The notes: generated from the sequence alone by a model not told the origin. Numbered from the stretch's first letter, positions 1-64,000 are shown. The stretch is DNA of 64,000 nucleotides from Flavobacteriales bacterium (GCA_019694805.1 JAIBBG010000003.1:1-64000); one strand, 5' to 3'. Translations and numbers: made by a program.

Positions 1-2
1 CT

Positions 3-383
3 GGAAGTCAGGCGGAGGTTGATTTTTATAAGTACAGCAAGTGGGCATATGATCAAGAAACCCGACAGCTTGAAAAGATCGAGCCCTATTTAGAAAAACT
101 TGGAATAGGCAAAGATGACCTTGTGATTACCCAACCGGATCCATCGTTCAACATCAACCTGTATCTCATGAATCGCCGCGGATGGAGCGGCATGAGTGAC
201 GAGGCCAACACCGAAGAAGGAATCATACGCAGAATAGAAAAGGGCGCAAAATATTTGATTGTAACCAACCATCGTGTTTCAACCGAACATCCTCACCTCA
301 AGAGATTTCTCGTTCACCCGTTGGGGGCATACCAAAATATATTGATTTTTGATTTGAGACCATTTGCGCCGATGCATTCATGA
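3..383 (+). CDS. C-terminal end of a membrane glycosyltransferase-like protein (partial)
   Basis: The reading frame is open from the window edge, so the gene begins outside; 126 codons are visible. The visible part is hydrophilic and has no membrane segment. It contains the stretch NINLYLMNRRGWSG followed by GAKYLIVTN and ends in a short beta-rich tail (NILIFDL). This pattern resembles the periplasmic C-terminal domain of family-39-type (ArnT/PMT-like) glycosyltransferases of Bacteroidota, which use a lipid-linked sugar donor. The family call rests on recalled similarity of this tail only, since the membrane part is outside the window. A GTG at 123 is in frame but is internal, because the frame continues upstream with protein-like sequence. 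Confidence 0.6.
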   Translation, partial: GSQAEVDFYKYSKWAYDQETRQLEKIEPYLEKLGIGKDDLVITQPDPSFNINLYLMNRRGWSGMSDEANTEEGIIRRIEKGAKYLIVTNHRVSTEHPHLKRFLVHPLGAYQNILIFDLRPFAPMHS

Positions 384-467
384 CTTGGTCCAAAGTCCGT
401 AGTATACAATGGGATGCTTGAACCACCAAAATAATCCACATTCGAACCAAGGTAGTCAGTGTAAATC

Positions 468-475
468 TATTTTTG
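468..475 (+). promoter_or_regulatory. -7 box of pgk (TATTTTTG)
   Basis: This matches the Bacteroidota primary-sigma -7 consensus TAnnTTTG exactly and lies 16 bases before the pgk start codon. No clear TTG is present at the usual -33 distance, so only the -7 part is supported. Confidence 0.4.
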
Positions 476-491
476 CGGAAATTTCTGCAAC

Positions 492-1697
492 ATGGCTTAC
501 CAAATCGATAACTACAATTTCAAAGGAAAAAGAACATTGATCCGCGTTGATTTCAATGTGCCTTTGGATGCTGAATTCAACATCACTGACGACACGCGTA
601 TCAAAGCCGCGTTAAAGACCATTCGCAAAGTGATGAGCGACGGAGGAAAAGTAGTGTTGATGTCGCATCTTGGAAGGCCAAAGGGCGGGCCCGAAGACAA
701 ATACTCGTTGCGTCACATTGTAAAACATACATCCGCTCTTTTGGGAAAGGAAGTTCGTTTTGCATCTGATTGTATTGGGCAACAAGCCAGTGATGTAGTC
801 AATAGTCTTCAGGATGGCGAAGTTGCGATTTTGGAGAACCTGCGATTTCACAAAGAAGAAGAAGGCGGTGATGAATTTTTTGCTGGACAACTTGCAGAAA
901 ACGGCGATGTGTATATCAACGATGCATTCGGAACAGCTCACCGCGCGCATGCCAGTACTGCTGTCATTGCCAGATTTTTCCCTACAGATAAATTGTTCGG
1001 TTATCTTATGGAAGATGAAGTGCAAAGTATCGATCGCGTTTTGAATTCGACAGCAAAACCAGTCACTGCCATCATTGGGGGCAGTAAGGTTTCCAGTAAA
1101 ATTTCAATACTCGAGAATTTATTGGAGCGGGTAGACAATATCATCATTGGTGGTGGTATGGCTTATACATTTTTCAAAGCGCTTGGAGGCGTTGTAGGCA
1201 ACTCACTCATTGAAGATGACAAGTTGGAAATGGCCAAGGATCTTCTTTCCAAAGCGAAAAGCAAAGGGGTCAACATCTACCTTCCTGAGGACTCTGTCAT
1301 TGCGGATAAATTCGCAAATGACGCCACGGTGACTACTTCGGAAAGTCGTGGCATTCCATCCGGATGGATGGGGCTTGACATTGGCAAAAAATCCATTGCC
1401 GATTTCCGTCAAGTGATACTCTCGTCGAAAACCATACTTTGGAACGGTCCGATGGGAGTTTTTGAAATGGAAAAATTTGCAACAGGAACCATTGAAATTG
1501 CAAAAGCATTGGCCGAAGCAACATCCAACGGATCGTTTACACTCGTGGGAGGCGGTGACAGTGTTGCAGCGATCAATCAGTTTGGTCTTGCGGATCGCGT
1601 AAGCTATGTGAGCACCGGTGGCGGAGCCATGCTTGAGGCATTAGAGGGCATTGATTTGCCCGGCATTGCTGCCATCAAGTCGCCAGTCATGAATTGA
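492..1697 (+). CDS. pgk: phosphoglycerate kinase
   Basis: This cytosolic glycolytic enzyme transfers the acyl phosphate of 1,3-bisphosphoglycerate to ADP, giving 3-phosphoglycerate and ATP. The 401 residues match the usual bacterial length (390-400) with no gap. The N-terminal substrate-binding signature RVDFNVPLD lies at about residues 18-26 and SHLGRPKG at about 58-65. The C-terminal nucleotide-binding part has [19 protein letters not shown] and [13 protein letters not shown]. The ATG at 492 gives the canonical start and follows a good -7 box. The gene is convergent with tryptophanase, and only 18 bases separate the two stop codons, with no hairpin between them. Confidence 0.97.
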
Positions 1698-1715
1698 CAA
1701 GCATATTCTTTTCAT

Positions 1716-3140
1716 TTAGCCCTGCAACTCTTCCGCTTGTTTGTTCTTCTTGTTCGAAGATTCGGCAAGCGGCTTGAACCGTGCTGTAAAATGTCTCAGG
1801 AACGGGGGCTCGTATTCTATTTTAAATCCATGAACTTCCGAAGCTGTAGCGAGTATGTCGTCGAAGACTTCCACCACATAGTCGATGTGGCTCTGAGTAT
1901 AGACCCTTCGTGGAATGGCAAGACGAACCAATTCGTTTCGCGATGTAATCATCTTTCCGTTATCATCGTACTTCCCGAACATGACACTACCTATTTCAAC
2001 ACATCGAATACCTCCACGTTTGTATAACTCACATACCAATGCTTGGCCCGGAAACTCATGCGCAGGTATATGAGGATATATTTTCTGTGCATCCACGTAC
2101 ACAGCATGACCACCAATAGGCCAAACGACGGGAACACCCTTTTCACGTAAATGTTCGCCGAGATATGTCGTTGAACGAATGCGATAACGCAAATAGCTTT
2201 CATCAAAAACCTCTCGCAATCCGACAGCAATTGCTTCCATGTCACGACCGGTGAGTCCGCCATATGTTGCAAATCCTTCAGAGATGATCAGCAAATTCGT
2301 ACACTTCTCAGCCATGGCCGCTGAACGCATGGCAAGAAGGCCACCCATATTCACAAGCGCATCCTTTTTTGCACTCATCACAAACACATCAGCAAGGCGA
2401 AGCATTTCTCTTGCAATTTCACGATAGTTCTTTTTCTGATATCCATCTTCCCTTTCATGGATGAAGAAACTGTTCTCCGCAATTCGGCACCCATCAAGCA
2501 CGAGTAAAATTCCATGTCGATCACAGATTTCCCTTACCGCTTTCATGTTCTGCATACTCACTGGTTGTCCGCCAGCAGAGTTATTGGTCACCGTCATGAT
2601 CACTGCAGCGATATTTTCAGTACCAAACTGATCAATACTTCTTTGAAGTTTATTCAGGTCGATATTTCCCTTGAAAGGCAAATACAACTCCGGATCATAG
2701 GATTCTTCCGGCATAAGGTCATAGGCTTCCGCGCCTGTGAATTCAATGTTGGCGCGCGTGGTATCGAAATGAGTATTACTCAGAAACACCTTCCCTTTTC
2801 CGCCCAGAATACCATAAAGAATGCGTTCTGCCGCGCGTCCTTGATGGGTAGGCAATACAAATGGCATGCTGGTAAGGTCTGATACTTCAGCAAATAGTTT
2901 TTCCCAGGACCTGGCCCCTGCGTAAGATTCATCACCCACCATCATGGCCGACCATTGTCTATCGCTCATAGCTGATGTGCCGCTATCTGTAAGCAGATCG
3001 ATGATAACATCATCAGAATGGAGCAGGAATGGATTATATCCGGCGCGGATCAGCGCTTCCTCGCGATACGTTTCAGTGGTCATGTGGATCGGTTCAACCA
3101 CTTTGATGCGAAACGGCTCAATGAGTGTCTTTCTTTTCAT
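1716..3140 (-). CDS. tnaA: tryptophanase (tryptophan indole-lyase)
   Basis: This PLP enzyme cleaves L-tryptophan to indole, pyruvate and ammonia. The sequence follows E. coli TnaA throughout: EPFRIKVVEP at the N-terminus, IDLLTDSGT, PTHQGRAAE, NSAGGQPVS, the PLP-lysine motif MSAKKDA (lysine about 259) and LRHFTARF near the end. Two points favour tryptophanase over tyrosine phenol-lyase: SAKKD rather than SGKKD, and GIRCVEIGS rather than the arginine-bearing VRSMERG of the phenol-lyase. The N-terminal AMSDRQW is phenol-lyase-like, so the substrate remains an inference. The ATG at 3140 (474 residues) is preferred over a GTG at 3188, whose extra 16 residues have no family counterpart. A Lys/Asn-rich tail of about 15 residues follows the conserved end. 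The Mpv17-like gene lies 64 bases upstream on the same strand. Confidence 0.9.
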   Translation of the reverse strand: MKRKTLIEPFRIKVVEPIHMTTETYREEALIRAGYNPFLLHSDDVIIDLLTDSGTSAMSDRQWSAMMVGDESYAGARSWEKLFAEVSDLTSMPFVLPTHQGRAAERILYGILGGKGKVFLSNTHFDTTRANIEFTGAEAYDLMPEESYDPELYLPFKGNIDLNKLQRSIDQFGTENIAAVIMTVTNNSAGGQPVSMQNMKAVREICDRHGILLVLDGCRIAENSFFIHEREDGYQKKNYREIAREMLRLADVFVMSAKKDALVNMGGLLAMRSAAMAEKCTNLLIISEGFATYGGLTGRDMEAIAVGLREVFDESYLRYRIRSTTYLGEHLREKGVPVVWPIGGHAVYVDAQKIYPHIPAHEFPGQALVCELYKRGGIRCVEIGSVMFGKYDDNGKMITSRNELVRLAIPRRVYTQSHIDYVVEVFDDILATASEVHGFKIEYEPPFLRHFTARFKPLAESSNKKNKQAEELQG

Positions 3141-3204
3141 CCTTAAAATTTTGTTCTCATGCAAGGATGGGCCTGAAGCGCGGGACACCTTATGACAAAC
3201 ATCA

Positions 3205-3684
3205 TCAACTAAACCATGTTGCGCTCAGTGCATAATAGACCGCCATCATTCCAGAAAAAATGGCGTTCGCCAGAAATCGGTATTTCTCACGAACAATATT
3301 TTGAATGATGTAGTTGGCAAAAAGCGAAACCGGAATATTCCAAAGAAACGAATACCACGCGATGGTGAGGAGTTCGCTATTGAGCAAATCAGTGCGCAAA
3401 AGCAACAGCTTAATCATGGCCAGATGTCTAAAAATCCATATGGGATTAAAATAAACTTGCGCCATAACCATGCGCAACACTGAAGATTTCCAGCCTTCAA
3501 ATCGTCCTGACAATCGATCAATAAACCTGAAATAGGCAGGGATTTCCCAGGCATAAAGCACACCGCCGATGAAGACCATGCCCAACATTCTGAGCCAGGA
3601 AAATTCATCTGACAACCATGCTGCAATGGTATCTCCAACAGTGTAAAATACAGCGCCTGTGATGATGTCTTGTTTCTTGATCAT
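3205..3684 (-). CDS. Mpv17/PMP22-like small integral membrane protein
   Basis: A 159-residue protein with about four hydrophobic segments. The spacing of its motifs resembles the eukaryotic peroxisomal/mitochondrial Mpv17 family. These are an N-terminal GAVFYTVGDTIAAWL (family: G-GD--Q), RMLGMVFIGGVLYAWEIPAYF then FIDRL (family: R---G---GP----WY--LD), and a C-terminal W-IP---FANY--Q--VRE-YRFLANAIF---YALSATW (family: WP--Q--NF--VP---R-------WN-YLS). This reading is by eye and the identity is low. The function of Mpv17-type proteins is not settled; channel activity has been proposed. The ATG at 3684 is chosen over the in-frame TTG at 3690. It may be cotranscribed with tryptophanase downstream. 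An unrelated four-helix membrane protein is the alternative. Confidence 0.5.
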   Translation of the reverse strand: MIKKQDIITGAVFYTVGDTIAAWLSDEFSWLRMLGMVFIGGVLYAWEIPAYFRFIDRLSGRFEGWKSSVLRMVMAQVYFNPIWIFRHLAMIKLLLLRTDLLNSELLTIAWYSFLWNIPVSLFANYIIQNIVREKYRFLANAIFSGMMAVYYALSATWFS

Positions 3685-3762
3685 TCGCAAAATCGTGATG
3701 AATGAAATAAAATTACGGCCGGCGAAGAAAAGAACAAAGTGTTGAAGAACAACGAAAGGTCC

Positions 3763-3770
3763 GATCTTTG
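3763..3770 (+). promoter_or_regulatory. possible -7 box GATCTTTG for the small repeat protein
   Basis: This is a seven-of-eight match to the TAnnTTTG pattern (first base G). A TTG lies at 3742-3744, 18 bases upstream, which fits the -33/-7 geometry. The start codon is 31 bases downstream. Confidence 0.3.
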
Positions 3771-3801
3771 TTTTGTTACATTCAAACCATCATCATCCGA
3801 C

Positions 3802-4281
3802 ATGAAGTTGATCATAGCCGTCTTCACCATTTTTTTGAGTTCGATAGCACTTGGACAAACTTATGTGTCTAATGAAGAACACATTTATTACACCAATATC
3901 CTTTACAACATCAACAGAGGTTATGTGTTACCTGGACATTCGGATATGTGGAGTGACGCGCTTTATACTGTTCAAAACAACAAGATATTCAAGGGATTTT
4001 CTACTTCAACATTCGACGTATTGTATCAGGTAGAGGATGGGAAACTTTACATCGGAGAAAGCACCTTTTCTTCCGATTTGCTCTTCACCATCAAAAACGG
4101 AAGGGTATACCGCGGTGACAGCACGATGATGATGGATTGTTTATACAACTATGATCCTGCAAAAGGCGTGTTGTACAAAGGAGATAGCACGTTTCGGCTC
4201 GATGCGGTGCTATTTTTTCAAGGCGAGCCGCTTAAGAACGCAGAATTGTTTGCGTTGCTTTTTGCTATGAATATGCTTTGA
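3802..4281 (+). CDS. secreted small protein with repeated GDST/NGxxY units
   Basis: The family is not recognised. The protein has 159 residues and starts with a clear signal peptide (MKLIIAVFTIFLSSIALGQ). For this reason the ATG at 3802 is preferred to a longer reading frame from 3739. The mature part consists of about four degenerate units of 20-24 residues. Each has a core like D-L(Y/F)T(I/V)-NG-(V/I)Y-G(D/E)ST, for example SDLLFTIKNGRVYRGDST and YDPAKGVLYKGDST, which suggests stacked beta hairpins. The protein is probably periplasmic or surface-exposed. It ends with LLFAMNML. The gene abuts the convergent purS with no base between the two stop codons and no terminator hairpin. Confidence 0.7.
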   Translation: MKLIIAVFTIFLSSIALGQTYVSNEEHIYYTNILYNINRGYVLPGHSDMWSDALYTVQNNKIFKGFSTSTFDVLYQVEDGKLYIGESTFSSDLLFTIKNGRVYRGDSTMMMDCLYNYDPAKGVLYKGDSTFRLDAVLFFQGEPLKNAELFALLFAMNML

Positions 4282-4539
4282 TTACTTGACTTCTGAAACA
4301 GAGAATTTGTAATACTCCATGATCTCATTGCAAAGGAGTTTCTTACAAGCCTCATCAACTTTAGACTCAGCAGTCTTTTTATCTTTAGCTTCCACTTGAA
4401 GGGTGATGTGTTTGCCAATTCTTACACCACCGATTTCTGGTAGACCAAGATTTTTCATGGAGCCGCTCACCGCTTTTCCTTGTGGATCCAAAAGTGCCTC
4501 GAGGGGCATAACATCAATTTCAGCTTTGAATGTAGACAT
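4282..4539 (-). CDS. purS: phosphoribosylformylglycinamidine synthase subunit PurS
   Basis: PurS is the small structural subunit of the three-part FGAM synthase (PurL, PurQ, PurS) of purine biosynthesis. It bridges the amidotransferase and synthetase subunits. The 85-residue length is typical. Characteristic stretches are the N-terminal FKAEIDVMPLEALLDPQGKA, then LGLPEIGGVRIGKHI and the C-terminal ACKKLLCNEIMEYY. No purL or purQ is in the window, so the complex is encoded at scattered sites. It lies 42 bases downstream of the DUF5686 gene on the same strand and may be read through from it. Confidence 0.92.
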   Translation of the reverse strand: MSTFKAEIDVMPLEALLDPQGKAVSGSMKNLGLPEIGGVRIGKHITLQVEAKDKKTAESKVDEACKKLLCNEIMEYYKFSVSEVK

Positions 4540-4581
4540 GTTCAGAATTTGTGATGCAAATGTAACAGTGTAGCGATGTCC

Positions 4582-7071
4582 TCAGAAATCAAACTGCAGT
4601 TTTGCACGGATTCCATATTTGACAATATCCGGATGATCAAGATAGGTCAAGCGCCACAACATATCAATTCTGAGGACTTTGAAGATATTCTCTACGCCAA
4701 TTGCAGCCTCCACATATGGCTTGGACAACGTGTAGATATCGGGTTTGCCATCATAATTAAAATCTCGCGAAAGAATCGCGTCGTTTTTGAGGTCATAACC
4801 TCCAACGACCGCCTTACCGCTAACCACTTCACGCCATTTCAATCTTCGCATCAGAGGAATTTTGTTCAGGATCAATCCTTCGGCATGATATGAAGCCCAA
4901 AGGCTCACCCATTCATCACTGACAAATTCAAAATAATTCATGGTGTTGTAAGAAGCTTCATCATAGAAAAATGTTTCATTTCCCTGATGCATCATCAATA
5001 AAGGGTATGGAAGGTTTCCGAAAATTTTGCCCGCTTCTGCGCTTACCCGAGCGTAACCAAACGGTCCGAATCGCAACTTATCAGAAATTCTGGCAACGGC
5101 TTTCTGATATTCAAATTGAGCGCCCAGCACATCCGGCATTCCATAATCAAATTGAAACTCCAGCGTTGGGTAAACCGTTCCCAAACTGATGCGTTCAAAT
5201 TCACCATAGACAAACTTTTCTTTGTAGGCAAAACGAGTATACAGCCCAACTTCCGTGGTGATAAGGTAGCTTATTTGTTGTTGCACATTCAACTCTGGTT
5301 TGAATCGCACATATTTATAATTGCTGCCCGCGGGCTTCAAAACACGGTGTTTGAAGATGGCCCGATTCGATAGTCCGTAAAGCCACTCCTTTTCAATATA
5401 ACCACTGAGCTCCGTTACATCGGTGAGCTTATTGGCTGGATTTCTTCGAAACAATGAAGACAGCACGTTGTCTTGTCTGAATGCGCCTGTGCCCTGACCC
5501 AATTGCTCCATGTCACGTTTAGCAAAAACATTCATGGCCATGCGTGGATTTTTATTCAACACCCATGTAGCACCACCACCATACTTGAATCGTTCATCCC
5601 GCAGACCATAAGCTGCATAACCCTCAAGCATGACTTTCTTGCTGAACTCATTGCTCGTTCTTCCACCAAATCGAAATCGATTGCCTTCGATCGGATTGAA
5701 ACTATACAACGTGTAATACGGACCGATTTCGAAATTGCCTATGACTTTATATCCATTGACAACAAGATTCAAAATATTAGAAACGGTGACGAATTGAGGA
5801 AGCTTCTTCAGTGTGTCTACCATGTGGTAGATTCTTTCTTCCTTATCAGAGAGCGCAATGTGTCGGGCGCTGTCCCAATAGGCGTCGTCATGATCACTTG
5901 CGTCCTCCTTCACCACGATATCAGTTACTCCTTTGTAATAATCTTCTGGACGTTCTTTATTGATGATAAAATTTTTGTAGGTGGAAGTTTTCCTTCCATA
6001 CACTCCCATTTTTTTATTGGTCACATTGAAGTCAACCAACAATTCGTCTTTGGTAAGCATCCACACTTCCTTTTCCACTTCATTGTATTCCTGTTTGACC
6101 TGAAAATTCTTAATCCAGTTGATATTGGCCCCTTCTGCAATGGTGGCTTCAATACTCTTCACCGCATAAGTGGAGTCGTTTACCCACATTTCACCGAAAA
6201 ACAAAAGTTCAGCTTTTCTTCTCGGAAAAAATTGAAGTTTGTAGCACCACTTGTTATCAATCCACGCAGAATCGATCAAGTCGTAATCATAGAATCCGAG
6301 GCAGTAGGCAGAAATGGGACTTGTAAAACTCTTGCTGAAAATGACCAGTTCATTATCATACACGTTGATGTTTTGATACATGTCGCCGAGAAACTGGTTG
6401 ATGGATTCATTTTCAACACCACTCACTTTCGTTGCTTTCACGACCTCTTTTGATAATTTCGGATTTCGTTTGAAATAAAAATCGGAGAGTGACTCGGTCA
6501 TAAAAACCGGCAAATAAGGCTTCTCTTGTGTAGTGTCCACGCCTTCAAAAACAAAATCGAATGGTTTTAGAATCTTTCGATTCTGGAATTTTTCCGTGAT
6601 GTTATTCAGATCAAATTCAACCTTATTGTAAGCTTCGTACTCATATGCATCAAGCTTCTCGCGGTTATTGATCTTTTTATTGCGGATCACATTTTTGATC
6701 AAAGCAATAGCAGGATTAGGGCCTTCATCGGGGCGAATGGTAACTTCTACGGTTTCATTCACCGCTGGCACCATTTCAAAATTGACGACGGTGGTTGTTC
6801 CCTGTTTGATTTTTTTGGTTTGGGTAACGTAGCCGAGAATGATGACACGCAGAGAATCACTGCTGTAATAGGTTTCAATGTTGTACTTGCCATCTAAATC
6901 AGTCTGTGAACCACTTTTGGTACCCACAAAAACCACTGCTGAAAAAGGTAATGGTTCCTTTGTAACGGCATCAGTCACGGTACCGCTCACGTTGGTTTTC
7001 TGCGCATGAACATCCGTCATGGCCAAAAGCAACACAACCGTTAAAAGGAGATATCTGAACAACAAATTCAT
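4582..7071 (-). CDS. outer-membrane protein with carboxypeptidase-like regulatory domain and DUF5686 barrel
   Basis: 829 residues. A signal peptide (about residues 1-23, ending VHAQ) is followed by a carboxypeptidase-D regulatory-like beta-sandwich at about 25-105 (VSGTVTDAVTKEPLPFSAVV, TDLDGKYNI). The remainder is a DUF5686-type region whose last several hundred residues alternate in the manner of an outer-membrane beta-barrel and end in aromatic QFDF. DUF5686 proteins are widespread in Bacteroidota. Their function is not established, although the N-terminal domain also occurs in SusC-like TonB-dependent receptors. There is no TonB plug domain here, so it is not called a receptor. The long plus-strand open frame opposite (5473-6453) is a shadow. 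Confidence 0.8.
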   Translation of the reverse strand: MNLLFRYLLLTVVLLLAMTDVHAQKTNVSGTVTDAVTKEPLPFSAVVFVGTKSGSQTDLDGKYNIETYYSSDSLRVIILGYVTQTKKIKQGTTTVVNFEMVPAVNETVEVTIRPDEGPNPAIALIKNVIRNKKINNREKLDAYEYEAYNKVEFDLNNITEKFQNRKILKPFDFVFEGVDTTQEKPYLPVFMTESLSDFYFKRNPKLSKEVVKATKVSGVENESINQFLGDMYQNINVYDNELVIFSKSFTSPISAYCLGFYDYDLIDSAWIDNKWCYKLQFFPRRKAELLFFGEMWVNDSTYAVKSIEATIAEGANINWIKNFQVKQEYNEVEKEVWMLTKDELLVDFNVTNKKMGVYGRKTSTYKNFIINKERPEDYYKGVTDIVVKEDASDHDDAYWDSARHIALSDKEERIYHMVDTLKKLPQFVTVSNILNLVVNGYKVIGNFEIGPYYTLYSFNPIEGNRFRFGGRTSNEFSKKVMLEGYAAYGLRDERFKYGGGATWVLNKNPRMAMNVFAKRDMEQLGQGTGAFRQDNVLSSLFRRNPANKLTDVTELSGYIEKEWLYGLSNRAIFKHRVLKPAGSNYKYVRFKPELNVQQQISYLITTEVGLYTRFAYKEKFVYGEFERISLGTVYPTLEFQFDYGMPDVLGAQFEYQKAVARISDKLRFGPFGYARVSAEAGKIFGNLPYPLLMMHQGNETFFYDEASYNTMNYFEFVSDEWVSLWASYHAEGLILNKIPLMRRLKWREVVSGKAVVGGYDLKNDAILSRDFNYDGKPDIYTLSKPYVEAAIGVENIFKVLRIDMLWRLTYLDHPDIVKYGIRAKLQFDF

Positions 7072-7233
7072 TTCACGCGAAAAAACAGGATGTGCTGCAA
7101 TTCTGGAAAATAATTATCCGGAAAAATCAACATTGTTATGATTATACGCTTGTGTTCAACGTTTTGTTTATCCAACCACACGATCAGATGTAGACGTCAT
7201 GAGGACGAAGGTATTGTATTTGGAAAAAAGACA

Positions 7234-7255
7234 ACCCCGATCAGTTGACCGGGGT
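7234..7255 (-). terminator. rho-independent terminator after the DsbD-like gene
   Basis: A hairpin with arms ACCCCG/CGGGGT plus partial inner pairing. Read on the minus strand, it is followed by a T-rich run (7221-7231). It lies about 27 bases beyond the stop codon at 7282. Confidence 0.75.
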
Positions 7256-7281
7256 AAGATTTTTTTAGAGAATAATTCCTT

Positions 7282-9804
7282 CTATTTCTGTGCTGAAGCT
7301 TGCCAATTGCGATAGGCTTCCAGTCCGCAATTCAACCACTCAGCGTATTTTTCCGCATCTGGGGTATACTGAGTTGCAGGTGTAAGCAACGTCCCATCTG
7401 GCGTAAGCAATGCGTAAAATGGTTGAGAATTATTATTGAACGTTTCTGTTTGAAGTGTGGCCCATTTATCTCCAACATCCTGAATTCTTTTCTTTCTACC
7501 ATTGGCGGTCTCATAAATGAACTGTTGATCAACTGGCAATTCTGTTTTTTCGTCCACATACAAAGAACACATCACAAAGTTGCTGTCCAAAAGATGTCTT
7601 ACCTCTGGTTCTGGCCATACGTTTTCTTCCATTTTCCGACAGTTCACGCAGGCCCATCCAGTAAAGTCGAGAAACACGGGTTTGTTCTGCTCTTTGGCAA
7701 GACGCATGGCTTCTTCCAATTGGTTGTTGTGTGTGTCAAACTCGCTTTTTCTTTCATAAAAACTATAAGTCCAAGGAGGAGGAAATCCACTCAGGAATTT
7801 CATTTTACCAAGCCCTTCATGGTTCAGGACACCTGGGACAAATCGGGCTGTCATGAGAATAACAGTAGCAGTTACAACAAGTTTTGTAGCCGACATACCC
7901 TTACTTCCCTGACCTGGTTTGAACCTATACCAACCAAGTAGATAACCTGCCCACAATGCACCAAGCAAAATCCATATTCCAAAAAAGACTTCTCTAAGTA
8001 AAATACCCCATTGGCTTACCAAGTCAGCATTGGAGATGAACTTCACGGCAAGACCTAATTCCAAGAAGCCCAATGACACTTTGAAATCATCCATCCAACC
8101 ACCTGATTTCGGCAGCTTTTTAAGCAAGCTTGGAAACGCTGCAAATACTGCAAATGGACCACCCAGTGCGATACCGAAACCCGCCATCGCAGCAGATACT
8201 TTCGCTGCTGGCAACGCCAATTCCATACCCAAAATATTCACCACGGCGGCTATCTGATCACTATCACTGTAAATGCTCCCCAGTACACTTCCGAGAATAG
8301 GACCGGTGCAGGAAAACGATACAATAGCCAGTGTCAGAGCCATAAAGAAGATACCAAGCAAACCACCAAGATTAGAGGCGTTATCCGCCTTGTTCGCAAG
8401 ACTACTTGGAAGGGTGATTTCGAAAAATCCAAAAAACGAAATCGCGAAGACAACGAAAATGATAAAGAAGCCTATATTCAGCCAGATGTTGGTCGCAATC
8501 TGATTCAACACCGCCGGGTCAACGTTTTTCGTTAAATGAAATGGCAATGACAAGAGGAAGTAAATGAGGAAAATAAACAAGCCATACATCACCGCCATCG
8601 CTTTACCATTTTCCTTATGTGCACCTTTGGTGAAATAACTTACTGTAAGCGGAATCATAGGAAAGACGCAAGGTGTCAAAAGTGCCAGCAGTCCACCAAG
8701 CAATCCAAAAAGGAAGATGGCCCATAGACTGTAGTCCTCCTTTTCCTGTCCGCAATTGTTCAATGGTGAGTCGAGATCGACAGAAGCCATCTTGAAAGGA
8801 TCATTGCTCATGGCTGTCACCCTTTCACCTTCCAGAGGATCAAATTGAGTGCAGGTCATTTGTGCAAGGTCAAATTTGAAGAAGACCGTTTGTGAAGGCA
8901 GGCAAGACTCATTGCATTGCATGAATTTTACTGATCCAACGATGATCGGAGTATCACTACCAGTGAGCGAAATAGACTGTCGGAACATGGCTGAGTTTTC
9001 GAAATAATCCAAATTCATCATGAAGTTTGGATCATATTCTCGTTTAGGCTTATCTTCAATAACGCCTCCATTCAGGGTATATGACGACTGCGGTTCAAAC
9101 GTCACTACAGTGGGTTCCGGACCTTCATTTCCTTCGAGCTTCTGGGCATAAATATGCCATCCCTTTTCAATAGCAGCATTCAACTGAAGCTCGTATGAAT
9201 GGTCTCCTGTTTTAACAATCGAAGGAGTCCAGGTAACATATGTTTCGCGATAGCCAGTGCTTGGTGCAGTTTCGTTCGTTGCCGTTGCGCCTTCAGTCGC
9301 GGGTGTTTCTACAGCACCTTCTGCTGCACCAATGGGTTTAATTTTTACTTCGAACAATTCTGGATCCGGAAATATGCATTTTTCATCATTACAAGCCATG
9401 TACTCAAGTGTTCCTGAACACTTGAATTCCGCGTTGGCTTTCACTTTGATCTTCTGTTTAAAGGTTGCCGTGTTTTCGAAATAATTCAGATCCATTTCGA
9501 AATTTGGATCATAGTGTGTGATGAATTTCCCTTCAGAAGGCTTGCCTATGGCTTCATATTTCGACGATGGGTCTAACTTGATAGAAGTTGGAATAGGACC
9601 GATTGCATCAGCCTTATCAGACACCTTCAGAGCGTAGACGTGCCATCCGGCTTCAATCTTTGCTGTAGCGATGATCTCTGCTTCCGTTTCACTTATCGTG
9701 TTTGAAGAGAAAGACCACTTTACCGGCTCAACAATCTGAGCCTGCGAAATGCACACAACAAAAATGGAGATGATGGTCAGGAATACGCGCGATGTTAATC
9801 TCAT
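7282..9804 (-). CDS. dsbD: thiol:disulfide interchange protein, DsbD-like with two N-terminal domains
   Basis: 840 residues. It is predicted to carry reducing power from cytosolic thioredoxin across the inner membrane to periplasmic partners. The order of parts is: signal peptide (1-22); a first DsbD-alpha-like domain (about 25-155) with a cysteine pair in MACNDEKCIFP (C138, C143); an acidic/Thr-rich linker; a second alpha-like domain (about 187-313) with MQCNESCLPS (C297, C301); a multi-spanning CcdA/DsbD membrane region from about 361, with TPCVFPMIPLT (C379) and SFSCTGPILG; and a C-terminal thioredoxin domain with GWACVNCRKM (C719, C722). E. coli DsbD is about 565 residues with a single alpha domain, so the duplication explains most of the extra length. 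An exact TAACTTTG box precedes the start and a terminator follows, so it is probably monocistronic. Confidence 0.88.
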   Translation of the reverse strand: MRLTSRVFLTIISIFVVCISQAQIVEPVKWSFSSNTISETEAEIIATAKIEAGWHVYALKVSDKADAIGPIPTSIKLDPSSKYEAIGKPSEGKFITHYDPNFEMDLNYFENTATFKQKIKVKANAEFKCSGTLEYMACNDEKCIFPDPELFEVKIKPIGAAEGAVETPATEGATATNETAPSTGYRETYVTWTPSIVKTGDHSYELQLNAAIEKGWHIYAQKLEGNEGPEPTVVTFEPQSSYTLNGGVIEDKPKREYDPNFMMNLDYFENSAMFRQSISLTGSDTPIIVGSVKFMQCNESCLPSQTVFFKFDLAQMTCTQFDPLEGERVTAMSNDPFKMASVDLDSPLNNCGQEKEDYSLWAIFLFGLLGGLLALLTPCVFPMIPLTVSYFTKGAHKENGKAMAVMYGLFIFLIYFLLSLPFHLTKNVDPAVLNQIATNIWLNIGFFIIFVVFAISFFGFFEITLPSSLANKADNASNLGGLLGIFFMALTLAIVSFSCTGPILGSVLGSIYSDSDQIAAVVNILGMELALPAAKVSAAMAGFGIALGGPFAVFAAFPSLLKKLPKSGGWMDDFKVSLGFLELGLAVKFISNADLVSQWGILLREVFFGIWILLGALWAGYLLGWYRFKPGQGSKGMSATKLVVTATVILMTARFVPGVLNHEGLGKMKFLSGFPPPWTYSFYERKSEFDTHNNQLEEAMRLAKEQNKPVFLDFTGWACVNCRKMEENVWPEPEVRHLLDSNFVMCSLYVDEKTELPVDQQFIYETANGRKKRIQDVGDKWATLQTETFNNNSQPFYALLTPDGTLLTPATQYTPDAEKYAEWLNCGLEAYRNWQASAQK

Positions 9805-9833
9805 ATGCTTCCGGTTTTTGGATTACGGGGACT

Positions 9834-9841
9834 CAAAGTTA
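9834..9841 (-). promoter_or_regulatory. -7 box of the DsbD-like gene (TAACTTTG)
   Basis: An exact TAnnTTTG match on the minus strand, 29 bases before the start codon at 9804. No convincing -33 TTG was found. Confidence 0.4.
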
Positions 9842-9977
9842 GCCCCCTGTATTCGCTGAAATCCGAAGAATTGAAAAATTGCTTGGATTTTCAGACGGCG
9901 AATTTACGACGTGCTGAAGCCTAACGAAACAAGAAGATGGCGATTGGTAACTTCTGTCACCTATCCCGAACGGGTTG

Positions 9978-10277
9978 TTATGAGAGGAATTCTACCTGCC
10001 TGATACAGTGAACAGGAATACTTAGTCCACGCTCAAGTAGCACACGATCATTTCCTGTGGCTATGATTCTTGACCTTAGTTTTTTGACAGATTTTGTATC
10101 TTCCACCAAAAGAAGCACTTCACATTCATTAATGCCCTCCAACACCGCAGCGCGCAACAAAGAGGCGTGTCTACGAACCCTGTCGCGCTGACTGGTCAGA
10201 ACATCGGCAGTTTGAAACTCCATATTCACAATGGTTTCAAAATCTGTCGGGCAGTGTACGGTAAGAGTTGACATCAT
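9978..10277 (-). CDS. uncharacterised 99-residue protein
   Basis: I do not recognise a family. The protein is soluble and has no signal peptide or membrane segment. An N-terminal stretch (STLTVHCPTDFETIVNMEFQT) is followed by a basic helix (SQRDRVRRHASLLRAAVLEG) and an alpha/beta-looking remainder ending VHCIRQVEFL. It lies 47 bases downstream of tilS on the same strand and is probably the last gene of that run. A second in-frame ATG at 10274 directly follows the first, and either could be used. Codon use resembles its neighbours, and no competing frame of similar length is open here. Confidence 0.6.
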   Translation of the reverse strand: MMSTLTVHCPTDFETIVNMEFQTADVLTSQRDRVRRHASLLRAAVLEGINECEVLLLVEDTKSVKKLRSRIIATGNDRVLLERGLSIPVHCIRQVEFLS

Positions 10278-10324
10278 TTCCTGGGGTTTGCTCTTTGGGT
10301 TGAACGCAACAGAGGCTTTCCGGG

Positions 10325-11656
10325 TTACGCCTTGCGACGCATTGATATTTTGAGGACACGTTTGGTGTCTTCATGCAGACTAAAAGACTGAGATAAGCGC
10401 ATTCCGGGTATGGCCATTATTTCACCCGATGAAATCAGGACAAAAACGTGCTTCTTTTCTTCGGCGAGCACTTTCTCTTGCATCAAAAAATCACTGATCT
10501 TCTTGCTGCCCGCCATTCCAAAGGGATGAAAAAAATCACCGGCCTTCCAGTTGCGCAGCGTCAATGGAAATTGCACTTTATCTAAATCAGCGTAAAGTAT
10601 TGCTGGGCTAAGTTCAAAATTCACAGCAGAAGTAGAGCATTCCTCCAACTCAAGGTCGAAGTCCTGATGGAAGGACATTGGTAACTGCTGAATCTCAAAC
10701 GATCGTTCTGATGTTTGTTCAGAGGATTGGATTGACAAGTGATCTGCATTACTCCACAAAACAAATTTGGAGTTGCTGATCATTTTTCCTTTCTGCGCAT
10801 CCACTAGCGCTAAGGCCTCATCTATTTGTGAGGAAGAAAACCCCAGTGGATTCAACCATGAATACAACAATAAGTGAGGCCATGATGAATTCTTGAGATC
10901 CTCTTTCATTACAGCTAAATCAGAACCTGATTTCTCAAAACACGATTGCAACTCTTGAGCTATGGTTCTCTCCACCAACAACTCCACTTCGCGGAAAATT
11001 TGAGCTCGCTCGGCAATCGAGTGCACGGCATTCGGATGAATGCGATGCAACAACGGCATGATCTGATGTCTGAGGTAATTTCTTTGATAGTCATCCTTCA
11101 CATTGGATGAATCTTCCCGCCATTCAATGCCATTCTCTTGAGCAAAAGCGAGTATTTCATCACGTGAGAAGCCTAACATGGGGCGCACAACATGGCCATT
11201 TACTGGCAGCATCCCCCTCAATGAAGGCAACATCCCACCCCTGAAGTATTGGAACAAAACAGTTTCCGCTTGGTCGTTTGATTGATGAGCTGTAAGTACA
11301 AACTTGAATCCTTCATTTTGGATCAATTCTTCAAACCATCTGTAACGAATTACGCGGGCGCGTTCCTGGATGCTATTGTCTGAGCTTGAAATATCATCTT
11401 TTGCGAGATAAAGAAAAAAACGACAATTCAACTTAGAGGCCAGCTCACGCACAAACAATGCATCGCCTTCGCTTTCTTCACCACGCAGTCCGTAATGAAC
11501 ATGAGCAATGGCAAAATGCTGTTGAGCTTGATGTAACAAATGACACAACACAACACTATCTAGACCTCCGCTCACAGCAACAAGCACATCTTCGTCGCGC
11601 TGGAACTTACCAAGTTCATTCAGTACATGCTGAAACGAGTGAATAAGTTTAGACAT
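10325..11656 (-). CDS. tilS: tRNA(Ile)-lysidine synthetase
   Basis: TilS attaches lysine to C34 of the tRNA(Ile) with anticodon CAU, so that it reads AUA codons as isoleucine. The reaction uses ATP. The 443 residues carry the N-type ATP pyrophosphatase P-loop SGGLDS near residue 30. Further conserved parts are AHVHYGLRG, TAHQSNDQAETVLF and REDSSN, then the C-terminal substrate-binding domain with FHPFGMAGSKKISDFL. The ATG at 11656 is preferred to the in-frame TTG at 11662. The phosphatase gene ends 44 bases upstream on the same strand. Confidence 0.93.
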   Translation of the reverse strand: MSKLIHSFQHVLNELGKFQRDEDVLVAVSGGLDSVVLCHLLHQAQQHFAIAHVHYGLRGEESEGDALFVRELASKLNCRFFLYLAKDDISSSDNSIQERARVIRYRWFEELIQNEGFKFVLTAHQSNDQAETVLFQYFRGGMLPSLRGMLPVNGHVVRPMLGFSRDEILAFAQENGIEWREDSSNVKDDYQRNYLRHQIMPLLHRIHPNAVHSIAERAQIFREVELLVERTIAQELQSCFEKSGSDLAVMKEDLKNSSWPHLLLYSWLNPLGFSSSQIDEALALVDAQKGKMISNSKFVLWSNADHLSIQSSEQTSERSFEIQQLPMSFHQDFDLELEECSTSAVNFELSPAILYADLDKVQFPLTLRNWKAGDFFHPFGMAGSKKISDFLMQEKVLAEEKKHVFVLISSGEIMAIPGMRLSQSFSLHEDTKRVLKISMRRKA

Positions 11657-11700
11657 ATTCAAAAGTAGAATGAAACAAGCGGGTTATGGATGATAGAAAA

Positions 11701-12924
11701 TCAGTGAAAACGACAACTCAGAATAGCGATGTCGTCGTTATAGGGTTCTTGACCTCTGAATTCATTCAACGATTGCAATATGGTATCGTTGAGATCTGTC
11801 ATTCGATCTTGGAAATAAGACAGGATGAGCTTCTCTAAACGAGGTGTTCCATATTGTTCGTGTTCACCATTCTCAGTTTCTACCAATCCATCCGTAAAAC
11901 AAACCAGAATGGTTTCGGGCTCAAGTTTGATTTCACCTTCAACAACTTTCGGCAATTTGTCGAACATACCCAAGCCGATAGTTCCGAGTTTCAGCTCCTG
12001 GGTGTAGCCATTGCGATCTGCAATCACCGGTGGATTATGTCCACAATTCACATAATTCAGAATTCTCCGTGATCGACTGTAGACACCGAGAAACAAGGTG
12101 ATATACTTTTCACCCATCGCTGTTTCCATCACCCGATCATTCAATTCTCTCACAATTTCCACGAGATCACCATTGCGATAGGCGAAAATGGATCTCAAAT
12201 AGGCTTGAAAATTCGCCATCAAAAAAGCGGCGCTCACACCTTTTCCCGATACATCAGCCATACAGAGCATGACATGATCATCATTCAATTCAAGAAAATC
12301 ATAGTAATCGCCACCAACTTGTTGATGCGCTTTATAGTAAGCACTCACTTCATATCGATCATTATCCGGCAGTTGATGAGGCAATAGAATCGCTTGCATT
12401 TCTGCCGCAAGTTCCAATTCCTTTTTCACCCTTTCCTGACGGATGTTTTCCTCCTGAAGCTTTCTGTTCTGAATGGCCACAACCAATACGTTTGTAATGG
12501 TTTGGATAAACTTCATGTGTTTGATGACCGGACTGATTCCCTTTTCATTCTCATCCACATCGCCAACAAGCAAATAGGCTATGGTAACCTCGTTTTGCAA
12601 AATGGGAATGGTGAGATCGAATGATTCCTGATGCGAGCCGCTGATGAGGGTGATATTCTTTTGAGCTTGAAAAAAAGTCTCATCTGAGATATCATGAATT
12701 TCGCCATCTTCAATGCCATACTTCAACAAACACCTCCAAGAATCTTCTTTTGCAAAGAGGGTAAGTTTTCCAATATCAAGTTGATCACGCAATATCCTCT
12801 CATAAAGGCTCAACAGATCACTCACACTTCTGTTATCATTGATGGCCGCAGTGATTTCAAGCAATGCATTTAGCTTAAAATCTCTTTGTTTCACCTTTTC
12901 TGCCAGTCTGCTGGATTGTGCCAT
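11701..12924 (-). CDS. PP2C/SpoIIE-type serine/threonine phosphatase with GAF-like domain
   Basis: About 407 residues. A short basic N-terminus precedes a GAF-like sensor region (about 15-170; LNALLEITAAINDNRSVSDL) and a helical linker (about 170-200). The PP2C-SpoIIE phosphatase domain has metal-binding signatures QVGGDYYDF, MADVSGKGVSAAFLMA, NCGHNPPV, CFTDGLVETEN and NDDIAILSCRF. Proteins of this kind (RsbU-like) dephosphorylate anti-sigma-factor antagonists or other regulators in response to a signal sensed by the GAF domain. No partner kinase or antagonist gene lies nearby, so the target is unknown. The ATG at 12924, with AAGAAG just upstream, is chosen over the TTG at 12945, which would add FRSKKK. 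Confidence 0.85.
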   Translation of the reverse strand: MAQSSRLAEKVKQRDFKLNALLEITAAINDNRSVSDLLSLYERILRDQLDIGKLTLFAKEDSWRCLLKYGIEDGEIHDISDETFFQAQKNITLISGSHQESFDLTIPILQNEVTIAYLLVGDVDENEKGISPVIKHMKFIQTITNVLVVAIQNRKLQEENIRQERVKKELELAAEMQAILLPHQLPDNDRYEVSAYYKAHQQVGGDYYDFLELNDDHVMLCMADVSGKGVSAAFLMANFQAYLRSIFAYRNGDLVEIVRELNDRVMETAMGEKYITLFLGVYSRSRRILNYVNCGHNPPVIADRNGYTQELKLGTIGLGMFDKLPKVVEGEIKLEPETILVCFTDGLVETENGEHEQYGTPRLEKLILSYFQDRMTDLNDTILQSLNEFRGQEPYNDDIAILSCRFH

Positions 12925-13012
12925 CTTCTTTTTTGATCTGAACAAATTTGTGGGCTATTCGCTCACTACACATTACGCGCTGAAATTATTACTAACTCCA
13001 AAGTGCTTCAAA

Positions 13013-13945
13013 CTATAGCCCGAGCTTTTCTACAACATCTGGAAGTTTTCGAATCAATGCAAGTTCACGAAACTTATGTCTTGCCTCTTCCGCCGGGCTG
13101 CCAAAATACGTTTTTCCGCCCTCAAGGTCCTTTGTCAATCCGCTTTGTCCTAAGACAACCGCTCCCTTGCCAATGAGCAAATCACTCGGGACACCAACCT
13201 GTCCCCAAAGAATAACATGATCTTCGATGACTACACAACCGGCAATACCTACTTGTGCAGCGAAAAGACAATGCTCACCAATCACCGTATCGTGACCAAC
13301 GTGCACATGGTTATCCATTTTGGTTCCGGCACCAATTCGGGTATCGCCGGAAACACCTTTATCAATGGTACATGATGCGCCTATTTCTACTCGATCGCCA
13401 ATTTCAACGCTACCACATGAATGCATTTTCTCGCGACCTTCTGGTCTTGCTTTGTAATAGAATGCATCACTGCCTATAACTGCATTGGCATGAATGATAC
13501 AATCATTTCCAATGTTTACATGATCATACAGCACTACACCGGGATGAATCACACAACGATCGCCGATAGAAACATGATTGCCGATAACAACAGTGGAATG
13601 AATAGAGCAATCCACTCCAATAGTCACATCAACACCACGATGACCATCGGTCATTTTCCACGGAGAAAAATGGCGGGTAAGAAAATTGTAGTCTCTGCAA
13701 GGATCGTCAGAAATGATCAGTGCTTTCCCATCAGGACACTCCACTTCTTTATTGATTAAAATGATGGTAGCAGCAGATTGCAATGCCTTATCATAATACT
13801 TAGGATGATCTACAAACATCAGATCACCGGGTTGTACCTTGTGAATTTCATTGATGCCTGTAACAGGAAAGTCAGGTGCACCAATATAATTACACTGAAT
13901 CAGTGATGCGATTTGACTGAGGGTTTGCGGGCTGGATAATTTCAT
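13013..13945 (-). CDS. lpxD: LpxD-type UDP-3-O-acylglucosamine N-acyltransferase
   Basis: 310 residues. An N-terminal uridine-binding-like domain (about 1-100, with VQPGDLMFVDHPKYYDKAL) is followed by a left-handed parallel beta-helix of hexapeptide repeats. The helix contains NHVHVGHDTVIG, whose histidine aligns with the catalytic histidine of LpxD. LpxD adds the N-linked hydroxyacyl chain in lipid A synthesis. E. coli LpxD has 341 residues, so this protein is shorter. Bacteroidota often encode two LpxD-like proteins, and the one beside efp is the shorter paralogue. Whether it acts on lipid A or another sugar nucleotide is not decided here. It starts just beyond the efp terminator. Confidence 0.75.
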   Translation of the reverse strand: MKLSSPQTLSQIASLIQCNYIGAPDFPVTGINEIHKVQPGDLMFVDHPKYYDKALQSAATIILINKEVECPDGKALIISDDPCRDYNFLTRHFSPWKMTDGHRGVDVTIGVDCSIHSTVVIGNHVSIGDRCVIHPGVVLYDHVNIGNDCIIHANAVIGSDAFYYKARPEGREKMHSCGSVEIGDRVEIGASCTIDKGVSGDTRIGAGTKMDNHVHVGHDTVIGEHCLFAAQVGIAGCVVIEDHVILWGQVGVPSDLLIGKGAVVLGQSGLTKDLEGGKTYFGSPAEEARHKFRELALIRKLPDVVEKLGL

Positions 13946-13952
13946 CAGGATT

Positions 13953-13960
13953 CAAAAATA
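13953..13960 (-). promoter_or_regulatory. possible -7 box TATTTTTG before the LpxD-like gene
   Basis: An exact TAnnTTTG match between the efp terminator and the start codon at 13945. Only 7 bases separate it from the ATG, so the transcript would be nearly leaderless. No -33 element is visible. Confidence 0.3.
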
Positions 13961-13973
13961 GCAGACAAAAAAA

Positions 13974-13998
13974 GAACCCCGGCTATGGACCGGGGTTC
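13974..13998 (-). terminator. rho-independent terminator of efp
   Basis: A perfect 9-bp stem (GAACCCCGG/CCGGGGTTC) with a 7-base loop. On the minus strand it is followed by seven T (13967-13973). It lies 18 bases beyond the efp stop codon. Confidence 0.92.
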
Positions 13999-14015
13999 AA
14001 TATGATCAGTTCAGA

Positions 14016-14582
14016 TTATTTCTTCACCCGTTCATGATACTGGCCGGTGGTTGTATCCACACGGATGGTGTCTCCTTCATTGATGAACAATGGGACACGC
14101 ACATCAATTCCAATATCAATGGTTGCCGGTTTCGTAGCATTGGTAGCTGTATCGCCACGAACGCCAGGTTCGGTATAAGTGATTTCGTATTCCACATACT
14201 GTGGCAAATCACAACTCATCGGTTGATCGTCTTCTGTATTGAAGAGAACGATACACTTCATACCCTCTTTCAAGAATTGCGGTGCATTGATCATCGGTTC
14301 TGGAATACTGATTTGTTCAAAGTCTTCCAGATTCATGAAGTTGTAGTTCTCGTCTTTATAAAGAAATTGATATTCGCGGGTTTCGATACGCACAACATCA
14401 ATGGCCACGCCACTGTTAAATGTTTTATCGACGATTTTTCCGTTGTTCAGGTTTTTAATTTTTGTCCTAACGAAAGCCGGGCCTTTCCCTGGTTTAACGT
14501 GTAAGAACTCGATCACGCGCCAAATGTGACTGTCCATTTTGAAGCAGAGACCGTTTGAAATGTCGGCTGTTGTTGTTGCCAT
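14016..14582 (-). CDS. efp: elongation factor P
   Basis: EF-P binds ribosomes stalled on polyproline stretches and promotes peptide-bond formation. The length of 188 residues is standard. Domain I carries HVKPGKGPAF with the tip lysine K33, equivalent to E. coli K34, the residue modified in many bacteria. Domains II and III follow, with SCDLPQYVEYEITYTEPGVRGDTA and the C-terminal VPLFINEGDTIRVDTTTGQY. The neighbouring LpxD-like gene is the usual Bacteroidota arrangement. It has its own strong terminator. Confidence 0.96.
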   Translation of the reverse strand: MATTTADISNGLCFKMDSHIWRVIEFLHVKPGKGPAFVRTKIKNLNNGKIVDKTFNSGVAIDVVRIETREYQFLYKDENYNFMNLEDFEQISIPEPMINAPQFLKEGMKCIVLFNTEDDQPMSCDLPQYVEYEITYTEPGVRGDTATNATKPATIDIGIDVRVPLFINEGDTIRVDTTTGQYHERVKK

Positions 14583-14636
14583 ATGAGGATAATTTTGCGG
14601 CCGCGAAAATACAACCGACTGACGGATAATACAACC

Positions 14637-15503
14637 TTATTTACCTGTAATCAGCACTTCAACCCGTCGGTTTTTAATCTGATCCTGTATGGTTTTCTCT
14701 GGATATACCAGCGGCATCGACATGGCATAACCTTTATAACTCAGTCGAGATGCGTCGATTCCGTGTTCAATGAGATAATCGTAGACGAATTGAGCACGAG
14801 TCCAAGACAAATTGTATTTGCCCGTTTCCTCATCAACGCCGTCTTCGCCGCCCTTTTTACCACAACAAACATGGCCTTGAATTTCAATTTTCATGGTTGG
14901 ATTTTCCTGCATGATGAGAAGTAATTTCTTCAGCACGGGCTTGGCTTCATTCAAAATGCGGTGTTTGCCGGGTTGAAAATTCAGCCCTTCCAGTACCAGC
15001 GATTCGCCCACATTTAACTGACTCAGGGTATTGAGACTGGCCTCTGTTTTCGCACTATCCACAGGAATGGCTTCAGGCTGAGGTTCAACAGGTATTACTG
15101 GTTCATTTGTTGCCGTGCTTTCAAAAAAGAGGGTAACCTTTGTCCAATTCGCATCAGGAGATGCACCTGCACAAGACTCCCTTTTCATCATTTCCTTGGA
15201 GATTGTCATCTCAACACCGGGGTAAAATTGATGCAGGATGTTTTCACAATAATCAGCCCTTTCCATGGCAATATTTTTCCGGTTTCCCTCTAATGATGGA
15301 CAATCCGAATGTGATTTGATGGTAACCGAGATGCCTCGTTCGGGCAATTTAGACAGCCCCTGTGATTCGAGGACCCGCGTGAATTCATCCGCATCCATGG
15401 CCATGTAGCCATGGCCAAACTGCAAATCAACCTTGATTGGAAATACCTGAGCATTCAGAAATTCCGTACAGAGGATTGATATGAATAATACAAGATGTTT
15501 CAC
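14637..15503 (-). CDS. OmpA-family protein with an atypical Cys-bearing peptidoglycan-binding loop
   Basis: 288 residues with a signal peptide (1-19, ending LNAQ). An N-terminal half resembles a degenerate OmpA-like fold (about 24-105; VTIKSHSDCPSLEGNRKNIA). A Pro/Glu linker leads to a C-terminal OmpA domain (about 165-286; LEGLNFQPGKHRILNEAKP, RAQFVYDYLIEHGIDASRL, NRRVEVLITGK). Where OmpA usually has GHTDNxG, this protein has GHVCCGKKGGEDG with adjacent cysteines C213-C214. The start is GTG; it is chosen because the signal peptide begins there. It begins 8 bases after the DUF3299-like gene, so it is the last gene of the ABC operon. OmpA domains normally bind peptidoglycan. A metal-related role for the cysteines is inference. 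Confidence 0.82.
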   Translation of the reverse strand: MKHLVLFISILCTEFLNAQVFPIKVDLQFGHGYMAMDADEFTRVLESQGLSKLPERGISVTIKSHSDCPSLEGNRKNIAMERADYCENILHQFYPGVEMTISKEMMKRESCAGASPDANWTKVTLFFESTATNEPVIPVEPQPEAIPVDSAKTEASLNTLSQLNVGESLVLEGLNFQPGKHRILNEAKPVLKKLLLIMQENPTMKIEIQGHVCCGKKGGEDGVDEETGKYNLSWTRAQFVYDYLIEHGIDASRLSYKGYAMSMPLVYPEKTIQDQIKNRRVEVLITGK

Positions 15504-15511
15504 CAGAAATG

Positions 15512-16063
15512 TTATTGGGGCGAGTATTCAACGGCGCCGTCGAGGATATAGTTCATTTGATAAATATCCGATGCATTCAGTCTTAATTTACCTTTGAAAG
15601 TAAGTCTTTCATCGGTTTTGTAAGTTCTGTTCTTTCCTGCGAATCGAAGATCAACAACGCTTTCTGGGCCTCCGCCTCCGCAGAAATAACAATTGGCATA
15701 AGGATATCTCGATACCACGTAAAAATTTTCATCATAATCTACTGGAATAACGTAACCGGTAATGTAAACATCCTTTCCTTCCATAGCCTTCACACTTGGT
15801 CCAAACGTTGGCTTCCAGTAATACATGTCCAGATCTGCAACATAAACATCCTTAAACGTAACATCCGTTAGGGTGTGCCATGTCAATTCCAAAACCTTTC
15901 CTTCTTGAAAAATGGGAGCAACAAAAAGCTGACGACCATAAGTCCAATCAATCACCTGTTTGGCTTTCGCAGGCAACTCCTCTTTCTTTTCATGACGGAT
16001 GAATCCATAGGTTCCAACCGCGATGATGATTCCAGTAATCACAAAAAAAATCTTCTTAACCAT
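15512..16063 (-). CDS. DUF3299-like membrane-anchored periplasmic protein
   Basis: 183 residues. An N-terminal uncleaved or signal-anchor helix (about 4-22) precedes a small beta-rich periplasmic domain. It has GKDVYITGYVIPVDYDE, then the signature NCYFCGGGGPESVVDL (C125, C128) and FKGKLRLNASDIYQMNYIL. The shape matches DUF3299-type proteins (G-V-P-------L-P--------C---P----V--). These accompany FtsX-like ABC permeases in zinc-regulated operons of gammaproteobacteria; here a C-x2-C-GGGG element stands at the conserved cysteine. It overlaps the permease gene by 8 bases and is thus translationally coupled. A role in metal binding is inferred from context and cysteines. The family name is from memory. 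Confidence 0.6.
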   Translation of the reverse strand: MVKKIFFVITGIIIAVGTYGFIRHEKKEELPAKAKQVIDWTYGRQLFVAPIFQEGKVLELTWHTLTDVTFKDVYVADLDMYYWKPTFGPSVKAMEGKDVYITGYVIPVDYDENFYVVSRYPYANCYFCGGGGPESVVDLRFAGKNRTYKTDERLTFKGKLRLNASDIYQMNYILDGAVEYSPQ

Positions 16064-17330
16064 TGGATAGCGTTTTCGAAATGTCCATTCTTAATGCGCG
16101 CAAAGCTGGCAATAATGACGCCACAATACCTATGAGCAAAGTTATACCCAGCAAAAGGAATTCATACGGAGTAATGCCCAATTTGTCAAAACCATAATGA
16201 AAATTCTCTTTCATCGTCTTACTTAGGATGAGTAAACCGGTTCTGCTGAGAACAAGGCCAATGACATATCCAAGCACCACCAGAATCAAGCCCTCACTCA
16301 AAATCAAGGCAAACAGCTTCATCCGTGTACCGCCCATGGTTCGGAGAAGAGCAAGCTCATACTTCCGATCCTTCATAGAATTGTAGAGTGAAATGAAAAT
16401 ACTGATGAATGATAAAATGGTGATGACCATAGCAATCGCAGAAATGGTACTCAACCCAATACCGAAGTTGTTCATCAGTCGAGAATTTTCCACCGCAACA
16501 TTCGCAAGCTGCATGGTGGTATCTTCGGTTTGTTTCGACAACATACCAAATGCACCCTTATTTCTCTTGATTAAAAGATAAGCTGTCATTTCCTTATCAC
16601 CGTCCGGATCAGAAGGTGAAGGCTCATCATGAACATGGCCTTCTTCATCCTCCGGATGATCCAGACTATGTGCAGTATCCCCAGTTTCTTCATCTGCGTG
16701 ATGCTCATGCACAAGCCATGTACTTTCCACTGGTGTGAGAATCAAATGATCAATAGCGCAACCAGAAGGTTTGAAAATGCCGACAACAGTAAACGGTTTA
16801 TCATGATGATGTGCGTCTGGGTCTCCTTCTGCTGCCCGATCGAATCCGTGAACACTTGTAAATGTGCTCCCCACTTGAAGTCCAGCATCACGCGCTACTT
16901 CGTAACCAATGGTTGCTTCAAATGGTTTCTCGAATATTTTTCCATTTTCCACTTCACAACCATAATGATCCGGATAATCCTTATTCGTTCCCACAATCCG
17001 AAACTTTTCGTAGTTGTCGCCATATGCTAATGGGATTGCCTTTTCAACCATGGGATTGCGAACAATGCGCTTGGCATCAGCTACTTTAATGTTGCCTGTA
17101 GGTGCGTCCACATGGTACACATTCGCTAAGATGCTTTGTAACGGACTTCCCTTTGCAGCGAGAACAAAATCGATGTCTTTGATGTTGCGATCAAATTTTT
17201 CGCTAATCTGATCTTTGATCAAAAGCATCAATGAAATAATCCCCACACCAAAGGCGAGCAGGACCACACTGAGTAAGGTATTCAGTGGACGAAACCGGAT
17301 ATTGCTCCAGGAGATTTTCAGCAAGTTCAT
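16056..17330 (-). CDS. FtsX/MacB-like ABC permease with histidine-rich periplasmic insert
   Basis: 424 residues with four membrane segments (about 15-37, 290-315, 345-370, 385-412) arranged as in LolC/E and MacB-type permeases. The large periplasmic domain has DFVLAAKGSPLQSILANVYH, GDNYEKFRIVGTNKDYPDHYG and KPFTVVGIFKPSG, followed by a striking His/Asp/Glu-rich insert (about 174-246). The insert holds ten histidines (HHH at 174-176, then positions 208, 210, 211, 221, 225, 232, 234). The LLRTMGGTRMKL motif is the usual coupling helix facing the ATPase. The start overlaps the ATPase stop as ATGA. Histidine-rich loops of this type commonly bind Zn or similar ions. Transport direction and substrate cannot be read from the sequence. 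Confidence 0.85.
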   Translation of the reverse strand: MNLLKISWSNIRFRPLNTLLSVVLLAFGVGIISLMLLIKDQISEKFDRNIKDIDFVLAAKGSPLQSILANVYHVDAPTGNIKVADAKRIVRNPMVEKAIPLAYGDNYEKFRIVGTNKDYPDHYGCEVENGKIFEKPFEATIGYEVARDAGLQVGSTFTSVHGFDRAAEGDPDAHHHDKPFTVVGIFKPSGCAIDHLILTPVESTWLVHEHHADEETGDTAHSLDHPEDEEGHVHDEPSPSDPDGDKEMTAYLLIKRNKGAFGMLSKQTEDTTMQLANVAVENSRLMNNFGIGLSTISAIAMVITILSFISIFISLYNSMKDRKYELALLRTMGGTRMKLFALILSEGLILVVLGYVIGLVLSRTGLLILSKTMKENFHYGFDKLGITPYEFLLLGITLLIGIVASLLPALRALRMDISKTLSNG

Positions 17331-17953
17331 AAGCTTATCTGTTTTGTGAATCTGTCCTTAAGTCTTTTGTCATGAGTCACGATGATGAGGGCCGAGCCAT
17401 ACAATGCTGCTTGTTCTTCAAGCAATGCAATCACTTCTTGAGCATTCTTATCATCCAAAGCACTGGTGGGTTCATCAGCAAGAATAACAGCCGGCTCATT
17501 GATAATGGCCCTCGCAATCGAAACTCTTTGCTGTTCACCAATACTCAGGTTAGCGGGCATGTTATTGATCTTCGACTCCAGATTTAGCCTGCCCAATGCA
17601 TTCTTGGCCTTCGTGCGATCAATTTTCACTCCTGTGAGATAGTTGGGTAAAATCAAGTTGTCTATCACCTTCAACGACTCAACAAAGTAGGCCGTCTGAA
17701 ATATGATTCCAATGTTTTTACCGCGAAACTGATCCATGTTTCGGTCGCTCAATCCTGAGGTGTTTTGACCGAGAATATTGACTTCGCCACTAGTTGGCTT
17801 CAACAATCCGGCTAATAAATGAAGAAGCGTGGTCTTTCCGCGACCGCTTTCGCCAAGAATAAGAAGGTGTTCTCCTTTCCCACAACGAATATCAGGGAAA
17901 TGAAAAGACGGCCCTTGATCGTACTTAAACTGAAGACCTGTGGTTTGAAGCAT
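17327..17953 (-). CDS. LolD/MacB-type ABC transporter ATP-binding protein
   Basis: 208 residues, slightly short for the family (about 220). It has Walker A GESGRGKTTLLHLLAG, a Q-loop in IIFQTAYFVESL, the ABC signature LSIGEQQRVSIARAI, Walker B AVILADEPTSALD and the switch histidine in IIVTHDKRL. It is the first gene of the four-gene operon (ATPase, His-rich permease, DUF3299-like, OmpA-family) and energises the permease whose ATG overlaps its stop. An imperfect -7 box TAACTTCG lies just upstream of the start, and the DUF4258 operon is divergent. Confidence 0.92.
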   Translation of the reverse strand: MLQTTGLQFKYDQGPSFHFPDIRCGKGEHLLILGESGRGKTTLLHLLAGLLKPTSGEVNILGQNTSGLSDRNMDQFRGKNIGIIFQTAYFVESLKVIDNLILPNYLTGVKIDRTKAKNALGRLNLESKINNMPANLSIGEQQRVSIARAIINEPAVILADEPTSALDDKNAQEVIALLEEQAALYGSALIIVTHDKRLKDRFTKQISL

Positions 17954-18083
17954 ATCAGAAAATTTGCGGTTACGAAGTTAGAGAAGGCTTCTACAGGAAA
18001 ATTAAATGATTTGTGAAGAAGTCTGAACGCTGGATGGCAACAACAATCAGATATTTGTGGCAAGAATCATCTCCATAAGCTAT

Positions 18084-18461
18084 ATGAACTTCAAACAAAG
18101 ACTATCCCGATATCTGTTAGGTTTGGGAATAGGATGCCTCATCGTATTTATGATGTTTCCGAACCACGATTGGTTGGGCTGGACACCAGGGAAAACTGTG
18201 ATGAAACAAATCCGAGAAGTCAATTTCCATATTTCAGATGTTGCACTATGTCAAATGGATTGCATTGGCATCAACAAAGATCAGATTCAGTTGGCTCGGA
18301 ACGAAGGACATATCAACTTTGATAAATCAGATGTAAAAGGCAGTCCACTTGTCTACAATTTGGAGTATGGCAATTTGACGATGAATATTCAGCTTGAAAC
18401 AGATAAAGCCACACTGAAAGAAGTTAGCGCTCCTGCAAACGAATGTAATTGCCATGAATGA
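18084..18461 (+). CDS. DUF4258-like membrane-anchored small protein
   Basis: 125 residues from the ATG at 18084. A GTG at 18057 would add nine residues ahead of the basic start NFKQRLSRY. One N-terminal hydrophobic segment (about 9-24) is followed by PNHDWLGWTPGKTV and a soluble domain with CQMDCIGINKDQIQLARNEG and HINFDKSDVKGSPLVYNL. The spacing (C--IN---I-----G-V-FD-SD) matches my memory of DUF4258 proteins of Bacteroidota, which have no known function. The C-terminus is Cys/His-rich (NECNCHE). It overlaps the M20 gene by 8 bases and is thus coupled to it. It is divergent from the His-rich ABC operon. Confidence 0.6.
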   Translation: MNFKQRLSRYLLGLGIGCLIVFMMFPNHDWLGWTPGKTVMKQIREVNFHISDVALCQMDCIGINKDQIQLARNEGHINFDKSDVKGSPLVYNLEYGNLTMNIQLETDKATLKEVSAPANECNCHE

Positions 18462-19668
18462 CAATAAGATGAAACAACGAATACAGGAACTTGCATCGCA
18501 ACACTTGCAGGAAGTCATTGGATATAGAAGACATCTTCATATGTATCCTGAATTGTCGTTTAAGGAAATCAATACATCCGCTTACATCGAAGCGTTTCTT
18601 ATCCGAAATAACATACCGTTCAGAAAGAACATTGCTGGCACTGGGCTGACAGCATTTATTGAGGGCACTCAACCGGAGAAAAAAACCATTGCATTGCGAG
18701 CCGACATGGATGCGTTGCCCATCCAGGAAGAAAATGATGTGGAGTATAAAAGTCAAAACACGGGTGTCATGCACGCTTGCGGACACGATGTACATACCAG
18801 TTCTTTACTGGGTGCAGCAATGATTTTGAATGAAATAAAAAACGAGTGGTCTGGAACGGTGCAACTCATTTTTCAACCTGGTGAAGAAGTTCTTCCCGGC
18901 GGAGCTTCTTTGATGATTCGCGACGGTGTGTTTCAGGATAAAATGCCTGCAGGAATTTTCGGTCAGCATGTTTACCCGGAACTTCCCGCTGGAAAAGTTG
19001 GTATGAGGCCTGGGCCATATATGGCCAGCACCGATGAGTTATATGTCACCGTGAAGGGCAAAGGTGGTCATGGTGCCAAACCAGACCGCAATATTGATCC
19101 CGTGCTCATCAGTGCTCACCTCATTACCACTTTGCAACAGGTTGTAAGCAGATGGGCTAATCCCGCTATGCCTACTGTGCTTTCTTTTGGTAAAGTGATT
19201 GCCAATGGCGCGACCAATATTATTCCCAATGAAGTGCGCATGGAGGGCACTTTCCGCACCTTTGATGAAACATGGAGAAAAGAAGCACATGTGCGTATGA
19301 CCGAATTGGCTACACATTTGGTAAAAAGCATGGGGGGCGAGGTTGATTTCAAAATTGAGGTTGGTTATCCTGTTCTCAAAAATGATATCGAGTTAACCGG
19401 CTTAGCAAAACGATATGCCGTAGATTATTTGGGTGCAGAAAATGTAGTTGATCTCGATATCCGCACCACTGCTGAGGACTTCGCCTATTTTTCACAACAC
19501 ATGCCTGCTTGTTTCTATAGACTGGGTACGGCATCAGCACTTGACAATTCGAAAAGTTATGGCGTTCATCATTCGAGATTTGACATAGATGAAAATGCCC
19601 TCGAAACCGGAATGGGCTTAATGGCATGGATGGCCGTTTGTCAATTGTCTTCAGATAAGACCCATTAA
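18454..19668 (+). CDS. M20-family amidohydrolase (N-acyl-amino acid/hippurate hydrolase type)
   Basis: 404 residues with no signal peptide. It belongs to the M20D/ama-hipO group of zinc or manganese amidohydrolases that hydrolyse N-acyl amino acids. Visible motifs are YRRHLHMYPELSF, ALRADMDALPIQEE, the metal-binding HACGHDVHTSSLLGAA, QPGEEVLPGGASLMI, the dimerisation-domain GGHGAKPDRNIDPV and the C-terminal TTAEDFAYFSQHMPACFYRLG. The family length is 380-410. The exact substrate is not determined. It is the middle gene of an operon with the DUF4258-like protein (8-base overlap) and the DUF1796 gene (15-base gap). Confidence 0.9.
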   Translation: MNDNKMKQRIQELASQHLQEVIGYRRHLHMYPELSFKEINTSAYIEAFLIRNNIPFRKNIAGTGLTAFIEGTQPEKKTIALRADMDALPIQEENDVEYKSQNTGVMHACGHDVHTSSLLGAAMILNEIKNEWSGTVQLIFQPGEEVLPGGASLMIRDGVFQDKMPAGIFGQHVYPELPAGKVGMRPGPYMASTDELYVTVKGKGGHGAKPDRNIDPVLISAHLITTLQQVVSRWANPAMPTVLSFGKVIANGATNIIPNEVRMEGTFRTFDETWRKEAHVRMTELATHLVKSMGGEVDFKIEVGYPVLKNDIELTGLAKRYAVDYLGAENVVDLDIRTTAEDFAYFSQHMPACFYRLGTASALDNSKSYGVHHSRFDIDENALETGMGLMAWMAVCQLSSDKTH

Positions 19669-19683
19669 TTTTGTCATCAGAAC

Positions 19684-20415
19684 ATGACGGAATTTATCTC
19701 ACTTGGCGAAAACTGTCTTCCGGATGACGTGTTGTCTTACCTCGGATTGAAAAATGAATCTTATCCATTCGGTGGTGGACGATTCAACATTGAGTACATC
19801 ATTCAGTTAATCGAAACAGATTTTGAAGACCTGTTGAATCCAGATTTTTTAGTCTGGGGACAAACTGTAGCAAAAGAGGTTGTGCGCAACAATAAGTACA
19901 CATATCAAAACAACATCTATTCTGATACTGTCACCCTCGGCTTCGAGTTTACACATCACAATGTTTTTGAGGAAGCGCCGCGCAGGTCTTTCGTAAGAAA
20001 GATTGAACGTTTTAAAAAGACTTTGGAGTCTGGTCACAACCTTGTGTTTTTCTACAATTACCGATATGCGCCGAACAACGACATCGAAAAACTGGTCGAA
20101 CTCATTCGCCAATTTCTCGATCTTCTGAAAAAAAAATATGGTTATCAATACAAGTGTTTGGTAATCTATCAAACGCTCAATGAACACAACCGTGAGATCC
20201 GTTTATCCAAAACAGAAGATGTATTCATCGCAGAGTTCATGACGAAATACGAATGGGAAGGTGATGAATACTGGAACGGTTCACCAGACCGAGATTTATT
20301 CCGTAAGCTCTTTGAATCCGCATCCTTTAATCAATTCGTATACGGCCCTTTTCACTTTATTCGACCATGGATCAAAGCCATAAAGTCTATTGCTCGTAAA
20401 ATTCTAGGTAAATGA
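19684..20415 (+). CDS. DUF1796 putative papain-like cysteine peptidase
   Basis: 243 residues. The N-terminus FISLGENCLPDDVLSYLGL followed by SYPFGGGRF matches the DUF1796 signature (SLG-NC-----L---G----S-PFDW), in which the cysteine of G-NC is the presumed nucleophile. The usual PFDW is altered here to PFGG. A candidate histidine/aspartate partner lies in the middle (LVFFYNYRYAPNNDIEKLV). The C-terminus (FIRPWIKAIKSIARKILGK) is basic and amphipathic. Peptidase activity in this family has been predicted, not shown as far as I know. Such genes often sit in surface polysaccharide loci, but here it ends an operon with an amidohydrolase. Confidence 0.7.
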   Translation: MTEFISLGENCLPDDVLSYLGLKNESYPFGGGRFNIEYIIQLIETDFEDLLNPDFLVWGQTVAKEVVRNNKYTYQNNIYSDTVTLGFEFTHHNVFEEAPRRSFVRKIERFKKTLESGHNLVFFYNYRYAPNNDIEKLVELIRQFLDLLKKKYGYQYKCLVIYQTLNEHNREIRLSKTEDVFIAEFMTKYEWEGDEYWNGSPDRDLFRKLFESASFNQFVYGPFHFIRPWIKAIKSIARKILGK

Positions 20416-20444
20416 AAAAGGCTGCCCCATGGGAACAGCCTTTT
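20416..20444. terminator. bidirectional terminator between the DUF1796 gene and giant gene A
   Basis: A 9-bp perfect stem AAAAGGCTG/CAGCCTTTT with further CCCA/TGGG pairing inside. The A/T flanks serve both strands. It separates two convergent genes, starting directly at the plus-strand stop and 20 bases from the minus-strand stop. Confidence 0.9.
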
Positions 20445-20463
20445 CATGTATTCTTTCAGAATA

Positions 20464-23400
20464 TTATTTCTCTACCAGCATTCTTTCAGTGATAGTTTTT
20501 CCACCAGCTGAAATTTCTACTGAATAGAAACCAGAGGTCAATGATTGTTCAAATTCAATTCTGCTATTTACTGAACCAGTTGCAACGAACATGTCGTTAT
20601 AAACGATCTGACCGATAGAGTTGAAAATGCGGATGTATACATCTCCAATCACTTCTCCGGTAAGGTGTACATTCAATCCTTCACCATGGTTTGGATTTGG
20701 ATAAATGTTTGCCTGAATTTCCAGAGCTTCAGTTCTTTCTTCGTTGTTCTGCATTTGAGGTTCTTGAGCCATCATGCTTGCAGAACTTCCACTCACACTG
20801 ATCACTCGAGTTGGTCCATAGGTACCTGTCATGTAAGAATAATTTGGTCTAATTCTCACTCTCCAGTAGCCTACGCTAGTCAGGTTGCTTGGGAATGCAG
20901 CAACCAAATTCAGGTATTGTGAATTGCCATTGGTTGTTACTTCGAACGGTGTGCCAATCGCTGTTGCGCCTGTGCAATCAGAAACCTTGGTGAATTCATA
21001 GGTGAAATTCATTGCACCACAAGCATTCACATTTCCTGTCACTGGAGCCCACTGCAAGAAGTTTGTTCTGATCAATACCGCAGGACAAACCTGAGTTGAT
21101 TTCACCACGAGTGTTGGTTGTGGTGCGATAGTAATTCCAGTACAATTCACTGAAGCCACATTACCCAATACGGTCATCGTTGGTTCCGGTGTGCCATTAC
21201 CATCTGTTAGAGAATAGTTGGCATCAACACGAACGCTATAGATACCGCCATGGCGAATATCAAGTGCAGGAGTGCTGAATGGAACGAGTCCAGTCGTAGT
21301 TGCGCTGGTGGTAACATATGGGAAAGCCGCATTTCCACCGGTTCCTGTGAAACTGAACGTGTAGCTGTTTGCTCCGCGGTACGCTGCTTTGAAATTGCTG
21401 CACATTGTAAATCCGCCAACAGGCGTTGTATAAGAACAGCCGCTAGGCATCAATGGCGACACACAAATGGCAAACGTACCACCCACAGAAATATCTCTGT
21501 TTCTCACGCCAACGTAATACGTTTGACCAGGAGTAAGTGCGTTGTAGTTGAGTACTTCTTGACCACCTGATGTTGTGTTCGCGGTTTCGCAATTCACTTC
21601 CACTGCAGATGAATTTTGGAGCTCAATGATCGCGTCAAATCCAACTGGAACTACCTTGATTTGAACTCCTGTAGAAGGGGCAACAAACTTGTACCAAACG
21701 TCTCGACCAGCGCCAGCAGGCACATTTGATGCGTTTCCTTGTGGTGAAATGTTTGCATTCACCAAAGTGCCATTCAATGAAAGACAATTTGGATAATGTG
21801 TATTCGGATTATTCAGGTTTACGCTAATGGCGTTATTCCAGTTGTCATTTACAATGCCTGCACAACCTTCATTGATCAGACCATCACAGTCATCATCAAT
21901 AGCGTTGTTGCAAAGTTCCGCAGCACCTGGATAAGCCGTAGCAATATTGTCCTGACAATCGTTTACATAAGATGCTCCACCATGAGCTGCAGGATAATAT
22001 GGTATCGTTTGAGCTGGCCATGTTGCAGAATTGCAATCAACACCTGAAACACATCCAATATCGCTAACAAACCCACCAAAACCATCGCCATCAGCATCAG
22101 CCCACCACTCTGTACCAGGATTCACATCGGCATTGGTGTCGCAACAGTCATTTCCATTAGATACATAACCCACAGGAGCAGTGCACGCTGTTTGAGTCAC
22201 CAGAGGATTTCCATAACCATCGCCATCACTATCTTGATAGAAGGTGCTTCCTGTAATGGTAACCACTGCACTCATGCCAATGTTTTGCGAGCAACTGCCA
22301 TTTGAAACACTGGTGAGCAAGTACGTAGTTGTAGAAGTAAGCGCACCAGTATTAAAGCTTGCAAATCCTGAACCGTTCAATGTGATAAATTGATTTGCGC
22401 CACCATTGATGGTGTAAGTCACGGTAGCACCAGGGTTACCGTAGAAGCTGATTGTTGTGCTGCTTCCACCACAAATAGATGTTGAGCCATCTATTTCTGC
22501 TTCCGGAATTTCATTCACAGTAATATTTACGGTTCCTGTTGCAGCGTTCGAACAAATACCATCGTTCACTGAAACCAAATCATAAACAACATCAGTCCAA
22601 AGTGTACCTGTGCTCAATGTTGCATTGCCGGATCCATCTAAAGTGATGAACTGATTGCTACCTCCATCTATAGTATAGGTCACCACCGCATTAGCTGTAC
22701 CGGTAAAGTTGATGGTTCCCGCGTTGCTTTGGCAAATGGCGGAAGGCCCACTTATACCCGCCGATGGCAAAGCATGGTAAGTTAGGGTTGCACTTCCAGT
22801 GAGATCACCAGGAAGAGCAGAACAATTAGCATCACTCAATGATGCAATGCTATATGTTGTAGTTGATGTTGGAGTAACGTTTACAACGATCATTGGGCCA
22901 CTTCCAGAGAAGGAAATTGCACCTGGAGAAAGGGTACCATTAAAGCTACCCGTACCAGTTACGTTAATGTAAAGAGCAGCTGAACTACCCGCGCATACAG
23001 TTTGTGTTCCGCCGAGCACGCCGGTTGGACGAGCATTTACGGTAATCACTGCGCTACCAGAAAGATCGCCAGCATTCGCAGAACAGTTGCTGTCACTCAA
23101 CGTGGCAATAGTAATTGTTGCAGTAGCAGACGGACTCACGTTCACAGATATTGGACTCGAAGCACCACTGAATGAAGCACCATTGGAAAGTGTTCCGCTC
23201 CATGGGCCCACGCCTGTCACCGCGATAGATAACGAAGCCGAGCTGCCATTACAAATTGTTTGTGTGCCGGAAAGAATTCCTGTTGGTCTGTTGTTAATCG
23301 TTACGATAGCGCTTCCGCTCAAATCACCAGCTATTGAAGAACAGTTGGCATCAGTGAGAGATGCAACGGTATAAGTTGTAGATGATGAAGGCGAAACAGC

Positions 23401-26400
23401 CACAGTTATAGGGCTTGAAGAGCCACTGAAAGAGGCTCCGCTCGACAATGTTCCGCTCCAAGGTCCGGTGCCTGTAACTGCAATAGAAAGGTTAGCAGAA
23501 CCTCCAGCACAAATCGATTGTGTACCACTAATCACAGCTGTTGGTCTAGCATTGACTGATACAACTGCAGAACCTGTTTTATCGCCGGCCAATGCCGTGC
23601 ATTTGGTGTCTACGAGAGTAGCTATTGTGTATGTAGTCGCAGAAGTTGGGCTCACACTTACTGTTATCGGGCTTGTCGATCCGCTGAATGCTGCACCATT
23701 CGAAAGTGTTCCGCTCCAAGGACCAGTGCCGGTTACTGCAATCGACAATGTCGCAGATCCACCATTGCATATAGCTTGAGTACCAGAGATGACGCCTGTA
23801 GGACGCGGATTCACTGTTACTGTAACAGATTCAGTTGTTGTACAGTTTGTTGCTGTTGTTCCGGTTATAGTATATGTCTGCGTTGAACTTGGGTTGGCAG
23901 TAACTGCTGCGACGTTGGTTGCGCTCAATCCAGTGGATGGAGACCATGAATATGTTGGTGAACCAAAGTTTGCAGTGGCAGTCAGTCCAACTGATCCGCC
24001 ATTGCAAATTTCTGGAGCAGATGGCGTAATGGTTATATCGAAACTACCGCAATCCGCTGCGAAGAATTGACCATACATGGTGGTGTTGTTCAATGATGTT
24101 CCGCTAATTTGGTTTGTTCCGGTAGTAAATGATGGGTATGACCACGTTGTACCATTCCATCTTGCAAGTTTAACAGAGCTGTTGGTTGCGCCACCAATGA
24201 GGTCCGCTGACTGATAGCTGAATGCATCAATGTTCGTAGACGCAGATGATGTTATGCCACTATTGGTAATAGTCCACCAGCGATTTACATAGCTGATTGT
24301 GCTCAATCCATGGCTAGCAGCTTGTGGGTGTGCACCATCTGTAGCTCTTGCAATGGCATTTCCTGAATTGGTAACAGTCACATAATTGATGGTCACCGGA
24401 GAATATCCTGTTGCTGTACCGATATCAAATGTGTAGCTATTCGTGCCTGTGGTAACCGCACGCTGCAAATCTCCTATCACGTGACCCTGACCGAGACGAC
24501 TCACTGCAGCCACTGAAGAGTTCGTTATTTGAAGTCTGTTAGAGAGCACATCAAGAGCACCCAAATTGGTTGATGGGAAGCTCAATGAAGAACTCACATT
24601 GGCATTAGAGCCGCTGTTCATAGTCACTGTATTGTTACCTGTTGAACCCGTGTTGTTGATCACAAGTGTAGATACAGTATTCGCAGTTGGAGTTGTTGAT
24701 GTCCAGAACGTACCTGTGTTCTGGTTGGTAGTTCCGTTGAACACATAAGTAGCACCGGAGCTATACGTGCGTGTTGTTGTTTGAACAGATCCTGATGCGC
24801 CAGTGGTCATAAAGCCATTGGCATGCGCTGTTCTGGCTGTACCGCCATTGTTGATATTCACACGGTGTTTGCTTGTTCCAGCAATGACATAAGTGCCAAA
24901 ATCAAGTGTGCCATTCACGTTTACAGTCGCAGTATATGTTCCTGAACCATAAATATTCAAGTTGCTCAACAATGAGGTTGTGCTACCGCTTGAAATCGTA
25001 TAGTCAATCCATCTATTCAATCCTGAGGATGTTTCTGTAATTGATTGGGTCGTTCCATCAAATCTGAACAGGGCATTGCTTGTACCAGCACCTGATGCGG
25101 TAAGTATCCCGTTTCCAGTTCTGGAATAGTTACCGCTCATTCGGATTTCCGCAGTTGCAGAACCGCCTCCTGTGTAAACATCAAACGTTCCCGCGGTCTG
25201 AGAGAAATCACCGGCTAAAACAACCACAACATCTGTATTGTTGGTTGTACCCAAATGCCATGTGCCACCAGTTTGAGAAATATTTCCGTCGATGTTGATG
25301 GTAGTGTTTCCGCTATTGCAAAGAGCGAACTCGCCTGTACCTGTACCCACAATGGTTAAGGAACCGTTGATATCAGTTAGGGATTCATTCGCATTCACAT
25401 CACCGTTACCGGTATAGTTCACTCTGAAATCATAGAACGCCTGATTACCACAACTGATGTTACCTGTAGAGAAGTTACCTATCAAATCACAAAGCGATCC
25501 CACATTCCAGGTAGCAGTCGGTATGGTACCAGGGGTAGTTGTGTTGTGTTCATATACACCACCATTATTCACATTAATAGATCCGTTATTGGTAATGGTA
25601 GCGCCAGAGTTTCTCAAATAACCATTTACCTCAACATCACCAGAAGCGGAAACAGTCATGGTTCCTCCTGACTTATTGAATCTTGCAGAAGGAACGATGG
25701 TCATCAATCCGTTCACAGTCACGTTCGCCGCACTGTTCACGTTCGCCGAAGTATTTGAAATGATTAAATGATTAAAGCTCGTAGCATTTGTTTGTATCGC
25801 TTGCGCTGCAGTACCCATAAACATAACAGTACTGCCAGTCGTTGTTACAGTTCCGCTTGTAGGAGTGTAATTTCCACAAATGCTGATGGTATCAGTACTT
25901 GCCAATGTGCGCGCACCTGTGCCAAGGTTCAAATTACCGTATGTCAGAGCTGGCACTGTTTGATTGAATGTCGTGTTGGTAAGATTCAATGTGCTGTTGC
26001 AATCAAAAACCAAAGATGAATTTGTATTGTGAGTGAAGTTACCTGCGATGGTCAGTGCCGCACCAGATGCTAAACTGAGATCACCACCATCACTCATTGT
26101 GAGGTGATTCACCGTTGCAGATCCTGAAAGGATACATGGATTTGTTGCATTGCCATTGAAGTCAACGTTATCAGAAGAAGTTGGTACACCAGAAGGTGTC
26201 CAGTTTGCAGAAGTACTCCAGTTCGTACTCACAGATCCATTCCAATATTTCACAGGTGTTCTTCCACTGAAAATAGCATTGTTCAAGAGAAAGTTGAGGT
26301 CGCTCAGGTTAGCGCCTGTTTTGGTAATGGTTGGAGAACTAATATTGGTAGTGTAGTGATTCCATGCTGAAGCACCTTGCGGGAATACCGCAACTTGAAG

Positions 26401-29400
26401 GTTGTTTTCAGTTCCGTTCACATCACCTGGCACATCATACGTCATGCTCGGTATGTATGATGAAAAAGAAATTCCTGTATTGACGGTGGTCTTCCAATAT
26501 CTCGACAAATAGTCCACTGGCGAATATGGTGTGCTCAACACCGAAGCGGTATCGTCCACAACACGTACGCCAATTTCGTATGTTCCCATAACGAAAGAGA
26601 AGTTCAATCCAAAAGGAGAATACTCCGCAGTGCCAGTAAGATCTCCCACAGGGAATGTGAGGTTAATGGCTGAGCTGATCGATCTCTTCAATTGGCCTGT
26701 GCCATTGGTAGCAATCATTTTGGTTGAACTAGGAGAAGCAACCACAATTGCACCCGAAGCTGTGTTGTTGATAGAAAGATCATTATTACCCAGAGCGAGA
26801 ACACCATTGGTAAGTGTAAGAATACCTGATGAACGAATTGTTCTGCTGGCTGATAATGTGATAACATCGGTGGTATTCAAAGTCACGTCTTCAGGACCAT
26901 TGCTCGAAGGAAATTCAACACCAGTATTCATGGCAGTAGTTCCTTCATATACCAGTGTGCTTCCAGTATTTGAGTAACTGATAGTTCCACCGGTGATAGC
27001 TCCTGCCTTTCTATAGAATGTGGTATTACTGATGATCGGCAAGGTGCCCGTTAATGTCATACCCGCACTATTGTCCAAACGGAAATTGATCGCATTTGAA
27101 ATCGTTCCTGAAATCGTTACAGCTTGGTTTGCAGAACCGTTAAATTCTACGAGATTACCTGCATTTGTGCCACCGGATGATTGAGTAAATGTTCCAGCGC
27201 TAAGGCTGAAGTTTCCACCAACACGCAACAATCCGGAAGTGTTACCATCACCATTGTTCAAGTTAAATGTGCTCGATCCTGTTGACTGAGTATAATTTCC
27301 GGCAACATTCATTGTTGCAGAGTAAGTTCCGTTAGACTGTGCCATACGTAGCTCCGTATTGGCTCCGCTCAACGAGAAATTGCCGCCAACATTCAGGGTA
27401 TAAGAACTAGCGTCAGTGAGGCGAAGGTCATTTCCGTTGGTTGCACTCACGGTGAAATTACCCGCGATCGACTCAAGATTGCCGTTCAATTGTGCGTCGT
27501 TGGTTTGTGAAGCGCAGTTCCAAGTGAAGTGACCAAAATCCTGAGCCAATCCACCTGGGGTGAAGTTAGCACCAGGAGATGTGTAACCTTGAATTAAACA
27601 TGTAGATGTTGCATTCCAGGTTGCAGTAGGAATAGTTCCAACTACTGTGGTATGATTGTGTCTGTAGGTTGCTGTCGAAGAAAATGTGAGACTACTCGCT
27701 GATGATGTAACAATACCAAAATTGTTCAAACTACCATTCACGGTAGCAACGCAGTTGGTAAAGTTCACAGCATTAGATCCATTGGTTGTGATAGCAAGAG
27801 TGCCATCTACGGATGTTGTTGCCGAATTTGCAAATGCAATAGTAAGTGCGTTGCTGCTGCTAATGGTCAAACTACTTCCTGAGGCAATGCTCAGGTCAGT
27901 ACCGTTGTTACCGCCTATAGTCAGGGTATTAGAACCCGCTGAAGTGAAGCTCACATTGGTGTTACCTGAAATCAAAAGTTTACCAATTGTTTGAGCAGAA
28001 ATATTTGTTGCTGTTGTTGTTGCACCATTGTTGAAAATGAGAACGTCATCAATTCTTGCGGTGGTTCTGTTGGGTGTCCAGTTAGACGCAGTCGTGAAAT
28101 TCGCTGTGCCCGTCTGATTCCAAACATATTGTGCACCGTCTTTCACTCTTCCTGTAAACTCAGCGGTGGCGCCGAGTGGTGCGGACGTATTTGAAAGACC
28201 CGTGGTCAACGTCAACACATTGGATGCTGCAACACTACCCGCGTCTTGAGACCATGTTGATCCATTCCAAAGGTTCGCGCGAACATTTGATTCTGCACCA
28301 ACCACATCACCAGCTGAATAGTTGAATGATGCGTTATAAGTATATGTGCTTGCCGCGCTGTTGCTCACTTGCCAGTATCTGCTCAGATAATCAGTTTGCA
28401 CAGGAGTATTATCTAACTGTGGATGATTACCATCAACGACATTGATACCAATATTTCTCGCGGCTCCATTTGCTGTAAATACAATTGTGGCAGGAGAATA
28501 ATCTGTTGTACCAGTAGCATCGCCAACAGGAAACACATAGGTAACTGGAAATCCTGATGTCGCAATAGCTCTCACCAATTGTCCTGTTCCGTTTGTGATG
28601 ATCATTCTCGAAGCAGATTGACCAGTGATTGCACCGGTTGCATTGTTGGATAGGGTAAGATTGTTATTGCCCAGGGTGAAGGATCCTGAAGTGAGCGTAA
28701 GTATATTCGAAACTGTGGTGGCGTTATTCAATAGAGCACCAGCACTGTTGTTTAATGTCAAAGAATAAAAAGTTGTAGCGCCAGTGATCGTTTGTTGCGA
28801 AGATCCATTCAGCGTTACTGTTCTATTATTATGTGTGAAGGTTCCGGCATTGCGGTTAAAATCACCACCCACATTAAGGTTACCATTTGCCGCAGAAGAA
28901 AGAGTAAGCGTACCCGATGTTCCACCTCCTATAGTAAGATCACCAACCACGGTGAGTGCAGCGGTCATGGCGCCCATTGAAAGCGAACAGCCATTATTGA
29001 TGCTGAGATTACCCGCACACTGACGCGCAGTGCCGGTTACACCATTCGCTAGATCGAGGGCTGTGCCAGTGTTGCTAATCAAAACATGAAATGGATATCC
29101 AGCACCACTCGTTGCTGACCACTCTGTAGATCGGCCGAATGCTGCACCCGTATTGTAGTTCAATGTTGATCCACTCGCATAAATAGGTGCATTCGTTGAA
29201 ACCGACCCTCCGCTATTCAACTGTAGATATGTGTTGTTGCCAATTGTAGTTATTGAAGACCCGAAGTTAACCGCGGCAGTCAATCTTACGATTCCGTCTG
29301 CTGCAGAACTGGTGAAATTCAATGTTCCACCACTGGTTGATGCGATCGTTTTTGTACCGCTGAACAATACCAATGAACTCGCAGCATTCAGATTGATAGT

Positions 29401-31800
29401 GCGGCTACCACCTGTTACACGAACGTTACCGCCATTACCAGCAATGGTAAGCGATCTGCCAGATGCAATATTCAATGCGCCAGAAGATGTGATGGAAAGC
29501 ACATCGCCAGACGTTTGGCTCACCAATACGTCGTTATTCAATGTTACACCCGAAGCATTTGAATTGCTTATCGTGAGGTAAGCAAAGTTGTTGTTTGCAC
29601 CCGCGGTATTCAATGAACCAGTTACACTTTGTGCACTCGTTCCATTCAAAGTAACAACGCGGTTGTTATGTGTGAATGTACCATTTTGTGAAAAGTCTCC
29701 TCGCAATTGAAGATCACCACCAGCAACCGTTGACAATGTCAATGCAGATGAAGCCGAAATGGTGACGTTGCGATTTGCGTGACGATAAGCGGCAGAAGTA
29801 CCAAAACTCAACGTCGTATTATTTCCATTACCTATCAAAACATGATGTGGAATACCTGAACCAGTTGTCGTGCCTGTTTGCCACTCAGTAGATGCGGTAG
29901 TAGTAGCTCCCGTATTGTAAACGAGTGTTGATCCAGTCGCATAAGTTGGTGGGTTGGTGGTGACTGCACCACCTGAAAGAAGTTCAAGATAAGTATTGTT
30001 ACCAATCGTGGTAATCAAGTTACCAAAATTCACTGCGGCAGAAAGACTCAATTTACCGTTGGCCGTAGTAGAAGTAAGTTGAAGTGTTCCAGAACTTGCT
30101 GATGTTACAGTTTTCGTTCCAGTGATGCTCATCGCACTGGTCGACGCGTTGAAGTGAATAGTTCTTGTACCACCACTCACCAAAATATTACCACCATTTC
30201 CTTCTAAAGTCAACGTTTTTGTTGCGTTGATGGAAAGCGATCCTGCATTCGTGATCTGGAGGACATCTCCTGATGTGCCAACAATTTTTACATCAGTATT
30301 TAAAACAACACCACCTGATGTGTTATTGATGATAAGGGTTCTGAAGTTGTTACTTGAACCTGTCGTGCTCAAACTACCATTGATATTTTGAGTTGAAGAT
30401 CCATTGAACGTTACGCTTCTATTGTTGTGAGTAAAAGTTCCGTTTTGTGTAAAGTCGCCACCGATGCTTAAGTCACCACCGGCTACTGAAGACAATGTCA
30501 AACTATTGCCAGAAGTACTGTTGCTAATGGTCACGTTACCTGCAGCATGGCGATACGATGCCCCACTGCCAAAAGCCAAACCAGAATTAGCCACTGCATC
30601 TCCGATCACAACATGATGCGGAATGCCAGTACCTGAAACCGCACCAGCAGACCATTCCAAAGCAACACCAGCAGTATTGCCTGTGTTGTACTTTAATGTA
30701 GATCCTGATGAGTAAGTAACAGAATTCGTATTTAAGAATCCGCCTGCGCGCAAATCAAGAATACCGTTTGATCCAATGGTAGATGCGCCGGATGCAAGTG
30801 GGGTATACTTCTGATGAACACGAATGAGACCATCAATAGTAAGAGCATTACCCGTTTGCGCTACCTCACCATTCAAGATCAACGACGAACCAGCAGATGT
30901 AGTAAGTGTTCCTGTGTTATAGTTTATCAATGTTCCGTGTCCTGTGCCAATGGCATTACCAAATTGAACAGAAACACCTGAAAGATCCAATGAGCCGCCA
31001 TTCACCACCAAAGAACCACCAGACGCCAAGTTGAAGTTGCCTGTTGGAGTATATGATCCGGAAGTGATGGTAATCTTACCGTAGGTAACACCAGCAATTG
31101 GATTCGCATCTACCAATGAAGCTGTGATGGGCGTATTGATAGAATTCGAAGGCACACAATCAGCAGCACTTACACCAAATCCACCTATGTAATTCAACAC
31201 CGTTGGGTTTGCAGCACCACCAAGATCAGCACCAGGTGCATTAGAATAGGTAACACCACTATTACCCATCCACATAGTCAGGTAAAGCGCATCCGGGTTT
31301 CCAATACTAGAAAACGGAATAGCCACCTCGCGCCATGTAGAGCCCGTGTTATAAGTTGGTCCGCTGATAGTTGATGCCCAACCACTTGAGTAATCACGCG
31401 CTTCCTGAGAACTCTCTTCAACGTGCAAATTGTAGTTTGCCGTGAATGGAAGCGTTCCGGTAACACCATTATATGATTGACCCGAAGTAGTCCCGTTGCC
31501 AGAGGTGGCAACCGAAGCAGGATCAGTATCCAGATAAACTGTAAAGTTGTCTGATGATGCAAAGCTTCCGCTGCTGCGAAAAGCGCCCAAATACAAATTA
31601 CTTGCATCATAAGTGATGTAGTAATCCGTATTTCCAGATGCGGCCGAAATTTTTTCAGCAGCATTAAAATCCGCAGGGCTACCGCTGAAGGTTACCGTGT
31701 GGTTGGATTGGCTAAATACTTCAGCTGAGATAGCGAAAGCAAAAAGCAAAGAGGCAATTTGTTTAGTGTGCAAAAAAGGAGCACGAAGCAGTGACTTCAT
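20464..31800 (-). CDS. giant T9SS-secreted surface protein A (3778 residues)
   Basis: The protein is very long and rich in Thr, Ser, Gly and Asn. A signal peptide (about 1-30) precedes a beta-sandwich domain (about 32-225; TDYYITYDASNLYLGAF, FTVYLDTDP), CBM9/DOMON-like in pattern. Long beta-helix-like repeats follow (for example GGDFTQNGTFTHNNRSVTF). Three copies of a module with FPVGD, YSP and YLSRYW or VNRWW end near residues 1140, 1765 and 2510, and NWTP-type boundaries start new blocks. Next come Ig-like units, with four tandem 86-87-residue copies at 2666-3010; MopE-type DGDG/DCDG motifs (3187-3314); a PPC-like beta domain (DVWYKFVAPSTG, YYVGVRN); and a T9SS type A sorting domain (3699-3778; IYPNPNHGEG, SGFYSVEI). 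It is predicted to cross the outer membrane via T9SS and stay on the surface; adhesion is likely. Ligand unknown. Confidence 0.9.
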   Translation of the reverse strand: MKSLLRAPFLHTKQIASLLFAFAISAEVFSQSNHTVTFSGSPADFNAAEKISAASGNTDYYITYDASNLYLGAFRSSGSFASSDNFTVYLDTDPASVATSGNGTTSGQSYNGVTGTLPFTANYNLHVEESSQEARDYSSGWASTISGPTYNTGSTWREVAIPFSSIGNPDALYLTMWMGNSGVTYSNAPGADLGGAANPTVLNYIGGFGVSAADCVPSNSINTPITASLVDANPIAGVTYGKITITSGSYTPTGNFNLASGGSLVVNGGSLDLSGVSVQFGNAIGTGHGTLINYNTGTLTTSAGSSLILNGEVAQTGNALTIDGLIRVHQKYTPLASGASTIGSNGILDLRAGGFLNTNSVTYSSGSTLKYNTGNTAGVALEWSAGAVSGTGIPHHVVIGDAVANSGLAFGSGASYRHAAGNVTISNSTSGNSLTLSSVAGGDLSIGGDFTQNGTFTHNNRSVTFNGSSTQNINGSLSTTGSSNNFRTLIINNTSGGVVLNTDVKIVGTSGDVLQITNAGSLSINATKTLTLEGNGGNILVSGGTRTIHFNASTSAMSITGTKTVTSASSGTLQLTSTTANGKLSLSAAVNFGNLITTIGNNTYLELLSGGAVTTNPPTYATGSTLVYNTGATTTASTEWQTGTTTGSGIPHHVLIGNGNNTTLSFGTSAAYRHANRNVTISASSALTLSTVAGGDLQLRGDFSQNGTFTHNNRVVTLNGTSAQSVTGSLNTAGANNNFAYLTISNSNASGVTLNNDVLVSQTSGDVLSITSSGALNIASGRSLTIAGNGGNVRVTGGSRTINLNAASSLVLFSGTKTIASTSGGTLNFTSSAADGIVRLTAAVNFGSSITTIGNNTYLQLNSGGSVSTNAPIYASGSTLNYNTGAAFGRSTEWSATSGAGYPFHVLISNTGTALDLANGVTGTARQCAGNLSINNGCSLSMGAMTAALTVVGDLTIGGGTSGTLTLSSAANGNLNVGGDFNRNAGTFTHNNRTVTLNGSSQQTITGATTFYSLTLNNSAGALLNNATTVSNILTLTSGSFTLGNNNLTLSNNATGAITGQSASRMIITNGTGQLVRAIATSGFPVTYVFPVGDATGTTDYSPATIVFTANGAARNIGINVVDGNHPQLDNTPVQTDYLSRYWQVSNSAASTYTYNASFNYSAGDVVGAESNVRANLWNGSTWSQDAGSVAASNVLTLTTGLSNTSAPLGATAEFTGRVKDGAQYVWNQTGTANFTTASNWTPNRTTARIDDVLIFNNGATTTATNISAQTIGKLLISGNTNVSFTSAGSNTLTIGGNNGTDLSIASGSSLTISSSNALTIAFANSATTSVDGTLAITTNGSNAVNFTNCVATVNGSLNNFGIVTSSASSLTFSSTATYRHNHTTVVGTIPTATWNATSTCLIQGYTSPGANFTPGGLAQDFGHFTWNCASQTNDAQLNGNLESIAGNFTVSATNGNDLRLTDASSYTLNVGGNFSLSGANTELRMAQSNGTYSATMNVAGNYTQSTGSSTFNLNNGDGNTSGLLRVGGNFSLSAGTFTQSSGGTNAGNLVEFNGSANQAVTISGTISNAINFRLDNSAGMTLTGTLPIISNTTFYRKAGAITGGTISYSNTGSTLVYEGTTAMNTGVEFPSSNGPEDVTLNTTDVITLSASRTIRSSGILTLTNGVLALGNNDLSINNTASGAIVVASPSSTKMIATNGTGQLKRSISSAINLTFPVGDLTGTAEYSPFGLNFSFVMGTYEIGVRVVDDTASVLSTPYSPVDYLSRYWKTTVNTGISFSSYIPSMTYDVPGDVNGTENNLQVAVFPQGASAWNHYTTNISSPTITKTGANLSDLNFLLNNAIFSGRTPVKYWNGSVSTNWSTSANWTPSGVPTSSDNVDFNGNATNPCILSGSATVNHLTMSDGGDLSLASGAALTIAGNFTHNTNSSLVFDCNSTLNLTNTTFNQTVPALTYGNLNLGTGARTLASTDTISICGNYTPTSGTVTTTGSTVMFMGTAAQAIQTNATSFNHLIISNTSANVNSAANVTVNGLMTIVPSARFNKSGGTMTVSASGDVEVNGYLRNSGATITNNGSINVNNGGVYEHNTTTPGTIPTATWNVGSLCDLIGNFSTGNISCGNQAFYDFRVNYTGNGDVNANESLTDINGSLTIVGTGTGEFALCNSGNTTINIDGNISQTGGTWHLGTTNNTDVVVVLAGDFSQTAGTFDVYTGGGSATAEIRMSGNYSRTGNGILTASGAGTSNALFRFDGTTQSITETSSGLNRWIDYTISSGSTTSLLSNLNIYGSGTYTATVNVNGTLDFGTYVIAGTSKHRVNINNGGTARTAHANGFMTTGASGSVQTTTRTYSSGATYVFNGTTNQNTGTFWTSTTPTANTVSTLVINNTGSTGNNTVTMNSGSNANVSSSLSFPSTNLGALDVLSNRLQITNSSVAAVSRLGQGHVIGDLQRAVTTGTNSYTFDIGTATGYSPVTINYVTVTNSGNAIARATDGAHPQAASHGLSTISYVNRWWTITNSGITSSASTNIDAFSYQSADLIGGATNSSVKLARWNGTTWSYPSFTTGTNQISGTSLNNTTMYGQFFAADCGSFDITITPSAPEICNGGSVGLTATANFGSPTYSWSPSTGLSATNVAAVTANPSSTQTYTITGTTATNCTTTESVTVTVNPRPTGVISGTQAICNGGSATLSIAVTGTGPWSGTLSNGAAFSGSTSPITVSVSPTSATTYTIATLVDTKCTALAGDKTGSAVVSVNARPTAVISGTQSICAGGSANLSIAVTGTGPWSGTLSSGASFSGSSSPITVAVSPSSSTTYTVASLTDANCSSIAGDLSGSAIVTINNRPTGILSGTQTICNGSSASLSIAVTGVGPWSGTLSNGASFSGASSPISVNVSPSATATITIATLSDSNCSANAGDLSGSAVITVNARPTGVLGGTQTVCAGSSAALYINVTGTGSFNGTLSPGAISFSGSGPMIVVNVTPTSTTTYSIASLSDANCSALPGDLTGSATLTYHALPSAGISGPSAICQSNAGTINFTGTANAVVTYTIDGGSNQFITLDGSGNATLSTGTLWTDVVYDLVSVNDGICSNAATGTVNITVNEIPEAEIDGSTSICGGSSTTISFYGNPGATVTYTINGGANQFITLNGSGFASFNTGALTSTTTYLLTSVSNGSCSQNIGMSAVVTITGSTFYQDSDGDGYGNPLVTQTACTAPVGYVSNGNDCCDTNADVNPGTEWWADADGDGFGGFVSDIGCVSGVDCNSATWPAQTIPYYPAAHGGASYVNDCQDNIATAYPGAAELCNNAIDDDCDGLINEGCAGIVNDNWNNAISVNLNNPNTHYPNCLSLNGTLVNANISPQGNASNVPAGAGRDVWYKFVAPSTGVQIKVVPVGFDAIIELQNSSAVEVNCETANTTSGGQEVLNYNALTPGQTYYVGVRNRDISVGGTFAICVSPLMPSGCSYTTPVGGFTMCSNFKAAYRGANSYTFSFTGTGGNAAFPYVTTSATTTGLVPFSTPALDIRHGGIYSVRVDANYSLTDGNGTPEPTMTVLGNVASVNCTGITIAPQPTLVVKSTQVCPAVLIRTNFLQWAPVTGNVNACGAMNFTYEFTKVSDCTGATAIGTPFEVTTNGNSQYLNLVAAFPSNLTSVGYWRVRIRPNYSYMTGTYGPTRVISVSGSSASMMAQEPQMQNNEERTEALEIQANIYPNPNHGEGLNVHLTGEVIGDVYIRIFNSIGQIVYNDMFVATGSVNSRIEFEQSLTSGFYSVEISAGGKTITERMLVEK
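22771..23805 (-). repeat. four tandem 258/261-nt Ig-like repeat units inside giant gene A
   Basis: Unit starts, marked by RPT(G/A)(V/I)-(S/G)GTQ, lie at 23805, 23547, 23289 and 23031. Three intervals are exactly 258 nt and the last unit is 261 nt. Each unit encodes (I/V)C-G-S, a VTG-G pair, then FSG, V-V-P-(S/T), a (D/T)-(N/K)C and GSA---. The conserved cysteine pair per unit could form one disulfide per Ig-like domain. The regular length suggests recent duplication. Confidence 0.88.
28760..30790 (-). repeat. about 255-residue beta-helix-like repeats inside giant gene A
   Basis: Three successive copies begin with (S/T)TIG(S/N)N followed by Y(S/A)(S/T)GSTL-YNTG (near 30714, 29943 and 29181, thus about 771 and 762 nt apart). 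Then come G(I/Y)P(H/F)HV-I and GDF-(Q/R)N-GTFTHNNR-VT-NG-S-Q. The third copy diverges in its middle. Boundaries are approximate. Confidence 0.75.
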
Positions 31801-31867
31801 GTGTGGCTACAGAATTAGTTAAGTACCTAGTTTCAGTTGTTCATCGGTTAAAATCCGAATCTCGTCG

Positions 31868-31894
31868 CAAATATAAACACACTTATCGACACAA
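31868..31894 (-). promoter_or_regulatory. likely promoter of giant gene A
   Basis: On the minus strand, TTG at 31894-31892 is followed after 16 bases by TATATTTG (31875-31868), an exact TAnnTTTG box. It lies 67 bases before the ATG, leaving a 5' leader of about 60 bases. The spacer is at the short end of the known range. Confidence 0.5.
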
Positions 31895-32000
31895 TCCATT
31901 GATTCGGCATTAAAATTTCTCAATTCGTCGAAGGAACGTGGTCTTGTTGCTGGTTTTCAACAATTTAAGAACAGTCGGACCGGGTGCCGATCCGGACCAA

Positions 32001-32018
32001 AATTGATTCAGATCAATT
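32001..32018. repeat. perfect 7-bp inverted repeat downstream of giant gene B
   Basis: AATTGAT and ATCAATT are separated by four bases. The repeat lies just beyond the terminator of giant gene B and about 107 bases upstream of the giant gene A promoter box. It could be an operator or a small hairpin. No poly-T follows, so it is not a terminator. Confidence 0.35.
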
Positions 32019-32035
32019 CGGTGGGCCGAAAAAAG

Positions 32036-32060
32036 AAAAGGCCGGATAATCCGGCCTTTT
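32036..32060 (-). terminator. strong terminator of giant gene B
   Basis: An 11-bp perfect stem (AAAAGGCCGGA/TCCGGCCTTTT) with a 3-base loop. On the minus strand it is followed by a T-rich run with one interruption (32028-32040). It lies 19 bases beyond the stop at 32079, so the two giant genes are transcribed separately. Confidence 0.92.
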
Positions 32061-32078
32061 CAAAAACAGATTTTAAAA

Positions 32079-35000
32079 TTATCTTTCTATGAACAGTTTC
32101 TGTGTTTGTGTCCAATCACCAGAAGTCATTTGTACAAGATAGATTCCCGCACTGAGCGTTTCGGTAAATTCGAGATTGGTATTCAACGTGCCATCAATTG
32201 CAAACTGTTTTTGATAGACCGATCTACCAGCAGCATCTGTAATCACGATTTCAATACGCTCTTCTTTCAGATTATTTACCATGATTATGATTTCATCACC
32301 TGTAGATGGGTTAGGATAAATTGACGCCTCGGGTGATACCGCAACTCCTCTATCCGGTGAAATGAAGTCATCTTCGTCTGGAGCCATCGCACCGAGAGCA
32401 GTGTTGTTTACTTGTATGTCTTGCGGCGGTCCGAATGTTCCGCTTCCGTAAGAGAAGTTTGGTCTGATTTCAACCCTCCAGCGACCAAGATTAGCAAGAG
32501 GATAAGTTGGTGTTGGGAAAGCAGCGAGTAAACTCAAGTATGGCGTACTTGATGATGTGTTCACAGTAAATGGCATTCCAACGGTTGACCCCGAACACGC
32601 ATTAATTTGAGTAAACCTGAAAGTGTAATTGATCGCGCCACAAACACTTGCGCCTGAAATCACCGGTGAGCCGATCAGATAGGAGTTGCGCGACAAAACA
32701 GCTGGACAACGCTGCGTATTTTTCACTTCGACCTGTGGCGCAGCAACAATATCAATGTCCGTGCAATTACCGCTCGGGGTATTGCTGCCCAAAATCGTGA
32801 TGATGGATTCAGCGACATTCAGACCATTATAGAGTTGATAATTGGCATCAACTCGTGCGCTATACTCACCTCCATAACGAATATCCAATGCAGTTGTACT
32901 CAATGGAATCAGACCAGTAGTTGTGCCTGATGTAGTAACATATGGAAACGCTGCAGTACCACCAGTTCCGGTAAAGTTGAAGGTATAGTTCTGGGCGCCA
33001 CGATATGTGGCCTTGAAATTAGAACAGATGGAATAACCGCCAGCAGGCTCCACAGAAGCACACCCACTCGGCATAAGCGGAGATACGCACAGGGTGAAAG
33101 TACCAACGTTGGTGTTGTTCTTATTGCGCACACCCACATAATAAACCTGACCGATCGTCAATGAATTCGTGTTGAGTATTTCGGTACCACCCACGCTGTT
33201 GTTAATGCTTTCCACATCTACCTGACCTGCAGGATGGGCTGCGGTACGCAATTCTATCACAGCATCAAACCCTATTGGTACAACCTTTATCTGAACCCCT
33301 GTTGAAGGAGCCTGGAATCGATACCAAATATCACGACCGGCACTTGCATCCACGTTCGCCGGATTAGCTTCAATAGAAATATCTGCGTTAACCAGTGTAC
33401 CGTTTTGAACATTACAGTTAGGATACCACATGTTTGGATTCTGAACGTTCAGCGTGATAGCATTTGCCCAAGTGTCATTGATAATGCCGCTGCAGCCTTC
33501 ATCAATCGTGAGGTCGCAATCATCATCCGCGCTGTTCTGACAAATTTCAGGTGCACCAGGATATGCATTCACATTGCCATCATTACAGTCCATGGTATAC
33601 AATGCTCCTCCGTGTGCAGGCGGATACCAAGGGAAAAGATTGGCTGGGAGTGAGCAACCGGCAATACATCCATTTGAATAAATGAATGAACCATAGCCGT
33701 CACCATCAACATCGCCCCACCATTCACACATAGGGTTAATGTCAGCATTCGTATCACAGCAATCCGTATTGTCGGCTACACGGCCAACCGGCTGTGTGCA
33801 CGCTGCTGTAGGTGTCGATAAAGGATTACCAAATCCATCACCATCCGCATCCACATACCACAACTGCAAAGCGACAACGGATAAATAAACAGAATCAATG
33901 GCTGTCGTGCACGGTGAGTTGCCGGTTCCATTGAGGTAAAACTTAACGGTATTGCCAATATCACCTGCAGCAGGAGTATAAGTCGGCGTAAGTGTTGTAG
34001 AGCCTGATGTAATGCTTCCGGCGCCGTTTTCAGTCCAACTCAACCCTGTAGTGTTGCTGCTGGATGCGCCATTCGCAAAAGTGTAAGCGGTCAATCCGCA
34101 TGTTGACATATTGCTGCCGGCATCAACTACCGGAGCCGCAATGATTGTCATCGTGATAACGTTGCTTGTATCACTTCCCACTGTCACGCAAGGGTAATTG
34201 GAAGTCATGATGCAATCAATCTGATCACCATTTACGAGCGATGGGTTATTGTAAGTGTTCGAATTCGTTCCAACCGGAGATCCATTCAATCTCCATTGGT
34301 ATGAAGGAGTTGAACCACCAAAGGTTGGCGTTGCAGAAAAGACGGCGTCCGTGCCCGCACAGATGGTTGATGAAGCAATAGAAACAGTTACCGTTGGCGT
34401 TCCTATAGCATAAACCTCCATGGTGATCACATTGCTGGTATCAACAATTGGTAATGGGCATGTTTCACTGCTATACAACAAACATGTTACCGCATCATTA
34501 TCGTTCAATGTTGTCGTCGTGTAGGTTGAGCCTGTAGCCACGTTTGAACCATTCACTTGCCACTGATAGGTTGGGGTTGATCCCGGATTCATAGCAGAAG
34601 GTGTGAAGGTTACCGATGTTCCGGCACAAATGACGTTTCCTGTTGAAGATGAAATTGTAATATCCACCGGAGTGTTGGGCGTGATACTAATGACTACGCT
34701 TCCGGTCATTGTAGCTATGCACAATCCGGATGCAAGGTTCGTTGCTACTACAGTATATGTTCCAGCTGAAGTCTGCGTTCCAAAGCTGATGGCAGAGCCA
34801 GTGCCCATTACCGGGCTACCAACATCCGATCCGCCAAGTTGCAATTGATAAGATACCCAGCTATCTGATCCATCAAGTCCAACAGAAAGACCACTTCCTC
34901 CAGCGCAATAACTGCCGCCACCAGTCACATTGTAGGCATCAGGAGTTTTACATTCTGCAATGGCAAATGTGCCATAAGCAGAAAGTCCGGTAGCTTGTGT

Positions 35001-38000
35001 TGATGTGGCTGTTTTGGTTCCAACGGTTGGATATGACCAACCAGAAGAATAACGACCAACAATAAAGTTGTTGTAGTTAGCTCCACCGTCAAGATCAGTG
35101 GCATCAAAACCATAAGTAGCGTCATAGTTGGATAGTGTCAGGCCAGTTTGTGAAATGGTCCATACTCGGTTCACAGACTTACTTGCATTCAGCGCAGATG
35201 TAGCGATTTGAGAGTGGTCGCCTGAAGTTGTCGAAGCGGTCATACTACCTGCAACAGATACTGAATTCGCTGCAATGGTCACTGGTGCGTAAAGCGAAGC
35301 ATCACCAATTGTCATAACGTATGAATTAGTTCCTGTGCTCATTGCACGACGAAGATTACCAAACACGTGACCTTGACCTACGCGATTGATTGCGCTTGTT
35401 GAATTGTTGGTCACGTACAGGGTGAATGTTGATGCATCAACAATCGCCGTATTAGATGATGTGAAGGTGAGTGTATTCGAAACCTGTATGTCGCGACCCA
35501 ACACAACCGAACCCGCAGTTTTATCAATCAACAGATATGGGAAGATGAATGCAAGAGGATAAGTGCCACTGAAAGTTTGTGTGCCAGTTCCATTCATGAA
35601 TAATGCGCGATTATTCGTGAACAGGTTTGTGCTAGCGCCATTATTCGTGAAGTTTCCGCCTAAATACAAGTCTGCGCCTGAAGCGCCAGACCAAGACATG
35701 TTACCAGTCAAAATAAGATTTCCAGCGATGTACATGTCTTGAGTGACATTATTGCCGCCAAAATCCTGATACAAACTAGATCCATTGTCAATGGTAACAT
35801 CACCTGCTGTGCTGATAGGCGATCCCGCAGAGGATCCGCCGTTTGCAGCATCCAAGGTAGTGTTATTGCTTAACTGAACGTGATAAGGATAACCACGACC
35901 ACTTGTTGCGCTCCACTCCAGATTTCTACCGTAGTTCGTACCAATGTTATACTGCAGTAATGCTCCGGTTCCGTAATACGGTGAGTTCGAGTTTACAAAG
36001 CCTCCGGCGTTGATTCTGAAACGACCGCCATTCTGAATGGTCACAGTTCCTGTTCCAAAATTCACACCGCCACTTGCATATACATTGTAAGGATTACAGC
36101 TTCCTGTGAATGTGCCGTTTCCAGGGAAATTCAACAGCCCCGCATTGGCTCCGGTTACCCAATCACCTCCGGTGGCGTTTACTGTACCGTTACTGGTAAT
36201 ATTCAATTGTTGTGTGCTGCCTGCAGCAAATAAACCAGAAATCAAATTGAATGTTGGGGTCGTCGTGTTGTTATTAGTGAGTGTAACAGTAATACCAGAA
36301 GAAGCCTCAATGTTCAAACTTCCTGTAGTAGTCAAAGTGGTGGGCAGAGCATTTCCTGTAACCTGATCAGCTGTCCCGTTGTAGTAATACGTGGCGGTTC
36401 CAGGGAAGCTCCGTGTTGATGTTTGTACGTTACCCGATGCCGTCGGCGCGGTAACTATTCCGCTTGCGTGACCCGATTTAATCGCGCCAGTGGCGTTCAA
36501 AGTAAAGGCCGTGCTGGAACCTGAAAGAACATAGGGCCCCATATTGAATGTGGCACCGTTTGTTACATTAAATGTATGGGCTGAGGTAGATAATGAAACA
36601 TTGCTCAACAATTGCACTGTGTTTGTAGTTGCGTTACCCACATTCCAGATGATGGCACCCGAAATTGTTCCACCGGATTGACTCCAGGTTTGAGTTCCTC
36701 CTGATCCTTTGTTGAAGTTAAATGTTGCCGTACCAGAACCACGCGTAATGGCACCATTGTGTACCAAATTACCCTTGAGGTTCACTGTACTGGATGGAGA
36801 ACCTGTTGTACCAAACTCAAAGGTTCCGGCCGTTTGATTAAAGTCGCCATTGAAATTGACAATGCTCGGCGCACCACTACCTGTTTTCGTTAGCGTGCCT
36901 CCTGTTTGTGAATAATGACCATTAACGGTTACTGTAGCATTTCCTGCACCTGACACCAAATCCAGAGTACCCGCCTGTACGATCAAACTATCTCCAATGG
37001 TGAGTGCATATGTTTGGCCCGCAGCCAAACGAATAATACCTGAACCAGTAGACTGGATTCTCAGTTTACCATTCACGGTAGTTAAGTTTCCAGAAAGATT
37101 CAGAGTAGCTGTTTGAGAAGGGCTGGCAAACGTTACATTTTGGAATGATTGCGCAAAGCTGGCCGCGGTAGGAATGTTTATAGTTAATCCAGTAATCTTA
37201 CATGTAGAACCACTGTTCCAAGTAACGGTTCCGCCCATTGTCAACGTACCGCCATCTCGAGCATGTTCATATGTTGATCCGTTGTTCATCAGGATCGTAC
37301 CAGAGTTTGAAATAGACGATCCGAGAGCGTTACCCACACCAACAATTTTCAATAAACCATTAACGGATGTTGACGAGCCGGTATTGAATGTAAGCGACGT
37401 AGAGTTGGATGAGGCCACCAATGTTCCCGTATTTGCAATAGTGGCGTCTGTTGCAGCCGCACCGTTGTACACTGTAAACACTGTAGTTGCTCCTGATACA
37501 TCCACTGTTCCATCAATTTGTAAATCGTCCGCCGTTGTGCTTGATGTTACAGTTACGGTATGTCCGTTATTGATTCTAATGAGCGCACTGTTTGCATAAG
37601 TCGGAGCAACAGATGGTGTAAACGGACTGGTGAACAATGGGCTTATAGAAGCCTCCCAGGTTGCCGGGGTAGCCCAGTTTGAAGGGCCTGCACCAACCGT
37701 TTGATAGTAAACAGGAACATCAATTCTTCCTGTAATTTCTGCAGTAGTAATCACATTGTAATTGGTTCCCGATGTATAATAAGGACCACTTGTGATGGTG
37801 AGTACATTAGAGCCCGCTGAACTGGTAGAGAGCTCCGTCCATCCCAATGTATTCGGATCGTAAATATTGGCTTTTAATGATGCTTCAGGGCCAACAACAA
37901 TGTCCGCAGCAGCATATGTGAATGTGGCATTCGGCCATGCATACGCGCCAAGTCCAGTAGTTGTATATGTCCAATATCTAGAAAGATATGAGGTGGCAGC

Positions 38001-41000
38001 ACCCATAGCAGATTGAACACCGTCTGTCACCCGGAAACCAATTGTGCCTGCGAGTGAATTAGTAAATCCTGTTGATGAAATGGTAACAGGAGAATATTCA
38101 TCTACGCCCAACGTATCACCAATTGGCCAAGTGAAAGGCACGCTGGCTGAAACAGGTGAGCTGATGTTGCGAATCAATGCACCAGTGCCATTGGTGACAA
38201 TCATTTTCGATGAAGAGAATGATCCTCCGTTTACGTTACCCGTTGCAGAAATCGTCATGTTGAAATTGCCCAGATACACCAATCCGGAATTGGTAAAATT
38301 GAAATCGGTTAAACTAATCGCCTTATCCAATGTCAAGCTTCCGCTACCAGTCCAATTGATGGTATATGTGGCAGAAATATTCGCAAATGATGTAAATCCA
38401 GTGTTGACGTTCGTACCGGTAAATTCAAATGTTCCACCTGAAGAAAACGCAGGAGAAATAGTGAATCCGGAAATGGTTCCGGCAACACCTGTGCTGGAAT
38501 TCATCTTCAATGTACCCGTAGCATTGAGAGTGAATTGGTCACTGGATAATCCAGAGATGATCTGGAAGTTTCCCGCATCGAGAACACCTGCAACATTGAG
38601 TGCGCTGGCACTTCCACTTCCAAGCGTCATATTGGTGAGAAGCTGAACGGTGCTTCCGCTAGCAACTGTGAAATTGCCGGAAGTCATCGCAGCACCGCTG
38701 TGACTAAAGGTTTGAGTTCCTGTGCCACTGAAAGTATAACCCGCAGTTGATGTTGTGCTGCCGGTAACTCCAAGTGTGCCAGTTCCTGATTTAGTAAAAT
38801 TACCCTTGAGCGCAATCTGATTATTGCCAATACCAGTGCTGGCGCCAATGTTGATGGCGTTAGCTGTGGAGCTGGTTACCGACGTGTTGCCATTAACAGT
38901 AACTGTGGCCACACCGGTTGTACCAGCGGTCACTTCAAGTACAAGTTGTCCAGTGCCGCTAATGGTAAGATCATTCGTAGTAAACGCGCCATGTGCTGTT
39001 GTTGCACTTGTGCCAACAACTTCCATGACACCTGCGCTTAAGGTGGAGTTTCCTGTCACGTTGAGTGTACCTGTCACGCCATTCGTGGCAGATCCCGAGA
39101 TGCGCAATGTACCCGTTCCGGATAATGCAAGGTTTCCGTCAACCGTCATGGTATTGGATGAGGCTCCGGCAGCTACACGGAAAGAACCACTACCGCTGTA
39201 TGTAAAATCATTTGCAATTCCGAGGTTGAATCCAGACGTTACTTGCCAAATGGTTGAAGCACCTCCGACCACTTCGAGATTGTAATACTGTCTTCCTGCC
39301 GTAGCTGTGGTGAATGTGGTTAGTGAAAACGTTGCCGCCGCAGAAGACGAATATCTAACTGTACTTCCAGTAATCGTATGTGTACCAGAGCCTGGGGTGA
39401 ATGTATTGTTGATATCAATAATACCGCTATTGGCCCATGTCCTATTGCCATTGCCACTATTGGTCAATGAGTAATAATAAAAAGCAGGTATAGATTGCGA
39501 ACCAGCACTACTTAAGTTGAAAGTATTCGTTCCAACCGAAACTGAATAGTTCGAAGCTGTAGATGGATCAAATGTTCCAGCCACATCAATGGTGCCCGTT
39601 CCAAGTGTAATGGTTGCGCCACCGCGATTCTGACTTATCGTTAGGTTATTATAGTTCGTCGCCGTGATGGTTTGGGCACCGGAACCGAAATAATTGATCG
39701 TACTTCCAGTAACGGTCATGGGTGTGCCTGGGGTGTATGTACCACAAATTCCGATAGTACCGCTGGAAGCTAGAACACGCGCTCCACCAGTAAGGTTGAG
39801 GTTTCCATAATTGAATGCTGGAATGGTCTGACTTGTTGAACCGGCGATATGGATAGTACTTGCGCAATCCAACGTCGGTGCGGTGGTACTGGTGTAATTG
39901 AAGTTGCCAGTAACGGTCAGGCTAGATCCTGAGTTCATCACAAAGCTTCCACTGTTCTGAACTGTAAAGTTGGTTACTGTGCGTGTATCCGTCATCACCA
40001 AGGCAGTAGTATAGTTAGATGGATCAATCAAAACGTCGTCTGCTATACTTGGTGTACCATTAGGCGACCAGTTGGTTGTTGTACCCCAAGAGCTATCCGT
40101 AGCTCCTGTCCAGGTATAGCTCACATTCGGCGCAGCAAAACCATCATCCTTACCTACACCAACAGTATAACTGGTAACAGATGGAGAAAAGGTTGAACTA
40201 TTCGTTACCACATATGGCCCTGTCCCGCTGCTGCTCGCGCCTACATCCGACCATGTTGTGCCGTTATGGAGGCCCATCTTCAGTGTTGTGCCCGCAGTAA
40301 AATTGGCATTTTCTTCACCGCCATTGTATTGAGCACTCAACGTGATGGTGCTGGTACCTGCTGTCGCTTCCGTGATTGCCCAATATCGATTGATCAACTT
40401 GGTGCCATCATTCGGCGAAGGTGAAGTAACAGCATCAATGACGCGAACGCCATATGTGTCACTAAGACCACCCGTATTATTGATGGTAATCGGATTGTAA
40501 GCGGTATTGCCAACAGGGAACAATACATTCGTAAACAATGTGCCCGCGAGTTGTTTCAACTGCCCGGTTCCTGTTGTTTTGAAATGTTTACTTGAACCAG
40601 CACCGCTGATAGCTCCGGTGAGAAGATCATTAGAACCAAGAATCAGGTGTCCGTTGGTAAGTGTTGTCGTAGACTGAACCGATGCGTTCGCATCCAAGGT
40701 GACATTCGAGGTGTTGTCAATAGTTAGGTTTCCACAGGTGTTTGCCGTTGGCGTCGTTGATCCAAAGAAGTTTCCGGTTCCTTGCGCACCAGAACCATTG
40801 AACGTGTAATTACCTGATGCGTGATATGTTCTGGTTGTCGTCTGTACACTACCACCAGTCGAACCAGTAGTGGATGTAGTGAAACCATATTGATGTGCTG
40901 TTTTAAATGTACTGCCTGAAGCTGATGCACAAGTACCACTTCCTGTTACAACATAGGTTTGGAAATCAAGTGTGCTACCCAATTTGGTGGTAAACACACC

Positions 41001-44000
41001 CGTTCCAGTTCCAAGGTTCAGGTCACTGAGTAACTGCACAGTATTGGTTGTTGCGCCCGTACCAGCATTCATGGTGATCACGCCTGAAAAAGTTCCGGAA
41101 GTTTGATTCACGGTTTGTGTTCCACTCGCTTTGCTAAAGTTAAACGTAGAGGTGCCTGACGTTCTAGAAATAGAGCCACTACTCATCACCAGATTATTCG
41201 TCAAATTCACCGTACCTGTTCCTAATGTAGAGATATTCAAAGTACCACCATTTACAGTGAGCACGCCATTCGCATTGAAAATCCCAACTGAACTTGCACT
41301 GGTGTTAGCCACATTCATAGTGCCCGATGTCAAAGTTGCTGTACCAGCAACAGTAAGGGTGCCATTGGGGGTAGCATTGGATGCCTGAGACATATGTATC
41401 TGTCCACTGCCGTTCAACAAGAATGTGCCATTACATGTAAGCAAACCAGATTTGGATGATGACGCCGCAATAACCAATGCGGTTCCTGAACTTGAAGTGA
41501 TTGAGGTGTTGCCCGTCACTGTCATTGTTGAGGTACCTGCACCAGATGATGCTGAGTTCGCAAGAGTAAGGGTGCCGGTGCCGGAAATATTGAGATTACC
41601 AGCAACATTGATGGTCGGTGTAATGGTTCCAGTGGTTGCAACCAGAAGTCCACCTGAAATATTGAGGTCTCGACCAATCGAAAGGGTAAGGCTACCCGTT
41701 GAGGCAACAAGACCCAAGTTGAAAGAGTTGGTGTTGAGAATATTCAAATCGCGACCCACGCTGGTGAGGGCTCCGCCAAGATTTCGTGCTGCGGACTGAG
41801 AGCAATTCCATGTAAAATCGGAAAACGACTGACCCAGACCTGCTGGCTCCGTCGTAGTGGTTCCGGTAACCAAACAATTCGATCCCGCATTCCAGGTACA
41901 AGTAGCAATAGTGCCGGCATTCATATTGTGATCATAAGTACCAGTGCTTGAAACCGTCATAGTTCCAGTGTTGGTAATGGTACCGCCTGAGTTGCGGAAG
42001 GTGCCATTCACTGTGCCCAAAGCGCCAGAAACAAGAGTAAATGTCCCTGCTGTTTGAGTGTAAAGACCACCGCTCGCTGCAACGGTAAAGCTACTCTGGC
42101 CGCTCGTTCCAATGTTAATATTGACACCGCATGTAACGTTTCCTGTGGTGTTAGTCACGAAAAGATATGGGAAGAAATTTGTAGTGCCGGTGCCGTTCAG
42201 TGTTCCCGCCAATGTTTGAGTACCAGTACCATTGCAGAATACAGCTCGTGAATTATGGGTAAATGTTCCGCTATTGGTAAAGTTTCCACCCACATATAAA
42301 TCACCACCTGAAGCTGAAGAAAGCGTCAATCCAGAGCTGGCGGCAATAAGTACATTTCCTCGTGCCGCTCTGTATTGCGCGGATGAAGCAAAACTCAATG
42401 TAGTATTGACTCCGTTTCCAATGGTCACGTTGGCCGGAACCCCGGTTCCACTTGTGGCATTAGTCGTCCATTCGACACCAGCATTATAGGTGCTTCCGGA
42501 ATTGTATATCAAAGTGGATGCACTGCCATAGGTTGGTGGATTCGTATTCACAAAACCATTGGCATTGACCTGAAGATTGCCGTTGATATTGGTAGCACTG
42601 CTGGTGAAATCCACACCACCAGCGATTTGTACAGTAGAGTTTGTGCCGAACGTTCTGGCAGTATTGGAACCACTCACCAAACCAGCACCCAAAAACGCCA
42701 CTTTACCGGCTGTAGAAGTTCCATCGATAGATGTTGCTGATGTATTATTCATCACGATTTGTCCAGCTGTTCCGCCAATACCGCGGCCACCGACATTCAA
42801 CGTGTTGGTGCCAAGGGCAACAGTAGAAGTGTTGCTCATGGTCAATGATCCCGAGAATGAAGCATTCGCAACCGAAACCGTTCCCACAGCGGCATTGCTT
42901 ATGGTGATATCGCCATAATCATCAGCAATATTTCCACTGGAAGTCAGCGTGAGGTCACTGATAGCAGTTCCACCGCCATTGGCTGTCGATGTATTCTGAG
43001 TGCGGTAAGTTGTTGGGTTCACGCCCGCTTTGTAAATCGGAAAGCTTCCAAAGAAACCTGTGATGGTCGGTGTTGACGAAGCGGACAAGTTTGTACCAGG
43101 CACGTTGGAGTATAAACCTCCACCATAGCCCATCCACAAAGTCATGTAGACAGAGGCTGGGTTTCCAAGATCGCTCAAAGCAATTCGCACCTCCCGCGCC
43201 GTAGAGCTGGTGAAAACTGTAGGGGTCACGCCGGTGCTCGCCCAGCTGCCATTAAAGCGGTTGAGTGGATCAGTATAACTCTGTTCTGTGTATGAAGTAT
43301 AATCGGCATTGAACGGTAGTGTCGGCGTAACACTGTTGTAGTTGCGTCCAGCAGTTGTACCATTCCCCGAGGTCAATGTGCTGCGAGGATCAGTATCCAT
43401 ATACACTGCAAGATTGTCGCTGGCGCCGAATGTACCAGAAGTACGGAAAGCACCTATGTACAAATAAGTTTGGTCGAAGGTGATATAGTAATCCGTGTTG
43501 TTAGCGGCGGCCGTGAATTTTTCACCGGTAAAGAAATCGGATGCCGAACCAGTGAATGTTACAGTGTGGTTGCTACCAGCGCCCGCATTCGCAACAACGC
43601 TCAAGTCATCAATGGCAAGACCATGACTATTGGTTCCGGATTTGGTCCAACGCAACATGATTTCTGAGCCCGCTGGGATAGTAACAGGTATGTTCGATGA
43701 TTTTGCGGTTCTATTCGCCGCCAAATTTCCATCCAAAGCAGCAGCTGCTCCGGTATTAGGGGACACAAAGTCCAAGGCCGTTACGGCAGTCCATGATCCG
43801 GCAGAAAGCGAAGTAATGGCAGACGCACTTACCTGATAATCGAACACCAGTGTTTGAGCTGCTGTATTCTGTCTCCATTGTTCACCAGTGAATGACACAT
43901 CAATACTTGCAATCGTAGAACTCGAAGTATTCTTCAATCGGATGGCAAATTGGTGGGTTGTGGCTGTGGAAATCGCACCAAGGGCGCGATCCGTAGCGCT

Positions 44001-44306
44001 CGCACTACCGAAGTTATAAACGTTGTTGGAATTGGTGGTTCCTGTATTGACATTCAAAGTTGTAGTTGTGGAATACCAACCAACCAACGGCGTTGTATTG
44101 TCCGTCCACGTTACACTTCCAGTTGAACTCAACCCATTAAAGTTCTGAGTTGTTGTTGAGGGAACGGTAGAGATATTGACTTGCGCAAACGAATTCAGAT
44201 TGAAGCAAAGAACCGTTACACATAACGCCAAAAACTTTACCTTTTGTGAGAGAACATCAGACCCAGCGCGACCTGCACCAGAAATTAATTTGGAAAAAGT
44301 CTTCAT
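32079..44306 (-). CDS. giant T9SS-secreted surface protein B (4075 residues), paralogue of A
   Basis: The N-terminus is long: a polar, basic stretch of about 24 residues precedes the hydrophobic core of the signal peptide, which ends NSFAQ near residue 42. Next is a beta-sandwich (about 43-240) with FTGEQWRQNTAAQTL and LRWTKSGTNSHGLAIDDLSV, a domain seen beside secreted nucleases and lamin-tail proteins. Then comes the same CBM9/DOMON-like domain as protein A (about 243-445), and more than 2500 residues of Ser/Thr/Gly/Asn-rich beta-helix-like repeats. Three FPVGD/RYW-type modules end near 1303, 2106 and 3044. Ig-like domains (about 3120-3470), MopE-type motifs (3483-3606; WYVDADGDGFGNP, DDDCDLTIDEGC), the PPC-like domain and a T9SS type A sorting domain (about 3995-4075; IYPNPSTGDE) follow. 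It is predicted to be surface-attached. B lacks A's four-fold Ig array but has the extra N-terminal domain. Confidence 0.9.
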   Translation of the reverse strand: MKTFSKLISGAGRAGSDVLSQKVKFLALCVTVLCFNLNSFAQVNISTVPSTTTQNFNGLSSTGSVTWTDNTTPLVGWYSTTTTLNVNTGTTNSNNVYNFGSASATDRALGAISTATTHQFAIRLKNTSSSTIASIDVSFTGEQWRQNTAAQTLVFDYQVSASAITSLSAGSWTAVTALDFVSPNTGAAAALDGNLAANRTAKSSNIPVTIPAGSEIMLRWTKSGTNSHGLAIDDLSVVANAGAGSNHTVTFTGSASDFFTGEKFTAAANNTDYYITFDQTYLYIGAFRTSGTFGASDNLAVYMDTDPRSTLTSGNGTTAGRNYNSVTPTLPFNADYTSYTEQSYTDPLNRFNGSWASTGVTPTVFTSSTAREVRIALSDLGNPASVYMTLWMGYGGGLYSNVPGTNLSASSTPTITGFFGSFPIYKAGVNPTTYRTQNTSTANGGGTAISDLTLTSSGNIADDYGDITISNAAVGTVSVANASFSGSLTMSNTSTVALGTNTLNVGGRGIGGTAGQIVMNNTSATSIDGTSTAGKVAFLGAGLVSGSNTARTFGTNSTVQIAGGVDFTSSATNINGNLQVNANGFVNTNPPTYGSASTLIYNSGSTYNAGVEWTTNATSGTGVPANVTIGNGVNTTLSFASSAQYRAARGNVLIAASSGLTLSSASGGDLYVGGNFTNSGTFTHNSRAVFCNGTGTQTLAGTLNGTGTTNFFPYLFVTNTTGNVTCGVNINIGTSGQSSFTVAASGGLYTQTAGTFTLVSGALGTVNGTFRNSGGTITNTGTMTVSSTGTYDHNMNAGTIATCTWNAGSNCLVTGTTTTEPAGLGQSFSDFTWNCSQSAARNLGGALTSVGRDLNILNTNSFNLGLVASTGSLTLSIGRDLNISGGLLVATTGTITPTINVAGNLNISGTGTLTLANSASSGAGTSTMTVTGNTSITSSSGTALVIAASSSKSGLLTCNGTFLLNGSGQIHMSQASNATPNGTLTVAGTATLTSGTMNVANTSASSVGIFNANGVLTVNGGTLNISTLGTGTVNLTNNLVMSSGSISRTSGTSTFNFSKASGTQTVNQTSGTFSGVITMNAGTGATTNTVQLLSDLNLGTGTGVFTTKLGSTLDFQTYVVTGSGTCASASGSTFKTAHQYGFTTSTTGSTGGSVQTTTRTYHASGNYTFNGSGAQGTGNFFGSTTPTANTCGNLTIDNTSNVTLDANASVQSTTTLTNGHLILGSNDLLTGAISGAGSSKHFKTTGTGQLKQLAGTLFTNVLFPVGNTAYNPITINNTGGLSDTYGVRVIDAVTSPSPNDGTKLINRYWAITEATAGTSTITLSAQYNGGEENANFTAGTTLKMGLHNGTTWSDVGASSSGTGPYVVTNSSTFSPSVTSYTVGVGKDDGFAAPNVSYTWTGATDSSWGTTTNWSPNGTPSIADDVLIDPSNYTTALVMTDTRTVTNFTVQNSGSFVMNSGSSLTVTGNFNYTSTTAPTLDCASTIHIAGSTSQTIPAFNYGNLNLTGGARVLASSGTIGICGTYTPGTPMTVTGSTINYFGSGAQTITATNYNNLTISQNRGGATITLGTGTIDVAGTFDPSTASNYSVSVGTNTFNLSSAGSQSIPAFYYYSLTNSGNGNRTWANSGIIDINNTFTPGSGTHTITGSTVRYSSSAAATFSLTTFTTATAGRQYYNLEVVGGASTIWQVTSGFNLGIANDFTYSGSGSFRVAAGASSNTMTVDGNLALSGTGTLRISGSATNGVTGTLNVTGNSTLSAGVMEVVGTSATTAHGAFTTNDLTISGTGQLVLEVTAGTTGVATVTVNGNTSVTSSTANAINIGASTGIGNNQIALKGNFTKSGTGTLGVTGSTTSTAGYTFSGTGTQTFSHSGAAMTSGNFTVASGSTVQLLTNMTLGSGSASALNVAGVLDAGNFQIISGLSSDQFTLNATGTLKMNSSTGVAGTISGFTISPAFSSGGTFEFTGTNVNTGFTSFANISATYTINWTGSGSLTLDKAISLTDFNFTNSGLVYLGNFNMTISATGNVNGGSFSSSKMIVTNGTGALIRNISSPVSASVPFTWPIGDTLGVDEYSPVTISSTGFTNSLAGTIGFRVTDGVQSAMGAATSYLSRYWTYTTTGLGAYAWPNATFTYAAADIVVGPEASLKANIYDPNTLGWTELSTSSAGSNVLTITSGPYYTSGTNYNVITTAEITGRIDVPVYYQTVGAGPSNWATPATWEASISPLFTSPFTPSVAPTYANSALIRINNGHTVTVTSSTTADDLQIDGTVDVSGATTVFTVYNGAAATDATIANTGTLVASSNSTSLTFNTGSSTSVNGLLKIVGVGNALGSSISNSGTILMNNGSTYEHARDGGTLTMGGTVTWNSGSTCKITGLTINIPTAASFAQSFQNVTFASPSQTATLNLSGNLTTVNGKLRIQSTGSGIIRLAAGQTYALTIGDSLIVQAGTLDLVSGAGNATVTVNGHYSQTGGTLTKTGSGAPSIVNFNGDFNQTAGTFEFGTTGSPSSTVNLKGNLVHNGAITRGSGTATFNFNKGSGGTQTWSQSGGTISGAIIWNVGNATTNTVQLLSNVSLSTSAHTFNVTNGATFNMGPYVLSGSSTAFTLNATGAIKSGHASGIVTAPTASGNVQTSTRSFPGTATYYYNGTADQVTGNALPTTLTTTGSLNIEASSGITVTLTNNNTTTPTFNLISGLFAAGSTQQLNITSNGTVNATGGDWVTGANAGLLNFPGNGTFTGSCNPYNVYASGGVNFGTGTVTIQNGGRFRINAGGFVNSNSPYYGTGALLQYNIGTNYGRNLEWSATSGRGYPYHVQLSNNTTLDAANGGSSAGSPISTAGDVTIDNGSSLYQDFGGNNVTQDMYIAGNLILTGNMSWSGASGADLYLGGNFTNNGASTNLFTNNRALFMNGTGTQTFSGTYPLAFIFPYLLIDKTAGSVVLGRDIQVSNTLTFTSSNTAIVDASTFTLYVTNNSTSAINRVGQGHVFGNLRRAMSTGTNSYVMTIGDASLYAPVTIAANSVSVAGSMTASTTSGDHSQIATSALNASKSVNRVWTISQTGLTLSNYDATYGFDATDLDGGANYNNFIVGRYSSGWSYPTVGTKTATSTQATGLSAYGTFAIAECKTPDAYNVTGGGSYCAGGSGLSVGLDGSDSWVSYQLQLGGSDVGSPVMGTGSAISFGTQTSAGTYTVVATNLASGLCIATMTGSVVISITPNTPVDITISSSTGNVICAGTSVTFTPSAMNPGSTPTYQWQVNGSNVATGSTYTTTTLNDNDAVTCLLYSSETCPLPIVDTSNVITMEVYAIGTPTVTVSIASSTICAGTDAVFSATPTFGGSTPSYQWRLNGSPVGTNSNTYNNPSLVNGDQIDCIMTSNYPCVTVGSDTSNVITMTIIAAPVVDAGSNMSTCGLTAYTFANGASSSNTTGLSWTENGAGSITSGSTTLTPTYTPAAGDIGNTVKFYLNGTGNSPCTTAIDSVYLSVVALQLWYVDADGDGFGNPLSTPTAACTQPVGRVADNTDCCDTNADINPMCEWWGDVDGDGYGSFIYSNGCIAGCSLPANLFPWYPPAHGGALYTMDCNDGNVNAYPGAPEICQNSADDDCDLTIDEGCSGIINDTWANAITLNVQNPNMWYPNCNVQNGTLVNADISIEANPANVDASAGRDIWYRFQAPSTGVQIKVVPIGFDAVIELRTAAHPAGQVDVESINNSVGGTEILNTNSLTIGQVYYVGVRNKNNTNVGTFTLCVSPLMPSGCASVEPAGGYSICSNFKATYRGAQNYTFNFTGTGGTAAFPYVTTSGTTTGLIPLSTTALDIRYGGEYSARVDANYQLYNGLNVAESIITILGSNTPSGNCTDIDIVAAPQVEVKNTQRCPAVLSRNSYLIGSPVISGASVCGAINYTFRFTQINACSGSTVGMPFTVNTSSSTPYLSLLAAFPTPTYPLANLGRWRVEIRPNFSYGSGTFGPPQDIQVNNTALGAMAPDEDDFISPDRGVAVSPEASIYPNPSTGDEIIIMVNNLKEERIEIVITDAAGRSVYQKQFAIDGTLNTNLEFTETLSAGIYLVQMTSGDWTQTQKLFIER

Positions 44307-44382
44307 GTATGAAGTTTGAGATAGTTAATGCAGACGTGTAGTGACGTCCGAAATTTGTATTAGGCTAATAAAATTGAGCAAA

Positions 44383-44413
44383 CAAATTTAGCGCGGCACC
44401 TCATTCACACCAA
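44383..44413 (-). promoter_or_regulatory. likely promoter of giant gene B
   Basis: On the minus strand, TTG (44413-44411) is followed after 20 bases by TAAATTTG (44390-44383), an exact TAnnTTTG box 76 bases before the ATG. Spacing fits the Bacteroidota -33/-7 pattern. Confidence 0.5.
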
Positions 44414-44463
44414 GAAGAAAGTGTAAACTTTACACGCATTTGACTTTGTGTAAATTGAGATTA

Positions 44464-44486
44464 AAAACCCACTAATGATGGGGGTT
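44464..44486 (-). terminator. probable terminator of trpS
   Basis: On the minus strand, directly after the trpS stop codon, an imperfect AACCC(CC)A/TGGGTT stem is followed by TTTTT. The bulge lowers confidence. Confidence 0.5.
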
Positions 44487-45458
44487 CTAATAGCCTAAAA
44501 CAGAACGAACTCTCGTCAATGTGGCTGTCGCAACCGACCTTGCCTTTTCTGCTCCTATGCACAACTGATGATCCAACTCTGCTCTGTCATTCATGAAGTG
44601 CATATAAGCCTCACGTTCTTTGGAATATACCCCAAGTAAGGCCTCCAAAAGATCCTTCTTAGCGTGTCCCCATCCATAACCACCGGCCTCTAACTTGCGT
44701 TTCATTTCTTCGGCATCGCTGGTAGGAACAACAAGTTTATACAACTGATAAACCACACTTCCTTCCGCATCTTTTGGATCTTCCAATGCCGTTGCATCGG
44801 TAGTTATGCGCTTATTGATGAGGTCTTTCAGCTCTTTCTCTGGCAAAAAAATATTGATGAAATTTCCATAACTCTTGCTCATCTTTTGTCCATCCAATCC
44901 GGGAACATACATGGTTTCTTTGTTCACTTTAGATTCAGGAACTACCAATACATCACCCATTTTACGATTAAACGTTTCTGCAATGTCTCTTGTAATTTCA
45001 AGGTGTTGCAATTGATCCTTTCCCACCGGCACCACATGGGCATCGTACAATAGAATGTCTGCGGCCATCAATACGGGATAGGTAAATAGTCCGGCGTTCA
45101 CATCGCTCAGGCGATCACTTTTATCTTTAAAGCTATGCGCATTGGCAAGCATAGGATATGGGGTAAAACAGGAAAGATACCAGGTGAGTTCCGCCACCTC
45201 TGGCACATCGCTTTGGCGATAAAAAGTAGTTCTCCCGGTATCCAAACCAAAGGCCAGCCATGTAGCAGCAACAGAATAGGTATAGTCGCGCAGCATCGCC
45301 GCATCCTTAATCTGAGTAAGGGTGTGGAGATTCGCGATGAACAAAAAAGAATCATTGGCTGGATCCATACTTGCTTCGATAGCAGGCTTGATCGCACCAA
45401 GAATATTTCCCAAATGTGGAGTTCCCGTGCTTTGAATACCTGTTAGAATTCTTGACAT
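44487..45458 (-). CDS. trpS: tryptophan--tRNA ligase
   Basis: This class I aminoacyl-tRNA synthetase charges tRNA(Trp). The 323 residues from the ATG at 45458 start with the canonical MSRILTGIQSTGTPHLGN, where TPHLGN is the HIGH-type motif. A TTG or similar start upstream at 45497 would add 13 unsupported residues. The KMSKS motif is intact (GQKMSKSYGN). Other typical parts are YPVLMAADILLYDAHVVPVGKDQLQHLE and the C-terminal KARSVATATLTRVRSVLGY. An imperfect promoter (TTTTG, 16 bases, TAAATTCG) lies just upstream. Confidence 0.96.
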   Translation of the reverse strand: MSRILTGIQSTGTPHLGNILGAIKPAIEASMDPANDSFLFIANLHTLTQIKDAAMLRDYTYSVAATWLAFGLDTGRTTFYRQSDVPEVAELTWYLSCFTPYPMLANAHSFKDKSDRLSDVNAGLFTYPVLMAADILLYDAHVVPVGKDQLQHLEITRDIAETFNRKMGDVLVVPESKVNKETMYVPGLDGQKMSKSYGNFINIFLPEKELKDLINKRITTDATALEDPKDAEGSVVYQLYKLVVPTSDAEEMKRKLEAGGYGWGHAKKDLLEALLGVYSKEREAYMHFMNDRAELDHQLCIGAEKARSVATATLTRVRSVLGY

Positions 45459-45898
45459 AAAAAAGATGATTGAAGTGGCGAATTTAGTTGACCACACTAT
45501 CCCAAAATGATGCGAGCAGAGAGATTCTCAACACATTTAAGGACAACACCCTCAAGGTCGCAATAACCCCAGAGCGCTGTCGGTTGTGAAACAGTAGTGA
45601 TGGATTTCAAAATCACATTGGATAAATAGGCTGTAGTTCTCGCTGCAAGGACAAGATTGCAGCACATGCAGAAATACTGAAATGAGAAAGGATAAAAATG
45701 AAGAGCACAAAAGACGATGACCAGATGAACGACCGTATGTTTTGTTATTCTTGAATAAGCGAAGTTGGAAATAATTGCCCTCGAAAAACAATTGCAATTA
45801 GTGTTTATGTGTATTCATTTTTCCATCTTCCGATCAAACTCGATCATAAATGACATGATCGCTTATCTCTTATATTCGCCAACCAATCACTACCTAAA
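45459..45898. other. intergenic region without a convincing gene
   Basis: This is the longest gene-free stretch in the window (440 bases), between the divergent trpS and S9 peptidase genes. It holds the trpS promoter-like pair (TTTTG near 45503-45507 and TAAATTCG at 45486-45479, minus strand). A TATATTCG near-match to the -7 box lies at 45871-45878, 20 bases before the peptidase start. An 81-codon open frame on the minus strand (45552-45797) has atypical composition and no recognisable features. I see no RNA gene here. Confidence 0.5.
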
Positions 45899-48073
45899 AT
45901 GACAAAACCCTTAATCCTGATTGCCTTGGCCACCACTACACTTGCGTCTTGTCAATCAAATCAACAACAAATAAGCAACAAAGTTTTACCACCGCCTCCT
46001 ATGGCTAAAAAAATTCCTTACAACCTCACCGAACACGGTGACACCCGCGTAGACAATTACTACTGGATGCGTCTTTCCGATGAACAGAAAAATGCGGCTG
46101 CGGAATCGCGCGATCAGCAAACGAAAGATGTGCTCGATTATCTCAATGCGGAAAACGATTACACCAAAAAAGTATTAGCGCATACAGAAGAGTTCCAGAA
46201 AAAACTCTTCGAAGAAATGAAAGGACGCATCAAAGAAGATGATCAAAGCGTTCCTGTAAAAGACAATGGCTATTGGTACTATACGAAATACGTTGCCGGT
46301 AAAGACTACGCCATCAATTGTCGCAAGAAGGATTCTATGGATAATCCGCAGGAAGAAATCCTCATCGATGGCCCAGCCATGGCGGCAGGTCACGACTACT
46401 GGGCACTCGGTGGAATTGATATCTCAGACGACAATCAATTGATGTGCTACAGCGAAGACGTTGTGAGCAGAAGGATCTACAATGCTTCATTCAAGAATCT
46501 TTCCTCCGGTCAAATATTGTCCGACAAACTCGAAGGTCTGGCTGGCAGCCCGGTTTGGGCCGCCGACAATAAAACTGTTTTTTATGTAAAGAAAGATCCA
46601 ACAACACTGCGTGAATTCCAGATTTGGAGACACACATTAGGAACTGTACAAGATAAAGATGTGCTGGTATTTCAAGAAGACAATGAAGAATTCCATTGTT
46701 TTGTTTCAAGAACAAAAAGCAAAAAATACCTGGTGATTGGTTCGCACCAAACACTAAGCAATGAATACCGTGTGTTGGATGCATCAAATCCGAACGGCGA
46801 ATTCCGAGTGATTCAACCACGCGAGCGCGACCTAGAATACAGCATAGATCACTATGGCGACAAGTTTTACATCACAACAAACTATCAGGCAAAAAATTTC
46901 CGACTGATGGAGTGTGATGAAAATTCAACCACAAAAGAAAATTGGAAAGAAGTCATTCCTCACCGTGAAGATGTGCTGTTGGAAGGAATTGAAATCTTCA
47001 AAGATTTTTTGGTTGTTGATGAAAGAAAAAATGGTCTCACGCAATTGCGCATCATCAAATGGAGCGACCGAAGTGAACACTATATGGAATTCCAGGATCC
47101 AGCTTATGCTGCGGGCGTTGGCGCAAATCCTGATTTCAATACTGATATCCTTCGTTATGGTTATAGCAGTATGACAACTCCTGCAAGTACGTACGATTAT
47201 AACATGAATACTCATGAGCGTACTTTGATGAAACAACAAGAAGTTGTTGGTGGTCATAATCCACAGGATTATCAAAGCGAGCGTTTATATGCGACAGCCA
47301 AAGACGGCACCAAGGTTCCTGTGTCATTGGTATATAAAAAAGGAACCAAACTGGATGGCAATGCACCATTGCTGCTTTATGCTTATGGCTCTTATGGTGC
47401 AACCATGGATGCGGGCTTTTCTTCTACACGCCTATCGCTGCTCGACCGCGGTTTCGTTTATGCCATAGCACACATCCGTGGCGGTCAGGAAATGGGCAGA
47501 CATTGGTATGAAGATGGAAAACTACTCAAGAAGAAAAATACTTTCACAGACTTCATTGACTGCGCCGATTACCTCGTTGCTCAAAAATATACCAGCAAAG
47601 AAAAACTCTTTGCCATGGGTGGCAGCGCAGGTGGTTTGTTGATGGGTGCCGTAACGAACATGCGACCAGACTTATGGCGAGGTGTTGTGAGTGCAGTTCC
47701 ATTTGTGGACGTGGTGACAACAATGTTGGATGAAACGATTCCGCTTACCACTTTTGAATTCGATGAGTGGGGCAATCCTAAAAACAAGGAGTACTATGAC
47801 TACATGAAATCATATTCACCTTACGACAATATTGAAGCGAAAAACTATCCTAACATCCTGGTGACGTCCGGGTATTGGGATAGTCAGGTCCAATATTGGG
47901 AGCCAGCAAAATATGTCGCCAAACTTCGTGAGATGAAGACCGATCAAAACTTGTTGTTGTTCTGGTGCAACATGGACGCTGGTCACGGAGGAAAAAGCGG
48001 CAGATTCGAAGCACTCAAGGAAGTAGCACTTGAATATGTATTCATGTTTGATCTTCTCGGAATTAAAGAATAA
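45899..48073 (+). CDS. S9A peptidase (oligopeptidase B/prolyl oligopeptidase type), lipoprotein
   Basis: 724 residues. The N-terminus has a lipoprotein signal (TLASC, lipid-anchored cysteine at about residue 19), so the enzyme is probably in the periplasm or on the outer membrane. This is followed by PPMAKKIPYNLTEHGDTRVDNYYWMR, typical of oligopeptidase B. A beta-propeller region (about 90-440) precedes the alpha/beta-hydrolase domain. The catalytic triad is Ser576 in GGSAGG, Asp661 in SGYWDSQVQYWEPAKY and His696 in MDAGHGGKSG. Oligopeptidase B cleaves short peptides after basic residues. The basic-site specificity is from the family, not read directly. A strong terminator follows, so the gene appears monocistronic. 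Confidence 0.9.
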   Translation: MTKPLILIALATTTLASCQSNQQQISNKVLPPPPMAKKIPYNLTEHGDTRVDNYYWMRLSDEQKNAAAESRDQQTKDVLDYLNAENDYTKKVLAHTEEFQKKLFEEMKGRIKEDDQSVPVKDNGYWYYTKYVAGKDYAINCRKKDSMDNPQEEILIDGPAMAAGHDYWALGGIDISDDNQLMCYSEDVVSRRIYNASFKNLSSGQILSDKLEGLAGSPVWAADNKTVFYVKKDPTTLREFQIWRHTLGTVQDKDVLVFQEDNEEFHCFVSRTKSKKYLVIGSHQTLSNEYRVLDASNPNGEFRVIQPRERDLEYSIDHYGDKFYITTNYQAKNFRLMECDENSTTKENWKEVIPHREDVLLEGIEIFKDFLVVDERKNGLTQLRIIKWSDRSEHYMEFQDPAYAAGVGANPDFNTDILRYGYSSMTTPASTYDYNMNTHERTLMKQQEVVGGHNPQDYQSERLYATAKDGTKVPVSLVYKKGTKLDGNAPLLLYAYGSYGATMDAGFSSTRLSLLDRGFVYAIAHIRGGQEMGRHWYEDGKLLKKKNTFTDFIDCADYLVAQKYTSKEKLFAMGGSAGGLLMGAVTNMRPDLWRGVVSAVPFVDVVTTMLDETIPLTTFEFDEWGNPKNKEYYDYMKSYSPYDNIEAKNYPNILVTSGYWDSQVQYWEPAKYVAKLREMKTDQNLLLFWCNMDAGHGGKSGRFEALKEVALEYVFMFDLLGIKE

Positions 48074-48092
48074 CACATTGACGACATCTAAC

Positions 48093-48121
48093 AAAACAGC
48101 GGGAGAATTACCCGCTGTTTT
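48093..48121 (+). terminator. strong terminator of the S9 peptidase gene
   Basis: An 11-bp perfect stem AAAACAGCGGG/CCCGCTGTTTT with a 7-base loop, followed by T up to 48124. It starts 20 bases after the stop codon. Confidence 0.93.
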
Positions 48122-48131
48122 TTTATCTCCG

Positions 48132-48139
48132 TAACTTTG
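48132..48139 (+). promoter_or_regulatory. -7 box TAACTTTG before the DUF1456 gene
   Basis: An exact TAnnTTTG match only 11 bases before the ATG and directly behind the S9 peptidase terminator. Transcription would then start about 5 bases before the start codon, giving an almost leaderless mRNA. Confidence 0.4.
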
Positions 48140-48150
48140 CTTTCGAGACC

Positions 48151-48468
48151 ATGACAAATAATGACATCATGAAAAAGCTTCGGGTTGCGCTTAAATTGCG
48201 CGACACCGAAATCGTTCACATTCTTAAACTCGCGGATTTCGACATCACCGAATCCGAACTGGGTGCCATTTTTCGAAATGAAGACCACCCAAAGTTCAAA
48301 CCCTGTGGTGATCAATTGTTGCGAAATTTTTTGAATGGACTCATCATCCATATGCGTGGACCAATGCCCGAAAAACCGGCAAAGGCGACATCAGACAAAC
48401 CCAAAGCTCCTGCACAAAAACCACCATTGAAAGCACCCAGCAGTCAATCTGAACGAAGGCACAGATAG
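48151..48468 (+). CDS. single-domain DUF1456 (YehS-like) protein
   Basis: 105 residues. The first 65 match one DUF1456 unit of E. coli YehS: NNDIMKKLRVALKLRDTEIVHIL, then FDITESELGAIFRNEDHPKF and CGDQLLRNFLNGL. E. coli YehS has two such units in about 156 residues. Here only the second-type unit is present. A disordered Lys/Pro/Ala/Ser-rich tail (about 70-105; KPKAPAQKPPLKAPSS) ends in basic ERRHR and could contact nucleic acid. The function of the family is unknown. Start chosen at the only good ATG behind the -7 box. It is convergent with the propeller protein. Confidence 0.85.
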   Translation: MTNNDIMKKLRVALKLRDTEIVHILKLADFDITESELGAIFRNEDHPKFKPCGDQLLRNFLNGLIIHMRGPMPEKPAKATSDKPKAPAQKPPLKAPSSQSERRHR

Positions 48469-48474
48469 GAATAA

Positions 48475-51165
48475 TTAATCTGTAAGCATTCCCATCAGGA
48501 TCATGAGATCATCGGTTCCAACAACTCCACTATTATTCAAATCTGCAGAGCAGTTACCCAGGCAGCCAAACTGATCAATGATATACTGCAAATCGGTTTC
48601 ATCTACATGACAATCGTTGTTAAAGTTCGCCGGAGAATCCAAGCTGGAGTAAACCACAACGTTAGCAGTAGCCACTCCTGAACAGCCTGGCGAAGATTCA
48701 TAATCGTATTGTAGTGTATAATTTCCCTCACCGACCAACGCCGCATCAAACACTCCATCGCTCACACCCATGCCAGAATATTGTCCTCCAGATGGCGTGC
48801 CTCCAGTGAGAATAACTACATCGCCAATACAAAATTCTGAATCTTGCAATGACCATGTCACAACAGGCGGAGCAGCCAGAGTAACATTCATGCTTACCCA
48901 ATCAGAAAGCCCGCATTCATTACCTGTACGCACATAAACAATACCGTTTTGTTGCGCTGCAAGTATGGTCATACTATCGCTGTTTTCATTAAATGCGCCC
49001 ACGGTTACTGACCAGTCGTACGAAGTTGCATATGGGTCTTCCTGCAATGTATATGTTACAGAATTACCCGAACAAACCGTGAATGGTCCTACGATAACGG
49101 GAGTTTCAACAAGAGGTGTTACCGTTACATCATAGCTGGTTGTGGATTGAAATCCACATGCGTTGGTAATGGTAACACTCACCAATCCAGATTGATCACT
49201 TGCAATGGGTTGTATGAGCTGAGCGTTGGTCGCGCCCGTCCATCCATCAGGAAGTGTCCACTCATAGCTTGTAGCGCCTTCGACATAACCAACACTCAAT
49301 ATCCCAATGTGGTTTTCACACCATTCATCATCGCCAATAATATTCCCCGCTTGAAATGCGCCGCATCCCAATTCCGTTCGGAAAATTTGACCAGCATATC
49401 CGCCGCCATAACAGTAGTTTTCTGTGAACTGTGCACTTACCAAGGCGATACCACCCATCATAACCAAATCCCAAACCTCGCCTCCGTCAGTGGATCTATA
49501 CAGATCACCGTAGCTGTCCACCAAATAGCCCGTTGTTGGCGTGTAAAAATGTATGGCAACAACGTAATCAGCTCCTCCCGCAAAATGTTGTGACCAACTA
49601 TTCCCGCCATCTGTCGTGTGCCAAACGAAACCTGCGGATCCCACCCATCCTTCATCTTCTGAAATGAAGTGAAGACATCCCTTGCTGCCTCCCATTCCTG
49701 GTGTATTGACCCAAGTGACACCGCCGTCCGTTGTTTTGAAAAATGTTGTCGCCATACCTGAGTGGACCGTGTAACCCACGTTGGCATTGACAAATTGCAT
49801 GGCAGTACCCGGCTGGTTAGTTCCACATGAAAAACTATTTCCTCCATTGGTTGTAAGACAAATACCCGTGTTACCAAGTGTAGTGCCCACACATCCGATT
49901 TGCTCTGATGTAAACCACATGCATTGCGGTGATGCAGACGGAAAAGGAGTCGTATATGTCCAATTAGCGCCACCGTTGGTAGTCTTTCCCAAACCACTCG
50001 CACCCGCGACATAACCCGTGGTGCTCGTTGGAAAATGAACGGCATACCATCCACCCCCCGAACCTTGCTGTCTGATATTCCAGGTTTGTCCTCCGTCGGT
50101 CGTTTGTACAATACCTGTTTGATTATTGCCTTCACCAAGAACACCCACCGAACCAACCGCAGTGCCAACAAGATCACTTTGAAACCATAGTGCATTGAAT
50201 TTTGAGTTGGTCACGGCGTTTTTTACGACTGTCCATGTCGATCCATTGTTGGTGCTCTTGCTGATTTGGCGATCGCCCATGATGAAAGCAGAAGTGCTTG
50301 AAACATAATCACCGCACAACAGATCGTTATTTCCAAGTGTGCCAGTAGTGTTCCATGTTGTACCCCCGTTTGATGTTGTGTAATAAATGCCGAAACCTCC
50401 AACCGCCCAACCCACCGCCGCTGACCTGAAGTGGATATAATTCAATGTGTTGCTTCCGCCGGAAACCTGTTGTGTCCAGGATGCTCCACCATTGGTTGTC
50501 TTCAATATTGTTCCGTTGCTTCCACAAACGAATCCGATTTGTTCGTCTACAAACGACACGGACTGAAAAGACGCTGTGCTTCCCGATATCAGTGGGGTCC
50601 AGTTCATACCTTGATCAATTGTTTTGAGAATAGTACCATTCCACCCAACAACGTAGCCGGTAGTGTCATTCGTAAATGCAATGCCCCACAACCTACTTGT
50701 GGTACCTGTTGGCATTACTTGCCAACTATCGCCACCATTTTCAGTGCGCAACAACGACCCATTAAAACCACATGCAAAGCCCAGTTGAGCATTGATAAAA
50801 TGCAATTGATAAAGCCACTCTGATGTTGGCGGATTCAAATCTGCCCAAGAGTTGCCACCATCGCTGGACCGAAACAAACCTCCATTGCTACCACAAATGA
50901 ATATCGTATCTTCAGTGACGTATTCCACATCATATAAATTGCCGTTAACTGCCGGTGCCCACACACCATCCCAACTCAGGCCGCCATCGTTGGTTCGCAA
51001 AATATTACCCGAGGTCATTTGAACAATATAACCTCTTTGCTCATCAAGAAAGGAGCATCCTTGAACATCAGAGCTTGTGGTAAGTGGCGTCAGCAGTTGC
51101 CACTCTTGAGCGCTGACATGTTGTGTCAGCAAGAGAAGTAAAAAATAGAAACCAGTACGAATCAT
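48475..51165 (-). CDS. secreted YCF48/BNR-type beta-propeller protein with dockerin-like C-terminus
   Basis: 896 residues from the ATG at 51165; a TTG at 51174 is the alternative. After the signal peptide (ending VSAQ), about 600 residues consist of repeated units such as GNGGLFRSSDGGNSW, GWNGTILKTIDQGMNW and GSNGTILKTTNGGASW. This is the YCF48/sialidase-like propeller signature (G--G---T-DGG-TW). Two PKD/Ig-like units follow (about 620-840; for example CSGNSVTYTLQEDPYATSYDW). The last 55 residues carry two calcium-loop-like motifs, NFNNDCHVDETDLQYI and DLNNSGVVGTDDLMIL, as in type I dockerins. No T9SS sorting domain is present, so the export or anchoring route is unclear. Function unknown; a surface or extracellular location is inferred. 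Confidence 0.8.
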   Translation of the reverse strand: MIRTGFYFLLLLLTQHVSAQEWQLLTPLTTSSDVQGCSFLDEQRGYIVQMTSGNILRTNDGGLSWDGVWAPAVNGNLYDVEYVTEDTIFICGSNGGLFRSSDGGNSWADLNPPTSEWLYQLHFINAQLGFACGFNGSLLRTENGGDSWQVMPTGTTSRLWGIAFTNDTTGYVVGWNGTILKTIDQGMNWTPLISGSTASFQSVSFVDEQIGFVCGSNGTILKTTNGGASWTQQVSGGSNTLNYIHFRSAAVGWAVGGFGIYYTTSNGGTTWNTTGTLGNNDLLCGDYVSSTSAFIMGDRQISKSTNNGSTWTVVKNAVTNSKFNALWFQSDLVGTAVGSVGVLGEGNNQTGIVQTTDGGQTWNIRQQGSGGGWYAVHFPTSTTGYVAGASGLGKTTNGGANWTYTTPFPSASPQCMWFTSEQIGCVGTTLGNTGICLTTNGGNSFSCGTNQPGTAMQFVNANVGYTVHSGMATTFFKTTDGGVTWVNTPGMGGSKGCLHFISEDEGWVGSAGFVWHTTDGGNSWSQHFAGGADYVVAIHFYTPTTGYLVDSYGDLYRSTDGGEVWDLVMMGGIALVSAQFTENYCYGGGYAGQIFRTELGCGAFQAGNIIGDDEWCENHIGILSVGYVEGATSYEWTLPDGWTGATNAQLIQPIASDQSGLVSVTITNACGFQSTTSYDVTVTPLVETPVIVGPFTVCSGNSVTYTLQEDPYATSYDWSVTVGAFNENSDSMTILAAQQNGIVYVRTGNECGLSDWVSMNVTLAAPPVVTWSLQDSEFCIGDVVILTGGTPSGGQYSGMGVSDGVFDAALVGEGNYTLQYDYESSPGCSGVATANVVVYSSLDSPANFNNDCHVDETDLQYIIDQFGCLGNCSADLNNSGVVGTDDLMILMGMLTD

Positions 51166-51272
51166 ATCTTGCAAATTTCGTGTGTAATTACAGCCTTGGC
51201 GTTATTAAGTTCAATGATTGTAGTTGTTGAATCGCCAATGGTCATGGATAAGTCGGATCGGTCTGCACAAAA

Positions 51273-51297
51273 AGAGGCGCACGATTGGTGCGCCTCT
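51273..51297 (-). terminator. terminator of the cytochrome/FG-GAP operon
   Basis: A 10-bp perfect stem AGAGGCGCAC/GTGCGCCTCT with a 5-base loop, followed on the minus strand by TTTTTG. It lies 20 bases beyond the stop at 51317 and ahead of the propeller gene. Confidence 0.88.
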
Positions 51298-51316
51298 CCT
51301 TCTTATTTCAAACAGA

Positions 51317-53317
51317 TTATTGCTTGCTAAAAGTCGTTCTGAATGTTTCGCCATTTTTTTGAATGGCCACGACATACATTCCGCGGCTCAGTTCACTTAC
51401 ATCATAAGTAAGCAAATTGAGTTTTCCGCTCTGTACAAGTTTACCTGTCATGTCATAAATAACAACATCCGAATTGTTCAATCCAAGTTCTGAATCGATG
51501 CGGATATGGTCATTTGCAGGATTAGGATAAACCACAAACCCCGTCTTTGCAGACTCCTCAACCTTAGAAGGAGAAGAGCCTTCAACAATAGTAAGAGCGG
51601 TGTTGATCTCAGGATTGTAAATCACATCTTCAATGCCTGAAGGCCAACATACACGAATAACTTCAATTTCTGTGTCTGTGCCCAAACCAAAATGAGCGTT
51701 CAAACTTTGCATGGGACTGAAAGCTTCAGCGCTGCGTACGTCGCGGATTTGATTTCCCAAAGCGCTTGTCACAGTGATTCGCGCACCAATACCGTTCTTG
51801 TTACTTTCCGTACCAACAGTGTTGATGGTAATGTAATTGTTACCTTCCAAATTATTGATGTATGCAGTTGAACCACTGATGAAGTCCAGATAACCATCAT
51901 TATTCAAATCACCACATGGACCCAAATAAAAAGGACAAATGCTTGGTGAAAAAGTCATGTCTCCATTGTTGATCATAAACATGCTGCCGGCACCGAGCAC
52001 ATCAACCCAACCATCGTTATTGAAATCTCCAGGCATGTTTTCAATATTTACACCGTCCTGAGCATCAAAACCAGAACCTTCAGTGATGTTGGTGAAAGTA
52101 CCGTCACCATTATTCTCATAAAGCTTATGACCGCCACTGCCCATTGAACTCGCGCCAATAAACACGTCCATATCGCCGTCGTTATCATAATCAGCCCATG
52201 CAGAAGACCAAGATTGAGTTGGGTCAGCAATTCCAGCTTCGGCGCCAACACTGGTAAACGTACCGTCTCCATTGTTTCTGTGCAATTGATCGATATTGTC
52301 ACTTCCACATTTTGCAATAAACATATCCATGTCACAGTCGTTGTCATAATCAATCCAAACAGATCCATAATTACCGCCCCATTCTCCAAGGCCGCCTTGA
52401 TTATGTGTCATAGTACCATCACCATTGTTGATGTAAAACACGTTGGCATCAATATCATGACAGACAAAACCATCCAGTAATCCATCGTTGTTGATGTCAA
52501 CCATATTCGTGCGTTGACTGAAAATGTAATTATCGTCATGGGTTTCATGATAACCAGTGCCATCCTCATTCGCCCAGATAAAGCTTGCTCCACCGCCACC
52601 ACCATAAAGCAAGTCATTGTATCCATTGTTGTCCAAATCGCCCGCAGCGATGCTCCAAGATGGAGTGTTCATTACTGGACCAGCGTTGTATGTCTGATTC
52701 AAAAAAGTGCCGTCTTCCTGTTGGTAGAAAATGGTCAATTGATCTCCGCTTGTGCTCACAACATCATCGAGAAAATCTCCATTCATGTCGACTATACATT
52801 CTGATCCGGTTAATCCTGTGATGGGCGTCGTAACGAATGTGATCACATTTCCCACCGGAGCTTGCGGCTCAACTTCAGAAATATCAAACATCAATGGTGT
52901 TGCAACAGCTGCGCCACCCCAGTAATCATCGAAAACAATAAAGTAAACCTCGCCGGCCTCTGCTGTAATTGTTACAGTAGAGAGATAGCCCGCTCCGCTA
53001 TCATCATCAAATCCAACACAGGTCAATGAGCCGCATTCACCAGAATAAACACCAATACGTGTGTCCAGACCCACATTCATTTCTAAGTCTGATGTGATCA
53101 CATATCCAGTGTCTTCAGGCGCAATAAAATAATACCATGTGAAATGTTCGTCTCCATTCAGAAACATACAATTCGTAGGAGCCGGGCCGTTCATGGCTAC
53201 CATTTCAATGCCGTTGTTGAGTCCAGAGTAGGCCTGCACAGCGGTTTCGCAACTTTGTTGCGCCCTCATCATCACACTGGTGATGACGAGTAAAACAAGA
53301 GTAATTGTTGATTTCAT
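51317..53317 (-). CDS. CRTAC1-like FG-GAP/VCBS repeat protein with T9SS sorting domain
   Basis: 666 residues. After a signal peptide (1-19, ending MRAQ) comes a PPC-like beta domain (about 25-155; FTWYYFIAPEDTGYVI). A propeller of FG-GAP/VCBS repeats follows (about 170-480), with calcium-type loops such as DLDNNGYNDLLYG, DINNDGLLDGFV, DYDNDCDMDMFIA, DYDNDGDMDVFIG and DLNNDGYLDFISG. An ASPIC/UnbV domain (about 490-580; GIGARITVTSALGNQIRDV, HFGLGTDTEIEVIRVCWPSG) and a T9SS type A sorting domain (about 590-666; VVYPNPANDHIRI, SRGMYVVAI) complete it. This architecture is that of CRTAC1-family proteins. It is predicted to be on the cell surface or released. It lies 23 bases downstream of the diheme cytochrome gene and is likely cotranscribed with it. 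Confidence 0.9.
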   Translation of the reverse strand: MKSTITLVLLVITSVMMRAQQSCETAVQAYSGLNNGIEMVAMNGPAPTNCMFLNGDEHFTWYYFIAPEDTGYVITSDLEMNVGLDTRIGVYSGECGSLTCVGFDDDSGAGYLSTVTITAEAGEVYFIVFDDYWGGAAVATPLMFDISEVEPQAPVGNVITFVTTPITGLTGSECIVDMNGDFLDDVVSTSGDQLTIFYQQEDGTFLNQTYNAGPVMNTPSWSIAAGDLDNNGYNDLLYGGGGGASFIWANEDGTGYHETHDDNYIFSQRTNMVDINNDGLLDGFVCHDIDANVFYINNGDGTMTHNQGGLGEWGGNYGSVWIDYDNDCDMDMFIAKCGSDNIDQLHRNNGDGTFTSVGAEAGIADPTQSWSSAWADYDNDGDMDVFIGASSMGSGGHKLYENNGDGTFTNITEGSGFDAQDGVNIENMPGDFNNDGWVDVLGAGSMFMINNGDMTFSPSICPFYLGPCGDLNNDGYLDFISGSTAYINNLEGNNYITINTVGTESNKNGIGARITVTSALGNQIRDVRSAEAFSPMQSLNAHFGLGTDTEIEVIRVCWPSGIEDVIYNPEINTALTIVEGSSPSKVEESAKTGFVVYPNPANDHIRIDSELGLNNSDVVIYDMTGKLVQSGKLNLLTYDVSELSRGMYVVAIQKNGETFRTTFSKQ

Positions 53318-53340
53318 ATCGGTTGGGATTTGTTGGTTTT

Positions 53341-54459
53341 TTAATTAGGACATCCTGGTGATAATGAGTTGATGTATTCTTCTAAAAGTTGAACGCCTTC
53401 ATCATGAATAAGCGATCTTCCGAAGAGTGGCATCCGATATTGTTGGTCTGTAGTATTCAATCTGTAATACATCACTGAACGATCCTTATTTCCACGTGAA
53501 ATGACGTGTGTGAGCGTTTCATTGATGTACTCCTGTGGTGCAATACAAACGCCAAGGTTGGATTCATCGGCTGTCTGACTAAATCCTAAACGAAGTGGTC
53601 GATAATAACAATGACCATCATCGCTATGGCAATGCGAACAATTCGCATCAAGGTATGATCTCAGACGAAGATCAACAGAAAGACTTTCATCGGTCCAGTC
53701 AGCAACACTGACAATGCTCTCAGGCAAACTATTTTCTAAATAACCTACCTCAATCCATTTCTGCAATTGATTCATTGAACCATCAGAAAATGGATAATCA
53801 AAATTGAGGTTTTGTGGTTTGACACCCGTCGGACTATTCACCTGATTCGCTTTATGACAAGTGTGACATTCTGCTTCAGCCGGAATTCTGAAATTCACAT
53901 CTCGAGTATTCCCATTATCATCAATCCACGTGATGGGAACATATGCACCATTCAAAGAATAGTAGGCCTCTGTTTGTTCCGGATTCCATAAATAGTCCGC
54001 AAACAGCCACTCGCCATTCTTCTTATAAATGATTCTCGTTTCAAGAATCCTTCTCACGTCATCAGGTTGAACATGATCATAAAAGAAATTTTTGATCAGC
54101 ACAGTACCATCAGGAAAATCAAAAACAGTGTGGTCCGATTGATAGCTCGCGCTCACTCCTTCAGGCATCCAAACAAAACGACTCTTATGGGCGTAATCGC
54201 TGAACAAAGGCGTCACAGGCTGATAAGGAAGTACACGTTCATTGGGTATAAGCTGCTTCATCTCACCAGTATAAAAACGATAATCACTGAGTTTCTCAAA
54301 AGGAAATTCCGAAGCCACAACATTTACCCCAGTGTATTCAACAATGGGCGGGTCCTTCTCTTCAACGGGCTCTTCATCTTTCTTACAGGACACAAATACC
54401 GAGACGCCGATAACGGTCGCGAGCAAGAGTAACACGCGGGTCAGTGCTGAAGTGGTCAT
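53341..54459 (-). CDS. SO2930-type diheme cytochrome c lipoprotein
   Basis: 372 residues from the ATG at 54459 (a TTG at 54471 is the alternative). A lipoprotein signal ends VFVSC (lipid cysteine about residue 25), followed by an acidic linker. Two CxxCH haem-binding sites are visible: ECHTCHK and NCSHCHS. The body contains FPFEKLSDYRFYTGEM, PLFSDYAHKSRFVWMPEG, FPDGTVLIKNFFY and the terminal YRMPLFGRSLIHDEGVQLL. These match the SO_2930 family of diheme cytochromes. The electron partners are unknown. It shares an operon with the CRTAC1-like protein downstream, so the two may function together outside the inner membrane. Confidence 0.85.
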   Translation of the reverse strand: MTTSALTRVLLLLATVIGVSVFVSCKKDEEPVEEKDPPIVEYTGVNVVASEFPFEKLSDYRFYTGEMKQLIPNERVLPYQPVTPLFSDYAHKSRFVWMPEGVSASYQSDHTVFDFPDGTVLIKNFFYDHVQPDDVRRILETRIIYKKNGEWLFADYLWNPEQTEAYYSLNGAYVPITWIDDNGNTRDVNFRIPAEAECHTCHKANQVNSPTGVKPQNLNFDYPFSDGSMNQLQKWIEVGYLENSLPESIVSVADWTDESLSVDLRLRSYLDANCSHCHSDDGHCYYRPLRLGFSQTADESNLGVCIAPQEYINETLTHVISRGNKDRSVMYYRLNTTDQQYRMPLFGRSLIHDEGVQLLEEYINSLSPGCPN

Positions 54460-54545
54460 CAATGGTTTCAAAATCTTAATCCAAACATAGTGACGATCGC
54501 CCGTGTTTAAACGTTGTCCGGAATCAGAATTCAGTTAAAATAAAA

Positions 54546-54564
54546 AACCCACCGTTGGTGGGTT
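54546..54564 (-). terminator. terminator downstream of the small ORF
   Basis: A perfect 8-bp stem AACCCACC/GGTGGGTT with a 3-base loop, followed on the minus strand by TTTTTTATTTT. It lies 24 bases beyond the stop codon of the 35-residue ORF. It is too far (about 370 bases) from the stop of the next minus-strand gene to be its simple terminator. Confidence 0.88.
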
Positions 54565-54587
54565 CTTTGGTTTAGTGACATGAGGCG

Positions 54588-54695
54588 CTATTCCGCATAC
54601 GTGATTTTCCCCTTTGACTTGAACACTATGGACTCGTTAGCCATGTGTTGCCCGACTCTGTTACTTAGCGGGGAATTGTACTTGCTGTCCTTCAT
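54588..54695 (-). CDS. 35-residue small protein (unannotated-type sORF)
   Basis: The ATG at 54695 opens 35 codons ending with TAG. The protein starts MKDSKYNSPLSNRVGQHM, continues ANESIVFKSKGKI and ends TYAE. It is hydrophilic and basic in its second half, and it has no signal peptide or membrane segment. A dedicated hairpin terminator lies 24 bases downstream. Upstream on the minus strand are TTG (54769-54767) and the near -7 box AACATTTG (54745-54738), 21 bases apart. The unit thus looks like an independent small transcript rather than a gene tail. I do not recognise the family. A non-coding RNA with a chance ORF is the alternative. Confidence 0.55.
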   Translation of the reverse strand: MKDSKYNSPLSNRVGQHMANESIVFKSKGKITYAE

Positions 54696-54762
54696 GGTAT
54701 GTAATGTAAAAGGTTTCTATGGGATCAATTGAACAGGACAAATGTTCAATGAGTGCATGATA

Positions 54763-54787
54763 TTGGCCAACCCAATTTTGGCCAACC
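54763..54787. repeat. two TTGGCCAACC direct repeats, each with a palindromic core
   Basis: TTGGCCAACC occurs at 54763-54772 and 54778-54787, 15 bases start to start. The core TTGGCCAA is a perfect 8-bp palindrome. The pair lies 68-92 bases upstream of the 35-residue ORF and overlaps its presumed -33 region. It could therefore be an operator for a dimeric regulator. No regulator gene is adjacent. Confidence 0.45.
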
Positions 54788-54932
54788 GGGGACATGTTAA
54801 TTTTCATTCCGGATCACGGGGTGTCTATAAATACCTTTATTTATCAATGATTTATGGGGAATATGATCGCCCACGAACCGTGTATTGGGGACGTAAAAAC
54901 CGGTCTTCGATAGGGCGAAAAAGGTGGGAAAT

Positions 54933-56447
54933 TCACATGTCGGTATCGACGTCTTCCCGCACTCGCTCCAATAGAACTTCGTAGTATGGGCGCTTCACAA
55001 TTTTGCTCAGCAACCAACAGAAAAAAGTAATAGCCTGTATATCCTCTTTGTAGCCGGGCCAGCCCAGTTGTGCCTCGCGCACCTGTGACCGAAAGTTGCC
55101 ATTCGATACGCCTGTAGAGTCTTTGATCAACACCGCAACAAATTCAAGAAAAATTTTAGCCCTGGTATAAACAGGATGATTCAAAAAGGTGCTGTAATAG
55201 GCTTTCATTCGTTGAAGCATCTTCACAGAAATATCCTCATTGGACAATTCATAATGCACAATCAACTCAATCATTTCCTTTTTAAAACGCCACTCCTTAC
55301 CCATGCGTTCTTCCAACCATTTATCATCGTATCCCAAATCACGCAACATCCTAATGGCCTTTCGAAAATCTTCTGCTTGAAAAAAATATACCGCAAGATT
55401 CAACTTCATATTGAGCACTTCGCGAATCTCGGCGATTCGGTTTCGTGCCTTTAAAGCGTTCTGCATGATTTTAACTGCACTCGGATTGTCGCCGGAATAA
55501 CTCGCGACTGCAGCTTTCAGAGAAATATATCGGGCAAAAACCGATGATCGCATGATCGTGTGGTCTGGAACTTTTGTCTCCAATAATTCGAGCCACATTT
55601 TCGCTTCAGCAAACTTTCTGTTCCGATACGATGCGTGTGCTATCATAAACAGAAATCCGGTTTCATATTCTTTATCACCTTCCGTAAAAAGCTTGGCATT
55701 GCTAAGTCTCCAATAAATCCTCTTCGCAAATCGCTCAAACGCGATATAATCTTTTCCAGAAATGATGGCGCTTCGAAACATGGCGACATACTCCAACATG
55801 TATGATGGATCATTCGCCTCTTCTGAAGAAAGTTTGAAGTTTCTCTTGACAGTGCGCAACACTTCTTCCACATCCAACAAATCACCAGCTCTTCTTGATT
55901 TACGCACTGATTGTCTCAATCGAGCATGAGCCTGCATGAGTCGCTTCATTGCGGCGTATTTATGACCATTCATTTCCGCTCTTTCCAGAATAGGTTCTAT
56001 GTCCAGATTCAATTCATCCGCACATGCAATGAAGTTGGGATAAACAACCTCGAGTATCTCATACTTCCTGTGTTTTTGTGCGACAATTTCTGCTTTGCGT
56101 AAAAACTCAATAGCCACTTCAGGAACATTCTTTTCAATAAGATGATGGCAAAGACTAATCATGGCTAAAGCATTGCTCCCTTTGTTTCCATCCACTTCCA
56201 ATCGGCGCAGCACCAGGTATTCCGTGATTCTTCCTAATAATCGGGTGCGTAATTTTTTATAGCTTTCAATGGATTTGGTCTCATGCATCCGTTCGCGGAG
56301 TTCTGCGTAATTGAGCGCTTCTTCTCCAGTCATGAGATCAAACAATTTCATTTCCATTTTTGGATTTCCTTGTCGTGAAATCCAAAGTCGAAATTGTCTT
56401 TGTTCGTCATTATTAAATGTGGCGACGGTTGGTGCTAAGATGTCCAT
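54933..56447 (-). CDS. uncharacterised helical-repeat (TPR-like) cytosolic protein
   Basis: 504 residues with no signal peptide. Nearly the whole length is predicted helical, with alternating aromatic and basic positions reminiscent of degenerate tetratricopeptide repeats. Examples are FLFMIAHASYRNRKFAEAKMWL, NLAVYFFQAEDFRKAIRML and HHLIEKNVPEVAIEFLRKAEI. The N-terminus TVATFNNDEQRQFRLWISRQG may be a short conserved motif. No catalytic motif is seen. The role is unknown; a scaffold function is only a guess from the repeats. It lies between lepA (with its own terminator) and the small ORF, all on the minus strand. Confidence 0.75.
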   Translation of the reverse strand: MDILAPTVATFNNDEQRQFRLWISRQGNPKMEMKLFDLMTGEEALNYAELRERMHETKSIESYKKLRTRLLGRITEYLVLRRLEVDGNKGSNALAMISLCHHLIEKNVPEVAIEFLRKAEIVAQKHRKYEILEVVYPNFIACADELNLDIEPILERAEMNGHKYAAMKRLMQAHARLRQSVRKSRRAGDLLDVEEVLRTVKRNFKLSSEEANDPSYMLEYVAMFRSAIISGKDYIAFERFAKRIYWRLSNAKLFTEGDKEYETGFLFMIAHASYRNRKFAEAKMWLELLETKVPDHTIMRSSVFARYISLKAAVASYSGDNPSAVKIMQNALKARNRIAEIREVLNMKLNLAVYFFQAEDFRKAIRMLRDLGYDDKWLEERMGKEWRFKKEMIELIVHYELSNEDISVKMLQRMKAYYSTFLNHPVYTRAKIFLEFVAVLIKDSTGVSNGNFRSQVREAQLGWPGYKEDIQAITFFCWLLSKIVKRPYYEVLLERVREDVDTDM

Positions 56448-56504
56448 CCGGGTTTCGTTTGCCCGAAAAATAATGGTATTCTCACTTTGGATATCTGAAA
56501 TAAA

Positions 56505-56526
56505 AAAGGCGGCACATGCCGCCTTT
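56505..56526 (-). terminator. terminator of lepA
   Basis: A 10-bp perfect stem AAAGGCGGCA/TGCCGCCTTT with a 2-base loop as written (the inner pair probably opens), followed on the minus strand by TTTTTTATTT. It lies 22 bases after the stop at 56548. Confidence 0.9.
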
Positions 56527-56547
56527 CATAAATCTTTGATGTAGGTA

Positions 56548-58344
56548 TTATGAATTCAACTTCAATACAGCGAGAAATGCTTCTTGTGGTACTTCAACGC
56601 TTCCGACCTGACGCATTCTTTTCTTACCTTCCTTTTGCTTCTCCAAAAGTTTTCGTTTTCTGGAAATATCACCACCATAACACTTGGCGGTCACATCCTT
56701 TCTCAAAGCACTGATGGTTTCACGCGCAATGATTTTTGCGCCTATACCAGCCTGAAGAGCAATTTCAAATTGTTGTCTTGGGATAAGCTCCTTCAGCTTA
56801 ATGCATATTCTCTTTCCAAGATCAAATGCGTGATCTCTGTGAATCAATGCTGAAAGCGCATCCACCTGATCACCATTCAACAAAATATCCATTTTCACGA
56901 GATCGCTTTGCTTCAATCCAATAGGATGATAATCGAAAGACGCATATCCTCTGGAAATGGTTTTTAATCGGTCGTAAAAGTCGAACACAATTTCTGCCAA
57001 CGGCATCTCAAATGTCAATTCAACGCGATCCGCAGTGAGGTAATGTTGATTTTGCAACATGCCCCTTTTCTCAATGCAGAGTTTCATCACCGCACCAGTG
57101 TATTCAGTTTTAGTAATGATCTGTGCCTTGATGTATGGCTCTTCTACAAAATCAAGTTTATTCGAATCCGGCAACTCACTTGGGTTGTGAATTTCGATGA
57201 CTTCGCCCTTCGTTGTGTGAGCGATATAAGAAACGTTGGGTACGGTTGTAATTACCGTCATATTAAACTCTCTCTCCAGACGCTCTTGGATGATCTCCAT
57301 ATGTAGCATTCCAAGAAAACCACATCTGAATCCGAAACCCAAAGCAGCACTGCTTTCCGGCTCAAACACCAATGATGCGTCATTGAGTTGAAGCTTTTCC
57401 ATAGACGCTCTTAGGTCTTCATAGTCGTCAGTATCCACAGGATAAACACCGGCAAACACCATAGGCTTCACTTCTTCAAAACCTTTAATGCTTTCGCTGC
57501 AAGGATTGTTCACGTGGGTTATGGTATCACCCACTTTGACTTCACTTGCGGTTTTAATGCCACTGATAATATAACCAATGTCTCCAGCCTTCACTTCTGA
57601 GCGAGCCTGCAACTCTAATCCCATTACACCCACCTCATCGGCTTCATAAGAAGTGTCGGTGGCCATGAATTTTACTTTATCTCCTTTTTTGATGGTACCG
57701 TTCAATATCCGGTAGTAAGCAATAATTCCTCTGAATGAATTAAAAACAGAGTCGAAAATCATCGCTTGTAACGGCGCGTTTTCATCACCCTTCGGTGCAG
57801 GAATTCTATCGCAAATGGCTGCAAGTATTTCATCTACACCTAAGCCGGTTTTTCCACTGGCATGGATGATATCCTCTCTTTCACAACCAATCAGATCAAC
57901 GATCTGATCTTTCACCACTTCGGGCTCTGCGTTAGGCAGATCCAGTTTATTCAAAATAGGAATGATGTGCAAATCATGCTCAAGAGCGAGATACAAATTC
58001 GATATGGTTTGTGCCTGAATGCCCTGTGTGGAGTCAACGATCAGTAAAGCTCCTTCACAAGCGGCTATAGATCTTGACACCTCGTATGAGAAGTCAACGT
58101 GACCTGGCGTGTCGATCAGATTTAAAACAAATTTTTCGCCTCGGTACGCATAGTTCATTTGAATGGCGTGCGCCTTAATCGTAATGCCCTTCTCCCGTTC
58201 CAGATCCATGTCGTCCAATGTCTGGGCCACGAGCTTACGTTCGTCCACAGTTTTAGTCACCTGCAAAAGCCTATCGGCTAAGGTGCTTTTTCCATGGTCA
58301 ATGTGGGCGATAATACAAAAATTCCGGATATTCTTCTGGCTCAT
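56548..58344 (-). CDS. lepA: elongation factor 4 (ribosomal back-translocase)
   Basis: 598 residues, the usual LepA length. This translational GTPase binds ribosomes and is thought to act on stalled or mistranslocated complexes. The G1 motif is AHIDHGKST, the switch II region is [11 protein letters not shown] and the G4 motif is [10 protein letters not shown]. The LepA-specific C-terminal domain has [35 protein letters not shown] and [21 protein letters not shown]. The ATG at 58344 gives the standard [19 protein letters not shown]. It is divergent from the M43 protease gene. Confidence 0.97.
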
Positions 58345-58472
58345 GTCTTTTCAAAACGGAGCGCGAAAGTACGGCTATCTGTGCGGTTTTCAGCCTGATA
58401 TTAAAATAATCTGCATTCCAAAGGTGTAGGGTAATTTTGCTGTATTCGGTAAAATAGCTGGTTGGTGCGCCG

Positions 58473-58480
58473 TAAATTTG
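58473..58480 (+). promoter_or_regulatory. -7 box TAAATTTG before the M43 protease gene
   Basis: An exact TAnnTTTG match 21 bases upstream of the start codon at 58502. A second match, TAATTTTG, lies at 58432-58439. No well-spaced -33 TTG is apparent for either. Confidence 0.4.
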
Positions 58481-58501
58481 CACCCCTGCAGATTAATCAT
58501 C

Positions 58502-60586
58502 ATGAAGAAACTATTTTTTCTAGTTGCCCTATTGTCTCCATTTATGGGCTTAACCCAAGACCACACAACGTTTTATTGTGGTCAGCTTTCAGCCCAAAGA
58601 AGATTGTTTCATCACCATGCTGGTGCTGAAGGAGAATGTCGAATGAACCAAGAGATTCTCGAAGAATACACCAGACTCTACACCGAGAATGAAGAAAATC
58701 AACGTGGTGGTGGCCAGCAGATCTATATCATTCCTGTTGTATTCCACATCATCCATCAGGGAGGTGCAGAAAATATTGTTGACAGCCAGGTCTTTGAAGC
58801 AATCGATATCCTGAACAGAGACTATAGAAAATTGAATTCCGACACAGCGTTGATTGTAGATGCATTTCAGGATATTGCGGCTGATTGCGGCATTGAGTTT
58901 CGATTGGCCACACTTGACCCCAATGGAGAATGCACTTCTGGAATCAATAGAATTTCTAGCGATCTCACCTTCACTGGTGATGACCCAGCCATGAAAGAGT
59001 TGAGTTATTGGCCACGCAACAGCTACCTCAATATTTGGGTGTGTGCTACCATTTCCGATGGGGTGGCAGGATTCTCCAATCTCCCTGGCAATGTGGCTTC
59101 TAACTGGGCAGCAAGTGAAGACGGTATCGTGATCCGCAGCGACTATGTTGGTTCTTCCGGAACAAGTAGCACGCTACGCTCAAGGTCTCTGACCCATGAA
59201 GTTGGTCACTGGTTGAATCTCTATCATCCATGGGGCGGTTCGAATGAGCCGGGTCTGGCAGACAATTGTGATATGACCGATTATGTCGATGATACTCCTC
59301 AAACCATTGGCTGGACTTCTTGCAACCTCACGGGAGCAAGCTGTGGCAGCACTCTGGACAATGTACAGAATTACATGGAATATTCTTACTGCTCCAGAAT
59401 GTTCACGGAAGGTCAGCGAATCCGCATGCGTGCAGCACTCACTTCTAATACCGCTCAAAGAAATCAACTCTGGACTACTGCCAACCTGCAGGAAACCGGC
59501 GTGTCTAATCCGCCATTATGTGTGGCTCAATTTGATGTAAACATGACTTCTGTTTGTGTAGGTGATTCGGTTTACTTCACCGATGCTTCATACCACAACG
59601 TTTCAGAATGGACGTGGGATTTTGGCGATGGTGCTACTTTGAGTGGAAACGATCCTCTCATTCACAAAAACCCGGTACATCAATACAACACCCCTGGTGT
59701 CTATAGCGTAACGCTTCAAGTAAGCAACGGATCACAAGATCTTACTACAACTGAAACTTCTTTCATGACCGTGCTGGATACTGCTATGATTCAATCTCCA
59801 TTTGTGGAGGGTTTTGAAGGCGTGTGGCCCGGTGATCATTGGATGGGCGTGAATAGCAATGGTGACGAAACTTGGGAAATAACACCCTCCGCGCACTACA
59901 GCGGCGACCGTTGCCTGAAACTGCGCAACTACAGCATTGATTCTGGCAATACAGACGAATTGTACACTGCTACCTTTGATATGACCGGTGCTGACACTAT
60001 ATTCATCAGTTATAAATGGGCTTACGCCAATAGAACATCAACCACCGACGATAAATTCAGGATCAGTGCTTCAGGTGACTGCGGCAACTCGTGGGTGATC
60101 AGAAAACTGAGAAAGGGCACCACCAACCTTCCTACTGCAACCGCTACCAATTCTCAATTCACTCCCGCCAACACCGACGATTGGTCTGGCGAAATCATGG
60201 CATTGAACAATGTTGATTGGTACAATGACAGATTCCGTGTGAAATTTGATTTTACAGGACTTGGCGGAAATAACTTCTACCTCGACGATATCAATATTTA
60301 CGCATCAGGTGTTAGCGGCGTATATCAACCAGAGCCGCTCTTTTTGTTCAACGTTTATCCGAACCCGTCATCGGAAAACATGACTTTGGAGTTGGGTTAT
60401 TTGAATCAGGATAAAATCACGGTTGAACTTTATAATGCCACAGGCCAACTGTGCTCTACTATATATAGTGGCGCTGTAAATGCCGGAAAACAACAAATCA
60501 CCATACCAGATCAGCCGGCGGGTCTATATAATTTAGTCCTTCGTAAAGATGGACATACAGCTGTACAGAAACTGATTTTTGAATAA
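58502..60586 (+). CDS. secreted M43 (pappalysin-like) zinc metalloprotease with PKD and T9SS domains
   Basis: 694 residues from the ATG at 58502, where the signal peptide MKKLFFLVALLSPFMGLTQ begins; an upstream in-frame ATG adds eight unsupported residues. The M43 catalytic domain (about 70-320) has YIIPVVFHIIHQGG, the zinc motif HEVGHWLNLYH (His232, His236, His242; Glu233 catalytic), CDMTDYVDDTPQ and the Met-turn NYMEYSYCSRMF. A PKD domain follows (about 335-430; CVGDSVYFTDAS, WTWDFGDGATLSG). A beta-sandwich of about 160 residues comes next (YLDDINIY), then a T9SS type A sorting domain (about 620-694; NVYPNPSSENMTLEL, PAGLYNLVL). It is predicted to be exported by T9SS and to degrade extracellular proteins. 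Confidence 0.93.
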   Translation: MKKLFFLVALLSPFMGLTQDHTTFYCGQLSAQRRLFHHHAGAEGECRMNQEILEEYTRLYTENEENQRGGGQQIYIIPVVFHIIHQGGAENIVDSQVFEAIDILNRDYRKLNSDTALIVDAFQDIAADCGIEFRLATLDPNGECTSGINRISSDLTFTGDDPAMKELSYWPRNSYLNIWVCATISDGVAGFSNLPGNVASNWAASEDGIVIRSDYVGSSGTSSTLRSRSLTHEVGHWLNLYHPWGGSNEPGLADNCDMTDYVDDTPQTIGWTSCNLTGASCGSTLDNVQNYMEYSYCSRMFTEGQRIRMRAALTSNTAQRNQLWTTANLQETGVSNPPLCVAQFDVNMTSVCVGDSVYFTDASYHNVSEWTWDFGDGATLSGNDPLIHKNPVHQYNTPGVYSVTLQVSNGSQDLTTTETSFMTVLDTAMIQSPFVEGFEGVWPGDHWMGVNSNGDETWEITPSAHYSGDRCLKLRNYSIDSGNTDELYTATFDMTGADTIFISYKWAYANRTSTTDDKFRISASGDCGNSWVIRKLRKGTTNLPTATATNSQFTPANTDDWSGEIMALNNVDWYNDRFRVKFDFTGLGGNNFYLDDINIYASGVSGVYQPEPLFLFNVYPNPSSENMTLELGYLNQDKITVELYNATGQLCSTIYSGAVNAGKQQITIPDQPAGLYNLVLRKDGHTAVQKLIFE

Positions 60587-60605
60587 ATGAAATAACTATA
60601 AAAGG

Positions 60606-60630
60606 AAAACCCCCGATAATCGGGGGTTTT
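60606..60630. terminator. bidirectional terminator between the M43 protease and the 62-residue gene
   Basis: An 11-bp perfect stem AAAACCCCCGA/TCGGGGGTTTT with a 3-base loop. On the plus strand it is followed by eight T in total. The minus-strand side (TTTTCCTTT) could end the small convergent gene. Confidence 0.93.
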
Positions 60631-60638
60631 TTTTCGGG

Positions 60639-60827
60639 TCACATCACCGGTCTGAAGGATGATATGATAATGTCGTGATACAAATTTCCAAATTGATCCA
60701 GGCACCATTGACGCAAACGTACCAAGTCCTCTCCCTGAATCCATCTGATCGATTTTTGTAGTTCTTTTCTAAATAACAACCGATCAAAGCTGACCTTGGT
60801 CAGCACTTCCTTGCACATTTCTAGCAT
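60639..60827 (-). CDS. small helical protein of 62 residues, probably conserved
   Basis: The protein reads MLEMCKEVLTKVSFDRLLF, then RKELQKSIRWIQGEDLVRLR, QWCLDQFGNLYHDIIISSF and RPVM. It is mostly amphipathic helix, with no signal peptide. The pattern (C---L-KVSFD--LF-KEL-K-I-W------L--WC---FG--Y--I) resembles small uncharacterised proteins I recall from Bacteroidota; this is memory, not a search. An overlapping 77-codon frame on the same strand (60511-60744) has unlikely composition and runs into the protease gene. A methionine at codon 4 (60818) could be the true start. It ends next to the bidirectional terminator. Confidence 0.6.
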   Translation of the reverse strand: MLEMCKEVLTKVSFDRLLFRKELQKSIRWIQGEDLVRLRQWCLDQFGNLYHDIIISSFRPVM

Positions 60828-61038
60828 GGTTTCAAAATTTAATTGATTTCAAAAGCCGAGGTCTAAAATAATTCAATTTATCTCTTACTCGGCCTGTTTA
60901 ACACGGAATTTTTTATTAACCAGTGGCCGGCGGAAAAAATCCTTAGACCAATGGTGACTATGCTCAGATAAAACAACCTTCACCATGAAAATATTTTAGG
61001 GATGCTCTTCGATTTCACATCATTTCACAAGTCAATCC

Positions 61039-61046
61039 TATCTTTG
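61039..61046 (+). promoter_or_regulatory. -7 box TATCTTTG before trhO
   Basis: An exact TAnnTTTG match 32 bases upstream of the trhO start. No clear -33 TTG at the expected spacing. Confidence 0.4.
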
Positions 61047-61078
61047 CCGGCCTCAATCAATGAGTTAGCTCGCGACGG

Positions 61079-62116
61079 ATGAAGAAATTATATAACACGG
61101 TAGATCGCAAATTGCTTCGGGAGAAATACCTGAATAATGATGAAAAAAGGATTACCATCTCCTTTTACAAGTACCACCAAATCAAAAATCCAGCGTTTTT
61201 CCGAGACTATCTCTTTATTCATTGGACAGACCTTCATGTTTTGGGGAGAACCTATGTGTCATCCGAAGGAATCAATGCACAAATAAGTATTCCGGAAGCA
61301 AACAAAGAAGCCTTTATCAAGGACCTATACAGCGTGACCTTTTTGGACGGGGTACGCATCAATTACGCGGTCGACTCTGGCAATAAATCCTTTTTCCAGT
61401 TAAAAATAAAACTGAGAAAAAAAATAGTGGCAGATGGTATTGAAGACCCTACATTCAATCCTGCCAATACCGGTAAACACCTCGATGCACTTGAATTCAA
61501 TCAATTGACCTCTGATCCGGAAACCATTCTGATTGATATGCGCAATCACTATGAAAGTGAGGTTGGACATTTTATTGGAGCCATACGCCCTGATGCAGAC
61601 ACTTTCAGAGATGAAATAGCCGTAGTTGAAAAAATGCTGAAGGGCCAGGAAGACAAAAATATTGTGATGTATTGTACGGGTGGTATTCGTTGCGAGAAAG
61701 CATCAGCCTATCTCAAACACAAAGGATATGATCACGTACATCAACTGGAAGGTGGAATCATCAAGTATGCTCGCGATGTAAAAGAGCAAGGGTTGGAAAA
61801 CCGCTTCAAGGGCGTCAATTTCGTTTTCGATGAAAGACTTGCAGAGCGTGTTTCTGACGATGTGATAGCCTGTTGTCACCAATGCGGCGAACCCTTTGAC
61901 CTCCACACCAATTGCGCCAATACCGGATGCCACATCCTTTTCATCCAGTGCGATTCGTGTAAGGAAAAATTCGAGAACTGTTGTTCCACCGAATGTCAGG
62001 AAATCATACATCTTCCTGAAGAAACACAACGCGAATTGCGCAAGGGAAAATCATCTAAAGCCAACACCTTTCATAAAGGCAGAAGTGAAAAGCTTCCCTT
62101 CAAAAGGCCCTCGTGA
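61079..62116 (+). CDS. trhO: tRNA uridine-34 hydroxylase (rhodanese-family TrhO/YceA)
   Basis: 345 residues. TrhO hydroxylates uridine 34 of certain tRNAs in an oxygen-dependent reaction, the first step towards 5-methoxy- or carboxymethoxyuridine. The N-terminal acylphosphatase-like domain (about 25-110) has FYKYHQIKNP and GRTYVSSEGINAQISI. The rhodanese domain (about 135-240) has LIDMRNHYESEVGHF and the active-site loop YCTGGIRCEKA (Cys199, Cys205). A cysteine-rich C-terminal segment (about 262-305; CCHQCGEP, CDSCKEKFENCCSTEC) may bind zinc. The last 40 residues are basic. The ATG at 61079 gives the expected start. A small secreted protein follows after 64 bases. Confidence 0.93.
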   Translation: MKKLYNTVDRKLLREKYLNNDEKRITISFYKYHQIKNPAFFRDYLFIHWTDLHVLGRTYVSSEGINAQISIPEANKEAFIKDLYSVTFLDGVRINYAVDSGNKSFFQLKIKLRKKIVADGIEDPTFNPANTGKHLDALEFNQLTSDPETILIDMRNHYESEVGHFIGAIRPDADTFRDEIAVVEKMLKGQEDKNIVMYCTGGIRCEKASAYLKHKGYDHVHQLEGGIIKYARDVKEQGLENRFKGVNFVFDERLAERVSDDVIACCHQCGEPFDLHTNCANTGCHILFIQCDSCKEKFENCCSTECQEIIHLPEETQRELRKGKSSKANTFHKGRSEKLPFKRPS

Positions 62117-62180
62117 AAAAAATGTTAGCCCGGATCACCAGACGCCTTCCTTGTCCATCAACTTTGTATAAAACATTCGA

Positions 62181-62495
62181 ATGAAATCTTTTTTCCTTCC
62201 ATTCTTTGCGATGCTATTAACCCTGTCATCAACCGCGCAAAGTGTAAGCATTGAAATGAAAAATGATCACCTGAAATCTGGTGATAAAATCGCTTTTCAA
62301 GTTAAATGTGATTCAGAAATAGACCTTGAAATAACAATCTTCAGCGGAGATTGCCTCGTCATTCAGCAAAAATCCCGACTTTCCGCCGATGTTCATTCCT
62401 TTGAATTTGATGAAAACCCCTGCAAACCAGGGAAGTACTTTATCCTGATTTCTGGTCCGAAAACCCACGTGGAAAAGGAATTCGTGATAGAATAA
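62181..62495 (+). CDS. small secreted beta-sandwich-like protein
   Basis: 104 residues with a signal peptide (1-20, ending STAQ). The mature part of about 84 residues is beta-rich. It has two cysteines early (VKCDSE, SGDCLV) and one late (NPCKPGKYFILIS), and it ends in KEFVIE. Its shape suggests a single Ig-like domain, similar in size to a sorting or carbohydrate-binding module, but it does not match the T9SS domain motif (no YPNP). Function unknown. It lies 64 bases after trhO and 31 bases before the TlpA-like gene, all on the plus strand, so a shared transcript is possible. Confidence 0.65.
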   Translation: MKSFFLPFFAMLLTLSSTAQSVSIEMKNDHLKSGDKIAFQVKCDSEIDLEITIFSGDCLVIQQKSRLSADVHSFEFDENPCKPGKYFILISGPKTHVEKEFVIE

Positions 62496-62526
62496 CCACT
62501 CTGGAGTCCTTGGATCGCCGCATATT

Positions 62527-63843
62527 ATGCGCATGGTGTGCTACTCGCTGTTACATTTGCGCCGAACCATTTTTAGACCGCCTTTTTTGAACTTAATTAA
62601 CCAACTAACCGCTATTGTCACCGCGATAATTGTGTTGACATCATGCAGCGACGTGCAGCAATCAGATGCTCATCCATCCTTAGCTGCCGGAGAATACCTC
62701 ATGCAGTTTCAGGTGGGCGAAACAGAAATCCCAGTTAGGCTTACTGTTCATTCCAATAATCAATGGAGCATACACAATTGGACCGAGAGAATAATGCTCG
62801 ATTCTGTTACCTTCAATGGCAACAAATTCCATGTGATGATGCCGCTCTTCAACACTTCTCTGGAGGGGATCATTGAATCAGATTCCAGTTTCAAGGGAAG
62901 TTGGACAGATCATTCCCGAGACTCTATTTACACCATTCCTTTTGTCGCTAAAGTCGATCATAATTCTGTCCCCATGTCCATGGAAGCTGAAGTAGATACA
63001 CTGATTTATGAGGCTGTATTTTCGCCAGATTCTGAGGAAGATCGTAGCAACGCCATCGGCAAATTCTATATCAAGGGCAATCACGTTGTTGGAACATTTC
63101 TCACTGAATCCGGCGACTACAGATTTCTGGAAGGATCTCATACGGGTGAAAGCCTGCATCTTTCAGCATTCGATGGCACCCATCTTTTTTATTTCTGCGC
63201 CAATGTGAAAGATAACGAATTGACCGATGGACATTTCTACAGTGGAAATCACTGGCAGGAAGATTGGCACGCCAAGCTGAATGACAAAGCCAGGCTGCGC
63301 AATCCAGATAGCCTTACTTACGTGGCCAAAGAAAGGATTCCTTTTGCCTTCCACGTGAAAAATGCTTCCGGTGATTCAGTGCTTTTTGATTCTACTTCCT
63401 TCGCAGGGAAAACAACTGTGGTGCAATTGTTTGGTTCGTGGTGCCCCAATTGTACAGATGAGAGCATATTCCTGAAAGAGCTCTACGGTAAATATCACGA
63501 GAAGGGACTTGAAATTATCCCTGTTGCTTTCGAGCGGACAGAAGAGTTTTCATCTGCGATGACTTTTGTGCAAGAACAATTCAATCAGCTTGGTTTGACA
63601 TATCCTCCATACTTCGGAGGGAAAAAAGGAACTGCCTCTGATATGTTTCCGATGCTGAGTAAAATTCTATCCTATCCAACATTGATCATTGTCGATCACA
63701 ATGGTCGGGTGAGAAAAATACATACTGGTTTCTACGGACCGGGAACCGGAGAAGACTATACGAAAAATTGTGGCGAGTTGTCGCACTTTATTGAAGACCT
63801 CATTTCAGAGAAATCTCTTGAAAACAAAAACGCCGGCTTATAA
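62527..63843 (+). CDS. TlpA-like thiol-disulfide oxidoreductase lipoprotein
   Basis: 438 residues. A hydrophobic stretch ending in a lipobox (IIVLTSC, lipid cysteine about residue 38) points to a periplasmic lipoprotein. The polar 25-residue lead before it is longer than usual, so the true start could be further in. A beta-rich N-terminal domain (about 45-270) resembles the region found ahead of thioredoxin folds in Bacteroidota TlpA/ResA proteins. The C-terminal thioredoxin-like domain (about 275-430) has TTVVQLFGSWCPNCTDES (Cys306, Cys309) and YPTLIIVDHNGRVRKIHTGF with the cis-proline. It probably reduces periplasmic disulfides and might draw electrons from the DsbD-like protein elsewhere in the window; that link is inference. 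Confidence 0.85.
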   Translation: MRMVCYSLLHLRRTIFRPPFLNLINQLTAIVTAIIVLTSCSDVQQSDAHPSLAAGEYLMQFQVGETEIPVRLTVHSNNQWSIHNWTERIMLDSVTFNGNKFHVMMPLFNTSLEGIIESDSSFKGSWTDHSRDSIYTIPFVAKVDHNSVPMSMEAEVDTLIYEAVFSPDSEEDRSNAIGKFYIKGNHVVGTFLTESGDYRFLEGSHTGESLHLSAFDGTHLFYFCANVKDNELTDGHFYSGNHWQEDWHAKLNDKARLRNPDSLTYVAKERIPFAFHVKNASGDSVLFDSTSFAGKTTVVQLFGSWCPNCTDESIFLKELYGKYHEKGLEIIPVAFERTEEFSSAMTFVQEQFNQLGLTYPPYFGGKKGTASDMFPMLSKILSYPTLIIVDHNGRVRKIHTGFYGPGTGEDYTKNCGELSHFIEDLISEKSLENKNAGL

Positions 63844-63850
63844 CCGGCGT
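63830..63850. terminator. hairpin between the TlpA-like gene and the end-of-window gene
   Basis: A 7-bp perfect stem ACGCCGG/CCGGCGT that includes the TlpA stop codon in its loop. Short T-rich flanks on both sides suggest it serves both convergent genes. The T-tracts are weak. Confidence 0.6.
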
Positions 63851-63871
63851 CTTCGTTCTTATTCAAAAATT

Positions 63872-64000
63872 TTACAATTCCAACCAAAGAGCAATGCCTC
63901 CGGTTAAAGTCATGACTTGAGTGTCTCTACGGCTGCTTGCTGCTCTGTCATTAGACATCCAATCTCTGGTGTACAACCCATAACCCAAATAGACGTCCAT
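63872..64000 (-). CDS. C-terminal end of an outer-membrane beta-barrel protein (partial)
   Basis: Only 42 codons plus the stop lie inside the window; the gene continues beyond the edge. The visible protein reads MDVYLGYGLYTRDWMSNDR, then a polar turn (AASSRRDTQ) and VMTLTGGIALWLEL. Two alternating amphipathic beta strands with a hydrophobic C-terminal strand suggest the end of an outer-membrane barrel. The first methionine is probably internal. The exact family cannot be named from this fragment. Confidence 0.6.
   Translation of the reverse strand: MDVYLGYGLYTRDWMSNDRAASSRRDTQVMTLTGGIALWLEL

Follow-up and report, generated by a model that had tools for sequence, protein, structure and literature searches.

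A Zrg-related type VII ABC operon of Flavobacteriales with a CxxC OB-fold partner and a probable role in zinc handling outside the inner membrane

What does a compact ABC operon with a histidine-rich permease and cysteine-bearing partner proteins do in a Flavobacteriales bacterium, and which of its genes make up the system? We studied such a locus in a 64,000-nucleotide stretch of the genome (GCA_019694805.1 JAIBBG010000003.1:1-64000), here called the window. Four ORFs, all of them open, lie on the minus strand and encode a LolD/MacB-type ABC ATPase of 208 aa (17327-17953), a type VII (MacB/LolE-fold) permease of 424 aa (16056-17330), a membrane-anchored OB-fold protein of 183 aa (15512-16063) and an OmpA-like protein (14637-15503). 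The ATPase stop and the permease start share an ATGA, the permease and OB-protein genes overlap by 8 bases, and the OmpA gene starts with GTG 8 bases past the OB gene, all as described in a sequence-only reading of the locus that had proposed a metal-handling system related to zrg operons. The operon is flanked by an EF-P-like gene, a divergent gene on the plus strand (18084-18461) and an M20-type amidohydrolase gene, with the OmpA gene as a further neighbour of the first three. Close by are a DUF1796 putative papain-like cysteine peptidase (19684-20415, 62 bits) and a 3778-aa ORF (20464-31800), which, judged by its translation only, we took to be a giant secreted surface protein.

The third protein, present in a single copy in the organism's own genome, had a homologue in 45 of 60 relatives, and a scan of genome contigs yielded at least 580 confirmed relatives, 80 of which were kept. 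Most loci examined in the organism's own family showed the order ATPase, permease and OB protein with tight overlaps, the ATPase being the first gene of the triad, and the triad was also found in other Bacteroidota. Given that this three-gene core recurs in most relatives examined, the gene arrangement is not due to chance, and the core consists of the ATPase, the permease and the membrane-anchored OB-fold protein with its CxxC. Among 395 sampled Bacteroidota genomes the third protein occurred in 55, in many cases within the triad and in many others as orphan paralogues. Some orphan CxxC paralogues lay beside M28 or M49 metallopeptidases (L172, L174, L176, L219 and L220).

We then considered the OmpA protein, which had been proposed to replace the usual fourth component. 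Its OmpA domain (PF00691) scored 57.4 bits against a cut-off of 27.2, and the adjacent cysteines reported for its loop are indeed present as GHVCC at residue 210. An OmpA gene adjoined the triad only in the organism's own genus, where the CC is conserved, and was seen beside the triad nowhere else. GHVCC was also found in OmpA-like proteins of other Flavobacteriales (G080 and G114), away from triad genes, while three further matches to the pattern were not OmpA proteins. We rejected OmpA as a fourth component beyond the genus, of which it is an accessory. The more conserved fourth gene is the divergent one, which encodes a single-TM membrane protein of 125 aa with a CxxxC pair (CQMDC) and a C-terminal CxC (CNC). 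In most own-family loci examined this gene adjoined the ATPase gene in divergent orientation, and both cysteine pairs were kept in 44 of 52 distinct sequences. At its N-terminus a hydrophobic stretch comes after basic residues, which places the remainder of the protein probably in the periplasm. The protein had been called a DUF4258 protein with a Cys/His tail; the tail is present, but the match to DUF4258 (PF14076) reached 14.2 bits against a cut-off of 25, and the CxxxC pair had been overlooked.

The histidines of the permease had suggested a metal site. Residues 173-232 contain exactly 10 His together with 13 Asp/Glu, which agrees with the ten histidines within about 60 acidic residues noted earlier. 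The His-rich acidic insert (residues 208-234; 16629-16709, minus strand) is predicted to be disordered, with pLDDT below 50 at residues 218-237, and varies within the family: 64 of 111 family permeases carry at most one His in the insert, and 24 carry five or more. We rejected the insert as a defining functional metal site, because most homologues do not have it. The His-rich loop of V. cholerae ZrgA is likewise dispensable (PMC9820375).

Another set of permease residues was far better conserved. H161, H175, D194 and H208 form a set defined in the present analysis. Each of the 12 permeases that we compared, taken from Bacteroidota, Zrg operons and Alphaproteobacteria, has these four residues, whereas LolC, LolE and MacB of E. 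coli do not. Of 116 distinct permeases collected, 115 carry the set, and the remaining one is an unrelated ABC gene. The motif was also seen in sequences from Deinococcus, Thermus, P. liaowanqingii and Catenovulum. When a tree of permeases was built, those of Bacteroidota, those of Zrg operons and those linked to alkaline phosphatase (see below) each formed one group, and the three groups were split from LolC, LolE, MacB and another ABC permease with support of 86/94, a split that we take as moderate because the branches are long. These results bear on the question whether the operon is a lipoprotein or peptide system of the ordinary LolCDE/MacB-like sort, unconnected with metals, its His and Cys residues being structural or redox-active. 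The fold is in line with such a system: the permease matched MacB_PCD and FtsX in Pfam, and its AlphaFold2 model (pLDDT 87.9) matched LolE and MacB in Foldseek. The ATPase (ABC_tran, 107 bits) also scored nearest to LolD, at 182 bits against a cut-off of 307.75, and the permease reached 35.8 bits with NCBIfam LolCE, for which the cut-off is 362.45. However, unlike MacB and LolCDE, the window operon has a separate ATPase, a single permease gene, the four conserved residues and neither system's sequence hallmarks. The conserved residues, the membership in one clade with Zrg and the COG0523 neighbours of relatives make an ordinary system very unlikely.

The OB-fold protein, which contains CYFCGGGGPES, carries the motif NCYFCGGGGPES, reported previously, starting at residue 124. 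CxFC was found in 122 and CxxC in 130 of 145 distinct OB proteins collected. The four permease His/Asp residues and this CxxC look like metal ligands. The earlier assignment of the third gene as DUF3299-like stands at the level of fold but not of family score: the protein reached 14.1 bits with DUF3299 (PF11736), under the Pfam cut-off of 22, while its AlphaFold2 model (pLDDT 88.0, pTM 0.68) had as its sole PDB match below 0.001 the structure 4hsp of the DUF3299 protein PA4066 (1.7e-4, TM 0.45-0.54), and hhalign with three DUF3299 proteins gave a probability of 97.0. We describe it as a remote DUF3299/ZrgE relative. A PF11736 search of the own genome gave no match and was uninformative, since the control genomes gave none either; tblastn of the OB protein against a plasmid collection also gave no match. 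At some relatives' loci the OB-protein gene is followed by FAD/NAD-dependent oxidoreductase genes (L179, 5804-7000; L188, 5448-6647; L187, 8155-9063), a possible hint that the CxxC acts in redox chemistry.

How close, then, is the operon to the Zrg systems, represented by Vibrio ZrgABCDE and P. aeruginosa PA4063-PA4066? In the plasmid collection, the permease matched over its full length DUF2796-ATPase-permease-DUF3299 operons of P. aeruginosa and Phaeobacter, the latter adjoining a Fur-family gene, and also matched an Aeromonas operon that begins with ZrgA (195.7 bits). The order of ATPase, permease and DUF3299-fold gene is that of PA4064-PA4066, the permease is homologous over its full length with the same three His and one Asp, and no solved fold is closer to the third protein than that of PA4066, all of which bears out the proposed relationship to zrg-type systems. 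Unlike Zrg, the window operon has no ZrgA/DUF2796 gene and has the divergent four-Cys membrane protein, and where DUF3299 carries ACIHxPPPPxNQ, its third protein carries CxxC-GGxGPE. ZrgA (PF10986/DUF2796) had no match in the own genome and none over the cut-off in the 60 relatives, where four weak matches fell below it. Because ZrgA was looked for and not found, we class the operon as a Zrg-like variant and not as a Zrg system.

This relationship raises the possibility that the triad is a true zinc importer, as proposed for Vibrio ZrgABC, with the CxxC OB-fold or four-Cys protein in the place of ZrgA. In its favour, no ZnuA-type binding protein was matched in the own genome, so that another uptake route would be needed, and COG0523 genes neighbour the operon in relatives. 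However, the permease has a type VII fold, and no type VII system (MacB, LolCDE, FtsEX) is known to move ions inward across the membrane. Orphan OB-protein genes without a permease, and alkaline phosphatase neighbours, would also be left unexplained. Experimental work on Zrg is itself divided between an importer in Vibrio (PMC9820375, PMC9817125) and an exporter of pyochelin-cobalt in Pseudomonas (PMC11481552). The Vibrio system is Zur-repressed and needed for growth in zinc limitation (PMC9817125, PMC9820375). The P. aeruginosa operon is zinc-repressed, but the loss of its permease did not lower cellular zinc, and in a triple mutant zinc fell no further (PMC11481552). Altogether, we consider an importer rather unlikely. 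Export of a metallophore or another small molecule by a MacB-type machine, as proposed for PA4064/PA4065 and pyochelin, would fit the fold and the P. aeruginosa experiments (PMC11481552). However, no MacA-like adaptor or TolC gene lay beside the triad in loci with identified neighbours, MacA being likewise not among the neighbours of the window operon, which also differs from MacAB-TolC in having ATPase and permease as separate ORFs and not as one fused protein. No metallophore synthesis genes were seen, and here too the alkaline phosphatase neighbours would have no explanation, so that such an exporter seems unlikely.

The neighbours of related operons lend support to the metal hypothesis. 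Of 60 fetched loci, 12, belonging to 10 genera, had a COG0523 GTPase no more than four genes away from the OB-protein gene, and all of these GTPases carry GCxCC. The binomial chance of this is about 1e-13 if the background is assumed to be 4 such genes or fewer per about 4000, with genomes that are related and not independent. A subset of COG0523 has been linked to zinc homeostasis (PMC2770081). At four loci of Bacteroidota the triad had PhoX or PhoA as a neighbour. PhoX stands immediately before the ATPase gene in L046 and L047, whereas in L211 it is set back by one more gene, upstream of a COG0523 gene; in L216 it is PhoA that comes after the OB gene. On the other side, the known metals of PhoX are iron and calcium, not zinc. 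The window's own copy of the operon has no adjoining COG0523, PhoA or PhoX gene, and cobW matches in the own genome were weak only.

In Alphaproteobacteria and Deinococcota we found a third branch. In all eight loci inspected (L158, L161-L164 and L229-L231; two from Rhizobium, two from Paracoccus and one each from Shinella, Azospirillum, Deinococcus and Thermus), an alkaline phosphatase gene was followed by genes for a CPFC protein, an ATPase and a permease, and PF00245 was confirmed in all five loci scanned. The CPFC protein is either labelled hypothetical or left without annotation, and no Pfam family matches it; hhalign with the window's OB family gave 97.2. This operon shares with the window's a CxxC OB-type protein, an ATPase and a permease with the same four residues; it differs in that its OB gene precedes the ATPase gene and its first gene is the PF00245 alkaline phosphatase. 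The literature mentioning DUF3299 that we searched held no description of the Bacteroidota or the alkaline phosphatase-linked branches, and both the frequent COG0523 and occasional PhoX/PhoA neighbours in Bacteroidota and the branch in Alphaproteobacteria and Deinococcota are apparently new.

These phosphatases, together with a Na_Pi_cotrans gene adjoining an orphan OB-protein gene and a 5'-nucleotidase (5_nucleotid_C) among the neighbours, could also be taken to mean that the system belongs to phosphate scavenging in the envelope and that metal is incidental. However, the Zrg members have no phosphatase and are placed under zinc control by the literature, COG0523 genes are among the neighbours, and the four conserved His/Asp residues and the CxxC resemble metal ligands. 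We regard a phosphate-linked system as quite unlikely.

Since relatives adjoin zinc-chaperone and alkaline phosphatase genes, a role in zinc handling beyond the inner membrane is probable. We consider it fairly likely that it is a Flavobacteriales branch of a type VII ABC clade that includes Zrg and that it handles zinc in the periplasm. On the strength of the homology, the order of the genes, the residues conserved, the folds and the neighbouring genes, we infer a metal, a direction and partner roles as follows. By mechanotransmission, ATP hydrolysis in the cytoplasm would move the permease's periplasmic domain; a putative site including H161, H175, D194 and H208 would bind or sense zinc or a zinc carrier; and movement of the domain would release the zinc or pass it on. 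The CxxC OB-fold protein and the divergent four-Cys protein may serve as periplasmic partners, and exported metalloenzymes such as alkaline phosphatases as possible beneficiaries. A bolder proposal, that such exported enzymes are given their zinc by a widespread ATP-driven machine consisting of a type VII ABC transporter that has a His/Asp site in the periplasm and of a CxxC OB-fold partner, is tentative, and we doubt it more than we believe it. If true, it would amount to an energy-driven way of metallating enzymes outside the cytoplasm, one branch of which is the Zrg zinc-starvation system, and it would address how secreted zinc enzymes get their metal. Comparison of the three branches, which share their core residues and differ in accessory genes, offers a handle on the disputed function of Zrg: features common to all, namely the four permease residues and the OB partner, should belong to the mechanism, and the alkaline phosphatase neighbours provide a simple enzymatic read-out in laboratory species.

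The metal hypothesis had been said to fail if homologues kept the ATPase and permease but lacked the histidines and cysteines. The outcome is split, because the insert is poorly kept and the OmpA cysteines adjoin the triad only within the genus and occur elsewhere without it; the CxxC and the four residues of the permease, however, are retained. The neighbours of relatives support a metal system, but two of its original grounds, the insert and OmpA, are not general. In the divergent intergenic region (17954-18083), where a search for Zur or other metal-regulator boxes had been suggested, no Zur-like palindrome was recognised, and a single weak overlapping palindrome lies at 17953-17972, at the ATPase start. 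The own genome has two Fur-family genes. Zinc-limitation RNA-seq tables for Paracoccus denitrificans listed no alkaline phosphatase, in a strain that may not carry the operon, and zinc RNA-seq papers on Paracoccus and Burkholderia held nothing on the operon. In two genomes of the genus (L064 and L065), the intergenic region upstream of the ATPase gene contains many copies of a GTACTTAGTACTTCG-like repeat.
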